From: Linnemannia hyalina
Taxonomy: Eukaryota > Mortierellomycota > Mortierellomycetes > Mortierellales > Mortierellaceae
Reading direction: 5' to 3'
DNA length: 64,000 nucleotides
Assembly (NCBI GenBank): GCA_019671135.1
Contig: JAHRHY010000019.1
Coordinates: forward strand, 310,001 to 374,000
The position numbers and the translations under genes are program-made. The notes beneath the pieces were generated by a model. That model had not been told where the DNA came from and searched no databases. It worked only from the letters and a program-made list of their open reading frames with translations. Below are positions 1 to 64,000 of the stretch, one piece after another; position 1 is the first letter of the stretch; each line of letters opens with the position of its first letter.

Positions 1-70
1 CTGGTGAGGCCGTTCCTTCAAACAAGGTCTCTGTATTCGTTTTTTTTTCATGAACCAAGGACAGAGGGAG

Positions 71-484
71 GGGGGTTGTTCTCGGTCTGATAGACTCAGG
101 CCGCACTATGAACAAACACGGTCGCTGGTGGCTGTCGCCCAATCAGAACAGCAGGCAGACTTTGCCGTCAGTCGTAGTAATGGCAGGCTGTTTCTGCAAC
201 CGTGTCCCACCCAAAGCTCTACGGGACCACATGGAGCCAAGCCCTCTGCGGACCATGCCCGAATCAATCGGGCTCAGACTGCCTTTGAAGTTCAAGTCCC
301 CAACTCCTGATGCGGGGTCTTCTTTATTGATACAAGAACAAGAGTGAACTTGCTGCTCCACAGCCATCCAGGGGTCACTGGATGGACGGGTGCGTGTTTT
401 AAAAGCTGTTCCGCGCGAGTGGTCCTCTGGAATTCAGACTGGGCGGGCGTTCTTGGTCTGCCCTTCAGATCCGGACCGACCCCC
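71..484 (+). repeat. Left 414-bp direct repeat of the mobile element
   Basis: Matches 8437-8850 base for base apart from G at 103 versus T at 8469. Its ends form an imperfect inverted repeat (about 15 of 20 positions match) starting GGGGGT. Near its right end is an 8-bp-arm hairpin (364-371 with 378-385) followed by TTTTAAAA. Read on the - strand it contains AATAAA (complement of 323-328), about 165 bases past the transposase stop, so it probably supplies that gene's 3' end. Short reading frames inside it look like no known protein. Confidence 0.85.
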
Positions 485-492
485 TTAGAGAA

Positions 493-1911
493 CTATTCGA
501 AGCTCTGAATGGACTTTAGGTACTCGGCGACCTTGCTATTGTCACTGACCTCCAAGGCTGGCACCCATGTGGCTATACTCAAACCACCACTCTTCTGTAT
601 GATGTGATACTCTCTCCCACTGCCTTCTCCTCGATGGCTGACGACCTTGTCCACTTCGTACTCTCTGTCATCGTCCCCAGATGCCATGTTGTCATCAGCT
701 GGCGTGTGAGGGGGGGTAGCCATGTCGAAGAACGCCTTCCGCGTGGTGAGCAAACCTCTGCTATGGGACAGCTTGACCTTGATGTTCGGAAGAGCGTACA
801 TGGTCTCCTGCTCTGTCTTGCTGGGGTAGTCAAAGCCGTCCTGAAGCCAGAGCGTATGATGTTGTTCAGTGGGTATACTCCTGAGTGCAACGAACCTCTT
901 GATGTTCATCAGGAGACACGCTAGCTTGTACTGAGCACCGAACGTCTCTTTCTCTGCTACTTTGTTCACAACCGTATGGCTGAACTTGGTGAACGTCGAC
1001 TGCATCTCCCCGAAATAGCTCTCAATACGAGAACGGAAGCTCCCGAAGATCTCATTGTAGGCCTTCTCTTCCTCAGTCAGTGCAATTCCACGCATCTTGC
1101 GGATTGGATAGCAGAAGTTCTCATACTGGAGCTCGTCCGCGCTGTCCAGTAGCTTACCGATGAATAGACTGTACCCGCCATCCAACGCAACACAGTCCAA
1201 CTTGTGGATCTTGTTTTGGATGCCCATACGAAGGAGCATGGTCCCGTCATTGTAGTCACGGCATGGCGCGGGGGCGGATACAAACAAGACCATGTTGTTC
1301 ATGTCTGTGCACACTTGCACACGGAAGCCCGACTTCTTCAGCTTGTATGAATACAGACTAGCTTTGTCTGCGTTCGCGTAGATGATCCTTGAGTCATGGC
1401 CGTCCAGGTTCAGTGTCACGTTCTTGAATGGCTCTGGGTTCCTTTCGGCAGCGAGATGACGCGACTTCATTGTTGAGAACATCTCAGACAGCATTGTGGT
1501 CAGAAAGCGGTTTAGTGCAGCAGGGTTGTGCATGTAGAACTCCTTGTGGATGGTGTGGAAGGAGGTCTTCGGGATGTACCGTGCCATATCGCTCAAGGAG
1601 ATCCCCTTCACGAGCACGTAGAGTAGCATGACGCCCTTCTCAACATTCCTGTATGGGCAGGAGAATGCTCTAGTGCCAAAGATCACGGTCAAGAAGAAGA
1701 ACACAGGTATGACCCCCAGGCGGTTCAACACAAACGTCTTGATGCTGTCGATGTCGTTCACAGCAGCGATCTCTGTGCGGTGATGCTTCACTCTGTCGAT
1801 GATAGGCCAGTCCGTGTACAGGAACTTCCAGTAGTTCTGTACGATGGCATCGTACTCAAGCGCCTCATCCATATTATGACACACCAGATGCTTCTCTGAA
1901 AAAGCACACAT
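493..1911 (-). CDS. DDE-superfamily transposase with C-terminal chromodomain
   Basis: Protein of 472 aa, probably the enzyme that cuts and joins the ends of the surrounding element. A helical N-terminal region (about 1-160) precedes a core with candidate catalytic acids D170 (LNLDGHD), D244 (VALDGGY) and E297 (RIESYFGE). This layout is that of the DDE_Tnp_4 / Harbinger-like group of RNase H-fold endonucleases. A low-complexity acidic linker leads to residues about 418-469, which have the chromodomain pattern: YEVDKVVSHR, an aromatic strand, then TWVPALEV and a closing helix. Chromodomains bind modified histones, so insertion could be steered to particular chromatin (inference). The start could be M1 or M14, and an upstream exon cannot be excluded because TTTTTCAG precedes residue 6. 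The stop lies 9 bp from the left direct repeat. The subfamily is uncertain. Confidence 0.8.
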   Translation of the reverse strand: MCAFSEKHLVCHNMDEALEYDAIVQNYWKFLYTDWPIIDRVKHHRTEIAAVNDIDSIKTFVLNRLGVIPVFFFLTVIFGTRAFSCPYRNVEKGVMLLYVLVKGISLSDMARYIPKTSFHTIHKEFYMHNPAALNRFLTTMLSEMFSTMKSRHLAAERNPEPFKNVTLNLDGHDSRIIYANADKASLYSYKLKKSGFRVQVCTDMNNMVLFVSAPAPCRDYNDGTMLLRMGIQNKIHKLDCVALDGGYSLFIGKLLDSADELQYENFCYPIRKMRGIALTEEEKAYNEIFGSFRSRIESYFGEMQSTFTKFSHTVVNKVAEKETFGAQYKLACLLMNIKRFVALRSIPTEQHHTLWLQDGFDYPSKTEQETMYALPNIKVKLSHSRGLLTTRKAFFDMATPPHTPADDNMASGDDDREYEVDKVVSHRGEGSGREYHIIQKSGGLSIATWVPALEVSDNSKVAEYLKSIQSFE

Positions 1912-1947
1912 GAGGCAAGATCACTTTTAAAGAAAACGCACGACCAT

Positions 1948-2000
1948 GGGGCCAGAAGGCAAAGTATCTTTCTTAGAGAGCTACTCTGCCTTCTGGCCCC
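1948..2000 (-). repeat. Hairpin repeat copy A
   Basis: Nineteen-base arms 1948-1966 and 1982-2000 (one mismatch) around a 15-nt loop; the arms read GGGGCCAGAAGGC and its complement. It lies between the coiled-coil gene and the transposase, both on the - strand, shortly after an AATAAAAA signal (complement near 2033-2040). TTTAAA follows on the transposase side. The wider module, including CCCGGGTAAACATTA, is shared with copy C. It could act in transcript termination or processing, or be a small inserted repeat. Confidence 0.85.
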
Positions 2001-2077
2001 CGGGTAAACATTACGCCGGTCGGGTTGCCTTTTTATTCAAAGTCGGTCGAGCTACACATGGGAGGATCTGCTACTTG

Positions 2078-2752
2078 CTACTCTCGTGTGTGGATGCCGA
2101 AGACACTTGTGATGTACTCCACCATCTCATCCTCTGTGTGGCCCTCCTTGAGAACGAAGTTGCGGCGACTCGACTTGATGGGCGCCTCCTTGTCATCCTT
2201 GATACGCTGGAAGACATTGTGTCCTCTCGGGGAGCGGTTGAATCGTAGCTCGTTCATCACAATAGCATCGAGCTCCGGGTTGTCAGCCTTGAACTGGTTC
2301 AAGGTGCGGTCAACAGCCTTTTGCTGCAGAGTGAAGAGGCGATAACCACCGACAGGCAATGGCTGTGGCGATCGGAACTTCAAGACAACAAAGACCTCCT
2401 GCTGTCTAGGTGGCCGTGTGAGGATACGGTCACGGTTGGCTTCCTGGCGGGCACGCTCACTGTTGGTAAGGGCATCGCGAGTGTTTTGCAGCTCGAGTTG
2501 GGTCTCATCAAGCTTGGCCAGTGTGTCCTCAAGCTCTTCCTGTGTCGATGCAAGGCCATCGTTCGCATCCATGAGGTCTATCTGTGTGCTCCTGAGCTCG
2601 AGTGAGACAGCCGCCAGCTCAATGCGCAGTGCCTCAATAGCAGACTCCTGTGGCTTGTCTTGAGGCAAAGCGTGTTAGTGTGCTGGCATGCTGTTGTGAA
2701 GGCTTAGAAGCATGTAGAAGGCATGTTGAAGAAGGGACATACTGACGGTCAT
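2078..2752 (-). CDS. Coiled-coil protein of the mobile element, with a virus-like C-terminal domain
   Basis: Best read as two exons, 2743-2752 and 2078-2658 (donor A|GTATGT, acceptor CTCAAG, branch-like CACTAAC), giving 196 aa starting MTVNKPQESA. The long frame itself has no ATG, which supports the tiny first exon. Residues about 10-75 are a strong coiled coil with regular leucines (IELAAVSLELRSTQIDL and onward). The basic C-terminal half includes GYRLFTLQQKAVDRTL and FNRSPRGHNVFQRIKDD. That half resembles the C-terminal DUF3627/MSV199-type region found behind coiled coils in large DNA virus proteins; this is from memory and tentative. It lies between the transposase and the CRN gene and ends with an AATAAA signal. 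It may be a DNA-binding or oligomerising accessory protein. Function unproven. Confidence 0.55.
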
Positions 2753-3240
2753 GGTTCAGTGTGGGTAGTGTGGGATTAGACGTGAGCGACGAAGTGGAGA
2801 GTAGGTGAATGAGGAATGGAGGAGCGAAGGAATGGAAGGCCTCCCATGGAGTGCTCAGAGTTCACTGCATTGGTGAAAGCGGGATGAGAAGAGATGTGAC
2901 ACATAGATGAGATTGTGATCGGCTTTTTCAACATGCACGCATTCACACTCAAACGCCATGAGGCTTTCAGTCAAGGTCACGTTTCGACCCTCCCTTATTG
3001 ACATTGATTGAGCCAGACTCGCAGTACGTTTTTCTCTCTCTAGAAAGTAGATGTGAGGCTGGCTCCTTCTCATTAAGAGAGGGTTGGTCAATAAGAGATT
3101 AGTGATGCAGTGCACAGCGCAAGCTCGACTATTGAACATGTGTATTACAGACAGCTAGAAGTACAACGACTATGACGTGAAGAAGCCAGGTTTGAGCTAG
3201 ATGTGAAGAAGCCAGGTTTGAGCTAGACTAGCGCGCTAAG
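2753..3240. other. Gene-free stretch inside the mobile element
   Basis: About 490 bp between the coiled-coil and CRN genes with no convincing frame. It holds the 3' side of the CRN gene, a 26-bp tandem duplication (3177-3227) and the palindrome-rich sequence AGCGCGCTAAGCTAGACGCGC. The upstream region of the coiled-coil gene, just above 2753, has CACACTACCCACACTGAACC before the proposed ATG on the - strand. Confidence 0.5.
3177..3227 (+). repeat. Two-copy 26-bp tandem repeat
   Basis: The 25-base unit GTGAAGAAGCCAGG...AGCTAGA occurs at 3177-3201 and again at 3203-3227, just beyond the CRN stop codon. It probably reflects local slippage; no function is suggested. Confidence 0.85.
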
Positions 3241-4892
3241 CTAGACGCGCTGCATCTTGCCTGTTGAATGAGACGACTGCTCAGATGTGAAGAACTTCTG
3301 CTTCTTGAGCTGGAGCTCGCGTCCTGGGATCTCCGAGTGCATCTTCCTCATGAGCCACACAATCTGGCCCAGCACAGACTCGGCTTCGACTCTCCAGGTG
3401 TCCTTGTCATAGTTGATGATGTCCTTCAGCTTCGATATCCTGAACTTGGGCCGGTCTCCAGACTCTTGTGACTGGTCGATGGAGCATTCCACGAAGTACC
3501 AGTTGATGGCATCAGTGACAATGCCATACGCTCTCAAAGGGACGGAACTGTCCTCTTCTCGCTCTTCATCTCCATTGTCGTCGCTGCTGCGCTTGCGCTT
3601 TCTCACCGTCAACGATGACTCCAGCTGAACAAGGTTCTGTGCCAAACCCTTGCGGTAGTCCTCATGCTTGACCTCTGTCACGCCCAGTATGTGTCTCGAA
3701 CCGTCGTTTGCAAGAGCCTCGATAGCATAGTCGACCTTGCCATGCCCGTGCCTGCCTCGAAGCGGTCTCTCAGGTGCGAGTGTCAGCTCGCCATTGAAGA
3801 TCAGGACGGCCTGTGTGAGGAACGAAGCTACATAGGCAGAGCATGTGGCTTCGTTGGCTGTATCTAAGGGGACGGCCCGTATCCTGGAGTCAAGCTCGTC
3901 AAGCAGTCTCCGTAGCGACTCCTTATGTAAGTTCGAGTCAAGTGGCTCCGTCGAGATGCCGGTGAAGGGCGGTAAGTCAGACATGGTGGGTGTTTCCATG
4001 TTCGATATCTCATACAGGCTGTTGACCTCCTTGAATGTGAAATCCGTGTACTTCTTGGTCGGGGTCTCCAGAGCCACTGTTAGTGTCTTCGTGTTCGTCT
4101 TCGAGTACTGCTTGATGATATTTCTAAATCGTGTGTCGTTACTGGGGTGCTCAGTCCCTCCGCCTTCATGTTGAGGAGTCCCGCGTGCATGAATGATTGC
4201 CAACACGGCGTCGCCGTCCTCTCGGTCGGGATATTCATCGTAGATGGCCCTCTCCAGCTCCTTAATGCTCGTTGTCTCAGTGTCTGTCGTCCAGGAGAAA
4301 CACTCGCTGCGGTTCGGCCGCAAGACGACGTTCAATACAACGATGCTCTTGCCCCCACGCAGGTCCTCGATCTCTTGACGAAGAGCCTCCAACTCGAGAG
4401 TGTGTGGCGTGCCTAGTTTTTTAAAAAAGCAGAGTTAAGAGATTAGTAAGCACAGTGCACGGACCATGGGGCTAGAAGGCAGAGTATCTCTCTAAGAAAG
4501 AACATCTGCCTTCTGCCCCCCTCCGGCTAAACTCGCATGCGACATCATCCGGCTAAACACATACCTTTGGATCGCTCGATAATGATGTGGATTGATTTCT
4601 TCGACAGCGTCTTCTTTTTGAAGAACTCAGAGATTTCATATGTTGCCTTGAGTTTCTCCTTTTCAGTCACAGAGTCGAGCAGAATAGGAACGTCGTCGTC
4701 GTCGTCAGGAATGGAGACGCGCCAGAGCACCAAGTTGTTGGCGGTGATGTCGTCGAAAGCGGGTGCTTGTTTGGACTTGATTGCGTCCTTGAGGTCGTCG
4801 ACAGTGGCAGTTGGATTCACCTTGACCGAGAATGCACCCGACGCCGGCTCGCCGCTGATGAGACAGAAGAGTGTGAGTGTGTTTGTCGCCAT
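3241..4892 (-). CDS. Crinkler (CRN) protein: ubiquitin-like header plus PD-(D/E)xK nuclease-like domain
   Basis: Two exons, 4565-4892 and 3241-4412, joined over a 152-nt intron (donor AAAG|GTATGT, branch TACTAAT, acceptor AACTAG) in conserved phase, giving 499 aa. Residues 1-109 are a typical CRN header: LTLFCLISGE, DLKDAIKSKQ, FDDITANNLVLWRVSIP and the final IHIIIERS. The middle part is variable. The C-terminal domain has the restriction-endonuclease-fold pattern: candidate D337 in GHGKVDYAI, E356-V-K358 in VTEVKHED, and a following glutamine helix (AQNLVQLES). A basic cluster RKRKR (about 380-384) could be a nuclear localisation signal. In known CRNs such domains act in the nucleus on DNA; here activity is inferred. 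Its place beside a transposase and a primase-helicase suggests it is element cargo or an element factor. The frame is intact. Confidence 0.85.
4468..4520 (-). repeat. Hairpin repeat copy B, inside the CRN intron
   Basis: Arms about 4468-4484 and 4504-4520, weaker than copies A and C because the stem carries mismatches (GGGGCTAGAAGGC against GCCTTCTGCCCC). The flank GTGCACGGACCATGG is shared with copy C. It sits in the intron separating the CRN header exon from the effector exon, so it may mark the junction at which the two halves were joined. Confidence 0.75.
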
Positions 4893-5143
4893 GGGTGTGT
4901 GTGTGAACGGAGAGAGGTGCGCTTGTGAATGCTGTGTGTGTGTGTGTGTGTGTGTGCGAAGATGCCCACTCCTTTATTGATGGTTCTGTTGATGGTGACG
5001 TGTACAGAAAGCCAGTCACGACCATGACTCCCAGGTCTCTCTTATTGACTAACCCTCTTTAATCGACTATAACCACGTTTTTTAAGTGATCGTACCTGCC
5101 TCTCCTTACAAGACCGCCTCTCCTTCTTGCGCAGCTCAACAAC
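4893..5143. promoter_or_regulatory. Shared promoter region of the CRN and primase-helicase genes
   Basis: A 251-bp gap between divergently transcribed genes. It contains a (TG)n tract at about 4937-4957 and CCTCTTTAATCGAC with GTTTTTTAAGTG upstream of the primase-helicase ATG. There is no clear TATA box. Co-expression of the two genes is an inference from the geometry. Confidence 0.5.
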
Positions 5144-8056
5144 ATGACCCACAAGTTTGAATCCACCTACTTCTTCAAGACCGACGAGGATCAACCCAAA
5201 GGACCTCAAGCCAGATGTCACGAGTGGAGCGATAAGAACTCCCACAAGTTCTTTGTTGCCATCGATGGACCACGGCGCTTTGAGTACTCGAGCTACAAAG
5301 ACCCGGCCAGGTTCTTAGAGGCGTATGCTGATGTCCCAGACGCTGAGCGATGCTTTTTTGAACAGATCCGTGAAGGCCAGGCCTGTAACGAGTACTATGA
5401 CATCGACTGGACTCTCGGTCAAGTCGCAGACGAGAGCGACATCTTGAGACTGGAACAGCAGGTGTTCACTGCGTTCTTGAATGTGCGCAACCAACATGCA
5501 CCAGACTATCCTCTCGACATAGCACATTGTCGTGTATTGAGTGCATCCAATAACAAGAAGATATCACTCCACATCGTCATTCCAACATATGTGTTCGAGA
5601 ACAATAACATGCACATGAAAGCCTTCGTGCTTGCATTCCAGGACACTTGGAAGCGTTCGGCACCCAACGAGGACTCTGCGCTGCTCGAAGGCCATATCGA
5701 TATGGGGGTCTACAACAGGAACCGAATCATGCGGATCCTTGGGAGCTGTAAGTTAAAAGAACCAAGTCGTCCACTGCTTCGAGCCGTGTGGCATGAGCCA
5801 TCCATGGTGGCTGAAGACGAAGAATTTCTCATCACCAACATTGGACCTGACTGTATCCAGGTGACTTGTTCGACCCAAGAAGTCGTGCGAGCACCGTCAA
5901 CGTCAAGAAGTCCTCGAACGTGTCGTGATCAAGTCCAGTCGACAATGCCCCAGCAGCTTGTGGATACTGTGAAGGCTAAGTTCATGCAGACGCCACAGGC
6001 GACCCAGTTCGAGATGCATTGCAAGCAAGACTGTGCGATGATATTCAGGCTGGAACGCAAGGCGGAGGGACACTGTATCATATGTAAGAGAGAGCACGGC
6101 CGGGAGAATGCGTATCTGAGTCTTGCTAAGTCCGGCGCGATCTTCTTTCATTGCCATCGATCCTGCAGTCCAGCAGGTGTTGAGGTGTGCAAGCGGGATC
6201 TCGCTCTTGCAGTCGAAATCGAAGTTGTTATGGCCTTACAGACGCCCCATGGACTGACGCGTGCGGACATCTTGGACGATGCTCGGTTCCTGCCCTGGAA
6301 CCACCTGGCGCCACTTGAACACTTGCAACTTGGACACGGTAAGCTTGAGGTCCGTGGGCCGCAGCCTCCCAGCCTGTTGATTCGATGCGACACGGGTGGC
6401 GGCAAGACCGTGTACACAGAAGAACTTGTCAAGGCCAACAAGAAGTCCCGATTCGTTGCCATCACCTGTCGGCGGTCGCTGGCGGACATGCTGGAAGAGC
6501 GACTGGGCTTCGAGAACTACCAGGATATCTCGGACATTATTGCTTGTGACTGGGTGGTCGTTCAAGCAGAGTCGTTGTACAAAATCAATCTGAAGTTCTA
6601 CTGCGAAGATACGATCCTGATCCTGGATGAAGTCAGCTCGCTGATCAAGCAGATGTGCAGCGACAAGACCCATGGCAACAAGCACAATCTCAATCTACAG
6701 GTCTTCGAGCGGCTCATCCAACGAGCGACCCGAGTAATCTGTCTTGACGCGGATCTGTCTGACGAGGAGGTCGAGATAATGAAGAGTCTTCGCAGTGACT
6801 TCATCGTCTGGAACAACACGTTCCAACAGCAGAAGGATGACAACGTTGTCTTGTTTGATTCCAAGATGAAGCTCATCCAGGAGGCACTGGACCTGCTTCG
6901 ACTTCACAAGCGGCTGTGGATCTCCAGCACCATGAGTGCCAGATGTACCGAGGCATTGCATGCCATGTTAACAAAAGCAGGCTACAAGGGCAAATGCGTG
7001 ACTAAGAACGTGGACGAGGCTTTCAAACGGGATGCCAGCAAGGACATCAATAACGTCATGGCCGGTCTGGATTACTTTATCCATACGCCCACCATCAGCG
7101 TCGGAGTTGACTACAACACCAAAGGCCATGTGGACTGCGTTATCGGGATCTTCAGCACATGCAGCGAAGTTGACGTTGAGAGCTGCATGCAGATGATGCG
7201 GCGTGTGCGCCATGTCAATGATAAGACATACCTGGTGCATGTAGACGCTGCCATCAAGGATCTTCCAGCTACAGCACCAGAAGTCAAGGACTGGATCTGC
7301 AATCAACTCGACATCGTTACAGGCAAAGTCCGATGGAGCTCCACATTGAAGTTGCAGTTTGACGATGCCAACAACCTCACCATCCCTGATGATCTGTATC
7401 ACCGCATGTACTGCCATGTGATGGCCAAGAAGCATCTCTCCATGAACAACTTCCGGTCACGGCTTATCCGACGAATGACACAGGCTGGATGCATTGTCAC
7501 CGGCAGGGGTGACAAACTTCCCAGGGGCCATCCGATTCCTAAGGAGCTGAAAGAGAAGGAGAAAGAGATCGCAGCCGCCTGGCATCAGCAGATTGCCAGC
7601 GCAGGTGCAATTAGTCCAGACGAGTTCGAGAGGCTTTCTCGTGGAACACGAGAGTTGGATTCTGATCAGCGGGCTTCAGTGCACAGGTTTGCACTCATGC
7701 GAGCGTATGATGTCCAGGAACATGGCACGATCACCGAAGAGTGGGTCAGAACGTACGACAAGCCACACGAGAAGGAGTGTTACAGGAATCTTATGGCACT
7801 GTCTCCAAGCTGTGGACCGTCTTTGAAATCATGCTTGGAGGTTGTGCAGCAGCGGGAGGACCTTGGTCAGGATTATAGTCTGCGGGGACCAACAACCGCT
7901 GACGCGCACAGCAGGCTCGAGAGATCCCAGTTCGTGAAGCTGGGATATGTGGTTGACATCCTGTTGGCTTGCGGATTCGAGGACCCGTTCGCTACTAATG
8001 AGGTACCGGCAGAGGATATCAAGAGTAGAGTCGATGGGATATGGACAGTAAGATGA
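5144..8056 (+). CDS. Primase-helicase: archaeo-eukaryotic primase fused to an SF2 origin-binding-type helicase
   Basis: An uninterrupted 970-aa frame. The N-terminal part (about 1-250) has the primase signature: NEYYDIDW with D86 and D88, KKISLHIVIP (H143), and VYNRNRIMRILGSCKL with its conserved arginines, as in herpesvirus/NCLDV-type primases and PrimPol. A zinc-binding stretch follows (C311, C314, then HCHRSC at 336-341). The helicase has Walker A CDTGGGKT (415-422), the DEVS box (495-498) and a late motif VGVDYNTKGHVD, close to the origin-of-replication-binding (Herpes_ori_bp) helicases. Such proteins prime and unwind DNA in large DNA viruses and in elements derived from them. It reads divergently from the CRN gene. 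The end of the frame looks premature; see the next feature. Confidence 0.85.
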   Translation: MTHKFESTYFFKTDEDQPKGPQARCHEWSDKNSHKFFVAIDGPRRFEYSSYKDPARFLEAYADVPDAERCFFEQIREGQACNEYYDIDWTLGQVADESDILRLEQQVFTAFLNVRNQHAPDYPLDIAHCRVLSASNNKKISLHIVIPTYVFENNNMHMKAFVLAFQDTWKRSAPNEDSALLEGHIDMGVYNRNRIMRILGSCKLKEPSRPLLRAVWHEPSMVAEDEEFLITNIGPDCIQVTCSTQEVVRAPSTSRSPRTCRDQVQSTMPQQLVDTVKAKFMQTPQATQFEMHCKQDCAMIFRLERKAEGHCIICKREHGRENAYLSLAKSGAIFFHCHRSCSPAGVEVCKRDLALAVEIEVVMALQTPHGLTRADILDDARFLPWNHLAPLEHLQLGHGKLEVRGPQPPSLLIRCDTGGGKTVYTEELVKANKKSRFVAITCRRSLADMLEERLGFENYQDISDIIACDWVVVQAESLYKINLKFYCEDTILILDEVSSLIKQMCSDKTHGNKHNLNLQVFERLIQRATRVICLDADLSDEEVEIMKSLRSDFIVWNNTFQQQKDDNVVLFDSKMKLIQEALDLLRLHKRLWISSTMSARCTEALHAMLTKAGYKGKCVTKNVDEAFKRDASKDINNVMAGLDYFIHTPTISVGVDYNTKGHVDCVIGIFSTCSEVDVESCMQMMRRVRHVNDKTYLVHVDAAIKDLPATAPEVKDWICNQLDIVTGKVRWSSTLKLQFDDANNLTIPDDLYHRMYCHVMAKKHLSMNNFRSRLIRRMTQAGCIVTGRGDKLPRGHPIPKELKEKEKEIAAAWHQQIASAGAISPDEFERLSRGTRELDSDQRASVHRFALMRAYDVQEHGTITEEWVRTYDKPHEKECYRNLMALSPSCGPSLKSCLEVVQQREDLGQDYSLRGPTTADAHSRLERSQFVKLGYVVDILLACGFEDPFATNEVPAEDIKSRVDGIWTVR

Positions 8057-8274
8057 CCCAGATTTGCACTAGTCTCAAGATACGAAGACCAAGATCCACG
8101 AGCTGTACGTTCAAGAGCAAGCTCGCATTTATCAACACAGTGTTGCTTGAAGTCCTTGGTGCCAAGATCGGAACTCCTGAATTCAACAAGCGCAGGACAA
8201 AGTACTGCCTCAAGCACTGCTCGAGCGTCGGCTCTGCCAATGACAGCCCACTCAGGCGTCGTTCAACACAATAA
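8041..8274 (+). pseudogene. Out-of-frame C-terminal continuation of the primase-helicase
   Basis: A 77-codon frame overlaps the end of the 970-aa frame by 16 bases and is shifted by one base. It contains FINTVLLEVLGAKIGTPEF and a basic cysteine tail, like the C-terminal segment expected in this helicase family. It ends exactly at an AATAAA signal (ACACAATAAACTG), which argues that it belongs to the transcript. A single-base indel near 8035-8053 is the simplest cause. A 25-nt GTAAG...TAG intron would not restore the frame. A sequencing error or frameshifting is also possible. Confidence 0.5.
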
Positions 8275-8322
8275 ACTGTCATCCTTTTAAAAGACCACGC
8301 ACGTCGGTATAATGTTTACCCG

Positions 8323-8375
8323 GGGGCCAGAAGGCAGAGTAGGTCTCTAAGAAAGATACTCTGCCTTCTGGCCCC
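8323..8375 (+). repeat. Hairpin repeat copy C
   Basis: Perfect 19-bp arms 8323-8341 and 8357-8375 around a 15-nt loop. TTTTAAAA lies at 8285-8292 on one side and CTTTAAAG near 8390-8397 on the other. It begins about 50 bases past the AATAAA of the primase-helicase transcript and has the same orientation relative to transcription as copy A. It lies just before the right direct repeat. Confidence 0.9.
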
Positions 8376-8436
8376 ATGGTCCGTGCACTCTTTAAAGATG
8401 ACCTGTCATGGCGAACGGCTCTTTGCGACACAAGAA

Positions 8437-8850
8437 GGGGGTTGTTCTCGGTCTGATAGACTCAGGCCTCACTATGAACAAACACGGTCGCTGGTGGCTG
8501 TCGCCCAATCAGAACAGCAGGCAGACTTTGCCGTCAGTCGTAGTAATGGCAGGCTGTTTCTGCAACCGTGTCCCACCCAAAGCTCTACGGGACCACATGG
8601 AGCCAAGCCCTCTGCGGACCATGCCCGAATCAATCGGGCTCAGACTGCCTTTGAAGTTCAAGTCCCCAACTCCTGATGCGGGGTCTTCTTTATTGATACA
8701 AGAACAAGAGTGAACTTGCTGCTCCACAGCCATCCAGGGGTCACTGGATGGACGGGTGCGTGTTTTAAAAGCTGTTCCGCGCGAGTGGTCCTCTGGAATT
8801 CAGACTGGGCGGGCGTTCTTGGTCTGCCCTTCAGATCCGGACCGACCCCC
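8437..8850 (+). repeat. Right 414-bp direct repeat of the mobile element
   Basis: Second copy of the terminal direct repeat, same orientation as 71-484 with one observed substitution. After CCCCC at 8846-8850 the sequence switches to unrelated host DNA leading into the peptidase array. Confidence 0.85.
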
Positions 8851-9214
8851 GAGAGCGAAATACAAACGAGTACAACAATCTAGCCCATGCACACAAGGTG
8901 CGATCTGTCAACAAATAGAAAATTTCAACTTTAAATTTTTCTTTCTTTCTAGATGCGAGAGAGTCATTCATCCTTTCTTTGTTTTCTTCTTCCAATGCCA
9001 CTTTTTTTTCCCGCGGATATTTTTTCCTCGGAGACGCAGATACAAAAGTCAAGCCTAGGCACTACCATGGATCAAGGACCAACGTGAGGATAAAAGGATG
9101 TCTTTGTAAAGGTAGGTCTTTGGTACTTGTATAAAAATTTGACTATGGGATGGCAAAACCCCCCAAAAAAAAAAAAAAAAAAAAAAAAAAACACGGTTGC
9201 ACAAACACCACACA
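8851..9214 (+). promoter_or_regulatory. Upstream region of peptidase copy 1
   Basis: Contains a TATA box (TATAAAAA, 9130-9137) about 80 bp before the ATG of copy 1. An uninterrupted run of about 27 adenines (about 9165-9191) follows. CT-rich sequence at about 8938-9030 is typical of fungal promoters. Confidence 0.55.
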
Positions 9215-11451
9215 ATGACCTTGCTCCTCAGTCAAATCTTGTTAGCCTCTTTCGCTGCTCTGGTTGCCTTCAGCAATGCCACCCCATCCTCCTCTATATC
9301 TGTGACTATTAACCTCACTTCCACCACCCATGGGTGTGCTCATTCCAGCAACCTTACCGCCACTACTGACCCTTGCAGTATCCTCGCTCATATCAATCCC
9401 AAAGCTGTCAAATACAACCATGTCGTCAACTGCTACAACGCCATCCCTTTTGATAATGTTCGAGCTGCTGCTACCCTCACTGCCATGATCATTATCTTTC
9501 GAGACTATTATGTCTTTACTGACGATGCCCTTTCTCCGACTGCTACCCTACCATTTGCGAACGCCCCACATGATATTCTTGGAGAGCTGGAGAAGATTGG
9601 TCGGAAAAAGTATACCAGCGACTACCAGTTCCATAAGGATATGCTTGTTGCTATCACTGGTCTGCACGATGGTCATGCTGCGTACCAGAGTAAGTAGTAT
9701 TAATGCACCTCGGGCTTATATTTGTTTCAAGAAAAAAAAACGATGGGATCGATCGTTGACTTTTTAATGCTTGCTATTATTTCCCCTTTCTAGTCAGCTG
9801 TTACAGGTCTTATCACTTTGCTCAGCACATTGCTCTCTACGCCCCTGTTGTTGATGGTCATCAGGCAATTATCTTCGAATACCGAGATACCAATTTTTTT
9901 AGTTGATACTACCTGCACATTGCACCATACATCGCGCTCATACTTCCTACTTCTAACTCGCCATGCATTTTATTTAGTTTGTCCATGTGTACGTCGATTC
10001 AGTCAAGCGCGGCTATTAAGACTGCATAGTCGAGACTATCAATGGCGAGGACGCTCTCACCCACTCCACACCTACGCCAGAGACATTCAAGGACGATCCC
10101 ATGACCCCAACGCCCGTCTCAACTTCATGCTCGCCTCACAGACTTACAACATCGCCAGTCGGAAATTTACTCTCTCACCTGGTGATTTTGCTTTCCGTGA
10201 GACTATTCCCAAAACCCCATACCTTGACTACCAACTCAAGTGCGGCAACTCGACGGAACCTATTTTGCTCCGAGATGAGTGGCGGATCTTTCCTAAAGTC
10301 GTACCTGCTTTCATGGACGCTGCCTCCTTTTTTCAGAACGTTTGTCTTGTCCCACCTGAGACCGATGGTGATGATGCTCGTCCAGCTGTGGGTGGTATTG
10401 TCCTCCTCCGCCGCAAATTTGACCCCGTCCCTCAGATCAAGATGCATGACGAGGGCGAACCCATGCCTGACCCCTTTATCCTTCCACCACCTCCACCTAC
10501 TATCAAAGAGTTCCCTGGCGCAGAAACCCTCGTCACCGGCAATGCTACAGTTTTCTTTCACCTCAAGGATCGACCCGACACTGGAGTTCTTGTCTGCCAC
10601 ACCTTCTTACCCAGCGACATCGATGCAGAAAAAGATTTCATCCTTGCAGGATTGAGAGCCTTCCACCTACACAACGTGACCAACATTGTCCTCGATTTCC
10701 AGGGCAACACTGGTGGATCGATCGAATTAGCTACTTTCATGGTCTAAATGCTTTTCCCCAACAAGCAGCCACTCGACTTTGTCTTCACTTCTGACATGCG
10801 CGTGTCCAAGTCACTCCAGAGGCTGGCCAAGCGGAGTTATGGTATAGCCGACTATGGATTCTTCAAGCCCATGACTTTATCAATTTTTCCAACGGTTCCG
10901 CGCACTACGAAAACAACGACCTCTTCACCAAGCCCATCGTCTCCATGCGCAATGGTCGCCGAAACCTCTGGACTGAAAAGACTGCCTTTGTGTACACACC
11001 CCTCACCGCAGAACAACAAGCCACTATCGCCGAGTTTCCCTGGACGGTCATGGCTGAGAATATTCGCCTCTTGACCGATGGTCGCTGCGGATCAGTCTGT
11101 GGCATGGCGGGATACTTTTACACCACAGAGCATAATGTTGAGTCGCATACCATCGGTGGCACATTCGGTGAGGACCTATCCATGTTCTCCTTTGCTGGCG
11201 CCTCGGTCCTCCGGCTTTCCGAGATACAAGACTTCTACAGCTCTGCAAATCTGACAAGTTCCATGTCCGACCTGCCCTACCAGAGCATCGTGACCTTCTC
11301 GTGGTTGGAGTTGTATGGCAAAGGGCGTACCATTCCACTTGAATATGATGCACAGTTGTATCGGCCCAAGCGTAGATTGAATTTTACACCCACGAATGCC
11401 CGTAGTAGAGAAGTCCTTTGGAAGGAGGTTGCTGCTGGGTCTTGGAAGTAA
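9215..11451 (+). pseudogene. S41-type secreted peptidase, copy 1 (decayed)
   Basis: Exons as in copy 2: 9215-9689, 9794-9864 and from 9978. The first exon encodes a signal peptide (MTLLLSQILLASFAALVAF...) and the LHDGHAAY motif with the expected catalytic histidine. The last exon is broken by an in-frame TAA at 10017-10019 (GGC TAT TAA GAC, against GGA TAT GAT GAC in copy 2). A one-base loss follows near 10055-10062, then a second TAA at 10745-10747 replacing CAG, and another frameshift near 10866-10880. The 3' part still reads cleanly and holds DGRCGSVCGM and the FSFAGASV block. Its second intron, like that of copy 2, starts with GC. It is most similar to copy 2. Confidence 0.85.
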
Positions 11452-12845
11452 GTATTCGCAGAAGTACCACATTTTTTTATATATATCTAGACTTTATGTC
11501 TTTTACATATCATTTGTAGATGCAGGTTTTTTTTCCCTAATCGAAATATAGTCACCTTCTTTACAATTCGACAAAAAACCACGCCTGTGCATGCTTGGTT
11601 CAATGAGTAAGAAACAAAGAAGGAAATGACAAAAAGATATCGCTAGGCCTAACTCTCGTTGAGACATTTCCAAAAATGCATGTCTGTGATGGCTGTGAAT
11701 GGCTCTTTGGACCACTTCAGCAGACTGATCCTTGACGCGACAAAAAAGGAATCGTTCAGGAACGGAGATGTCTTTTCGCGTCTAATTGGCTGTTGATGGA
11801 CTGGAAAAAAATTTAATCAAGCAAAATCATCCGTACCTGATTCCCTCTTATTTGCCGTTTCTATTATCGATCTTTTTCACTTCTCTTTTCTACTTCTTCC
11901 AGTCTCCTCGGACAAGAACGACCTCTGCATTTCGTTGGGTGCGTAAAAAAATATTGTTCATTCATGCCGCCCTTCACCACAAAGAAATTAAAAAAGCAGT
12001 CACTCCTACAGAAAAAGGTAAAGAGGCCAAGAAGAAAAGTTGAGGTGGAGCTAAAATAGAAAAGGTTCCACCGCCTCACCCAAGCCCGGTCCGTCTGTTG
12101 CATTCTATTCCTCCCCTCTCACCCCTTTCTGCCCTAGTTCTTCTATTTTACGCGGAATCATTACCCTTCTATCCTTACCGTTGCCATTATCAACTGCACC
12201 ACCAATTGACAAAAGACAACAATATAACCCGACAATGTGGTGTCACGAAAATAGAAATGGCATCGAAAGAAAAGAATCGTGGATAGAGGGAACTTTGTGT
12301 TAGTATGAAGGGCTGAGCGAAACAAAGAATTATCATTCTATAAAAGAATATTCGGGCACCTTCTGGCAACTACGATATGCCCTCTCCTTCCCCATTTTTC
12401 CTACTAAGCCCCCTGTGTGATAATTTATTGGGCTTGTTTTACATGAAGTGCAAAAATACCATTAATTTTGCACTGCCACCAGCAACGAAGCTGAAAGACA
12501 CGTCTCTTCGTTTTCTTCTTTTTTCCTTCCCCCTAGTGTGCACGTCCACATGTACGACCAATGATGCCGTGCGTCGCCTTGGGTTTTGAGAGCCCAGAGC
12601 GCCTGGTCGTGAGGTAAGAGTTGACTCTGGAGAAGAAAAATGGTAATCGCCGTTTTGGTTATCAGGCGTGGCTATGCCTCAGGAATTCGTATAAATATTC
12701 GACCGTTGACCCCTCGGAAGAGTTCATCACAACCAACAAACACAGCAACTAAGCAACTAAGCAAGGCATTCCTCTTTACCTCAATCTACTATTACGTTAT
12801 TACATATCACCAACAACAAAAAAAAAACACATACACGAAATCACA
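11452..12845. other. Spacer between peptidase copies 1 and 2, with promoter of copy 2
   Basis: About 1.4 kb without a supported gene. The 3' end holds a TATA box (TATAAATA, 12690-12697) about 150 bp before the ATG of copy 2 and a CA/AC-rich leader ending CACAATGG. The rest is AT-rich, with only short random frames. Confidence 0.6.
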
Positions 12846-15079
12846 ATGGTCCTCCTTCACAGTCTGATCTTGTCTGCTTCTGTCGCTGCTCTTGCAGTTC
12901 TCAGCAATGCAGCCCCTACCCCTTCCGACTCTATGACCATCAAGCCCACTCCCACCGCCCACCGCGAGCCTACTCCTACGGCAACCACCGAGCCCAACCC
13001 TGGCCACCCTCATGCCCACACTGACGCATGTGGTGTCCTCGCAAGCACAAACTACACAGAGTTGAAGTACAAGCACGTCGTCGACTGTTACAACTCCATT
13101 CCCTTCGACAGCGCTCAGGCTGCTACCGCCCTCTCTACCGTGCTTACTATCTTCAAGGATTACTATGTGTTTACCGATTCCGCTCTCGCTCGCACTGTAC
13201 CTGAGCCTTTTGCCGATGCTCCTTATGATATTGTCGGAGAGCTTGAGAAGATTGGTCGCAGGAAGTATACCAGTGATTACAAGTTCCATAACGATATCCT
13301 TGAAGCTGTCACTGGGCTCGGTGATGGTCATGCTGACTACCAAAGTATGTACTTGGTGACACATAAATGCCTGCTTGCGACTTTTCTGTGCAAAATAATG
13401 TTGGAGTCGACTACTAACATCTTTTTTATCTTTCTACTTTTTCTTGGTGTCTTCTAGTCAACTGCTACCAATCCTTCGCTTTTGTCCAGAACCTTTACCT
13501 CTATGCTCCTGTCGTCGACGGTGAACAGGCAAGTGCTATTCCACTATTAGTTCTCTACTCCATGCCATCTAAGCACAGCCAATTTTTTCGCAAGCCCACA
13601 GAAAGAGCTAACACCATTTCTTCATTCCTCTCTTGCTTATAGTCTGTTCGGGTCTACCTCGACAAGGCCAAACGCGGATATGATGACTGCATCGTCGAAA
13701 CCATCAACGGCGAAGATGCACTCTCTTACCTCCGAACCTACGCCAGAGATGTCTTTGGTGTCTCCCACGACCCCAATGCCCGCCTCAACTTTATGTTGGC
13801 CTCGCAGTCCTACGACACTGCCAGCGGTCTCTTCACTGACTACCCAGGCGGATTTTCTCAGCGCTTCACTGTTCCTCAGGGCCCTTATCTTGACTACCGA
13901 CTCAAGTGCCCCCACAAGGCCGACACCACCGAACTTCGTGAGGAGTGGCGCGTTCTCCCTCAGATCAAGGCTTCCTATACAGATGCAGCCTCGTACGTTG
14001 CAAACATCTGTATGGAGCCTCCTGTGACTATTGGGCCTCCTGCTGAAAGTGGCCCTCTCCGTCGCAGAAATGAGCCCGTCCACCGTATCACCAAACGTGC
14101 CGAGCTCGAGCCTACCCCTCCTCCTATCGGTCCCCAGTTCCCTGGTGCTGATGTCCTCGTCACCGGCAACGCCACTGTCTTCTACCATCTCAAGAATCAG
14201 CCCAACACCGGGGTTTTAGTCTGCTACACTTTCGACCCCAGCGATGACGCAGCAGAGAAGGATGTTATTCTTGCGGGATTGAAAGCCTTCCATGCCCACA
14301 ACGTGACCAACATCCTTGTCGATTTCCAGGGTAACACCGGTGGATCAGTTGATCTGTCTGCTTTCCTAGTCCAGATGCTGTTCCCCAACAAGAACCCACT
14401 TGACGCTGCCTTCCCATGTGACATGCGTGTTTCCAAGCCCCTCCAGAACCTCGCCAAGTTGAGCTACGGCATCTCCGACTCTAGTTTCTTCGACGCCCAC
14501 GAATACATCAACTTCTCCAACGGAACTGCAGTCTACGAGAATAACGACCTCTTCGACAAGCCTGTCACCCTAAACCGTAACGGCCGCCGCAGCCTCTGGA
14601 CCGAAATAACTACCCTTAAATTTCCACCCATAGAAAGCAAGCACATTACCCCTGTCGCCTCCTTCCCCTGGACCGCAAATCCTGAAAACATCCGCATCCT
14701 CACTGACGGCCGCTGTGGGTCCGCCTGCGGCATGGCCGCTTACTTTTGGACAGCCCTTCACGACGTCGCCGCCTACGCCATCGGTGGTACCCACGGCGAA
14801 GACCTGTCCATGTTCTCCTTTGCCGGCGCTTCCGTCATGGAGTTCTCCGCACTCCAGGACTTCTACAAGTCTGCTGACTTGATCAGTCCATTGACCGGCT
14901 TGCCCTACAAAAACAAGATTACTTTCCCATGGTTGGAGATGTATGGCCATGGACGTACGACTCCTTTGGAGTATGATGCAGAGCTGTACCGCCCTAGGCA
15001 TAGGTTGGGGTTCACGCCCAAAAATGCGCGTAGCCGGGAGGTATTGTGGAAGGAGGTGGCTGCTGCTGCTTGGAAGTAA
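12846..15079 (+). CDS. Secreted S41-family (CPAF/ustP-like) serine peptidase, copy 2 (intact)
   Basis: Exons 12846-13344, 13458-13528 and 13643-15079 give 668 aa. The signal peptide is MVLLHSLILSASVAALAVLSNAAP, followed by a Pro/Thr-rich spacer. H162 in GDGHADY and S550 in DGRCGSACGM are the expected catalytic His and Ser of fungal S41 peptidases. NVTNILVDFQGNTGGS, MFSFAGASV and a C-terminal PLEYDAELYRP block are conserved in all five copies. The second intron has a GC-AG boundary (CAG|GCAAGT...TTATAG); the first is GT-AG. It is probably secreted and cleaves peptides or proteins outside the cell; the substrate is unknown. It has its own TATA box. The unbroken frame, unlike its neighbours on both sides, suggests selection. 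Confidence 0.85.
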
Positions 15080-15903
15080 GGTTGATATCCTATGGTGTGG
15101 AGGGAAGTCATTTTGTTATTTACTTGCGCCAGATATATGTTGTATTATATCCTTTTTATTTATCTTCAATAAATACATACTCGAGCAAAGCTCTTTCTTA
15201 TCAACAACAAAGATAACAAGGTTGAGGAGTTGAGTGAGTAATGATAACTGAATGAGAACTTGGGCCGGTTGTAGTAGAAGTATCGAGCGAGATGCTGAGA
15301 TAGTAGCATCTTCTAGCTACATGTTGATTTTCCCAAATGGAAAAAAAAAGAGAACTTAGCGAAAGGTTGGCGGCACGACGAGGTTCATTTACGTACTCGC
15401 GAGTATACAAACAGCCTGAAGAGTAGACGTCGACGCCCAATGTGGAGAACAGAAATTAGTTCTCCACGCTGCACTATTCCTTGCCAGTCATAAAAGACAG
15501 AAAGAAGGTGCATGTGAAGCAAGGCTCTCAAGGAATGACAACCAGCCCAATTGCTTATTTCAAGCGTCAAAATAAACCGACAATGATCGCGGGTGGGGGG
15601 GGGGGGCTGTACAACAACCCCGTAGCCTAATCTCCCAAAAATAACCTTCTTTCGTGTCGCAGGTTACTGCTTTGTGAGATTAGAAAGAGGGCTGGTCTGA
15701 AAAAACACAACCAGCCTTGCTTGGCTGATTGGCCCTTTCGTGTTGTCCATGTTAGTACCACATGAGGGTACAAGAACTTTGATAAATAGCGGACTCTGGC
15801 CCCCCAAACATAGCGTATCATTACCAACAACAACAAACAAAAAGCTCCAAAAAAAAGAATTAACGGTCACATTTACACAGCGTATATCATCCCTCCTTTC
15901 ATC
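15080..15903. other. Spacer between peptidase copies 2 and 3, with promoter of copy 3
   Basis: No supported gene. It holds AATAAA in TTCAATAAATAC (about 15165-15176), a likely poly(A) signal for copy 2. A run of about 12 G is at 15595-15606. A TATA-like GATAAATAG at about 15780-15788 lies some 115 bp before the copy 3 start. Confidence 0.6.
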
Positions 15904-17914
15904 ATGGCCCCCATTTTCAAGCCGATCTTGTCAGCGTCCCTCGCCACCCTGGCGTTCACACACGCTGCCCCAGCCCACGCCCCACCGACCCACGCCGATG
16001 CTTGCGGCATCATCAGAGGACTCAACGCCACAGCTATCACATGCAAGCATGTCGTCGACCTCTACAGCGCCATTCCCTTCGACAACAACCTGGCCAGCAC
16101 CACCCTCTCAACCATGCTCACCCTCTTCAAGGACTTCTACGTCTTCACTGACTCTGCCCTCTCCCCAACCGCCACCAGACCCTTCAGCGACGACCCCGTC
16201 GACATTATCGCGAAAATGGAAAAGTTTGGTCGTACGCGGTATACCAGTGACTACCAGTTCCACACCGATATCCACAATGCCGTTAACAGTCTGCGAGATG
16301 CTCACACGGCCTACTACAATAAGCTATAGCTTGTGTGTGTGCATGTGTGTATCCAGAAGATATGAGGAACTACTCTGTGTATTTTTTCCTCACACCTGCA
16401 TAATTTTTTTTAACCATTTTTGTCTTGTATAGTTGACTGCTACCTGTCATACTCCTTCGTCCAGAAGCTCTCCCTCTACGCTCCCGTCGTTGATGGCAAA
16501 CAGGTACGTAAATCCTTCAGTAGCATGTACTTTGACACTCATGAGTGGCATTGACGCTCGACTGTACTGTCAACATAATCAACGGTCAGGACGCTCTCAC
16601 CTACCTCAAAAGTTATGCCCGAGATGTCATCGGCCGCTCTCACGACCCCAACGCCCGTCTCAACTCTCTTCTCGCAACTCTAGGCTTTGAAAAGGAGAAA
16701 GGAATTTTTACTGAAAACCTTGGTGGTTTTGCCCTGCGAATGACAGTCCCCGAGGCACCTTACGTCGACTACCAGCTCCAGTGCCCTCACTTGACCCAGC
16801 CCGTCAACCTCCGTGATGAGTGGGATATCTTTCCTTGGACTAAAGCTACCTTTCACCTACCGAGACCGCCCCTGCATCATCCCAGAACAGTGCACAGGAC
16901 AAGATTCTGTTCAAGCCTATTCCCCAGATTATTAAACGTGCCGAGTCCGAGCCCGAAACCGTCACTCCTGGTCACCAGTACTCTGGCGCTAAGCAGCTTC
17001 TTGCCGGTAATGCCACCGTCTTTTACCATCTCAAGGATCGGCCCGACACCGGAGTCGTGGTATGTCATACCTTCCACGTTGAGGAAGAAGAGCGGGATGT
17101 TATGATGGAGGGATTGGAGGCATTCAACAGACGCAATGTCACCAACATCATTGTCGACCTTCAGGGAAACACTGGTGGATATGCCAACTACGCTGCCTTC
17201 CTGCCCGACATCTTGTTCCCCAGCTCCCACTATCTGCCAGGCAGCCTCACATCTGATCTCCGCGTCAGCAAGTCCGTCCAGCAGATCTCAGCAAAGGGAT
17301 ACAACAACTCACAGTCTGGATTTTTTGACGCCAGCTCTTTTATCAACATGAACAACGGCTCCTCCGTCTACCAGAACAACGACCTCTTCGACAAACCCGT
17401 CACCATCACCCGTAACGGTCGCACCAACCTCTGGACCGAAAAGACGCAACCGTACTCGACCGAAGCACCAGCCAACTACTTTGCTGACGCAGTTCCTTTC
17501 CCCTGGTCGGACAAGGTCAACAACATCCGCGTCTTGACCGATGGTCTCTGCGGATCTGCCTGTGCCATGTCTGCATACTATTTCGCTCACCGCTACAATG
17601 TCCCTACATACTCTACCGGTGGTACCCATGGAGAAGACCTATCCATGTTTTCGTTTGCTGGCGCGTCAGTGGCTGAGTTGGGCAAAGTCCAGAATTGGTA
17701 CAAGACGTCCAACATGACTTGCCCCATGGCGGAGATCCCCTACAGGAGTACGATTACCTTCTCTTGGTTGGAGACGTATGGTGAGGGACGATCCACGCCT
17801 CTGGAGTATGATGCTGAGCTGTACTGGCCTACTTATCGTCTTGATTATACGCCTGCTAACGCTCATAGTCGGGAAGCGATGTGGAAGGATGTTGCTGCTG
17901 CTTCGTGGAAGTAG
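15904..17914 (+). pseudogene. S41-type secreted peptidase, copy 3 (decayed)
   Basis: First exon 15904-16318 encodes a signal peptide (MAPIFKPILSASLATLAF) and LRDAHTAYY. The conserved splice donor is lost: where the other copies have GT, position 16319-16320 is AT, and read-through hits TAG at 16327. The 71-nt exon (16433-16503) and its GT donor are intact. The start of the last exon is out of frame near 16540-16560, and a deletion with frameshift lies near 16850-16860. From about 16870 the frame is open to the stop with DGLCGSACAM, MFSFAGASV and PLEYDAELY. Because the 3' half is clean, decay may be fairly recent. A truncated product starting at an internal ATG is possible but would lack a signal peptide. 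Confidence 0.8.
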
Positions 17915-19658
17915 TTGACATTTTTATTTTATTTTATTTAGATTAGAGGGTGGCATGTGCAGTACCACAGTGTAGTAAAAAAAAAAACTTTGTTCCGAAA
18001 CGAATCAATTGATGGCGTATTGGTACTTCCATTTCACATAGATTTTGTTTAATCTTTTGTTTCTACATCAAGGGATGAGTGATCAGAAACCTACGACGGC
18101 GGCAAGAAAAGTGATGTCAATAGTCTCACTTGGTGATTATTGTCAGATCCAGGGAAAATTAGGACTGGGACATTGACCAGAAGAAATTAGATAGCGAACG
18201 ACCATCCTCACTTCTCCAAGCCAACCTACCTACGAACCCCAACGCCCTCTACATATACCCTTGTAAAGTGGCATGATATTTTTATTAGTTATCCTCCTAG
18301 AGTGTCAAAGTCCACATACGTTTGTCAGCGCACTACCTCTTAGAACGCCGATGTGAGCTTTCGAAGAGACACAACCTTCTCATATGCATTTTTTTTTTGG
18401 TTGTGAACACGGTTCCTCATTGTACTTGGTTTGTGGCGTAAGAACATGAAGAATAAGCAAAGATGACGAGGAGAAAAGTGGGCAGATGGATGGTCTATGA
18501 AGGAGAGCGAATGAATGCAATTTGGCGACACTATTCTGGGGTGAGTAGTGAACAACAATAAGCGAAGACACAAGGCAAAGGTTGAGGCACGACTGTCATC
18601 TCGTCTTGGTGTCTGGGCAGAGTCGAGTGTACGTAGCTGTTCTTCAAGAAAAAACTGGCCTCCAATCGGACGAGACCCAATGATCGAGTCCAAGAAAAAC
18701 AAAGAAAATGGAGTCGCTCATGGTTCAGTTCAATGTTTGTGGGAAACAAGCATTAGTATATATCTTTTTTGTTAGCACTTTATGTTGTCATTATATTTGC
18801 TAAGGAACGCCGTACATGCTCTTGTTTTAGTACTTTAACCAGACATCAAGCGTTCCCTCTCTCTCTCTCTGCCCTTTCACAGGAATGAACGTTTCATTAC
18901 AAGAAAAAAAAAGCGCCAATTCCGTACCCCAAAGAAATACCCAGATGAAAGATATCCTGGAGAATTAAATTCTCTTCCCTTTATCTCTCATTGGTCTCTT
19001 TGCTCTCCTGAGAAATGGTGGCTACAGCGGGTTCCAAAGAATAACTTTCTCTTTGTCCAGTGACACAATTTTACCTTACTAGGAGTATATGCCTCAGCCC
19101 ACCTGGCCGTTCAACAAAAAATCTTTTTTTAGTCTCCTCAAATCGATACCATTGTAATTGCTCACACCGTCCCTTGCATAAAATAAACGACATGGGTCTG
19201 GTTACAAACAAACAAATGACACCCTCCAAAAGAGTGGGAGCAATAATTGTAGAATCCTGGGCTAGCTAGGGTCCTCATTATTTCATTTGCTGAGAACCTG
19301 TTGGGTACCCCATCTGCGATTAATTTTGTTACGCCGAGGCTTCGTGGAGTGGGCTGTGAAAACGACATTTTCTATCTTGGAGTTGGAAGGTATCAAAAAA
19401 AAAGCGTACGGCTGTAGCATTGATGTTAAAAAAATTGCGACGGTCTATTGATGTAGTTATTATCTTGTTGAGAATGAAGACAAGCCTACAGATGTTTTGT
19501 TTTTATACAAAAGAAGACAGGGTTTGGAGGGAAAGAAGAAAAAAAAACAAGCAACTCTACTTTTCTCCACTCTATTATACCCTCACCAATATACACTCCT
19601 CTACAATCCGCCTAGATACCAAAAATAATAATAATATACCTTCTCCTGCCATTTAAAC
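17915..19658. other. Long spacer between peptidase copies 3 and 4
   Basis: About 1.7 kb with no supported gene. A CT tract is near 18850-18870 and a weak TATATAT element at about 18755. The last 100 bp before copy 4 hold CTATTATACCC and an AAATAATAATAATATACC leader. Short frames here have no protein-like pattern. Confidence 0.5.
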
Positions 19659-21824
19659 ATGGTCTCTTTTACCCTGAACAACCTAATCCTTTCGGCAACT
19701 CTGGCTGCTGCAACTGTAGCCACACTCTCCTCAGCCGCCCCTGCCGTCCATATTCCTCGCGGCACAGCCTCGTCTGACCCCTGCGCTCGTCTCGGGGCCA
19801 AGAACGGCCGCAACATCAAGTACAAGGACGTCGCCGACTGCTACCAAGCAATCCCAATTGACCGTAACCTCGCTGCCACAACGATTAACACCGTCCACGA
19901 TCTTTTCAGGGACTACTATGTCTTTACTGATTCGGCCTTGACGCCGCGGGTTCCCGCCCCTTTTACCAGCGAGCCTGTCAATATTTTAAAGGCGCTGAAG
20001 ACGATTGGTGGGCGCAAGTATACCAGCGACTACCAGTTCCATACCGACGTCCGACATGCTATTGACACTCTGCGAGACGGACATGCTTCCTACGATGGTA
20101 CGCTTTTTCCTTGATCTTTTTTGCTTGTGTTTGCGAATATATGAATGCGTCAGCCACAAAACGCTCATGTCCTTATTACCTTTTCTTCTTTTTTTAGTTA
20201 CGTGCTATAACAACTATAGTTTCGAACAGAACCTCAGTCTTTATGCGCCTGTCGAGAACGGTGTTCAGGTACACATTTATTTCGTGTAACTTTTTTTGCT
20301 CAATTGTGCTTCCTTCATCATTCAAATCACTAACTTTAATTCTTTTACTTCTAGGCACTTCGAGTGTACAGAGACAACGCCAACAGAGGCTACGAAGACT
20401 GCATCGTCGACAAGATCGACGGCAAGCCTGCCCTCGCCCACATCCGCGCCTGGGCCACTCAGAGAGTCTCCTGCTCCCACGACGTCAGCGCCCGTCAGAA
20501 CTGCGCACTTGCCCGGCAGGGCTACGATGTCAAGAAGGCTGCCTTCCTGGATGAGCCGGGCGAGTTCTCGTACCAGTCGTACCTTCCTGAGAAGGGGTAT
20601 GTTGATTATGAACTTCACTGCAGCAACAAGAAACCGTCCCATCCAATCCATCTTCGGGAGGAATGGCACGTGTATCCTCAGTCAGAGATCGCCTTTGAAG
20701 ATGTTGAGTCCTATGTCGCCAATGTCTGCTTGAAAGGAGAGGAGGAACCTGAATCGAGTCCTCAAGGTCTCTCTCGCCCTCATCGCAGGAACTTGGCTAT
20801 TCCCAACAAGAAACGTGGCCTCGAGGAGGAGGAAGCCCTTGCTGCTGCCGCTGGAATGGCCCGCCGTCGTCAAGAGTTCGGTGAAGCTGAAAAACTTGTC
20901 TCTGGCAACGCGACCGTTTTTTACCACCTCAAGACTCAGCCTGATACCGGCGTTATGGTTGTCCATACCTTCGATGCTCAGGATACAGAAGTCAACACCG
21001 TCCTCAGGGGCCTCACCGCTTTTAGCAACCGGAACGTCACCAAGATCCTCGTCGATTTCCAAGGCAATGGCGGTGGGCTGATCTCCTTGTCTTCGAACTT
21101 GGTCCAGATGCTGTTCCCCAACAGGCGGCCACGCGATGCTTCTTACGAAGCGGACCTGCGAGTCACCAAGTCTGTCCAGAGAGCGGCTGCTGCGGGATTC
21201 ATGGCGGAAGATGGAGGGTACAACATCTACAACGCCAACGGGTACTACGACCTTAAAGCTGCAGGACCGGCACGTCAATACGACAACACCAACTTATTTA
21301 CAAAGCCTGTCAACATTAGTCGCAACGGACGTACCACTTTGTACACGCAAAAGACGGCCATGTACTTTGACCCCCTGCCCAAGAATATCCTGAATGCCGT
21401 CACCAAATTCCCCTGGACTGGTCGCCGTGAGAACATTCGCATCTTGACCGACGGTCGCTGCGGATCTGCCTGTGGCATGGTCAGCTACTTCTGGACAACA
21501 ACCCACGGAGTCGAGGCGTACTCGATCGGTGGCGCCAAGGGCGAGGACCTTTCCATGTTCTCCTTTGCCGGTGCCTCAGTCCTCACCCTGAAGGACATCC
21601 ACGATACGTACAGCGGCCTGAACCTGACCAGTCCCTTGGGGGACCTGGCATACAAAAACGAGGTGCGCTTCTCGTGGTTGGAGCTGTACGGCAAGAACAG
21701 GACAACTCCATTGGAATACGATGCCAAGTTGTATCGCTCCAAGCATCGATTGGACTATACCAGTGCGAATGCGCGCAGTCGTGAGGCGATGTGGAAGGAG
21801 GTTGTTGCTGATGCCTGGGAGTAG
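19659..21824 (+). CDS. Secreted S41-family serine peptidase, copy 4 (intact)
   Basis: Exons 19659-20097, 20198-20268 and 20355-21824 give 659 aa. All splice sites are GT-AG, and the 71-nt middle exon and phases match the other copies. The signal peptide is about residues 1-27 (MVSFTLNNLILSATLAAATV...). H142 in LRDGHASY and S541 in DGRCGSACGM are the expected catalytic residues. Distinctive points are FQGNGGG where the other copies have GNTGG or GNSGG, and a charged insert (RGLEEEEALAAAAGMARRR) before the central domain. It is likely an extracellular peptidase like copy 2 but has diverged from it, so the two intact paralogues may differ in substrate or timing. Confidence 0.85.
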
Positions 21825-23367
21825 CCCCTTCATAAATTATATTTTTGATCAATTTTTTTACAAGGGTAGCTTTTTTTTGTCACAAACTTTACTTGATCAG
21901 TCAAACAAACAATTGGTAACACGCGTTTTCATACTTTGCAAGTCTTGATCAGCCACGTCGTCTTATCGCACTGAGGATCCGCAGTAGATCAATGTGCCCA
22001 GGTCTTCAGCGGAAATAAAAGTTTTATTATTTTCCTCTCCTCACTAACATTCTGCTTTCTGCTTGGCCACCATGAGTAGATGTTTGTGTTAACCACCAGC
22101 GACATGAATGGTGCTGATGTACCTTTGTCCTAACCATCACGTGATTATAGCGCAATTCAAGCTTCTTTGGTGATGGGAGTGCTGGATGACTTTGATGTCC
22201 GTTGGGTGTGATTCCGTTATGTTGTTGGTTGATGCGGTTACGTTTTGGATGGCGTGAGAATAAGGAATAAGAAAAGGAAAGGAAGATGGGGCGAGACTGG
22301 CAAAAGGAATTTCTCCTCGGGAGATGCTTTTGGGCCATGGTCCATGGGAACTGTCAATTAGAGAAATCCTCAATTAGAGGTCGGCCTAGATTTTGCCCTT
22401 CTCAGTCCATATATGAGAGCGACCTTGTCGGTGGGGAACTTTGTTGAACCCTAATTGTGAATATACCTTCACCAAGTCTCAAATGGCCATGTCCTCTTTC
22501 GTTCCCTCTCGCCACGCACACGTTCTCTACTAGACAATTCAGCTCCCCGCCCTGTCCCCTCTCTCTTCTTGCCATGCATCCTACAACGTCGATTTTTTTT
22601 CTTTGATGCCTGTAGCATTGTTCAATCTCCTCGATGCGCGGAAGAATAAAGCGATGGCGCATGGACTTGTGCAGCTCAAAATCTTGCATTCGATCCCCCA
22701 GTCAGGGCCTGTCGCCAGGGTTGGGGGTCTGGATTGTTTTGTGTTATGTGTACTTTTATTCTCATCTTAGAAAAGGGATAGAGAAAAAAAAGGCCGGGCA
22801 TGCCAGACAAGTGAAGAAAGGTATGATTGTACCCTTGGAGTAGAAAGAGCAAAAAAAAATGGGCACCTGTAGATCTGTGCCTGGACCTGTGCCTGGACCT
22901 GTGCCTGGACCTGCAATAACATCACTGGCGCACAGCCAATAATTTTTCCGAAAACAAGAGGTTGGATGGCAGCGGAAACCTTAATCTGATCCCCTGTCAA
23001 GAAAACTCCGTGGAGAAAAGGGTAGGATGTTTGTTGCTGCCATTGTCATCTGCCGACGCCACAATAATACAACGCTCTTCAAGGGGGAAAAGCCCTGAGG
23101 TTGGTCTAACAATAAACCCTGTCAGTCTGTACATGACAATGTTTACTCACCAACTGTCTTCACCCCTGAGAGTGCGCCTAGATCGGGGCGATCTGGCTGA
23201 TTCTGTTTGAATAAATAGGGCCAATCCACACACACACCCAACCTCTCTTCACTTTTACATCCTTCCCCTCTCTTTCTTCCTCTATCTTCACTGACAGTAA
23301 AAGCAACAAATCGCCACAAAGCAAACAAAAAAAACAACAGCACATACACGCACCCACAGGAAAACCA
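21825..23367. other. Spacer between peptidase copies 4 and 5, with promoter of copy 5
   Basis: No supported gene. It contains an imperfect 12-bp tandem repeat (CTGTGCCTGGAC, about 22871-22912). The TATA box ATAAATAGG is at about 23211-23219, some 155 bp before the copy 5 ATG, followed by a CT-rich and then A-rich leader. Confidence 0.6.
22871..22912 (+). repeat. 12-bp tandem repeat
   Basis: The unit CTGTGCCTGGAC is repeated about three and a half times in the spacer before peptidase copy 5. It is a simple slippage repeat with no coding role seen. Confidence 0.8.
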
Positions 23368-25589
23368 ATGCTCATATCAACACTCAACAGCCTAGTTCTC
23401 TCGGCTTCAGTCGCCATCTTGGTCGCATTCACCACAGCTGCGCCTACACCTCTTCGACTCGATCCCTGCGGAATCCTTGGTGCCAAGCAATTCATACCCT
23501 TTACAGTCACATATGAAGACGTCGCCGACTGCTACGAAGCCATCCCTTATAACAACGCCAACGCTGCCACGACTCTCTCTACTATCTACACAATGTTCAA
23601 CGAGTTCTACGTCTTCCGTAATGCTGCCCTGACCCCCGATCTCCCTGCACCCTTTTCGAGTCCTCCGACGGACATTGTTGAGAGGTTAAAGATGATTTTT
23701 TACAACCGAGTATACCAGAGACTTTCAGTTCCATGACGATATCCGGCGAGCTCTTAACTCTTTATATGATGCCCATGCCACTTGCAATGGTGAGTGACAT
23801 GACAGTATCGTACTTTTTCTTTGAGTGTGGCTGTGCAAGGATATTAAACAAGGTGCTAACAACGTCAACTTTTTCCATTTTTTTTTCATTATTTAGTCAA
23901 CTGCTACTCGAAGTTTTACTTTGTGCAGGCACTTTCATTTTATGCACCTCTCATCAATGGTGTTCAGGTATGACATACAGGCCCAACAGAAAAAGAAAAG
24001 CTCTCGTGCAACCGCAAGGCCTATCATCTTGGCCCTGATATTTACTTTGTACCTTGTTATCATTTACAGCAAGTTCGAGTTTATTCTGACCGCAGTGAAA
24101 GATCTCAGAACTACTCGGACTGTTGTGTTTTGACAATCGAAGGTATCGATGCCTTGACTTACATCAAGACCTGGGCTGACGAGGAGGTTAACTTCTCGCG
24201 CGACGCCGGCGTTCGGCTCAACCATGCTCTGAGTACCCAGACATATGATCCCAAGACCAAGACGTTTATTGAAAGTATCAGTCCCTTTAGTGTTCGAACC
24301 AACCTGCCGGATACGGAATCTCTCCAGTATGAGATCCAGTGTGGACAAGCCGAGCCCGTTTTCTTGGATGAGAGTGGGCAGTTCATGTTGAGAACAAGGC
24401 CCCATTCAAGGATGTGGACTCGTTTATACATAATGTATGCGTGGCTGAGCCCAGAGCTGGGGAGCTTACGGTAGGCGAGTTGCTTGCAGCGCCAGCTGAG
24501 ACCATAAGTCTCCTTTTCAACAAAAGAGAGGGGCCCGCTCGTCACCAGATGCAATTTACCTTCCAGGCGCCATCTACTGAAGATGCTCCACTCACTTCTT
24601 TTTCAGATGGTCCCGCTTCTGCAACAGTTCCCTGGAGCCGAATTGATCACTACCGGCAATGAGTCTGCCTTCTGCCACCTCAGTTCCCAGCCCGATGTCG
24701 GTATCATTGTCATTTCGAGCCTCAGAGCGGATCCAAGATTGGAGCTGCCCAATTATATCAACGCCTTGTAGTCCTTTCACACCCGCGGTGTCACCAAGTT
24801 AGTCATTGATCTGCAGGGCAACTCTGGAGGATTATCAATCTTGCCGCCAACACCATCCAGACCTTCTTCCCAAGCAACGAGTCCATGTCCACAAGCTTGG
24901 CGTCAGATCTTCGTGCGACTCCCGTGATCCAACAAGTCGCTGAAGCCTCCTTCCGCAAGACCCAAACCCTCTACGATGCCAGCTGTTTCATCGACTTTGA
25001 TAACAAGAACCGACCCTACACCAACAACAATCTCTTTTCTCAGTCCATCTCCTATACCCGTTCCGGTCGCACCTCTAACTATACCCACCGTACCAGCCTC
25101 ATTGACCTTCTAACCCCAATCGATCCTGTCCTGTCCACCTTTGCATGGACAAATAACGCATCCAACATTCGCATCCTCACCGACGGCCGCTGCGGGTCCG
25201 CCTGCGCAATCTTCACCCATTTCCTGTCAAACGTCCACAAAGTCGACGCATACGCTGTCGGCGGCATCAAGGCTGACCAGCTCTCTATGTTTTCCTTCCC
25301 GGGCGGCATCGTTTCTAACCGAACGGTTCTTAGGCGCTACTATACCAATGCTGGATTGGCGAGCCCACTTGAACCTTTTCCCTATTCAACCCACCTTGGA
25401 GTGACTGTCCTCGAGATTTATGCACATGGAAGTGCGACGCCTTTTGAGTACGATGCTGCATTGTATCCTGCTGCGTACCGGGTGGGGTATACTACTCAGA
25501 ACTCTCGGAATCGGCAGGTTATGTGGGAAGCGGTTGCTACCCATGCTTGGAAGAGAAATAGCACTGTTATGGAATGCGATGATTTCTAG
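23368..25589 (+). pseudogene. S41-type secreted peptidase, copy 5 (most decayed)
   Basis: Signal peptide and first exon are recognisable (MLISTLNSLVLSASVAIL), but a two-base loss near 23711 breaks the frame before the YDAH motif. The 71-nt exon is at 23897-23967, and the last exon starts at 24070. That exon has frameshifts near 24395 and 24600-24650, an in-frame TAG at 24769-24771, and another shift near 24825. From about 24840 the frame is open to the stop, with DGRCGSACAI and a divergent tail (KRNSTVMECDDF). It is the most divergent copy and carries the most lesions, so it is probably the oldest inactive member. Confidence 0.85.
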
Positions 25590-26263
25590 ATCTCTTTTCC
25601 TTTCTCTTTTCTTTGTGCGGTAGTAATCAAATATACTTTTTACTACTCTCCGTTAGCGCGATGTTCATTACGCTTCGGCTATATCTCTATTGACGTTATC
25701 CTGAGCGATAATAAAAATTACACCGGCCATGTTGAACGTTTTGGAACGGTACATGGATAAAGTCTCACCGGTGAAAAGAAATTACGACAGACCGAGATAA
25801 TGACTTTGCCCCTGCTAGAGCCGACGCTAACGGTGATCCTGGGATCCGATTTTCCTGCGTAGCCTTTCATTTCCTTCACATGCCGTGATGAACGACCACT
25901 TAAGGGTAAATGCGCAGGGGCATCTGATAGCAAGAAGGGCTGGTCTCTTACTGGCTGATGACCTCGGTCTCGTATTTATCAGCCTCGCTTCCCTCCATTC
26001 TCTCTTCAGCCTCTTTTTATCTCTCTCATACAGCCAAGTGGGAGGCTTCATCGGTTCAATATGAAAGGAGTACATGCATGGATGGGATGTATGCATGCGT
26101 GCGAACCATTCAATACATTTTGATAATTTTCTTCTGGCGTTTTATTTTTCTCCGCGTAGCATTGACTCTCCAGCACCAATCTAGACTTGAACGATCCAAA
26201 CCGTTGATTCAAACCTGCTACTTTTAACCCAGACACACATCAGCTCAAGGTAAAAAATAACAG
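25590..26263. other. Spacer between the peptidase array and the NACHT gene
   Basis: No supported gene. A TCGTATTTATCAGCC element with CT-rich sequence (about 25970-26030) could be promoter DNA of the decayed NACHT gene that follows. Confidence 0.4.
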
Positions 26264-28478
26264 ATGCAGCTTGATGTAGCATTTGACCTCCTCGAAAAGA
26301 CCAGCCTGCTCCTTAAGCCCACTAGTGCTGACATGTATTCCTTCCGACATTTTGACAATGCTAAACCTAGAACTCCTACAATGACAATCTACACCCCCAA
26401 TGTTTTCTCCGAGAACATGCTCAGACGGACCATCAAGACCGACCTTCTTCGTCTCCAGCAGCGCATTGAGCGGAAAGACCGATTAGCCTTTTGCAACACC
26501 TTGATACTCCAAGACTCCCTCCTCTTGTCTTCCACGTAATAGGAGCGTACTCTTGACAAAGTAGAGCTAGTCTGACTGGCAGAGATGAAGAACGATTTCG
26601 TGGAGCAGGATTGTCTGTCGTGGCGAGAAGTTTGGGGCTAGGCAAAAACGACCTTGGTATGTTGCCATCTGTGCCGCCCACGCCTTTGCACATGCAGGCC
26701 AGCTGCAGAATCTGAACCACCCGATACGCGAGGCCCTCTGTCGTCGCGACCATTTATTCCTGTAGGGGGCCTTCCAGCTGTTAGGAGAGATTGCAGTTGG
26801 TCCTATCTGGTTCCTCGCCTCTCGCCAGCAAGCAATCGTTTTCTTGGCCATGTCTACAAAGAGGATCGTCGGCAGGTTGGGATTCAATGATGACCAGGAG
26901 GTCACAGCAGGTGCCAGGGCTCTGAAACGCAAGCTCCTTTCTGACGACGGTCTTACAACCCGTCACCCTTACCCACTGAGATCTTGTCTTCCGACCCCAG
27001 CCACGTCTTCGGAGGCCATTCACGTCCAAGTTATCATATGGTGTTTGTTACATCTCTGTAGATCTCGACAATATCCATAGCGACTATGGGATGAGAATGT
27101 ATATATGATACCAAGCATATAAGACAACCATTGTAACATTTTTTGTTTAACTATCTTACTAAACACCAACCTATTCTCCAAACAACAAAGTCTTCTTATT
27201 TTTCGCACACCACACTCTTGAATGTGTCCATCTACTATTAACCTGTAACCCTCACTGCAAGATTCGCCAGAGTAGTTCTTGTATGTGATCATCTAAAGCA
27301 CTTGTACTCTCAACTGTATCTTTGGGGCGAAATACAGGGGAGAGATTACATTTTAAAAATTCTTGTGCTGTCTACTGCTATTTTATTCTGTGTTCTGTTG
27401 CCCACTATGAAGAGATATGCCAGTTATGGAAGTCAACACTCCGTTCCTTGGGCTTTGGATATTTTTTATATGCCTTTTTATATCCTCTGCACATGAAGGG
27501 GCCGCTTCGATCCTTGCCATAGTCCATGACATCCCGTACCTCGAGTACGATCTGTACAAGCTCCATCTGCAACGGTTTCAGGAATACTACGAACGAGCAA
27601 GCCTTTTCCCTTCACATGCAAAACCATCGCTCCTGGCTAAGGAATCCAAGTTGTCCCCCCTATAGAGAAGGCACAAGAGTTCTTGGCAAGCGAGCACCAG
27701 TTCATGTTGATCCTGGGGGACTCTGGTCCTGGCAAGTCGACATTTAACTGACATTTGGAGCATCAGCTGTGGACAGAGGACAAACGAGGCGGGTCGACCC
27801 CTCTGTTCGTCAATTTTCCAGTCATCGAAGATTCCCAGCACAACATGGTCAACAGGCAGCTGCAGTCCCACAACTTTGGCGAGGATCAGATCATGGAGCT
27901 CAAGTTAAATCGCCAACTCATGCTCGTGCTCATCTGTGATGGATACGACGAAATTCAGCAACTCGTCAACCTCCACAAGGCATCTGTCTCAACCAGCCTG
28001 GCAAGTGTAACACCAAAATGGTCATCAGCTGCAGGAGTCAATACCTTGAACCTTCATGCCAGGATCGTCTCAATCCGCAATCCAACGATCAGGACATGTT
28101 GGCCCTTCAGTCTGTGTTCCATAAAGCTGCTGTTGCCCCCTTCGCCGCATAGATTCAAGATTATGTCGAGTAGTATGTCCCCCTTGAGTCAAGAGCCTGG
28201 AGCACCCAAGGCTACATGGAAAAGCTCATCACCATTCCTAACCTCATGGTTCTGGTTAAGGATCCGTTCCTCATATTGCTCGCGCTCGAGGCAATTTCAG
28301 ATGCCATATATGGCAACCAGGGGCTGTCCACCATCAGTATTGTCCCCATCCAGCTATACAACACCTTTGTCAACCACTGGTTCAATGTCAGCAACCGACA
28401 GCTCCGAAGCAATACCCTGGTCAAGGAGGATTGTGACGTGTTGGAGCAGCTTGAGGGTATACGAAAGGGCTTGAGGGT
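26264..28478 (+). pseudogene. NACHT-WD40 (STAND) protein, 5' part, interrupted by the inverted repeat
   Basis: Decayed NTPase of the fungal NOD-like (STAND) type. Near 27680-27750 a frame reads EHQFMLILGDSGPGKSTF, a P-loop, followed by a stop (TAACTG). The frame resumes with LWTEDKRGG and LMLVLICDGYDEIQQL, the Walker B region (about 27920-27965). After another shift come PNLMVLVKDPFLILLAL and IQLYNTFVNHWF, the helical part after the NACHT core (28230-28400). The upstream piece at 26264-26540 (IKTDLLRLQQRIERK) resembles the N-terminal leader of Mortierella NACHT proteins, from memory. Coding similarity ends where the inverted repeat begins; fragments of the same kind of gene resume at 33.45 kb. 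In fungi such proteins are linked to non-self recognition and cell death; this copy cannot make a full product. Confidence 0.7.
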
Positions 28479-28876
28479 CAAGTGAAATAATGTAGGTAGA
28501 CTAGAAAGAGTCAAGTGGGAGTCAGAACAGGATTTCAGAATGTTCCAAAGGGAACGTTTTCTATTCCATACCTAACAAGTGTGATTAATGGTGACCTGGG
28601 ACTTGCACATAAAAACATAAAAACATGAAAACATAAAAACATAAAAGCGCAGAGAAAATAACACAATCACAAATGTCATGTACTCGAGAGTAAATTTTCT
28701 TTTTCTTTCACTTTTCTTTTTAATAAAAAGTAGGGTTCATATGGAAATGTCTTCAAATAAAGACAAAATGGCTACTTGGTTGACAAAAAAAAAAAATCTG
28801 AATCCTAGCGAGTCCTAGATCTTTGGCCATTCTGTCGGTCAGGCTCGAGGACGAAGGAATCATGGCTTTTGTAAAA

Positions 28877-29107
28877 TCACAAAAGCTTGAGGCAGTTAAG
28901 TGCGTTGACATTGACGAGGCCGCCAACGGATTCACCAGTGTTGCAGCAATAGACTTGATTGTTGCAGCTGTCGCCCAAAACCTGAACAACACAGGCGAGA
29001 AGACCATTGCAGCACACCTGCTTTTGTCCAGACGCGTTGCAGCTTGTAGGATTAGCTGCTGCGAAGCTCAAAAGACCGCAGAGCAAAAGCATGGACTTGA
29101 AATGCAT
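28877..29107 (-). CDS. Hydrophobin-like small secreted cysteine-rich protein, left copy
   Basis: Exact mirror copy of the gene at 32503-32733, encoding the same 76 aa on the opposite strand; see that entry for motifs. Its TATA box is the mirror at about 29370-29376 and its 5'-leader intron is mirrored at 29119-29258. The two genes are convergent outward, their promoters facing the spacer of the inverted repeat. If the repeat is real in the genome, both should be expressed equally. Confidence 0.7.
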   Translation of the reverse strand: MHFKSMLLLCGLLSFAAANPTSCNASGQKQVCCNGLLACVVQVLGDSCNNQVYCCNTGESVGGLVNVNALNCLKLL

Positions 29108-29446
29108 TTCGGAATAGGCTAGGGTGAAGGGAAAACAAGGAATATTAGTACAAGTGAGTGATGTTGTTGTGCTCCAAGAATGAGGAACATGTAGACGATA
29201 TTAATAGTAAATGTTGCAACACAGCTACGGTGATCGTAAGTGTAAAGGTGCAAATTACCTTGAAAGGGTTTTGTGTGGAGTTCTTGGGACGGCTGTGAGA
29301 CTTGTTATGTTGTGAAGTGTTTTTGAGTGTTGGCTGAATAATGGTGCAGGTTGGTTGAGGATATGTTCTTTTTATACCTTTGCCAAAAAAACAAAAAAAA
29401 AAAAAGGAAAGAAGAACCCCCCCCCCCCCACCACCACCACCACCAC

Positions 29447-29491
<45 letters not shown>

Positions 29492-30750
29492 ATGGGAGAG
29501 GGAGGGGCTGCAGCAAAAGTTACATCATGTTCCAAACGTGTAGTGTTCAAACAAAGAATAGCAGTAGACATGACTAGAAGGACAACCGTTTGCGATTGAG
29601 AAACGGATGTGGTCGCTCTCACTCGAAAGTGACAGACGCGAAGAAAACAGGCGAAGGTCAAGAAAAAGTCAGGGAAGTAAGACAAAAGGAAAAAGAATCG
29701 TGACGTTCTTCAGTCTTTAGGTACGGTATGGTTATTGTACCGGTTTCACACATAAAAAGGTAAAAGGCGCGACTGGTCCCCCCCTATTTACACATTCCAC
29801 TATTGTATTATCCTTTTACATATAATTCTTTTTCTTTTCTTCTCATTTTCTTGGGAAATCGGATCTAGGCTTGCTCATTGAATGTTTTTCATATTCTCTT
29901 ATGCCTCTCCTATTGCATACCTCGTTGCATGTTTTGCATATTCTCCTATTGCCTCTCCTATTGTATACCTCGCGGCATCACGCAAAAGTGAGTTTGAAGC
30001 TAGCTTGCAGGAGACTAAACTGGTGAGGCGTGTAGATCATTGTTTCAGACATCAGTATGCCCATGGTGTAATGGGTTGACGTTTGGTCACGACATCGGCA
30101 TGTTAATGATGTGAAGAGAGTGGAGATGGAGGAGCAAAGCGGATGGAAAGGTCGAGTACAAGGGCTAGCATACCCCTCTAGTTGGATACCCTTCCCAATT
30201 GCTGCCGCCCTGTGGCCAAAGCGTAAGCAATAAGTGAGTCTCGACTGTAACGGCCAGCTCAAATTCGCGAGTACGCCATGATGTGCGACGTAGGAATCGC
30301 CAGTGTAGCATATATCAATTGGCTAAATGACTTGCTGTTTTAACCTAGGGGATAAGGAATAATGATCTGTGCGCCTATGCGTGAACATTGACCATGGCAT
30401 GAAATTTTTCATGGGTCCAACCAAGTTAATGGACTTCATGGGGCCAACCAAGTCAAGAAGTGCGATAATCCAAGGTTAAAAAAAGACCAAGAGATGAAAA
30501 GCGAAATAGAACAATAGAAACCCATAATCTAGGGCGACGCCAAAGGAACAAGTTTATTTTAGAGACTCCTAAACTGTTCATATGACCTCCATGAGCAAAC
30601 ATGGTACTTTGTCAGGAACAAGAGGAAAAAGTGAACGAGTCTGTCCATTGGCGGAATCATGGGTGCGTGCCACCTTGGCACACTAAAAAGTCAATTAGAC
30701 CAGCTGTTAGTTTCTGCCTTTTTGAACTTTCAAAGGAGACATGAGAAAAA

Positions 30751-30859
30751 AAGTGAAATAGTGGCTAAATCGCGGGTCCGTGCCACCTGTAGCGCTAAAA
30801 TCAATTGGACTAGTTTGCACGTTTCTGCCTTTTTGGATTTTCATGGACCCATGTCAACG
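30751..30859. other. Unique spacer at the centre of the inverted repeat
   Basis: 109 bp with no arm-to-arm complement. It contains TTTCTGCCTTTTTGGATTTTC, close to TTTCTGCCTTTTTGAACTTTC in the arm (about 30712-30732). So the spacer repeats part of the arm in direct orientation, which suggests microhomology at the turn-around point. Confidence 0.7.
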
Positions 30860-32118
30860 TTTTTCTCATGTCTCCTTTGAAAGTTCAAAAAGGCAGAAAC
30901 TAACAGCTGGTCTAATTGACTTTTTAGTGTGCCAAGGTGGCACGCACCCATGATTCCGCCAATGGACAGACTCGTTCACTTTTTCCTCTTGTTCCTGACA
31001 AAGTACCATGTTTGCTCATGGAGGTCATATGAACAGTTTAGGAGTCTCTAAAATAAACTTGTTCCTTTGGCGTCGCCCTAGATTATGGGTTTCTATTGTT
31101 CTATTTCGCTTTTCATCTCTTGGTCTTTTTTTAACCTTGGATTATCGCACTTCTTGACTTGGTTGGCCCCATGAAGTCCATTAACTTGGTTGGACCCATG
31201 AAAAATTTCATGCCATGGTCAATGTTCACGCATAGGCGCACAGATCATTATTCCTTATCCCCTAGGTTAAAACAGCAAGTCATTTAGCCAATTGATATAT
31301 GCTACACTGGCGATTCCTACGTCGCACATCATGGCGTACTCGCGAATTTGAGCTGGCCGTTACAGTCGAGACTCACTTATTGCTTACGCTTTGGCCACAG
31401 GGCGGCAGCAATTGGGAAGGGTATCCAACTAGAGGGGTATGCTAGCCCTTGTACTCGACCTTTCCATCCGCTTTGCTCCTCCATCTCCACTCTCTTCACA
31501 TCATTAACATGCCGATGTCGTGACCAAACGTCAACCCATTACACCATGGGCATACTGATGTCTGAAACAATGATCTACACGCCTCACCAGTTTAGTCTCC
31601 TGCAAGCTAGCTTCAAACTCACTTTTGCGTGATGCCGCGAGGTATACAATAGGAGAGGCAATAGGAGAATATGCAAAACATGCAACGAGGTATGCAATAG
31701 GAGAGGCATAAGAGAATATGAAAAACATTCAATGAGCAAGCCTAGATCCGATTTCCCAAGAAAATGAGAAGAAAAGAAAAAGAATTATATGTAAAAGGAT
31801 AATACAATAGTGGAATGTGTAAATAGGGGGGGACCAGTCGCGCCTTTTACCTTTTTATGTGTGAAACCGGTACAATAACCATACCGTACCTAAAGACTGA
31901 AGAACGTCACGATTCTTTTTCCTTTTGTCTTACTTCCCTGACTTTTTCTTGACCTTCGCCTGTTTTCTTCGCGTCTGTCACTTTCGAGTGAGAGCGACCA
32001 CATCCGTTTCTCAATCGCAAACGGTTGTCCTTCTAGTCATGTCTACTGCTATTCTTTGTTTGAACACTACACGTTTGGAACATGATGTAACTTTTGCTGC
32101 AGCCCCTCCCTCTCCCAT

Positions 32119-32163
<45 letters not shown>

Positions 32164-32233
32164 GTGGTGGTGGTGGTGGTGGGGGGGGGGGGGTTCTTCT
32201 TTCCTTTTTTTTTTTTTGTTTTTTTGGCAAAGG

Positions 32234-32502
32234 TATAAAAAGAACATATCCTCAACCAACCTGCACCATTATTCAGCCAACACTCAAAAACACTTCACAA
32301 CATAACAAGTCTCACAGCCGTCCCAAGAACTCCACACAAAACCCTTTCAAGGTAATTTGCACCTTTACACTTACGATCACCGTAGCTGTGTTGCAACATT
32401 TACTATTAATATCGTCTACATGTTCCTCATTCTTGGAGCACAACAACATCACTCACTTGTACTAATATTCCTTGTTTTCCCTTCACCCTAGCCTATTCCG
32501 AA
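32234..32502 (+). promoter_or_regulatory. TATA box and leader intron of the hydrophobin-like gene
   Basis: TATAAAA at 32234-32240 precedes a CA-rich leader. A probable 5'-UTR intron at 32352-32491 follows (TTTCAAG|GTAATT ... CACCCTAG), 11 bases before the ATG. Upstream lie a GA microsatellite (32122-32161), a GGT run and a 13-G run. Confidence 0.65.
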
Positions 32503-32733
32503 ATGCATTTCAAGTCCATGCTTTTGCTCTGCGGTCTTTTGAGCTTCGCAGCAGCTAATCCTACAAGCTGCAACGCGTCTGGACAAAAGCAGGTGTGCTG
32601 CAATGGTCTTCTCGCCTGTGTTGTTCAGGTTTTGGGCGACAGCTGCAACAATCAAGTCTATTGCTGCAACACTGGTGAATCCGTTGGCGGCCTCGTCAAT
32701 GTCAACGCACTTAACTGCCTCAAGCTTTTGTGA
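32503..32733 (+). CDS. Hydrophobin-like small secreted cysteine-rich protein, right copy
   Basis: 76 aa with a signal peptide (MHFKSMLLLCGLLSFAAA) and eight cysteines in the mature part: C23, CC32-33, C39, C48, CC54-55, C72. The order C-CC-C-C-CC-C is the hydrophobin signature. Spacing is X8-CC-X5-C-X8-C-X5-CC-X16-C. The Cys3-Cys4 loop (5 residues) is far shorter than in usual class I proteins, while the C-terminal block SCNNQVYCCNTG...GGLVNVN closely recalls class I hydrophobins. Such proteins coat spores and hyphae and assemble at water-air surfaces. Hydrophobins are known mainly from Dikarya, so presence in this genome is unusual. No coding intron. Alternative: an unrelated small cysteine-rich effector with a convergent pattern. 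Confidence 0.75.
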   Translation: MHFKSMLLLCGLLSFAAANPTSCNASGQKQVCCNGLLACVVQVLGDSCNNQVYCCNTGESVGGLVNVNALNCLKLL

Positions 32734-33759
32734 TTTTACAAAAGCCATGATTCCTTCGTCCTCGAGCCTGACCGACAGAATGGCCAAAGATCTAGGACTC
32801 GCTAGGATTCAGATTTTTTTTTTTTGTCAACCAAGTAGCCATTTTGTCTTTATTTGAAGACATTTCCATATGAACCCTACTTTTTATTAAAAAGAAAAGT
32901 GAAAGAAAAAGAAAATTTACTCTCGAGTACATGACATTTGTGATTGTGTTATTTTCTCTGCGCTTTTATGTTTTTATGTTTTCATGTTTTTATGTTTTTA
33001 TGTGCAAGTCCCAGGTCACCATTAATCACACTTGTTAGGTATGGAATAGAAAACGTTCCCTTTGGAACATTCTGAAATCCTGTTCTGACTCCCACTTGAC
33101 TCTTTCTAGTCTACCTACATTATTTCACTTGGGTCCACCACCCTTTTCTAATAATCTCAAGGTCACCAAAACTGCTCTGAATGGTGTTTGTGTGTACAAC
33201 TGGTTACGAGTAGTTTACTCGCGATATCAATGATGTTCGCCTCACCACAGTGATAAGTTAAAGTAACACTTGCAAACCAACATACGAAACACGAGATAGT
33301 GTTGCGATTAGGTGCTGCTGATAGGCAGCCCCATTCTTATTTTACGAACATACCTTTGGACGATTTCGACAGACCCCAGATAAATACGGGTGTCGAGGTA
33401 AACACCCTTTTTCTCGTTATTTATTCATTTTGACCATTACCTTCAATTGTATCCAAATTCTTTTGCAAAACTCAGGCTTGCCGATGTCTTCTTTCCGTGC
33501 GAGCTTATTCAAGGACCATAATCTGCCCATATTGCGCGTCGAAAGGATGACATTGTTGCCAGTGCTGCCATCGCTCTCTCTGTTCTCAATGCTGCCCTCG
33601 TTGTACTTGTCGTCACAGCTTTCAGTCTTCCTGGAATCCATGCTTCTAGGGGCTTCTAGCTCGAGAAAGCACAAATGGTTTTTGGAGGATCAATGCCAGG
33701 TTAGCCGTCCATTGTAGCGCAGGTGAGAATTAGAAGAATACAAGTCTGCCGAACACACC

Positions 33760-33975
33760 TAACTCCACCTTCCGCCCTTCCACCGCGAACTAAATACAAG
33801 TTCAGCTACAAGGAAGGCAAAGCTAAGAAGGAACCAGCACCAGCGGTTAGGGCATTCAAACATCAGCCATAATCCTGTCTCACTCCACTTTCCGCCCTTC
33901 CCCCGCGAAGTATACACAGGTCCAGCTACAAGAAAGGTGAGACTAAGAAAGAACCAGTGCATGGTGACAGGATGT
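33760..33975 (+). repeat. Two-copy 120-bp degenerate tandem repeat
   Basis: The block from CTCCACCTTCCGCCCTTCC through AGAAGGAACCAG recurs 120 bp further on with about 10-15% differences (anchors TCCGCCCTTC at 33771 and 33891). It lies in non-coding sequence within the NACHT relic. Confidence 0.75.
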
Positions 33976-34165
33976 GATTGGCGGAGTTTTCCAGCCTGCT
34001 GCAAACCAATTAAATAGATCCACACATAATCAAAATATTACCTCAAGAGAGCGAGGTGGCGCGAGAAGAGAGCAATGAGGGATTATGGCAGGCGCGAGAG
34101 CTGTGGCAGCAGGAATAAGTGAAGCGGATAAGACTTTAAGAGTAGTGCAAGAATAAAGGTAAGTC

Positions 34166-34166
<1 letters not shown>

Positions 34167-34212
<46 letters not shown>

Positions 34213-34262
34213 AAGAGAGAGGGAGGGAGAGAGAGAGAGAGAGGGAGGGAGAGAGAGAGAGC
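34167..34262 (+). repeat. GA-rich microsatellite
   Basis: About 95 bp of GAGAGA with GGGAGGGA interruptions. A simple repeat with no other feature attached. Confidence 0.9.
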
Positions 34263-34933
34263 TCTAAAGTTCTACTCCCCGGAGGATGGACTAAACTAGG
34301 TTCTTGAAAAGTTTCTTCATGAGTTCCTCGAGCCTGATATGACGACCATCAGGGGACTTGTTGACCAAGTCGTGGTACCTAGGTTTGCCAGGATAGCCAC
34401 AAATGTAGACTATTTACCATTACTTGTTTACTGTCGCGACAACTTTTAACTCATATTAGCTTTGTCTTCTTTTTATGTTTCGCTGGCCCATCTGTCCTCT
34501 TCTTTCATCTATTTTGTTCCATCAAGTCCCATTACTTCCGCCATCTGTACGATTAACAAGTCCATGTATCTCTCCAACGAGAGATTTCTTGATACACTCA
34601 AAGATATTGCATGGAACCCGATTGTCCCGCTAGAGTTTGTCACTGGTTGCCAGGATCGGTCTGTTCGAACTTGGTGGATCGTAAAGAGCAAAGATGGTAG
34701 TGTAATGTCTGTGAACCTGGTTTGGAGCTCTAATATTGGAGTGCTTGGAGCGTTTGGCATGAAAATCGATGGTGTGGTTCGGCCTTGGTGCCGAAAGCCA
34801 GAAACTGTTGATGCAACGCGGCTTCGTCGACGGAAATTTGACTTCCGAAGAAAATGAAACGGACCTTGGCTCAGATAGCGTTGTGGAGGCTGCAGATGAA
34901 GGGAAGTTGGACGATGGATCCAGCGACGAGTAA

Positions 34934-35359
34934 GAGCTGGAGCTGGAGCTGGAGGATGGATCAGGCGCTGGGAAATAGTTTCGTGGCTGCCAACACAGCA
35001 ACCTTGAATAAAAATTGTTTCGGGTGATCACTTCCAATATCGTCGATGATGGCGCGGGGGCCTGAATGACTGATGACTTTATCATTACCGAGGCTGATGC
35101 AACATTAGCGTATTGTATCCAGAGATCTCGGGCAAAGTGGAAAGAAACTTACTTACCCATGTGTTTCACGTTGACTGTGTTCATTATTTTTACAGACGTT
35201 GAATATCTCAGTGACATAAAGCATATGAAGTTAAGTAGAAATGGGTAGTCGGCAAAGAGTGTCTGCACAAGCGTTTCGGCTTAGAAATTTTCATGCATAG
35301 TACAGTACATAAATGACTTCTTAAGGCACCTTCTTCTTTTTATTACTTCAAAAGGGAGT
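34934..35359. other. Gene-free gap between the NACHT relic and PIH1
   Basis: No supported coding sequence. It contains the 3' flank of the PIH1 gene. Nothing else was recognised. Confidence 0.5.
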
Positions 35360-36798
35360 TCATTTCCGCTTTTTCTTGAGAGTGTAGATACGGAGGGTGT
35401 GTGTTGCTTTGTTGAACTCTGCACAGATGTTGTCGAGGTCCAGGGGTTCGTTGGGCATATCGATCTCGGCGTGGTATTCCTTTCCTTGATTGATAGCTTC
35501 GCCTTGGCTCTTGGAGTGGATGATCAGCTTGTCGGGGAGGATTACATCCAATGTCACACCTTCCATGCTTGTCTGTTTTCATGCCGATTCAAGAATGGAT
35601 GCACTGGTTAGTCTATGTTGCCTCACTCAGCCATAGATGAATGTTCCTGCGAAAGAAAATAAAAGGTTGTGATTTCGCTTACATGATTGGGCAAGTCGAC
35701 CTCAACAATGATCCCGAGAGTTCCCTTTGGACAAGGCAATTGTCTGTTTCTGAGTGCGATATCATCCTTTCCTGGAGAGGGGACAACAATGCCACTGACT
35801 TCCTTGGCTGGTTTTGTTGTTGACACTTCCTGGGTCTTTGAGGGTGTAGCAGCAGTCGTAGTAGTTGGTGGCGTATACTGTGTCGTTCCTGAGATGTCGC
35901 CCATCTCCTGAATGGCTGGTGGCTTGGGCAAGATTATCGAACGCTTCTTGAGCTCGTCCTTTGATTTCATATTCGGCAGCTCAAAATCTGCTTGCACATC
36001 CAAAGCAACAGGTCATGCGTTAGTTTCTTGCTCGCGTTTGTTGTGGTTGTCCCGTACCAAGCAATAATATCCAGAGTAAATAATGCGAAACGTACTTCTG
36101 CTCAGCTCGACACGGCACTTTTCTTCGACCCACTCCATGGCCAGTTCCATGATGTATAACTTGTAGTCAAAGTCCTTCTCTGCGCGCTTGTATGGTTCCG
36201 AGTGAATGCATGCGTCAACAACCAGGTATGCTTTTGCGACTATCACATTGGAGAATAGCCTTTAGTTCAAGCCCGCATAGATATACATTCGCCAGGCAAA
36301 ATGTGAGATGAAATAATTACCAGAGTCGCGGTGCTCCCGAGGTGAACTGACTTGAAAGGGTACCTGGTAGGTAACACCCTCCTCCGCTTGAATGGCCCTC
36401 CTGATCTCAGCTTCCGTAGCCTTTGATGGTTGTGGCATCAAGTCCGACGAACAGATGTTGATAAACACCGCTGTCTCTGCAGGGTAGACGACCGTCTTGT
36501 TCCCCAGAGGCACCTGGTTACTCTGTTTTGTTGTCTGAGTCTGAACCACGAACCCGGGAATGGGTGTGATCTCTGTCATGGCCTGACGGGGTCCCTGTGC
36601 TGCTGTGATATATGACTCTGCGAGGGCCATTGCTGCCTTGGGGTTCTTTTTGAACTCTTCTAGGAGGGCTTCCTCGTCAGCTAGGTCTCTTGTTGCATTG
36701 TTGGTGTCTTTTGAGGGGGGATCTGATGTGGATGTTGTTGTGTTGAGTAGGAATGAGGATCCCTTGGTAGGCTTGTCATCAAAGTCTAGGAATGACAT
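35360..36798 (-). CDS. PIH1 domain protein (PIH1D1/Nop17-like), R2TP co-chaperone subunit
   Basis: Four exons on the - strand (36321-36798, 36096-36239, 35683-35990, 35360-35572), all GT-AG with consistent phases, give 380 aa starting MSFLDFDDKP. The N-terminal PIH domain is about residues 45-225: ITPIPGFVVQT, TAVFINICSSDLMPQP, AYLVVDACIHSEPYKRAE, DFDYKLYIMELAMEWVEEK and LPNMKSKDE. A Thr/Pro-rich linker follows. A C-terminal CS-like beta domain (about 311-380) reads VTLDVILPDKLIIHSKSQ and ends in a basic KKKRK. PIH1 links Tel2/Hsp90 clients to the Rvb1/Rvb2 helicases in box C/D snoRNP and PIKK assembly. The upstream in-frame ATG at 36852 is less likely because the family starts close to the chosen Met. 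Confidence 0.85.
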
Positions 36799-37384
36799 TG
36801 CTTCCTGTTTCCTGTTTCCTGTTCTTGAACGTGTTAATGAGCAAGAAGGCAAGTAGAAAGTGACATCAGCACGGCAACGGCCTTTCTTCTATCCGTTCTT
36901 CGTCAGCGCAAAGCCACCAAATAACCGGCTGCGGTCAAATTGTTGGTTCGATTGTGCCATTGTGCTAAACAGGGACACAGGGACACAAGGACAAAGCACA
37001 AGGTGCCTGGCCCGACAAAGTGGACACTTTTCTCCAGCCAAGCCTTTCTTTTCTCTTTGTCTTTCCTCTCTCATCTCCATCCCTTTTTCCTCCTCCCCTC
37101 TCTGTCCTCTTCCTCTTTTCATCTCCCACACGAAAAACAGCCTTCACTGCACACTCACTCGTCTCCTTCCTCGTCAGCAGCAAGCCTCTTGTTCACGTTC
37201 TCTCTGTCTCTTACCCCTCTTCTCTCCTCCTTTCCCGCCTCGTGCACACACCACATCACCCCTTCCTCACATTCTCCTTCTGAATAAGTCCACCCAGCCA
37301 ACCTCTTCGTCCTTCAACTCCCCCCCTCCTCTTCCTTACTCTCGCCTCCCACCAACACAAATCCCAACAAGCAGGACCATCACA
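36799..37384. promoter_or_regulatory. Divergent promoter region of PIH1 and the TMEM62-like gene
   Basis: 586 bp between divergent starts. A long CT-rich tract (about 37030-37350) leads into the TMEM62-like ATG, typical of highly transcribed fungal genes. No TATA box was seen. Confidence 0.55.
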
Positions 37385-40300
37385 ATGTCCAGGAGATCCG
37401 TCTCCCTCGCCACAACAGGTTCATTTCAAGAATCAACACCAAGACTGACACGGTCATGGTTCAAAACCGCAGTGGCATTCTTCCCCTTCCTAACACTGGT
37501 CATCTCTGCGTGGCTCTATGCCTTCCACCTCGACAAACTTGCCAACCAGTCCATGGTCCGGTCCAAGGAATTGAACCCTCACAGTACAAAGAGTACTCTT
37601 AAACAGGACACTACGTCTCCCTCGGAACAGGATGGTGTTGTGATCGGAGATAGCAAGGATAATATCTTTTATTTCATCCAGGTAAGCTCTTGGTCAATAC
37701 ACAAAGGAAGAGAGAAAGGGACAGAGAGAGTGAGAACGAAAGAAGGAGGATCGGATAGAGCGAAAGAGAAAAAGAGAGAGTAAGGCAGGAGAAGATAGCA
37801 CTCTGCCTTATCTCTCGGCTTTGCCACGTCGCCTTCTTCATTCTTTCCTTCCTTCCCCCTGAGCTCTCGACTTTATTTTGCAATTGGTCCAGAACAACAA
37901 CAAACAAGTTTTGCGTGTGATCCATGTCCACTTTTAGTTTCTGGAAGAAAGGAAAGTCGACCCATGCTCAAGGGCAAAGGATATAAGGCAGTACTGACTA
38001 TGATTCCATATACATTTGTTATTCCTTCTTTTTTGTAGGTGTCGGACTTACACATCAGCACTTTCAGGAAGGCGAGTACCGCCAACTTCTACACCTTTCT
38101 CTCAACCGCCCTCCCTCTCGTCGAACCTGCCTTTGTCGTCGTTACAGGAGACCTCACAGATGCCAAGGACAAGCAGTTGGTCGGATCAATGCAATATGTC
38201 AACGAGTGGGTCACCTACAGAGACGCCCTCGAGGAGTCTGGCGTGCTGACGAAACGGAACGGGACCTTTTGGCATGATCTCCGAGGCAACCACGACTGCT
38301 TCAACGTCCCCAGCTGGGACAGCAAGGAAAACATGTTTGCTGACATGTCTGCAAGCAAGTCGCCCGGATTCATGTTTGATGTCAGGACTGGGTATGGCAA
38401 ATACGGATTCATTGGTATTGATGCCTGTCCCAAGCCAGGACCTGCTCGCCCCTACAACTTTTTTGGACTGTTTGAGACTCCCGATATGGATCATCTCTCG
38501 GAGAGGTTGACATTGAGCGAAGGCAACAACCACACCTTTGTCGTACGTTTACCACCCATCATTACTGCCCATCATCTTTTGACACGTTAATGTAGCAGGA
38601 ATCGTCCCCTAACCAAGTCTTACTTATTGCCTTACCATGCGGCCAATTAGTTCTCCCACTATCCAGTTACGACGACCATGTTTGGAGAGACATCGCTTGG
38701 AGAGAGCTTTGCAGATCTTTCAAAGTCGTTCAGTGTCTACATGTGCGGTCACCTGCACAAATTGAAGTGGGGTAAGAGCCGCATAGGCTGAAAATCAGTC
38801 TTGATGCAACATTTCAATTTGGTTCAATTGACTAATGGACTAATAACAATGTCATTTTTCGTCGGTAGGTCTTGGAGATGCCCTTCAGTCATACCAGCCA
38901 ACACACTTCTTGGAACTGGAGGTCGGAGATATGAAGCAGAACGGCTTGTACAGGATTATGGTTGTCGATCACGATATGATCTCCTTCACGGATGTCTCAA
39001 TGCCCATGACAACCATCCCATCTGCCATCATGTCTCATAACAAAAACAAGCAGGAAGAGAACATTTACGAGTCTGAGCAACAGGAGCAGGAAGAGGGCTC
39101 AGAGGATCAGGGTGAGATGAAGGAGAGAAAGAGGCCAGCCCTAGGACCTCGCTTGCCCACAAACCCCATCATCGTTGTGTCAAACCCCAAGGATTCTCGC
39201 TACATGATTCCCAAGCACGAGCCTGTCAACAGGATCTCTACCAGCACACATATCCGCTTTATGGCATGGACTGATAGCCAAATCCCTGATGATGATCACC
39301 CTTTTGCTCGTGATGAGATCAAAGTTGAGATCAGGATCGACGGAATTCTGCACGATCGCCAAGCTCGCTTTGCAGGAACCAAGGCAGAAGACCAGACCGC
39401 CGAGGATGAGTTTCTTCCGCTCTATGTTGCTCCCTGGAACCCACAAGATTACCAGGATGATAAGGACCATGAGATTGAGATCAAGATAGTGGATCGCTTT
39501 GGTCGAGTTGGCAGCTCAAAGTCGGTCTTCAGGGTCGATGGCAAGCGATCAGAAATGAAAGGAGGCTTTGCCGAGTGGATCATGTGGGCCAACATTGCCC
39601 TCCTGGTAAGCTCTTCTACTTGTTCATGTTCTCATTGTTGTAGTATCGGGTGACTGCCAAGTTTATTTACTAACATGATATTTACTCATTTGTCTACTAC
39701 CTACAGTTGAAGGCACTGTTCACAACAGGATATCTCTCGGTTACGTTGCTGTTGCTCATCTTGCCCAAGCTCTACTCGCTCTACCTCCAAACATCACCCC
39801 CACCAGAGTACACCCCTCTGCATAAGCAGGTTACCGACTCTACATCATCTCTTGCGGAACTGGACTCAACCACACCCCAGTTCAAGAACGGCTATGAGGC
39901 ATGGATTGACAGGAAGAGTCGTCACTTGTACCGACTCTCTTCAACTCTTTCTTCATCGTCTTCAGGACACCGCTTCTGGAACCGCTTCGTCAACCATACC
40001 ATTCACGCCCACATTCTCCGCTTCGTCCATTTTTCGACTCAGCCAATCCTGTTCTATTCGGCCTTGCTCTTCACGCTCATGCTGGTGACGATGCCACATT
40101 TCTGGGGTAACTTTGTCCCAGCTGCAGGGGAACAAGGACAGGGTTACTTCTACCTTCAAGGAATCTACCTGCCTCACGCCAACGGTCATCTCAGTGGCGG
40201 ACTTGGAGCAGCCAGCTTGGACCCTGAGGGACCTGGGCGTGTTCTTAAACCCTTGAATGTTCTTTCAGGAGCCATGTCGTCCTTGACTGGTGGCAGGATC

Positions 40301-40921
40301 GGAACCACATTCAGTGGACGTGATGCAAAGCTGTATGATGGCGCAGGAGGCACATGGATCCCTATGGCCGATACATGGATGAGCACGATTTGGACGGTCG
40401 TCTATGATTTGGTCATCTTCCTGTACTACCTCACACTGTGCGCCACTCCTTCAGGATACCTCTACTCGCCATCAAATGCGCATCGTCTGCGACCCTACCA
40501 TCGTACGTGGTACATCCGGTGCTTGATTTTTGGTATCTGGGTCTTCCGCTGCTGTTCGGTTCTCATGACCGCTGAGCTGTATGGACCTAGTGTCGTCTGG
40601 ACAGGCATTGGAACCTGGTGGTTGGTTGTTGTAGGGTGGTTGATGTTTATGGTCGGTTGGAGCCGGTCGCGGATTGAGAGGGATATCTTGTTGAGGCGAG
40701 AAGACGAGGAACTGGAGGAGATGGAGGAGAACGGTGGCGATGTTGTGCAAGGCGGTGTTGCAGCGACCAAGATGGCAAGGGAGCTGTCGTCGTCTGTAGA
40801 TGATGATGAGGAAGAGGCGTTGCTTCGAGATGATTCTTCAACGACGGGGTCTGAAGAGGGAACTGGAGGTCGCAAAGGCCGCCGGACGCCACGATACCGT
40901 AAAGTAGACGTAGAGCTTTAG
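37385..40921 (+). CDS. TMEM62-like membrane protein with calcineurin-like metallophosphoesterase domain
   Basis: Five exons (37385-37681, 38039-38542, 38651-38771, 38869-39605, 39707-40921) with GT-AG sites give 957 aa. One N-terminal membrane segment (about 29-50) anchors a metallophosphoesterase domain with all metal-binding boxes: VSDLHIS (D102, H104), VTGDLTDA, LRGNHDC, FSHYP and CGHLH (H301, H303). A beta-rich middle domain carries VNRISTSTHIRF and EIKIVDRFGRVG. The C-terminal part (about 545-850) has several hydrophobic segments, then an acidic low-complexity cytosolic tail. Human TMEM62 has the same order but is shorter. It probably resides in the endomembrane system or plasma membrane; its substrate is not known. 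It shares an upstream region with PIH1. Confidence 0.85.
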
Positions 40922-41029
40922 AGCAACCAAAGTCTCCACTTTAGCATCATATATATCATTCTTCTTTCAATACCAACCGCATTTCATTAGACCCAGCCTG
41001 TAGTTTTATGACATTCCGGTGCTGACTGT

Positions 41030-41557
41030 TGGTGGTAACTTTGTGGACGTGGCTGCTTTGAGAACCTCCCGACTAAGGGTGGGAACAGCGCCGCTATCCG
41101 GTTGAAGCACTTGTCTCGGGCCTAGGCATTTGGAGATTCGACTGGATCTGCATTCTATCAAGAACTCAGAGCTCTTATGAATCTGGAGGTGTTGCACATG
41201 GAGCTAACGTCAAAGGAGATTTCGGTGGAGAACAACAACGGCACCTTGAGGATTGGAAACGACCCGATAACCAACATTCAGTGCAGGAGGATTGTTGACG
41301 ATGACGACGACTGGACTGTCAACGACTATAGCCACCAAACCGTCTGGTACCCCAATATGTTGATGAAACATAACGCAGACGGCTCTTTTCTCGGCCTCAT
41401 GTCACATGGAGATGTTGCTGTGGGAGTTTTGAAACCCCGGGCTCGAAGAGAGAGCGGGGGGAGAGTTGCCAGGAGATGGAAAGGCATTAGCTGGGGTCTT
41501 CTTCCTCCCTTCTGGAGGACCTGGTGTCGGCTCCAGGGGTTTGGGTTACTTCGTTGA
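41030..41557 (+). pseudogene. Fragment of an F-box/LRR-type gene
   Basis: A frame from about 41124 reads YQELRALMNLEVLHMELTSKE and continues with an acidic stretch to a stop at 41557. The leucine spacing recalls the 3' LRR region of the Mortierella F-box proteins found elsewhere in this window. No start or F-box is present, so it is a relic or an exon of an unrecognised gene. Confidence 0.35.
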
Positions 41558-42541
41558 TGGCTTGATTTGACATGCTGTTACGTTGTTGGTGGTTGTAGGT
41601 GTCTCTTTTTTTTTATATGTATTTTTTCTTTTTGTGTTGTGGTCGCAGTTATGGTTGGTAAGAGTGGCAATGAGAAAGGGATAAGGTATTGTGTGACACT
41701 GGTTATAAAAAGAAAACGCTGGTGAACCCGTTATGCGCACGAAAGAGGGAAAAAACGTTACTTTCTATCGCGCACAGGCTTTCTTTTTGTTAGATGAGAC
41801 TCTGCTAAAGGGGTGGTCGACAAAAACCACCACATCAGTACTAGTTGAAAAGGGTATCTGCGCCGGTTGTCTGGATTGGAGAGAGTTACGAGGTGCAGTA
41901 CCTTTGCTTAAAGTCAAGCGAGGCAGAAAACAACAGATGTTCCCAGTCGACATGTCGCCTCCCCAAATCGTTTGGTCCCAGCAGCAGAGACCATGGATCC
42001 CTTCATGGATAGACAGTCATACTTTTGACACCATGCACATGAGCAGTCGCTTTGTTATTTTCGTTCGTGCAATCATTGACAGGCAAAAACAAGTAAAATT
42101 GGTATTGCCAACAAGAGAGAGAGATCACTTTTTTTTTTTTTTTGATGGCATGTTTACAGTGATCCATGTGATTCTATGTGATAGCCTGTGGTGGTTCGCA
42201 GACATGCATGCATGAATGTGGGCGCGCCCACAAAGTTTATTTCCACACAGATGGACAAGGCGGAAAGTATAAAAAAGGTTTGAGACTAAGAAAGCATCGT
42301 TGTGTTAATGAGCGCCTTGCTCACAGTCTTTCACTCTTTCCTTCTGTGACCTTCGTTCTTTTTGCTTTCCATCTTTTTGCTTCTATCATTTTCCTTTCTT
42401 CCGCTCTCTCCATTCTCCGCTCAACTCCACAGCTCCGCCATCTTTATTGCTTTCCTCGTCCCCGGTCATCTTCTCTTTCTTCTTTCCTCCCCTACAACCA
42501 AACCAAACCAACAAACAACAAGCAAGACGCTCCCTCCCAAC
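41558..42541. other. Intergenic region with promoter of the PQ-loop gene
   Basis: No gene supported for about 980 bp. A run of 16 T is near 42129-42144. A CT-rich stretch with GGAAAGTATAAAAAAGG (TATA-like, about 42265-42274) and a CAAACCAACAAACAAC leader precede the ATG at 42542. Confidence 0.5.
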
Positions 42542-43411
42542 ATGGACAATGATGGCCCACTACGACAGAACTGTGACCCAAACCTCCCCGTGGCCCTCTG
42601 CATCCTCGCAAACACCTGCGGCTACATCTCCAACACCATCTGGTTCCTCGTCCTCCTCCCCCAACTCATCAAGAACTTTCGTCGTCAATCCACCACAGGA
42701 CTCAGCTTTATCTGGGCGTCCTGCAACTTCACCGCCAGTCTGATCAACCTGTTCTTTATCCTCGATATTCAGGTCCCGTTGTTTACGACAATTAGTGGGT
42801 GGTATATGCCGATTCTGGAGGCGGGGATGCTGTTGCAGTTTGTGGCGTATTCGAAGGTTTCGAAGAGGAGGAAGGTTGCGTTGGCGGGAGTTTCGCTAAT
42901 TGTGTATGCGATTGTTGTTGTGTTGGAGGTTATGGATGCTTTTGGAGAGGAGACGTCGTCGAAGATGGTATGGGGGTCAATTGTCTTGTGGTCCATCGAA
43001 ACGTACTTCCAGGTCGTCCTCAACATGCGCCGTCGCTCCGTGTCTGGCCAATCGTACGTCTCCCTCGTCCTCTCTTTTATCGGCAAGACGACGGATGTGA
43101 TTATGCAGTTCACGCTCCTGATGCCGACGCAGTATATCTACATGACTTATTTCTCCTCGACTCTCGCATATTTCAATTTTATGCAAATGATTGTATACAC
43201 ACAGCCGGCGAGGGTTTGGAGACCGGTGATTGCGGTGATGAGTGTGTTGTTGTGTGGATTTGTGGCGTTGTTGGTGTTGAGGACGTCGGTGGTTAGTATT
43301 TTGTGTCCGATTGGGGTGTTAGTATTGTTGGTGGGTGCGTTTGTGGGTGTGAGGCGGGAGAGGCAGAGGCTGCTGTTGTTGGAGGTTGGGCCTGAGCAGG
43401 ATCACAAGTGA
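42542..43411 (+). CDS. PQ-loop repeat membrane transporter
   Basis: A single exon of 289 aa with about seven hydrophobic segments. The first PQ-loop is clear: LVLLPQLIKNFRRQSTTGLS (P40, Q41). The second repeat, IETYFQVVLNMRRRSVSGQS, keeps the Q (157) and the basic/S-G ending but has Phe in place of the Pro. The family includes lysosomal/vacuolar cationic amino acid exporters (PQLC2/Ypq), cystinosin and SWEET-like carriers, and the substrate here cannot be told. The loss of the second proline may alter gating, since these prolines act as hinges in the family. Codon use changes mid-gene from C-rich to GTG/TTG-rich, but the frame is unbroken. Confidence 0.8.
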   Translation: MDNDGPLRQNCDPNLPVALCILANTCGYISNTIWFLVLLPQLIKNFRRQSTTGLSFIWASCNFTASLINLFFILDIQVPLFTTISGWYMPILEAGMLLQFVAYSKVSKRRKVALAGVSLIVYAIVVVLEVMDAFGEETSSKMVWGSIVLWSIETYFQVVLNMRRRSVSGQSYVSLVLSFIGKTTDVIMQFTLLMPTQYIYMTYFSSTLAYFNFMQMIVYTQPARVWRPVIAVMSVLLCGFVALLVLRTSVVSILCPIGVLVLLVGAFVGVRRERQRLLLLEVGPEQDHK

Positions 43412-43844
43412 GAAATAATAAACGCTACTCATTCTTAGTTGTGATTACTTGTTTTCCGTTTGTGTTTATTGTACGGATGGAAGTAAACATGAGATCGGCG
43501 TGGTTGTTGTTTGTTTGTTGCTTGTTGATGGATAGGAGATGCATGAGATGTGGAATTGACCGAGGCAAGGAACGTGGGAACGAACAAAAAAGCTAGAGCG
43601 CCAACCTTCTCCTGACACGAGAGAAAAGGGAGAGGGTCCGTGGCTCGGCTCATTTCTTATTTGTTGCTGCTGTTTTGGTTCACCCCTCTTTCCCCTTTCC
43701 CTTCTCTTGGTCTCTATTCACCCCCCTCACACGCACCTCTTCATTCGCTCATACGTACTTCGTGCTTTCACTCTCCCTCGCTTCCCTTTTACACACAAGC
43801 ATATACCCATTCTCTTGTTTATACCTCTCACCACCAACGAGGAC
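43412..43844. promoter_or_regulatory. Upstream region of the F-box/LRR gene
   Basis: 433 bp. A pyrimidine-rich tract at about 43670-43840 precedes the ATG at 43845. No TATA box was recognised. Confidence 0.45.
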
Positions 43845-45767
43845 ATGGTTACAAACACAGGGATCCCAGAGATCATCCAGCAAATCGGGACACACCTCGA
43901 CCCACCACATCTCTACACCGCCGTCCGTGTCTGTCGCTCCTGGAACCATGCCCTCGTTCCTTTTCTTTGGACCTCGATCGACGACTCTCTTTACTCTTGG
44001 GCCAGGATTTTGGACACTTTTATGGAAAGACGACGGATGGATTCGGATGATGTCAGTGGAGGCGACTGGGTGAGAGGTGTGTTTCTGAAGTATGGGCATC
44101 TGGTCCAGCATTTGCATGTACAGAGGAGGGAGGTTCTGGATGCTGTGTGTGTTACGCGGGCTTGTGTCGAGTTGAAGACGTTCAGGGTTAGGAAGGTCGA
44201 GCCAGTGAGGTGGCGGTTGCTGGAGCATGAGTGGATGTATGATCTGTCGGAGGAGGAGCAAGTTGAGATGGCAGAGATCCGGTGGAAGGATGCTATGGAG
44301 GGAGATGTCGATAGCTTGACATTTCGACATGCGTTCAACCCAAGGAGTTTGGATCTGTCAAAGACTACGTTGGCGCAGATGGAGGTCAACTGGGAGGTGA
44401 CGAGGGAGTTCTGGATGCTGTTAAGGGAGAATCAGGGGCTGCAGGTCTTGAGACTGGATGAGAGTTTGAAGGAGTTTATATATGCGGTATCGGAAGAATA
44501 CTTTTTGGAAACTTTGGCGTCGCTGAAGGATTTAAAAGATCTGGAGAACGATTTTATGCAGGTTGATTTTGCTGCTGTCCTGCAAGTAGTTCCAGACTTG
44601 AAACGATATGCCAGACTCACCAATCCTAGCGGTCCTCTCTCATTGACCCAGCCCGTCCGGAGGCTCACCCACGTCGAATTCAACAAACCAACCTCTTGTC
44701 AGGAACTACTCCAGTTTCTCAGGGACTCGCCCAATCTCGAGTCGCTTTCGATCCATTCTCTATGCAATGCACCCTTGTTCGACGCCAACGACGCCGAGGC
44801 TCTGATGGGCGATAGTCCTAGTCAACTCCAGAGGCTGCAGATCAAGGTGTTGATGGGCACTGATGTGTCACTTCTGGATAAGGTGCTTCCTTGGATACCG
44901 GATCTGAGGACTATACACTTGACACAGTTCTGCAGCAGCCATGCCCGTCCTTTTGTGGAGCATTGTTCGGCACTGACGACGATTGAGGGGAGCAATGTGG
45001 GGTCAATTGTTCGAGCCACTCCTGGACGATTGCAGGAGAACCATGAGACTGGAGCCCTGGAGAGGATGATTATGACCTGTCCGACTTTGAAGAAGATTGA
45101 CTGGATCGGCAAGACGCTGCGCGAGAAGAGTTTGTGGGATTATGCCGGGGTCTGGCCAAGCTTGACCTACTTGCGCTGCCAGATCGGAGGGTTGAGGGTC
45201 CGTACGGCCAGGTATGAGAGAATCTGGAAGCATAACAAGGATTTTCACGGTCCCTTCCAGACCTTAAAGAAGAGCGTGCTCGAGGAACGAGAGTTGATCC
45301 GGCAAGAGCAACGGTTAGTCCTGAGTCGGATTGGATCCCTGCGCAATCTCAAGACACTGGATATTGGCGCCGATTTTCAGTTTCACGAGAACAAGAACAT
45401 GAACACGACGTGGAGGAATGGAGGACAAGGTAGCAGTTGGGTTCATAAGGAGCGTCCCCAGATGCATGATTGTTTGCGACTGTCGTTAGAGATGGGACTT
45501 GATGAGCTTGCCGGGTTGAAGGATCTTGAAGTGTTTGGGTTTGAAGGGATCGAGCATGAGATCGGAGAGGCTGAGCTGCGGTGGATGAATAAGACGTGGA
45601 AAAAGTTGAGGGTAATGCGTGGATTGTGTGGGAGTGGAGAGTTGTTGTTGTGGGAGAAGATGAGGGAGGATTTCAGGAAGGAGCGGTTGTTGAATTTTAT
45701 GAGGAGGTTGAGTCTTGATGTTGTCCATGAGCCTTCGAGTGTTTGTATCATGATGCCCCTGGCATAA
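43845..45767 (+). CDS. F-box/leucine-rich repeat protein
   Basis: 640 aa in one exon. The F-box is at residues about 3-50: IPEIIQQIGTHLDPPHLYTAVRVCRSWNHALVPFLW, in which the leucines and the CRSWN core are typical. The rest contains irregular leucine-rich repeats (FRKVEPV..., LQVLRLDESL, LESLSIHSL, LRTIHLTQF, LKTLDIGADF, LKDLEVFGFEGIE). F-box proteins bind Skp1 in SCF ubiquitin ligases and use the repeats to pick substrates; the target is unknown. The nearest start that begins the F-box is chosen; the frame is open further upstream, but that part is pyrimidine-tract translation. Related genes and relics lie at 41, 50-57 kb. Confidence 0.8.
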   Translation: MVTNTGIPEIIQQIGTHLDPPHLYTAVRVCRSWNHALVPFLWTSIDDSLYSWARILDTFMERRRMDSDDVSGGDWVRGVFLKYGHLVQHLHVQRREVLDAVCVTRACVELKTFRVRKVEPVRWRLLEHEWMYDLSEEEQVEMAEIRWKDAMEGDVDSLTFRHAFNPRSLDLSKTTLAQMEVNWEVTREFWMLLRENQGLQVLRLDESLKEFIYAVSEEYFLETLASLKDLKDLENDFMQVDFAAVLQVVPDLKRYARLTNPSGPLSLTQPVRRLTHVEFNKPTSCQELLQFLRDSPNLESLSIHSLCNAPLFDANDAEALMGDSPSQLQRLQIKVLMGTDVSLLDKVLPWIPDLRTIHLTQFCSSHARPFVEHCSALTTIEGSNVGSIVRATPGRLQENHETGALERMIMTCPTLKKIDWIGKTLREKSLWDYAGVWPSLTYLRCQIGGLRVRTARYERIWKHNKDFHGPFQTLKKSVLEERELIRQEQRLVLSRIGSLRNLKTLDIGADFQFHENKNMNTTWRNGGQGSSWVHKERPQMHDCLRLSLEMGLDELAGLKDLEVFGFEGIEHEIGEAELRWMNKTWKKLRVMRGLCGSGELLLWEKMREDFRKERLLNFMRRLSLDVVHEPSSVCIMMPLA

Positions 45768-46049
45768 GAACTACGCCGACCATAACTAATCTCATAAAAA
45801 TGTTCAAAATAAATTAAAGGGACAATGTGCGTGTCACATAAGACCTCTGACATTCAGCTCGAAAGGGAAAAGTGATGTGAAAAGTGAAGTATGGCGATGA
45901 GGAAAGTAGAGTTGAAAGGACTGAAATATATAAGAAGAAACGAAAGAAAAAATTGAAAGTAAGAGGATGAGAGAAAACGATGAGCCTGGAGCAAATGACC
46001 TTTGACGACCGCCGGCAATCAGTTGCGGTATGGGACCATAAGCGAAGGC

Positions 46050-46745
46050 ACCCCGCTAAAATATTCTACCTCGCATTCGACACAGGCAGTTCTCATTATT
46101 CCTCCCAGGCTCGAACTGTTTAGACTGTGATTCACATACGCGGTATGATTCCAGTGCCTTATCGACAGCGCAAGATCTCGGAAAGGCCTTCTCGTTGGAG
46201 TTCAGCCCTAAGTCAACGGCGAAAAGTTCACCGATACTGTCAACATTGGTGGATTGACAGTCACGACCCAGACCCTAGGAGTCGCGATGTCATACTAGGC
46301 ATGGTGTTCCCGTCACTCAGCGCTTATCCTGCTATTCCGGCGGCAAATACATTGATACTCCAAGGCGTGGTGCATACCAGAGTGTTCTCGTTTAAACTGG
46401 CTGCCTCCGGTTCCAACCTTTACATGGGCGGCGCAAATGACGCATTGTACACCGGTGCCTTTACGTATACTCTTGTTACTAAACAAGGACATTGAAAAGC
46501 GAAGTTAGACTCGGTCGAGATCGGCGGAAAATCGATACTTTCTAACATTGTCCAAAAGCAAGGAGATGTCTAAGCAAGGATAAGCGTCGTCAAGCTGCAG
46601 TGACTGTGTTGGAACCTTCGTCGGGGATGCACCTTCAACCTTTGCTATAATCGGCACGTCCTTTTTGCAGAACGTGCACACATCGTTTGACATTGGAAAC
46701 AGACGGATCGGTTTTTGATACCCTATTATAGAATCATCGACGTTC
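46050..46745 (+). pseudogene. Pepsin-type (A1) aspartic protease relic
   Basis: Fragments in several frames. IFYLAFDTGSSHYS (about 46060-46100) is the first active-site DTGS box. Then come MVFPSLSAYPAIP, LILQGVVHTRVFSFKLA, SNLYMGGANDALYTGAFTYT and LDSVEIGGKS, in the right order for A1 proteases. The second active site near 46560 is destroyed by stops (CAAGGAGATGTCTAAGC). The terminal block LQNVHTSFDIGNRRIGF survives near 46660-46715. There are stops at several points and no start codon, so it is not functional. Confidence 0.7.
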
Positions 46746-47083
46746 TTGCATTTAGAGGCAGTAACATTCATTGTCCGGTGGTTATCTTTGTGCTGTGTGT
46801 CGAGCGTGTCTCCTTGTCTCTGATAATTACCATCCGTCCTTTTTCTTCGCTACCCCTTAATAATAGCGTAGTCTTATTCTGGCATTAGTTGGTTTCGAGC
46901 GTGCGGATGTTTTGACAGGTCTCAAAATCTGCTCCATTTAATCCCATCGGAAACCTGCTCCAAAGGTTCAAAAAACCCAGTGCATAATTATCATTCAACA
47001 CAGAAGTTAATAAAAAGGCAAACCCGCCCTCGCATTCACCCTCATTCTCATTCTCTCATTCACACACAAAACACATTACAACA
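46746..47083. promoter_or_regulatory. Upstream region of the short-chain dehydrogenase gene
   Basis: About 340 bp with a possible TAATAAAAAGG element (47009-47019) and a CTCATTCTCATTCTC leader before the ATG at 47084. No coding sequence seen. Confidence 0.45.
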
Positions 47084-48287
47084 ATGAGTTCCATGAAACA
47101 GCTGGCGTACTGGAAGACATACTTCACTCCCAACCGCTACTCAAACGACCTCATCCCTGATCAGACCGGCAAAGTGGCGATTGTGACTGGTGCCAACACA
47201 GGACTCGGATACGCGACCATGGTCGCTTTGGCTAGTCACGGCACACATGTCTTTTTGGCTTGTCGTAGCGAGGAACGTGCCTTGCATGCGATCGAGAAGG
47301 CTACACAAGAGATCAAGGAAAAGTACCCCCAAGCTCCGGCCCCCAACCTTGAGTTTTTGGAATTGGATTTGAACGATATGAGCAAGTGTAAGAAGGCTGC
47401 GAACGAGTTCTTGAACAAGGGTCTGCCTTTGCACCTGCTTGTCAATAACTCGGGCATCATGACGACCCCCTTTGCCTTGAGTGCCGATGGCATCGAACAG
47501 CAGTTCGCTGTCAACCACATGGGGTAAGAGAACCAAGCGATTGTGTTTTTTGAACGCTAAAAATATGGCCTGCTAAACTGTTAGGTTGTTAATTGTCATC
47601 TCTTTCCTTCCTTCTTCTTCATAGACACTTTGTTTTCACGACGGCGTTGTTGGATCGGATCAAGGAGTCACAACCTGCGAGAATTGTCGTTTTGAGGTAA
47701 CACTTGTGGAGATACACACATCGCACTCGTTTTAGGATGGATCCTTGCGTAACAATACCTCTATTCAACGTCGCACTAACTGTGCAATTGCTTCGTTCCA
47801 CTCTTTTCCTTGGTACAGTTCTCATTCCCACGAAAGACCAGTCGAGGGCGGTATCGACTTTGACACCCTTAACGACGAGAAGATGTCCACTATTGTTTCT
47901 CGCTATGGTCGTTCCAAACTCGCCAACGTTCTCTTTGGCAAAGCACTCGCTCGTCGACTTGCCGATACGCAAGTTTATGTCAACATTGTCCACCCTGGTT
48001 TTGTGGACACAGAACTCACGCGCCACAATAAGGTCTTGTTTGGATCGGTGGTTTTAAGGATCCTTGAAGCTATAACGGCCGTAATGGCAATGACCCCAGA
48101 AGTCGGTGCGTTGACACAGTTATATGTCGCCACGAGTCCCGAGATTGAGAGCAAGGATATCCGAGGACGATATTTTGTTCCTATTGCGAATGAGATTCAG
48201 CCGAGTGCTTATGCTCTGGATGAGGCGTTGCAAGAGAAGTTGTGGGCGTTCTCGGAAGAGTTGGTTAAAGAGAAAGTTCGTGCGTAG
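47084..48287 (+). CDS. Short-chain dehydrogenase/reductase, retinol dehydrogenase-like
   Basis: Exons 47084-47523, 47625-47696 and 47819-48287 with GT-AG boundaries give 326 aa. The NAD(P)-binding motif TGANTGLG is at 35-42, NNSG at 121-124, and the catalytic YGRSK with Y200 and K204; the serine precedes at about 171-172, across the second intron. The PGFVDTEL motif follows. The length and sequence order fit the RDH11/WW-domain oxidoreductase-like group of classical SDRs, which act on retinoids, steroids or lipid-type alcohols. The substrate here is unknown. The N-terminus has no clear signal or membrane segment. Confidence 0.85.
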
Positions 48288-49914
48288 GAAACCTAGCTGA
48301 TTATACATAATATACTTCTATAGTTTCTATGACACTCCATGCCAATGCCCATGAAGGGATGAGCCTTCGACACGGGAATTAAGCGAGAGTGCCATAGTGT
48401 ATTGGACTAATTGACACTATCTTGACTTAGCGAGAAATTTTTGGAGAACTTGAGCGGGCGTGTATTTGTCAATTTGCTAAATATTCAAGATCTGCCCCTG
48501 TTCTGGTCCATTTTGTACTACAATCTCACAACCACATTTCTTACCATAATAAAGTCTCTATCCTCATTTCTTGTCCAATACCATCCTCCGCGCCATTCAC
48601 CTGCAAGTACGACAAAGTATTTATGCTCATGCCGCTAGTTTGTTTCCTCTATGCTTGGCTGTCTACCCGCCAAGTCTGTATCAGTCTCACATCCATGTTT
48701 TTTTTTAACCTCTTTTGGTTTCTTTCCACGCTAGCCTCCATTCTCCAAGTCAATTCATGCCGCAATCGATACATAAAGGACGCTATGAAGTTTACTCGAG
48801 ACCGTCTATTTGTCTAGTCTGGGATTAGGTAAATTATTTATGGGTCGTGCGTCAACAGTAGCCATGCCCAGGGTCTTTCCCCCCCATGCCACCTTCCATT
48901 TCAACATTAAAGTTCATTTTTTCGGTTGTGCATTCGCAACACTAGGGGTGCGTTTGTCAAGTTGCTGGCCGGTTCCCATGTTGCATTCTCTCATGTGTAG
49001 CCTCCCCAGAGTACGAGGGACTCCTGGTTGTTGTGCCGCGTGCGATGATCGAGTATGGTCTCTGCCTCGAACTCTTCAACGCCATTGACGGTATCCGAGG
49101 AAAATCTGGCAGGTGTTCGTTATCCTCGTGCCCGACAAAAAACAAAAACACACAAAACACAAACGGAAAACACAAAGAGGAAACGCAAAAAGAAAACACA
49201 AACCAAAAAAAAACACGTGGCCAGTCTCTTTCAACCAGTCGAGGCAATTGACCCCACTAACACCGTCCGCCAGGAACCTACTCCCCAATTCCAAAGATGT
49301 GTTGCAACACCGCGTCACTTACCTCACAGGGGGATTCCCGAGTACCGGTCGCAGCGGCCACCATCCTTGCACAGTTTGTTTCGGTCGACTCTTTTTCCTG
49401 GCAGGTGGATGAGATCCATTGAGCAAACTGATGACGCTTTCCTCGGCTCACGACTGTTCAGCTTATGTGTGTATATCTCAGGCTGTGGGTCGATTCCGCA
49501 TGCTGGGAATGGAATGATCAAACAGCGGTTAGAGAAAAAAAGGAGGTGGAGTGAGGATGTTGAACGAGGTTAGTGGTAAAGAAGGTGAAGTATGTGGGGT
49601 GCAAGACGAACGAAGAAGGGAAGGAAAAGGCGACGAGAGAAGTGAGAGAAAATCAGTGAAGGTGGGGGACCCGGTTCTGCTTACCTATTTCCTCATCCCG
49701 TTCTTTTCTGCAAGGCTATTTCCCCTATTTGGATTTATGTGTTGCATGAGTGCATCTGTTTGTGTATGTGTGCGCTATGGCCCACATGCATTGACAGACA
49801 AAAAAAAAGATATGCATGCAACATCAACACCCTCCTTCCCAACCAAACATAGCAAACAAAGTAAAAACAGACAAATAACGCAAACGAAACAAGCCCCTCC
49901 TTCTTCTCATTGTT
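48288..49914. other. Intergenic region without a supported gene
   Basis: About 1.6 kb. Contains AATAAAG at about 48549 and an A/C-rich stretch at about 49135-49215. Open frames here are low-complexity and have no recognisable domain. Confidence 0.5.
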
Positions 49915-51213
49915 TTATTTACACCGCTTCCGCTTATCTTCAGCCCTCCGTCGCTTCCATGCCTCGGCACCCCCCTTAACACCATGCATCTCCTCCAAAT
50001 AATAACAATGCTCCCAAAGCGCCTTCTTCGTCGCTCGGTTAACACCCGCCCGAATCTGGACCAGACGAGGGAACCGCCTCACAAGTAAGGCGATGCTTTC
50101 GTCATCCCGGGGGAGAGTCTCGTCGATGTAGAAGGCCTTTATCACAGGTGGGGATACCACCACCTCGTCCCCACGTGTTGAGGGTCCGTTGGGAGAGAGT
50201 GTAATAGGGATGGATGCCATTGTTGTGCGCAGGTGTCCGACTGGTTCGACTGCTACGCCTTTTATCCAGAGTTCTTCTAGTCCTGGAAGGTGATGGAGGA
50301 CTTTGAGAACATTGGTGAATAAGACGTATGTCCGCAGACCTAGGTGCCGTAGATTACGGTACTGTTCCTGCGCCGATAACACCATCAGCCCATCCATATT
50401 ATAGATCCTCAACCGCTCCAATTTTGGAAACAACCGCAGTATAGTCCTGGCGTCCAACAGTGTCAGCTCCAGATCCAGATCCCGCAACTCCTTCAACGCC
50501 AACAGTTGTTCAAGAATATACTCCTTCGACAGGTCGTTCATGGCTCCGAGAGTTGGGAACCGCAAACGGACGAGACCGGGGTTTTGTTGGACGAGTGACC
50601 AGAACCGTTCGACGGTGATCTTGCGCCTCAGGTCCTCATTGACGATGCCGGTCCTGTAGATCCTCCGGTTGGAGACCCATGGGAGGTGCAGCCATTGGAC
50701 AAGAGGAGTCGCTGTTTGATCTGTCGCGTACAAGACCGTTAACGGTGGGTGGGGTAGTGCAGCGATGACAGTCTTCAGATCCAAAGGCGTCACCTTACGA
50801 TGATACATGACGGACCCAACAACCAACGACGTCAAATTTGTGCAGCCACTATTGGCAGCCACGGCCTCGAGGACGATGTTCCAAGTCGCTGTCAAGTGCC
50901 GGATATGATGTCCATGGCTGGCAATGGTTTCCCGAACCCTTGCCGCGATTTTGTCTCTTGGCAGATCATATTTACAGTCATGACGGCGGAAGAGCTCTTG
51001 CCAGGGCTTGGAGAGGGTGTCGACGGTGTGCCAGAGCGAAGGGGTGAAGCACTGGTTCCAGTGACGGCTGACGAGGATGCATGAGCAGATATCGGGACGT
51101 TCGAAGTGGTCTACGATGGGTTGAAGGAGTTCTGGTATGTAAATGAGGGCATTGATGGTGATGGTGCTGGCGGGTGTTGGGGGAGGAAGAGGGGTTGGGT
51201 GAAAGTCAGTCAT
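49915..51213 (-). CDS. F-box protein with leucine-rich region
   Basis: 432 aa, one exon. After a Pro/Thr-rich start, residues about 25-65 form the F-box (YIPELLQPIVDHF..., CSCILVSRHWNQCFTPSLWHTVD). Leucine-rich segments follow (LTSLVVGSVMYH, LVRLRFPTLGA, LRDLDLELTLLD, LERLRIYNMDG, LEELWIKGV, LVQIRAGVNR). A basic C-terminus KRRRAEDKRKRCK could be nuclear-targeting. It is shorter than the 640-aa relative at 43845. It is tandem with the next gene and shares its orientation, so local duplication is likely. It is probably a substrate-receptor subunit of an SCF ligase; the target is unknown. Confidence 0.75.
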   Translation of the reverse strand: MTDFHPTPLPPPTPASTITINALIYIPELLQPIVDHFERPDICSCILVSRHWNQCFTPSLWHTVDTLSKPWQELFRRHDCKYDLPRDKIAARVRETIASHGHHIRHLTATWNIVLEAVAANSGCTNLTSLVVGSVMYHRKVTPLDLKTVIAALPHPPLTVLYATDQTATPLVQWLHLPWVSNRRIYRTGIVNEDLRRKITVERFWSLVQQNPGLVRLRFPTLGAMNDLSKEYILEQLLALKELRDLDLELTLLDARTILRLFPKLERLRIYNMDGLMVLSAQEQYRNLRHLGLRTYVLFTNVLKVLHHLPGLEELWIKGVAVEPVGHLRTTMASIPITLSPNGPSTRGDEVVVSPPVIKAFYIDETLPRDDESIALLVRRFPRLVQIRAGVNRATKKALWEHCYYLEEMHGVKGGAEAWKRRRAEDKRKRCK

Positions 51214-51498
51214 GGTAATGATGGTTGGAAAAGGAAGTTGATTGTCAAGGAGGCGTATTAAAAAGAAAAAGAGGGTAAAAGAAAAGAAAAGACAGAGAGA
51301 TGGAGCATGTGGATGAAAACAACAAAAATCATATCCACATCCTGCCTTTTTTTTTGCATTGGCATTGGCACTGATCTACGCTCTCCAACAACCATCCTCG
51401 CATTGATCTGCACTCTCCAACAACCATCCCCGCATTGACAAAAAGAAATAAAGAGTCCAAGAGATCCACATTTCCATGCACTGCACTGCGCTCTCTCC

Positions 51499-51501
<3 letters not shown>

Positions 51502-51543
<42 letters not shown>
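51502..51543 (+). repeat. CT microsatellite
   Basis: About 20 CT units in the gap between two - strand F-box genes, upstream of the 49915-51213 gene. Confidence 0.9.
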
Positions 51544-51546
<3 letters not shown>

Positions 51547-51598
51547 ACCAACCGTAGATAACAAAATAGCATATTTATGCATCCAATCATTCAATGCA

Positions 51599-52825
51599 TC
51601 AACTATCCTCTCGTTGCCCCCTCCTTTGCAAGACAGTCATCCAGGCCTCGATCGTCCGCCCATCACTGTGGATTTCCCTCAACCAGCAACATTTCTTCTC
51701 CAACGCCTTCTTGACCTCCTCCCGCACTACCGGAATCCAGAACCGATCCAGTCCTGGGAAAACCCCCACCAGCAGTGCAATCAACGCATCGTCCCGTATT
51801 GTCAATGGCCCATCTAGTCGTAACACCCGCACTTGTGGGAACAGCTCTGTTGCGGATACAGCGGCGTTCACAATACTATAGGCTGATGAGGGCGTGTTTG
51901 ATACGATCTTCCACAACCACAACTCCTCCAACCCAGGCAAGTGCTTCAGCAGCACAAGCAGGCTAAGGAACTCGATATCGCGTTGATAACTCAAAACCCG
52001 TAGGGCTCCATACCTCCGCTGCAGAGACGTGAACCCTGTCAGCGCATACCCTCGCAGCTTCTCCACCCCGGGCACTGCTTCCAGAGCAACCTCAACATCC
52101 AACGCCATCCATTCCAGATCCAGTTCCTTCAAATTCCTCAGCCCGCCAAACGTCTCGGTGAGCAGACCTGTCGGCAGGTCTTTGATGGTCCCAGGGAAAG
52201 TGATCCGAACGAGTCCCGGGTTCTGTCGGATGAGACTGAAGAACTGTTCAATATCCCGTTGATGTCTCGCCTGCTCCTTATACTCGTAGATGTCCATGAA
52301 CTCCGCCCATTTTCGGGTCGACCAAGTAACCGGAGGGTGGACCTCATCGAAAACATCAAAACCCATAACAACATCAACACCATGGCTACCAGTAGGTCCA
52401 GTCAGTACAGTCACCAAAGTGCGATGGTTATGCCACACCGCATCAACAGCCAACGAGACCAAACCCTTACACCCACTACTACTCAACGCCGCCGCTTCCA
52501 GGACCACATCCCAATGGACGTCAAAATGCCGGATATGATGCCCATACTTTTCAAGAATCGCCATAACCCACCGCTCGGTGTCGTTCCGTGATCGTTTCTT
52601 CCCCGAAGCGTCGTCGTTGATGATCTTGCACCAGGTCAGGGTATGGGTGTCAATGGCGTACCATAAGAGGGGGATGAAGGCTTCGTTCCAGGCGCGGTTG
52701 ACTCGGACGCAGGCGTAGAGGTCTGATTGGTCGAGGTGGTGGCGGATGGATTCTACGAGTTCTGGGAGGTTGATGGCGATGGTAGTAAAGGATGAGTTGA
52801 TGAAGGAGAGGTTGTGCTGCGACAT
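51599..52825 (-). CDS. F-box protein with leucine-rich region
   Basis: 408 aa, one exon. The F-box lies at about 18-60 (NLPELVESIRHHLDQSDLYACVRVNRAWNEAFIPLLW). Later segments include HGHHIRHFDVHWDVVLEAAA, which has the same position as GHHIRHLTATWNIVLEAVAA in the neighbour, then LVRITFPGTI, LKELDLEWMALD, LRVLSYQRDI and LEELWLWKIV. The shared architecture and head-to-tail position with the 49915-51213 gene indicate a tandem duplication. Expected role: SCF substrate receptor, target unknown. Confidence 0.75.
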   Translation of the reverse strand: MSQHNLSFINSSFTTIAINLPELVESIRHHLDQSDLYACVRVNRAWNEAFIPLLWYAIDTHTLTWCKIINDDASGKKRSRNDTERWVMAILEKYGHHIRHFDVHWDVVLEAAALSSSGCKGLVSLAVDAVWHNHRTLVTVLTGPTGSHGVDVVMGFDVFDEVHPPVTWSTRKWAEFMDIYEYKEQARHQRDIEQFFSLIRQNPGLVRITFPGTIKDLPTGLLTETFGGLRNLKELDLEWMALDVEVALEAVPGVEKLRGYALTGFTSLQRRYGALRVLSYQRDIEFLSLLVLLKHLPGLEELWLWKIVSNTPSSAYSIVNAAVSATELFPQVRVLRLDGPLTIRDDALIALLVGVFPGLDRFWIPVVREEVKKALEKKCCWLREIHSDGRTIEAWMTVLQRRGQREDS

Positions 52826-53308
52826 ATTTTTTTGTTGTTGTATGTGTTGTTGTTATTGTGAGTGGGTGATGAGAGAAAAAAAGATCGAAAGTAGAAAGGC
52901 GCGGTCGATATTAAAGGTGAAACATCGCTTCTGACAATCAGCCAGAATATGGCACACGCACGCACATACCACATACCACCTCGCGTGTACCCCTGAGAAT
53001 TGTGACTACTTAGGCAAATGAATATCAACAAGTGCTTTGCCATGTGCGTTAACGAGAAGGATGGAAGTGAGTTGCACTGTGCTCCATGAGTTCTGGAAAT
53101 GCAAAGAGCTTGCCGCTGGCGGTGTCCATATTGATTTTTGCTGGAGTTAATTCCGGCATGGCGGTGGTGAAGGTGGTGGTAAGAAAAATGTGACGAAGAA
53201 CGGAAAGAAGAGGGAGGGTGTGTGTGAAGGAACGTCAATAGAAAAAAGAGAGCGCATTTCTTGTGCACCCAGCCCCTGAAGGCCTTATTTTTATGTGCAA
53301 GCATACAA

Positions 53309-53347
<39 letters not shown>

Positions 53348-53479
53348 AAACAAAACAAAAAAAAATAAAACTCTTCAGTCGCATGCAAGAACAGTGTGCT
53401 TTGTACTATTCTCGACAACAAAGCAGAAAAGAGGAAACGCTATTACGTGCTTATCTTACGAACCAGCCCCGCATGCTTA
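52826..53479. other. Promoter side of the F-box gene and CT repeat
   Basis: No gene supported. A CT microsatellite occupies 53311-53343. The upstream region of the 51599-52825 gene reads from its ATG at 52825 into A/T- and GTT-rich sequence. Confidence 0.5.
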
Positions 53480-55320
53480 ACCTCCGGCCTCAACTTGCGC
53501 AGAAACCTCCTCAACTCAGCCTTCCTCACATCCACCTCAATCCTCGGCAAACCATCTTCTCTCTGCAATCCTTGAAGCACCTTCAACCGCGGCCAATGGC
53601 TCGCCATTCAGTCTAACTCGGGCCTGTCCAACTCGAAATCCACACCTTCGAACCCAAACACCTCCAACCGCGTCAATGTCAACAGTCGGTCCAGTCCTGA
53701 CTCAAGTGATAGGTCCAGTGAGCCCTCAATCGGGCTTCCACAGTTGACATAGAGCTTCTCGTCAATGAAAAATTTTGGTAGAAACGAGGGGCTGCTTCGG
53801 GCCGCGTTCGGGTTCCTCTAAGCGTAGCCCAGATCCAGGATCTTCAGTCGTGTCAACCGAACCAAGTGCTCAAACACATTGATCTGGAGTACCTGAAGTT
53901 GCTCGTCTATGTTCTCAGTCGTCGTTAATATTCCTGCAGTAGCCACCGACGTTCTGTTGGTATACAGTCTCTCCAACCCGACCACCTGACACCGAAAGGT
54001 CTCCAACCTGTCTTCACAGGCAAAGGACTCCTTGAGCAGTAACTTGGCATCGATCCTGTGATGAATCGCATCAAAAACACGCAACCGTGGGCACCTTTGA
54101 AGGATCCGCAACAAGAAATTCCGGTGTTCTCTCAGGGACTGCCATAAATGGATGGCTCGGTATGATCCTGCTGCCTAAACACCTCCAGTTCTTGACACCG
54201 CAACACCAGTGCCTTTGCGATGGCCGTGAAAACTCGTTTCCTGATGTTGATCTCTTTGAGGTGAGGCAACCATTGAAAGATATTGTTGGCGATTCGTATG
54301 TCGGACCGAAAGGTGTTCTGAAACCTTAGACGTTGCAAGTTACTCAGTCAACCCTCCATAATCTTGTCCGCGTCCGGGCACAACGCACCAATAAAGAGTC
54401 CAAGTGTTCCGCATTCCAGGTCACGAAGGTTGGGGTGGTGATACAGGATGAGAAAAGGTCTCGCGACTTGAGTCCATGCCCGGGAAGGTTGTCGAAAGGG
54501 TTGGGCTGGAAAAGGCGACAGATGATCGGAAGGACGCAAGGGCAGGGTTGCGAGCCAAGATATGCTCAAAGTGTTCACTATGGACGTTATTCTCCAAGGA
54601 CAACAAACCGTGTAATCCTGCCAGTGTCCTGTTAAGAAAGTCCGCGCTCCTGACACTCCCCCAGTCTCAACACACAAAGACCCAGGTTTTTCAGAACCAA
54701 TATCCAGAACCGCTGCCCCGTCGTCTAATCCTGCTCTCGCCTCCTATCCGTCATCCGCCAAGCCTTCTTAGCTCGGAGTGCCACCTTGAACTCGGTAAAC
54801 AGTAAGAATTCGTCGGGCAGAGGTTGCCGTCGTTCCTCCCTCGCTAGTGCCTGTTCCGTTTCCAGCCAGAAACAAGACCGCCTCCGATGAAGCACCTCGG
54901 TAGGTCACAGGGGGAGAAGATTGTTGTGGAGGATGAGAGACTGGAGTCGATTACACGTGTTACTGATACCCGCTGCATTAGGGTTGGATCCAGTGGATGG
55001 TCAAGTGCCGAATCAGATGTCCATGCTTGATGTGCAGATCCCCGAGCCAAGTCTCTTCCTTGTCGCTGATGGGGTGATGATCGTGATGTTGTTTTTGTTT
55101 AAGGATGAGAGGCCATGAGTGGAGACTGTCGTCGATGGATTCCCAGAGGTGAGGGAGGTGGGTGCGGTACCATGTGCTGCAGACTCGGACGCATGAGAGG
55201 AGGGAAGGTGGGTCGAGGAAGGGAGGAAGGAGGGAGTCCTTTGTCCTTGATGTCCTTGATGTCCTTGATGTCCTTGATGTCCTTGATGTCCTTGCTGCTA
55301 TTGTTGTTGTTGCCATGTGC
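53480..55320 (-). pseudogene. Decayed F-box/LRR gene
   Basis: On the - strand an F-box-like start survives (about 55310-55120: DPPSLLSCVRVCSTWYRTHL, then LWESIDDSLHSW), followed by HIKHGHLIRHLTIHW. Downstream the frame breaks repeatedly. Leucine-rich pieces with stops extend to about 53480 (FRCQVVGLERLYTNR, VLQINVFEHLVRLTRLKILDLGYA). The LWESIDDSLHSW block is very close to LWTSIDDSLYSW of the intact 43845 gene, so this is a paralogue. A 9-bp tandem repeat lies before the F-box. Confidence 0.7.
55242..55295 (-). repeat. 9-bp tandem repeat near the start of the F-box relic
   Basis: About six copies of TGTCCTTGA (complement encodes a Thr-Ser-Arg run in one frame and Lys-Asp-Ile in another). It lies just before the surviving F-box, so expansion may have extended the N-terminus. 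Confidence 0.85.
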
Positions 55321-55639
55321 TTTGGGCGTAAGGGAGGAGGAAGAGTGAGTAAAAGGAGACAAGGGAAACAAGAGGGAGCAAAAGGAGGAGTAAGAGGAGG
55401 ATGGAAAGGTGGAAAAGGAGAGAAAATGAAAATGAGACGGTCTAGAGAAAACGATACATTAAACAAAGACCTTCATTCGTCGGTGAGAAAGATAATTAGC
55501 CTTCTCTACCTGGCTATGTTGCCTCTTTCTTTTCGCAACTGCATCTCTTGGTGTCCAGAAAGAGGGCCGTTGGTAATACCGCTCCTTCATGCTCTCGGCT
55601 ACATACAAACAATACAAACGGCAATAACGACCTCCTACG

Positions 55640-57290
55640 CTCGCTGATGCACAACATCAGGCCGCAACGAGACCATATACCCCCTCAGCTCATCCCTCCT
55701 CTGACCCGGCCTAGTACCTCTTAACATATCAACCTGTAACTCCCTCAAACACCTCAACCTCGGCCACTCCTCACTTATCCACTCCAACTCCCTCTCCCCC
55801 AATCCGACAGTTCACCCCTCAACCCCAAACACCTCCAACTCCTTCAACCCTTCCTCAACCCTGCATCCAGCGACAACTCTAATGTATTCGGGATGGGCCA
55901 GCCATACATAATGTACTGCTTCCCTCCTACAGTCTCCATCCGTGAGTGTCTGTCGCTGGCCAGGTTCACTTGTCAGTACTCGTATCCAGGTCCAGAACTC
56001 GTAGTCGAGTTAAGGAGTAACCTAGTTTCTCGAAGACTTTTGTTTGTGCGGTCTGGGAACGGCGAAATTTCCGAAAGTGTTCGAGTTCTCCTGTTGCCAG
56101 AGGCTCGGAAAGAGATATTCTTCATCGCATGATCGAGCCTATCATGCTGTTCGATTGCTAGTCTTGGCACTTTGACAATCTGTATCCGAAAGACTTCCAG
56201 ACTCGTAGCGATCCAGGGGTGACTCAACAACCGTGGCTAAGGCAATATGCGCTACTCGGTCAGCAAGTACTAGATTACTGAGAAGTGGTATTCTAGTGTG
56301 CGGAGGTTGCTGGGTGTCCCGCCCATGATGATGTTGACACCCTTGTCCTTTACATTGTCCCAAGACAGACCAATCACACGCAGACACTCCAGTCCGGGTA
56401 ATCGTTCCGGAATCGTGAAGAACCCCCGAGTGAGAATTATCCCGTAAAGTCGATGCTCCGTAACCTTAACGGCGTCATCCTAATAGTGCTGAACATCCTA
56501 GTCGATAGATGAAAAGTCGGTTCTGAAGATGAGAAATCGGTCCAAGAAATCTCCTACGTTGGCGATACCCGACTGATTTTCGAAATCGGTGAGTCGTCCA
56601 ATGGGTGTCACCATCTCCCGACTGAGGCGATCCGTGCCAGGACGTTTAGACTCCTGTCCAGACGTAGCTTTGTAAGGTGCTGGCGTTTTGTTGGACGAGG
56701 AGCCAGAATCGTTGGACTGTGAGCCGGTCCTGACAATTCTGTGTTCTCGACCGGCCTCGAGCGAGCTCGACACAAACACGCCTTCGAACCGTGGGGATAG
56801 CAAAAGAGGATCTGCATTGGTGAGGGTGGTGACAGTTTCTGCTCATGTTCGGATGGCGGTATACGGCGCGACTTCAAAGACTTCAAAAGACAAGAGGCTG
56901 ATGCATGCTCCGCCGAGGCGTGTTGCGTCAATTATGATAGGATGGTGTATCTGGAGGTATCGAATGTATTGCCCGTATTTGCGTAAAGTCCAAGCCAGCA
57001 TATACTCTTTCTCGAATACTCTACAGTGTCGTTGTCGCTGTTGTCGTTGTCGCTGTTGTTGTTGCTGCTGTTGTTGTTGTTGTTGTTGGCTAGGAACTGT
57101 GGCCAAAAATAATGATCATCGTCAACAGTCTGCCAAAGCAAGGGTGAGAGATGTGCATTTCATCGCATGTTAACGAGGATGGATGAGTAGAAGCCGGGTG
57201 GGAGGAGATGGGATCAGACTCTGTCGAGGAGTTCTGAGATCGAGAAAATGCCTTGAGTTCATGGACATAATCGTTCGAACATATTGATCC
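55640..57290 (-). pseudogene. Second decayed F-box gene
   Basis: Pieces in different - strand frames are visible. These are CNAHLSPLLWQTVDDDHYFWPQFL (quoted here in part from about 57160-57100), RKYGQYIRYLQIHHPIIIDATRLGG and LTVQRFWLLVQQNASTLQSY. They match the order F-box / 'LW.tvDD' / 'yg.yIRyL' / 'fw.lvqqNp' of the family. Stops and frame changes separate them and the C-terminal region is largely unreadable. A GTT/GCT triplet tract interrupts the linker. Confidence 0.6.
57025..57091 (-). repeat. CAA/CAG-type triplet repeat in the F-box relic
   Basis: GTTGTTGCTGTTG-type repeat; on the - strand it encodes Gln or Asn runs depending on frame. Replication slippage here may have caused the frame loss. 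Confidence 0.8.
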
Positions 57291-57640
57291 TGTGAATTGG
57301 TGGAGAGAAAAGAGGAATGAGAAAAAAGAGGTGCGTCTCGGTCTATTTTCCTTCCATGTCGTCATTGGTCAATGCGCGCATAACTGTTGGCAGACCTTTG
57401 CCACCGCTCCCGCGCGCTTCTCTTCAGCCGTCACACCGACACCACTCTCAAGCCCATTTTATCATTACTCACACTCTTTGTCATTCTTTCTCTGCTTTCT
57501 TTGTTCAACTCTTTGTACTTTTAACTTCACTTCGCTTTCATCATTATCTCTTTCCTCTCCCTTCATTCTGACTCTTACTCCCACTCTCGCTGTCACCTCG
57601 CTTATTCACCCCTCAATCACTTTCACCTCTTGCGCAACAA

Positions 57641-58200
57641 TGGTTCTCATGTGCAACAATTGCTAAATCACCATCACTGGCATTCCTGTTCTCGATTCAT
57701 CGTCACCCACCACATCATTTGCAGGTAAGTGCTATCACCCCTACAATGATTCTATGATCCAGGTCCATGACGTGCTCTTCACTTTTGCCCGTGGTTGGGT
57801 TATAGGTGAACGGGTAAGTAAGTGCCATTATACGTTCCAACAGCAGTGGTCATAGCTGTGAACTGCGCCTTTGTACTCCTACCTGTATATTGGACTCTTC
57901 AACATAACCACAGTTCGGCGTGTTAGTTCATCCCATTGCCTTGGGTGGATGGCAAATATAACATGGTCCAGTTAGTCGCGTATCAGACTCTTGCTCTTGA
58001 CCAGAAAGGGGCTGTCGCGATGATGTTGCACAAAAGTAGCTGCTATCGCTTTACCTTGCATAATGCTGTAACAAAGTGCCATTTCATGTCTCAGCAGCAG
58101 TATCTTTATTGTCGTCTGGCAATGTACTGTACTCTTTGTGCTGACACTCGACTAAGTCACAGTGTTTATCGCCCTGTACTTCAGCGCTGGTTCATTTTCT
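57641..58200 (+). pseudogene. Possible LIM-domain gene relic
   Basis: Starts ATG GTT CTC ATG TGC AAC AAT TGC TAA; the Cys-x2-Cys pair is followed by a stop. Further fragments include KCYHPY, KCHYTFQQQWS and CHFMSQQQYLYCRLAMYC, a Cys/His-rich arrangement like the LIM repeats of fungal proteins. A CT-rich promoter-like tract precedes it. No continuous frame exists. The assignment rests on weak resemblance. Confidence 0.35.
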
Positions 58201-58539
58201 TTTGTTTCTACTTATTGGGCATTTACAAATCTGAGAAGAGTCGCTGCTAATTCACAAATGGTTTTCTCCAGCTGATTTAGATTATAACGACTCGAGCGAA
58301 ATCGAGCGATCACTCGAATGACATGGATGATCGAGCGACTCAACCAGTGATACGTAACTAAACATCATCCGAACGAACGACAAAGAAAAATTTCGCATCA
58401 CTCACTCGGCACTCGCTCGTTTTTTTTTCCGCCCACAGCACTGATTTAGAATGATTAATTGGCGCCAGTTTTTCCAGAACCGGGGCTTTACATCGAAACA
58501 GTGAGGCTCGGCGTCTTCGGAATGGCTTAAATTATTCAA

Positions 58540-60568
58540 TCCGATGGAAAGAAGATGGAGGATGGGTATCGTGACAAACAGGAGATAGGAGGTTATTGGA
58601 AAAAGTTGGAGAACTTGGAGGTACTGAAACAGGATACTGCTGACTATTTAGCTTTATATAGAATTACCACTCTTACGTTTGACCTAACCGCCTTCTTTTT
58701 TTTTGCTGCATTTTAGGACTATGTCCAGGAGATCGAAGACTTCGTTTCCGAGGACAAGGTCGCAGTGGCCGCGAGACATTGTTCAGATATTGCTGCTCAT
58801 ACATGTGGATAGGCACAGCTTGTAAGGCGTGAGTCGAATAGTGAGTAGTTTTCATACTGACAACTCTCAACTAGAATTGATATCGGGAACAACAACGTTC
58901 TCCTCCAACCTATTGCATTCAAGAGTTCGACTCGACACTCAGAAAGGAGTGATTCCTTCGTCATTTGTATCGCCCACCCTCTCACAGCCGAGATTACCAA
59001 GTACTCCAAAATCGAAGTCCGAGCGTAAATCAAGTTTCTGTTGCACAACTCCTAGAGCCTTGGAAAGTGCTGATGGAGATTGTGCTGGCACTGGTAAGCC
59101 ACGATAACCTTGCTTTTTGGCTTTGCGGTATGCTATTTCTCAACTATCCTTCTCTTGATCTCATACTTTTTTAGAACCACGGCCGAAGCGTTGGCATCTC
59201 CAGTGGAAGCGATTTACCACATCTCTCTACAGCCAGACAACAGCGAATGTCCAAGAGCGATAGGCGGCAGGCTCTCGCAAGGAAAGACGCAGGGCATTTT
59301 GCTTTCTAGCAAATTCAGTTTTAATATCTATCAATTATACGTCAAGACTCACGCAGTTTATCTCATCTTATTAGCGTGGCGCCCACCTGCACAGTCAATT
59401 TATCATGCGATAAGTCTTCAGGACTATTTAGAAGAGTTCTTGACAAGGGCTGCCAATGCCTATCACATACTGAAATTGGAGAAACGCACTAGGATATTAT
59501 TGGACCCGCTTCAAAAGCTCCTTCCAAGCCACGATCCCCGCTGTCCTGGAGGAGGTGCGCATTATTAAAGGTCGATATCAGGAGCAGCGACTGGCAGGTG
59601 AAACCGTCCTTGAAAATTAGGAGGCTATCCTTGACATCGTGGAATATGTGTAAGTACAATTTTTCGTAAAAGGAAAGGAGGTTGATGTCTAAGCGCGATG
59701 AAGTACTAATATTCGACTTCAATAATGGTTGTCGAACTGTAGTTTGGTCCTCTTTTGGCCCGCATGCCTCTGAAGCTGACATCGTTGCCAAGTGGAACGC
59801 AATATTGTACATGCTGCTCATGGGGTCTGATGTGTTCATGCGCAGGCAAGCCCAACTTGAATGAGAAAAAAGAGAACAGAGAAGCGGAGCTGCGGAAGAT
59901 AATCATTATTTCTGGTTCTTTTTGTTGAAAACGGCGAGTGTGTGTCTGATTCAACAAAAAGCGTTAAAGCGATCCTTGACGAAGAGGATGATGAACTTGG
60001 AATGTTTGGCCGCAAGGTGGATCTCATTTTTTATACCCATGGGCAGGAACTAGAAAATCTAGAGTTTGAGATTGCCGAGGCTAGTCAACTGGACATTGAG
60101 ATTCAAGAACGCAAAAACACCAGTTTGAATTGCGCCAAAATGGAGAGTCAGCATGCTACCTGTGGAGTTAAGTTCACGGTCCTCATCCTTGAATCTCAAG
60201 GTAACTATCGTATGTAAAGTTACTAGTAAATGCTACCGTCTTCCTCTACTAACTGATTTGTATTAAATTTAATACAGGTTGGTATGGAAGCTTGTTCGCC
60301 CTTTACCCGATCGAGGATATCTTCATTTTCAAGTACCTTGGTTCGGTTGAGCTGCCTCGGTCATCAAGCGAGCTAAGTCGGCTAACGCGATTTTTACAAG
60401 GCGATACTCTTGATCTGCTCTACACCTTTGCTGTAAGTAATAATACTAACTGTGAACAGGATTAGCAGTATGCAGTACATTAACTCACGCGTCCCCTCGA
60501 TCATTTAATGCTTCCGACTATAGGAACATGTTATTACAGTCACGGAGGAATTACGCCACAGTTAGGAG
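58540..60568 (+). pseudogene. Uncharacterised multi-exon fungal gene, probably degraded
   Basis: Exon-like blocks with good splice sites are visible. A block begins at 58717 after TTTTAG (DYVQEIEDFVSEDKVAVAARH). A longer one is at 59180-59568 (AEALASPVEAIYHISLQ, ISLQDYLEEFLTRA). Another is at 59942-60209, with KVDLIFYTHGQELENLEFEI and IEIQERKN, ending at GTATGT. An exon at 60278-60432 reads GWYGSLFALYPIEDIFIFKY, and a last one starts at 60524. Between 59568 and 59942 several stops interrupt the frame, so the gene may be dead or my exon choice is wrong. The KVDLIF / EIQERKN order could be a remnant of a nuclease-like fold (weak). I recall similar proteins as an expanded family in Mortierella; function unknown. 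Confidence 0.45.
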
Positions 60569-61164
60569 GAGAAGCAGGACTTGATTTCACAGAAACGTCG
60601 CATGAAGATATTCAACCGTCACTCCACTCCTTCCGCTCCGCCGCAAAAGAAACGACGAATATCCAGCATCGTTTCCCTAACCCCAACTAAACGCAAATAA
60701 AGAAATTCAGTACATACTAATTAAAATGTATTTTTCACCCAGCCCCAAAATCACCAGAATTTTGAACTACACATGAATCTTCATAGTACAACATTGTCAA
60801 GTTGCAAATCGCATAAGATTTATCCGGTCCTGTCGTTATGCATTTAGACAAGTTTGACTGTAGTTCGAGACGTGTTCAGAGAGCAGGGCAGAGGTAAAAA
60901 TCACCTTCAGCTCAGGTACCGAACCAGTAAGCATCGCTGTGGGCTCACAAATCAGAACCTCGTGAGTTTAAATAGGGACATCACCCAACCGTTAAGCATT
61001 CGCGTGGACTTTCCCTCCCAAGTGCGGGTTTCCTCTGGATAGGGTTGTGCAGTGCTCCTACTGACCCGCAGAAATGCATCTTACATTCCTTGACAACAGA
61101 GGAAGAATTAATTAGTGCCTCGGCTAAGGTTGATGGAGCTGTTTGTTGATCTGAGTTTTCCTGA
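60569..61164. other. Gene-free gap
   Basis: Contains AAACGCAAATAAAG, a likely poly(A) signal for the preceding gene (about 60690-60703). Nothing else was recognised. Confidence 0.45.
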
Positions 61165-61437
61165 TTAACAATGTTTACCTTTGCATTCAAGAGAGTTGAG
61201 TGTGAGCAAAGATGGAAAGAGAGAGCTTGAGCTCGAAAGTGAAGCGATGAAGGAGGAGGTCCACTCTCTAGCCAAACGACGACCAGCTTGCTGAAGTTCG
61301 GGAAGATTGCTAGATTCGAGAACAGGAACCACCTTATCTTTCCAGGTATACGAGACGTCTTGGCGATCATCACTTGCAGGGTCGAGAGCTGTCAGATACT
61401 TGATATGATCGAAATCCTGAGGCTGTTCTCCAGACAA
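61165..61437 (-). CDS. Short open frame, possible first exon of an uncharacterised gene
   Basis: 90 codons on the - strand: MSGEQPQDFDHIKYLTALDP, a helical segment VVPVLESSNLPELQQAGRRL, then a Ser-rich stretch and ECKGKHC before a stop. A GTAAAC donor-like site lies near the end, so it may be spliced. I do not recognise the family. It could also be a chance frame. Confidence 0.3.
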   Translation of the reverse strand: MSGEQPQDFDHIKYLTALDPASDDRQDVSYTWKDKVVPVLESSNLPELQQAGRRLAREWTSSFIASLSSSSSLFPSLLTLNSLECKGKHC

Positions 61438-61607
61438 GAAGTAGGCAGCATTGGGAAGTCCTCGAACGCGCTGGTGCTACAGGGGCGTCTTCGCATATTT
61501 TGTTGAGGAGCAGGACCCTAAGCGTAGTATAATAAAAACAAACATGCTGAGCGCTCGTTTTTCATTTCGATGTATATATTCTATATCATAAGAAAAACGA
61601 TTCCCTG

Positions 61608-61978
61608 GTTGGGTATGCTCATCCTGACAGGGAACCTCTGCTATGGTCGCCTGGCAGGTGGACACCCTTCGAAACCCAAGGACGACATGGCTGCCTCTCA
61701 TTCTAGCAGGATGACGATATGAGAGTCAGCTGAGAAAGCGCGCTAAATCAGCACCGTTTCCCCGGCGTCTAAACGATTCTACCAGGGCTGTACATAGAGA
61801 GGTTGGGCATGCTCATCCTGACAGGGAACCTCTGCTATGGTCGCCTGGCAGGTGGACACCCGTCGAAACCCAAGGACGACATGGCTGCCTCTCATTCTAG
61901 CAGGATGACGATATGAGAGTCAGCTGAGAAAGCGCGCTAAATCAGCACCGTTTCCCCGGCGTCCAAACGATTCTACCA
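61608..61978 (+). repeat. Two-copy tandem duplication, about 177-bp units
   Basis: The block GGTTGGGTATGCTCATCC ... CGATTCTACCA occurs at 61608-61784 and again at 61801-61978 with only a few substitutions and one indel. The period is 193-194 bp. It is non-coding and recent. Confidence 0.9.
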
Positions 61979-62484
61979 ATCAAATACAGTAACAATTGGG
62001 GTCTAATGAGAAAGGGCTTGCATCACCTGGACTGGACATGTTGTATGGAGTTAGGAGGATCAGGATGGGAGTGTTGATTGATGAATGTGGAGTTGCAAAG
62101 TGGTGAAAATGATTGATGAAAGGCAGAGGTCTGATGAAAGGGGCTGGCGAGAGAAGACAAGGCCGTGGGAGTGGTGGCAATACCGAAACAAAAGCTAATG
62201 ATGAAATGGAAGATGAATAGGCAAGACCATGGAGAAGGCACACAGAAAACATTTGTGGTGATTTGGAGTGGCTTAGCTTCTGGTGGCCATTTCGCTATTT
62301 TACGCGCTCGCCTGCGAGTGTCTGAAAAAGCACGATACGAGCAGGTAGGCACTATGCCCTTTGGCCATTGGTAGCAATAGTAGTTTCTAGCCTTTGGAGA
62401 ATAGTCATTGACATAAAACACCTTTCTTCCACGATACGAGCAGGTCTTGAGAGTTACTGTCTTTATTCGCGATATTGAGAGGGA
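61979..62484. other. Gene-free gap before the satellite
   Basis: No supported gene. A short CACGATACGAGCAGGT motif occurs twice (near 62330 and 62431), so small-scale duplication continues here. Confidence 0.4.
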
Positions 62485-62511
62485 ACACATACACACACAC
62501 AAACACACACA

Positions 62512-62574
<63 letters not shown>

Positions 62575-62706
62575 CACACACACCACACACATCACACACA
62601 TCACACACATCACACACATCACACACATCACACACATCACACACATCACACACATCACACACATCACACACATCACACACATCACATCACACACATCACA
62701 CACATA
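62485..62706 (+). repeat. CA microsatellite and ACACATC minisatellite
   Basis: A (CA)n tract of about 85 bp is followed by about twelve copies of ACACATCAC-type units. On either strand it translates into His/Thr or Cys/Val repeats, which are artefacts and not protein. Confidence 0.95.
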
Positions 62707-63302
62707 TATGCATACATCCTTTTTCTCGTCTGCCGCTATTCGAGTTATGCCCGCTGACCCCGAAGATACTCCTTTGGATACAAGAGTTGCCGAGAGAAAC
62801 TCCACTCTCCCTTCTCCCTCTCCCTCGACAAGTGACCCTGTTCAACCGGGCAACGACTCGGCCAGCCAAGGGCAACTCCCTCCAAGATCCCCACATTTTG
62901 TACATCATGTGACTAGAAAGGTACCATTGCCTTGCAACTTATATTGCCTGGGCCTATCATCTGTGCCAAGCGCTTACAGCCCAAACTCTTTGTGTTTCCC
63001 ACAATACCTTCCAACCGGAAGGAATCGCCATCTTCTATTGTGGGCAGAACGAGTCAGATTTCCAGCAGGACCACACATCGCTCGTTTCTCCTGTTCACGC
63101 GTCCGCTCTCTTTTCTTTTTCATTTTTTGTTTGCACCCTGCCTGTCTTCTTCTTTTTACCACCACCGACAACAACACCATCACCATTCACCATGCCAGAG
63201 TCAGAGTCAACAACGATCAAGACCCCCATTGCCACCAGTATCATCAATGCATTACAGAACTGATCGAGCACAGTTCATTGTTGGCTGATATGCTTACCTC
63301 AC
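62707..63302. other. Region with no confident gene
   Basis: A CT-rich, promoter-like stretch (about 63090-63190) precedes a short + strand frame at 63192 (MPESESTTIKTPIATSIIN, then stop). The - strand gene to the right has a GTAAGC donor at 63301-63296, so this region is probably its intron or downstream exons that I cannot read. Confidence 0.35.
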
Positions 63303-64000
63303 AAACGCTATGACAAGCTTGGTCTATGCTGGCCAGAAGTTTCGCTCTCTCATCTTCGTCGACGTCAAACGTATTGGCCGATTCTGGTTCTGCTGCTTCT
63401 GAGGTCAGACCTGAGGGTGAGACCACTGTTGCTGTCGCAGGCTTAGAAGGACCTGACAGAGTGTCTACTTGAGTGATTTGATCCGCGATCTCGTCTTCAT
63501 CCGGGTGGGTACTCTCGGTAGGTACCATCGTACGGGAATCGAGCACTATAGAACATACTACAACACTATTTAGCAACTATATATTCATAAGGTAGTTTTA
63601 GTCATTCTTTTAAATCAACTGATACTCACCACGCTTGCTCAAAGAGGAGTCGAAGGATAACGGCACGTCGTCACGGCTCTGCGTATTACTCTGCATGTCT
63701 GTAAGGTATTCCGAAGTAGAGATTGACTCGCATAGGGTTCCGATCCCTTGATCAAATGTGCCGCAGTTCTGATTGCCGAAGATTGAGTTTGGCGGTCGAG
63801 CCAGAACTGCTGCCCATCCCCATCATCACTCTTCCACGTCTCGAATTTTCCCAAGAGGTCGTTTTGACATCCTGTTGCAATTCGCTGTCCCGGATCAGCC
63901 GCATGTATTTACTGTGCGCCTCTCCCTTGTTGTTCAGTTTGAACTTACCGTAGAATGTATTCGGCGATTTGTCAACAGTTTTACGAATGCAAGAGATCTC
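63303..64000 (-). CDS. Partial multi-exon gene running off the right edge, unknown product
   Basis: Three exon-like blocks with good boundaries. The first, from the window edge, ends near 63954 (CIRKTVDKSPNTFYG, donor TACG|GTAAGT). The second runs about 63813-63632 (LARPPNSIFGNQNCGTFDQG, then SLSKRG) with donor GTGAGT. The third is about 63548-63303 (VLDSRTMVPTESTHPDEDEI, then VDEDERAKLLASIDQACHS) with donor GTAAGC. Phases agree across both joins. The product is hydrophilic and Ser/Thr/Asp-rich. I do not recognise a domain. The start is outside the window and the 3' end is unresolved. Confidence 0.5.

What the first reader, a model, noticed from the sequence alone, without database searches (positions are those of the whole stretch)
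71..8850. Candidate new class of fungal mobile element: DDE-chromodomain transposase, primase-helicase and Crinkler nuclease between long direct repeats
Seen: two 414-bp direct repeats 8366 bp apart enclose four spliced genes, three of which have clear mobile-element or effector signatures. Known: DDE transposons usually have short inverted termini and one or two genes, and primase/origin-binding helicases belong to large DNA viruses or virus-derived elements. Inference: this is a self-replicating or virus-derived transposon that carries a CRN effector, which could explain how CRNs spread in fungi.
Basis: partly seen in the sequence, partly recalled or inferred. Interest (0 to 1): 0.88.

Follow-up and report, generated by a model that had tools for sequence, protein, structure and literature searches.

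The report
Fungal transposon carrying virus-type replication genes
In a soil fungus, an 8.8-kb jumping element with LTR-like ends but a DNA-cutting transposase also carries a giant-virus/plasmid-type replication enzyme and an effector-type nuclease, and related copies sit at other sites in this genome and, by gene neighbourhood, in related fungi.

Summary
Window 71-8850 is one mobile unit in Linnemannia hyalina. Its two 414-bp direct repeats (LDRs) differ at 1 of 414 bases. The outer ends are short inverted termini (GGGGGTTGTTC...GAACGACCCCC type), flanked by a 3-bp duplication (GAG). Three whole elements (C11, C22, C44) and 2 of 6 solo LDRs have perfect 3-bp flanking duplications: 5 of 9 units against 0.67 in shuffles. 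Genes: a DDE transposase (IS5/PHIS-like, triad intact, chromodomain degenerate), an orphan coiled-coil protein, a Crinkler (CRN) with a PD-(D/E)XK-like fold, and a PrimPol plus UL9-type helicase resembling giant-virus proteins and passing the cut-off of plasmid initiator CyRepA1. By contig and locus tag, primase-DDE or primase-CRN neighbours recur in seven other Mortierellaceae. New here: three long palindromes; ends alike within an element but not between elements; a sister element (C44) with the same ends but a D5-type primase. I read it as a DDE transposon family with exchangeable virus/plasmid replication modules and LTR-like terminal redundancy. Transposition is well supported; episomal replication is inference. 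It does not explain most CRN spread: 3-4 of 109 CRN headers lie in such elements.

The parts
68..70 (.). left copy of 3-bp target duplication GAG
71..484 (+). left long direct repeat (LDR1); outer end 71-90 is the 5' inverted terminus GGGGGTTGTTCT
496..1917 (-). DDE transposase, IS5/PHIS (DDE_Tnp_4) type; D172, D246, E299 (taken as the triad) invariant in 15 of 15 aligned sequences; C-terminal chromodomain degenerate; likely start at MDEALEYD
1943..2005 (.). palindrome P1, just upstream of the DDE gene; with P3 forms a 77-nt inverted pair, 73 of 77 identical
2081..2671 (-). gene 2: coiled-coil orphan protein, single match in this genome; found fused to DDE in gene models of two other species
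3244..4416 (-). CRN exon 2: ubiquitin-like/PB1-like domain plus PD-(D/E)XK-like domain
4463..4525 (.). palindrome P2, inside the CRN intron between header and nuclease exon
4563..4892 (-). CRN exon 1: Crinkler header (PF20147)
5144..8053 (+). PrimPol (AEP) + UL9-type SF2 helicase, 970 aa; giant-virus/plasmid-initiator type
8029..8274 (+). C-terminal piece of the primase-helicase in another frame (in one frame with the rest in the C9 copy)
8318..8380 (.). palindrome P3, between primase and LDR2
8437..8850 (+). right long direct repeat (LDR2); outer end 8831-8850 is the 3' inverted terminus
8851..8853 (.). right copy of 3-bp target duplication GAG

Best explanation
A Mortierellaceae family of DDE DNA transposons whose two ends are each a complete ~0.4-kb module (the LDR), read in the same direction. 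Shown: the outermost ends form short inverted termini and are flanked by a 3-bp duplication; the same kind of ends bounds other copies and solo LDRs; the cargo includes a virus/plasmid-type primase-helicase and a CRN. Inferred, likely (about 0.7, the confidence given here): the encoded IS5/PHIS-type DDE transposase cuts at the 5' terminus of the left LDR and the 3' terminus of the right LDR and inserts with a 3-bp stagger. Inferred, less certain (about 0.35): the primase-helicase amplifies an excised circle carrying one LDR, possibly starting at the palindromes; the DDE enzyme then cuts a concatemer, LDR to next LDR, and re-inserts a unit with two identical LDRs. That would explain why LDRs match within an element but not between elements. 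The CRN is cargo whose nuclease exon is exchanged at the palindrome-bearing intron.
For: Termini and duplications: whole elements C11 GAG, C22 TGA, C44 ATA; solos C11b TTA, C50b ACA; 5 of 9 units match at 3 bp against a shuffled mean of 0.67 (p about 1.2e-4), and 0 of 4 single LDRs inside elements match. The 3-bp length was noticed on C11, C22 and C11b; of the three units found afterwards (C44, C50b, C9b) two match. Within-element likeness: C11 413/414; C22 left and right tails 61/62 against 49/62 to C11; C44 left fragment 167/172 to its own right LDR against 157/171 to the next best. Copies: C22 LDR-DDE-CRN header-primase-LDR end; C9 LDR-primase-CRN with two palindromes at matching places. 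Replication gene: HSV-1 origin-binding protein top in PDB, giant-virus proteins over about 1000 columns, CyRepA1 222 bits against cut-off 200. C9 CRN: header region 76% nt identical, nuclease 31% aa, while the main pieces of the C13 and C2 nucleases are 82-86% aa identical to the window's.
Against: No empty site was found. Four of six solo LDRs lack a perfect 3-bp duplication. In this genome only the window copy has all four genes; C9 shows no DDE in the 16 kb read and C44 lacks both DDE and the UL9-type primase. Of 41 primase hits, 28 share no contig with a listed DDE or CRN hit (my reading). Structural matches have strong E-values but modest whole-model TM scores (TMq 0.31-0.34 for the HSV-1 chains; up to 0.55). 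Extrachromosomal DNA could not be tested. Gene conversion or recent insertion could also make LDRs alike.
Confidence: 0.68

Rival explanations
1. An ordinary cut-and-paste PHIS-type transposon that captured a few genes; the primase-helicase and CRN are passive or selfish cargo and no episomal stage exists. LDR likeness comes from gene conversion or youth. (Shares the core of the best explanation; differs on replication.)
For: DDE_Tnp_4 match above cut-off and a weak IS5 match, 3-bp duplications and short inverted termini, internal-deletion-like copies C22 and C44; cargo capture by fungal DNA transposons is documented (PMC12730594, abstract and section 3.1.4 seen).
Against: Primase association recurs with primases as distant as 43% identity (P0031, L. 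exigua, fused to DDE), more than passive cargo suggests; LDRs are direct and alike inside three elements whose LDRs differ between elements by about a third.
Confidence: 0.4
2. Remnant of an integrated virus or nuclear plasmid: the LDRs are terminal repeats of that replicon, and the DDE gene was inserted later.
For: Giant-virus-type primase-helicase resemblance, CyRepA1 match, D5-type primase pieces in the sister element C44, palindromes.
Against: No capsid, polymerase B or packaging profile among the Pfam matches of the 6 element queries; the same kind of ends and 3-bp duplications bounds two solo 0.4-kb copies; DDE and primase are neighbours in several species.
Confidence: 0.12
3. Composite of two independent LDR miniature elements that happen to flank a gene cluster, moved together once.
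For: Each LDR alone has both inverted termini, and two solo LDRs with duplications exist.
Against: Inner LDR junctions are alike between copies (LDR-DDE in C11 and C22; primase side-LDR in C11 and C9), and the L. gamsii primase gene model continues into the same LDR2 sequence; 0 of 4 inner LDRs carry their own duplication.
Confidence: 0.1
4. Chance cluster in an effector- and transposon-rich region.
For: CRN headers are common, 109 matches in the genome, and DDE relatives number at least 88.
Against: Defined ends with duplications, gene neighbours kept in other species, and palindromes that a genome search found only in the C11 and C9 elements.
Confidence: 0.02

Closest known systems
PHIS (PIF/Harbinger-ISL2EU-Spy) and IS5-type DDE transposons
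   Same: DDE_Tnp_4-type catalytic domain, short inverted termini, 3-bp target duplication, small non-autonomous derivatives
   Different: Duplications are GAG, TGA, ATA, TTA, ACA, which as a set fit none of the group rules TWA, ANT, CWG or TNA (passages of PMC4482050); no Myb/SANT partner found; 8.8 kb against about 4.1 kb mean for PIF/Harbinger; full-length direct repeats at both ends; primase-helicase and CRN inside
Teratorn (piggyBac + herpesvirus fusion, medaka)
   Same: A DNA transposon that carries large-DNA-virus genes (abstract of PMC10175614; three passages of PMC5601938)
   Different: Different transposase and target, 180 kb against 8.8 kb, fish against fungus; here only the replication protein is virus-like
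LTR retrotransposons
   Same: Direct terminal repeats nearly identical within one copy, and solo repeats
   Different: No reverse transcriptase found; ends carry DNA-transposon inverted termini; DDE_Tnp_4 enzyme
Giant-virus origin-binding PrimPol-helicases and the plasmid initiator CyRepA1
   Same: Alignable over most of the length in predicted structures; CyRepA1 above cut-off
   Different: Sits in a chromosomal transposon; sequence identity only 10-22% in the 50 listed structural matches; the three best of these have no name in the tool's tables
Crinkler (CRN) effectors with REase domain
   Same: PF20147 header plus PD-(D/E)XK-like domain
   Different: Encoded inside a defined DNA transposon, with a palindrome in the header-nuclease intron. 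Earlier links of CRNs to mobile DNA: helitron-rich regions in P. infestans (PMC5289972, section 11 read) and a giant-virus-bearing contig with CRNs and a primase in P. parasitica (PMC8204020, passages seen)

Membership tests
PHIS superfamily / IS5-like | transposase alignable to DDE_Tnp_4 with DDE triad | tested here: met
   32 bits against cut-off 24.8; D172, D246, E299 invariant in 15 of 15 (that these are the triad is my reading). NCBIfam IS5_4 gives only 22 bits against a cut-off of 140
PHIS superfamily / IS5-like | 3-bp target duplication and inverted termini | tested here: met
   5 of 9 units, shuffled mean 0.67; termini
PIF/Harbinger group | TWA target duplication | tested here: not met
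   1 of 5 (TTA); others GAG, TGA, ATA, ACA; rule from passages of PMC4482050
PIF/Harbinger group | second ORF with Myb/SANT domain | tested here: not met
   no Myb/SANT match at E up to 1 in 6 element queries
Teratorn-like piggyBac-herpesvirus | piggyBac transposase, TTAA target | tested here: not met
   no piggyBac match; duplications
LTR retrotransposon | reverse transcriptase | tested here: not met
   none among the Pfam matches of the 6 element queries
UL9-type PrimPol-helicase | AEP motifs and SF2 helicase with Herpes_ori_bp | tested here: met
   DxD in 24 of 25 and sxH in 21 of 22 rows with letters (motifs recalled); Herpes_ori_bp 56 bits; profile to HSV-1 OBP E 8e-22, to PrimPol and pox D5 only weak, 0.0035-0.024; fold
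CyRepA1 plasmid initiators | NCBIfam equivalog-domain cut-off | tested here: met
   222 bits against 200, residues 412-884
CyRepA1 plasmid initiators | drives autonomous replication | not testable with these tools
   needs experiment
Crinkler (CRN) | PF20147 header | tested here: met
   90 bits against 24.6; 24 of 26 aligned members match, and two of the 26 rows are exon 2 alone
Crinkler (CRN) | PD-(D/E)XK nuclease motif and fold | tested here: met
Crinkler (CRN) | secretion or action in another organism | not testable with these tools
   none

The most novel reading that the evidence does not exclude
A new kind of eukaryotic mobile element, an 'integrating nuclear plasmid': it lives as a replicating circle started by a virus/plasmid-type primase-helicase at palindromic origins, and enters chromosomes through a DDE transposase acting on a terminally redundant LDR, giving LTR-like ends without reverse transcription. 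The replication module is swappable (UL9-type in C11, C22 and C9; D5-type in C44), and the P1-P3 palindrome pair lets the middle segment flip and the CRN nuclease exon be exchanged.
Probability: 0.25. Interest if true: 0.92.

Novelty: new variant of a known kind. Interest (0 to 1): 0.72.

Why it matters
It joins three things usually treated apart: DDE cut-and-paste transposons, giant-virus/plasmid replication proteins, and Crinkler effectors. If the LDR-circle model holds, LTR-like terminal redundancy can arise without reverse transcription, and transposons can host exchangeable viral replication modules. It also makes testable how CRN nuclease exons are swapped, since a palindrome lies in the very intron that separates header from nuclease. 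The element is small and its LDR pair is nearly identical, which suggests a recent insertion.

Tried and rejected
Empty sites: the joined flanks of C11 and C22 were searched in the own genome. C11 flanks matched only themselves. C22's left flank has paralogues (C4 96%, C5 93%), but homology ends 7 bp before the insertion at an intron-exon-like boundary, so no empty site is shown (the first attempt, 115, found no seed). CRN paralogues C13 and C2 show no alignment to C11b upstream of the exon-2 region, so no empty site for that solo either.

Relatives in viral contigs: none for primase or DDE. Gene 2 as a shortened CRN: rejected, BLASTP E 0.91, hhalign probability 0.1%. Chromodomain as a working reader domain: doubtful, since this copy lacks the WKGY stretch kept by the wider family, though the family profile matches HP1.

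An idea that the LDR end folds into a hairpin was dropped: no better than shuffles (z -0.09). The terminus pattern with up to 3 mismatches is no more common than its reversed control (186+197 against 204+187), so I used only sites with 0-1 mismatch and the 2-mismatch partners of C44 left, C9b and C50a; one 1-mismatch site (C14:294409) and further 2-mismatch sites without partner were left out. One script misread the window record and its window lines were discarded (repeated).

Literature: in the listings of ten searches (one search listed 25 of 341) I saw no paper describing such an element. The library lacks most subscription journals, and 'Transposons to toxins' (NAR 2016) is not held, so I know it only through PMC5289972. 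PMC8647823 (passages) lists 'helicase-primase' among transposon-related terms in Rhizophagus irregularis gene annotation, a hint that such genes were met before as repeats.
Full report
Where it lies. The window is G000:C11:310001-374000 of a 51.5-Mb, 50-contig assembly. Primase hit P0001 (KI688_005279, Linnemannia hyalina) lies on a contig of 1,261,107 bases, the length of C11, so I take the host to be L. hyalina.

Ends. LDR1 (71-484) and LDR2 (8437-8850) differ at one base of 414. Each LDR starts GGGGGTTGTTC and ends in a GACCCCC-type terminus, imperfect inverted copies. In the outermost frame the element is flanked by GAG on both sides. With the LDR and its termini as probes I found: C22 (157333-163790), C44 (1941949-1949738, 7,790 bp), the right part of a C9 copy (LDR 1187739-1188131), and solo LDRs C11b, C2, C23, C50a, C50b and C9b. 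Flanking 3-mers match in C11 (GAG), C22 (TGA), C44 (ATA), C11b (TTA) and C50b (ACA), and not in C9b (CTA/TTA), C2, C23 or C50a: 5 of 9, against 0.67 on average when right flanks are shuffled (p about 1.2e-4). The 3-bp length was noticed on C11, C22 and C11b; of the three units found later (C44, C50b, C9b) two match. Treating inner LDRs as units on their own gives 0 of 4. So the LDR-to-LDR stretch inserted as one unit, and LDRs also occur alone as a unit, either moved in trans or left after LDR-LDR recombination.

LTR-like behaviour. LDRs match within an element better than between elements: C11 413/414; C22 61/62 over the 62 bases that remain of its right LDR, against 49/62 to C11; C44 167/172, against 157/171 to the next best. 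Full LDRs of different loci are 59-85% alike in most pairs, 90% for C11a-C11b, and 92-97% among C9_R, C50b and C44a. This is the pattern that copying from one template at each move would give; gene conversion or a recent insertion are alternatives.

Palindromes. P1 (1943-2005), P2 (4463-4525) and P3 (8318-8380) fold far better than shuffles (z -6.2, -5.7, -8.8). A genome search with P1 returned eight alignments at four places only: the three in this element and one in the C9 element. A second C9 palindrome and a C22 one were seen by local alignment but missed by that search, so other diverged copies could be missed too. Positions recur: in the CRN intron (C11, C9), between primase and right LDR (C11, C9), beside the DDE start (C11, C22). 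In C22 one palindrome joins the CRN header straight to DDE, with gene 2 and CRN exon 2 missing, as recombination between P1 and P2 would give (annotated as the fused model P0048). In L. exigua (P0031, P0053) and M. claussenii (P0051) gene models run from primase into DDE on one strand; that order is what flipping the P1-P3 segment would produce. Both are inferences, and gene models can be wrong.

CRN exchange. In C9 the header region and palindrome intron are 76% identical to the window over about 650 columns, but the nuclease is only 31% identical in protein, while the main pieces of the stand-alone CRN nucleases at C13 and C2, which carry stops, are 82-86% identical to the window's. The break falls at the palindrome-bearing intron. 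Three header matches lie inside elements (C11:314575, C22:159580, C9:1195664; a fourth, C9:1198040, is nearby) of 109.

Sister element. C44 shares ends and duplication but carries, instead of DDE and the UL9-type gene, pieces of a PriCT_2/Prim-Pol/D5_N primase-helicase (Prim-Pol itself below cut-off) cut short by its left LDR fragment, plus unknown ORFs. It has no DDE match, so it would need the transposase in trans.

Other species. Primase and CRN are adjacent in M. hygrophila twice (EC957_009861/009860, 010258/010257) and in Mortierella sp. AD031 (BGX23_011090/011091), share a 7,288-bp contig (P0007/P0173), and share contigs at unknown distance in L. elongata twice; together 6 of 41. The seven other species counted in the summary are L. 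schmuckeri, M. hygrophila, E. parvispora, GBA35, D. globulifera, L. exigua and AD031. The other 28 primase hits share no contig with a listed hit; some are on short contigs, but several are on contigs over 70 kb (P0002, P0009, P0016, P0028, P0038). The DDE list shows 120 of 227 hits. Gene 2 is fused to DDE in models P0046 and P0050. The L. gamsii model P0002 continues from the primase into the same LDR2 sequence. CRN and DDE are also three tags apart in E. lignicola (BGZ46_000131/000134). In E. parvispora the listed CRN on that contig lies about 120 tags away.

Verdict. A real mobile element family, with transposition well supported and its replication mode open. By the target-duplication rule of the PHIS classification (passages of PMC4482050) it fits no named group. 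The closest concept in print that I saw is Teratorn (abstract of PMC10175614, three passages of PMC5601938). I rate it a new variant of a known kind, with a fair chance that it is more.

Noticed in passing
G000 contig ends; L017-L034: DDE_Tnp_4 + chromodomain relatives (43-46% identical) give at least 88 further matches and crowd contig ends: I copied 57 of the 91 matches; of the 49 on contigs over 500 kb, 41 lie within 80 kb of an end against 8% expected. Some are followed by ~133-bp tandem repeats. Possibly a telomere-seeking family.
   Followed up: partly
L040:4744-5265 (C11:777853-778265): A solo LDR with TTA duplication sits about 110 bp upstream of the start of another CRN gene and may supply its promoter.
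   Followed up: partly
L037:1148-1990 (C22 element): A 280-aa ORF without Pfam match lies between the CRN header and the primase of the C22 copy, absent from the window copy; its DDE gene also carries a ~0.47-kb insertion (L036:5536-6007).
   Followed up: partly
L038:6854-9709 (C9 element): A MULE transposase with SWIM zinc finger is nested between primase and CRN of the C9 copy.
   Followed up: partly
L036:3970-4325, L053, L054: A ~360-bp stretch ending in an intron-like acceptor is 90-93% conserved between C22, C4 and C5 but is followed by unrelated sequence, which looks like exon shuffling in CRN-like genes without this element.
   Followed up: partly
L050 (C44:1942544-1949938): The C44 element holds several ORFs of unknown kind besides the D5-type primase pieces.
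   Followed up: partly
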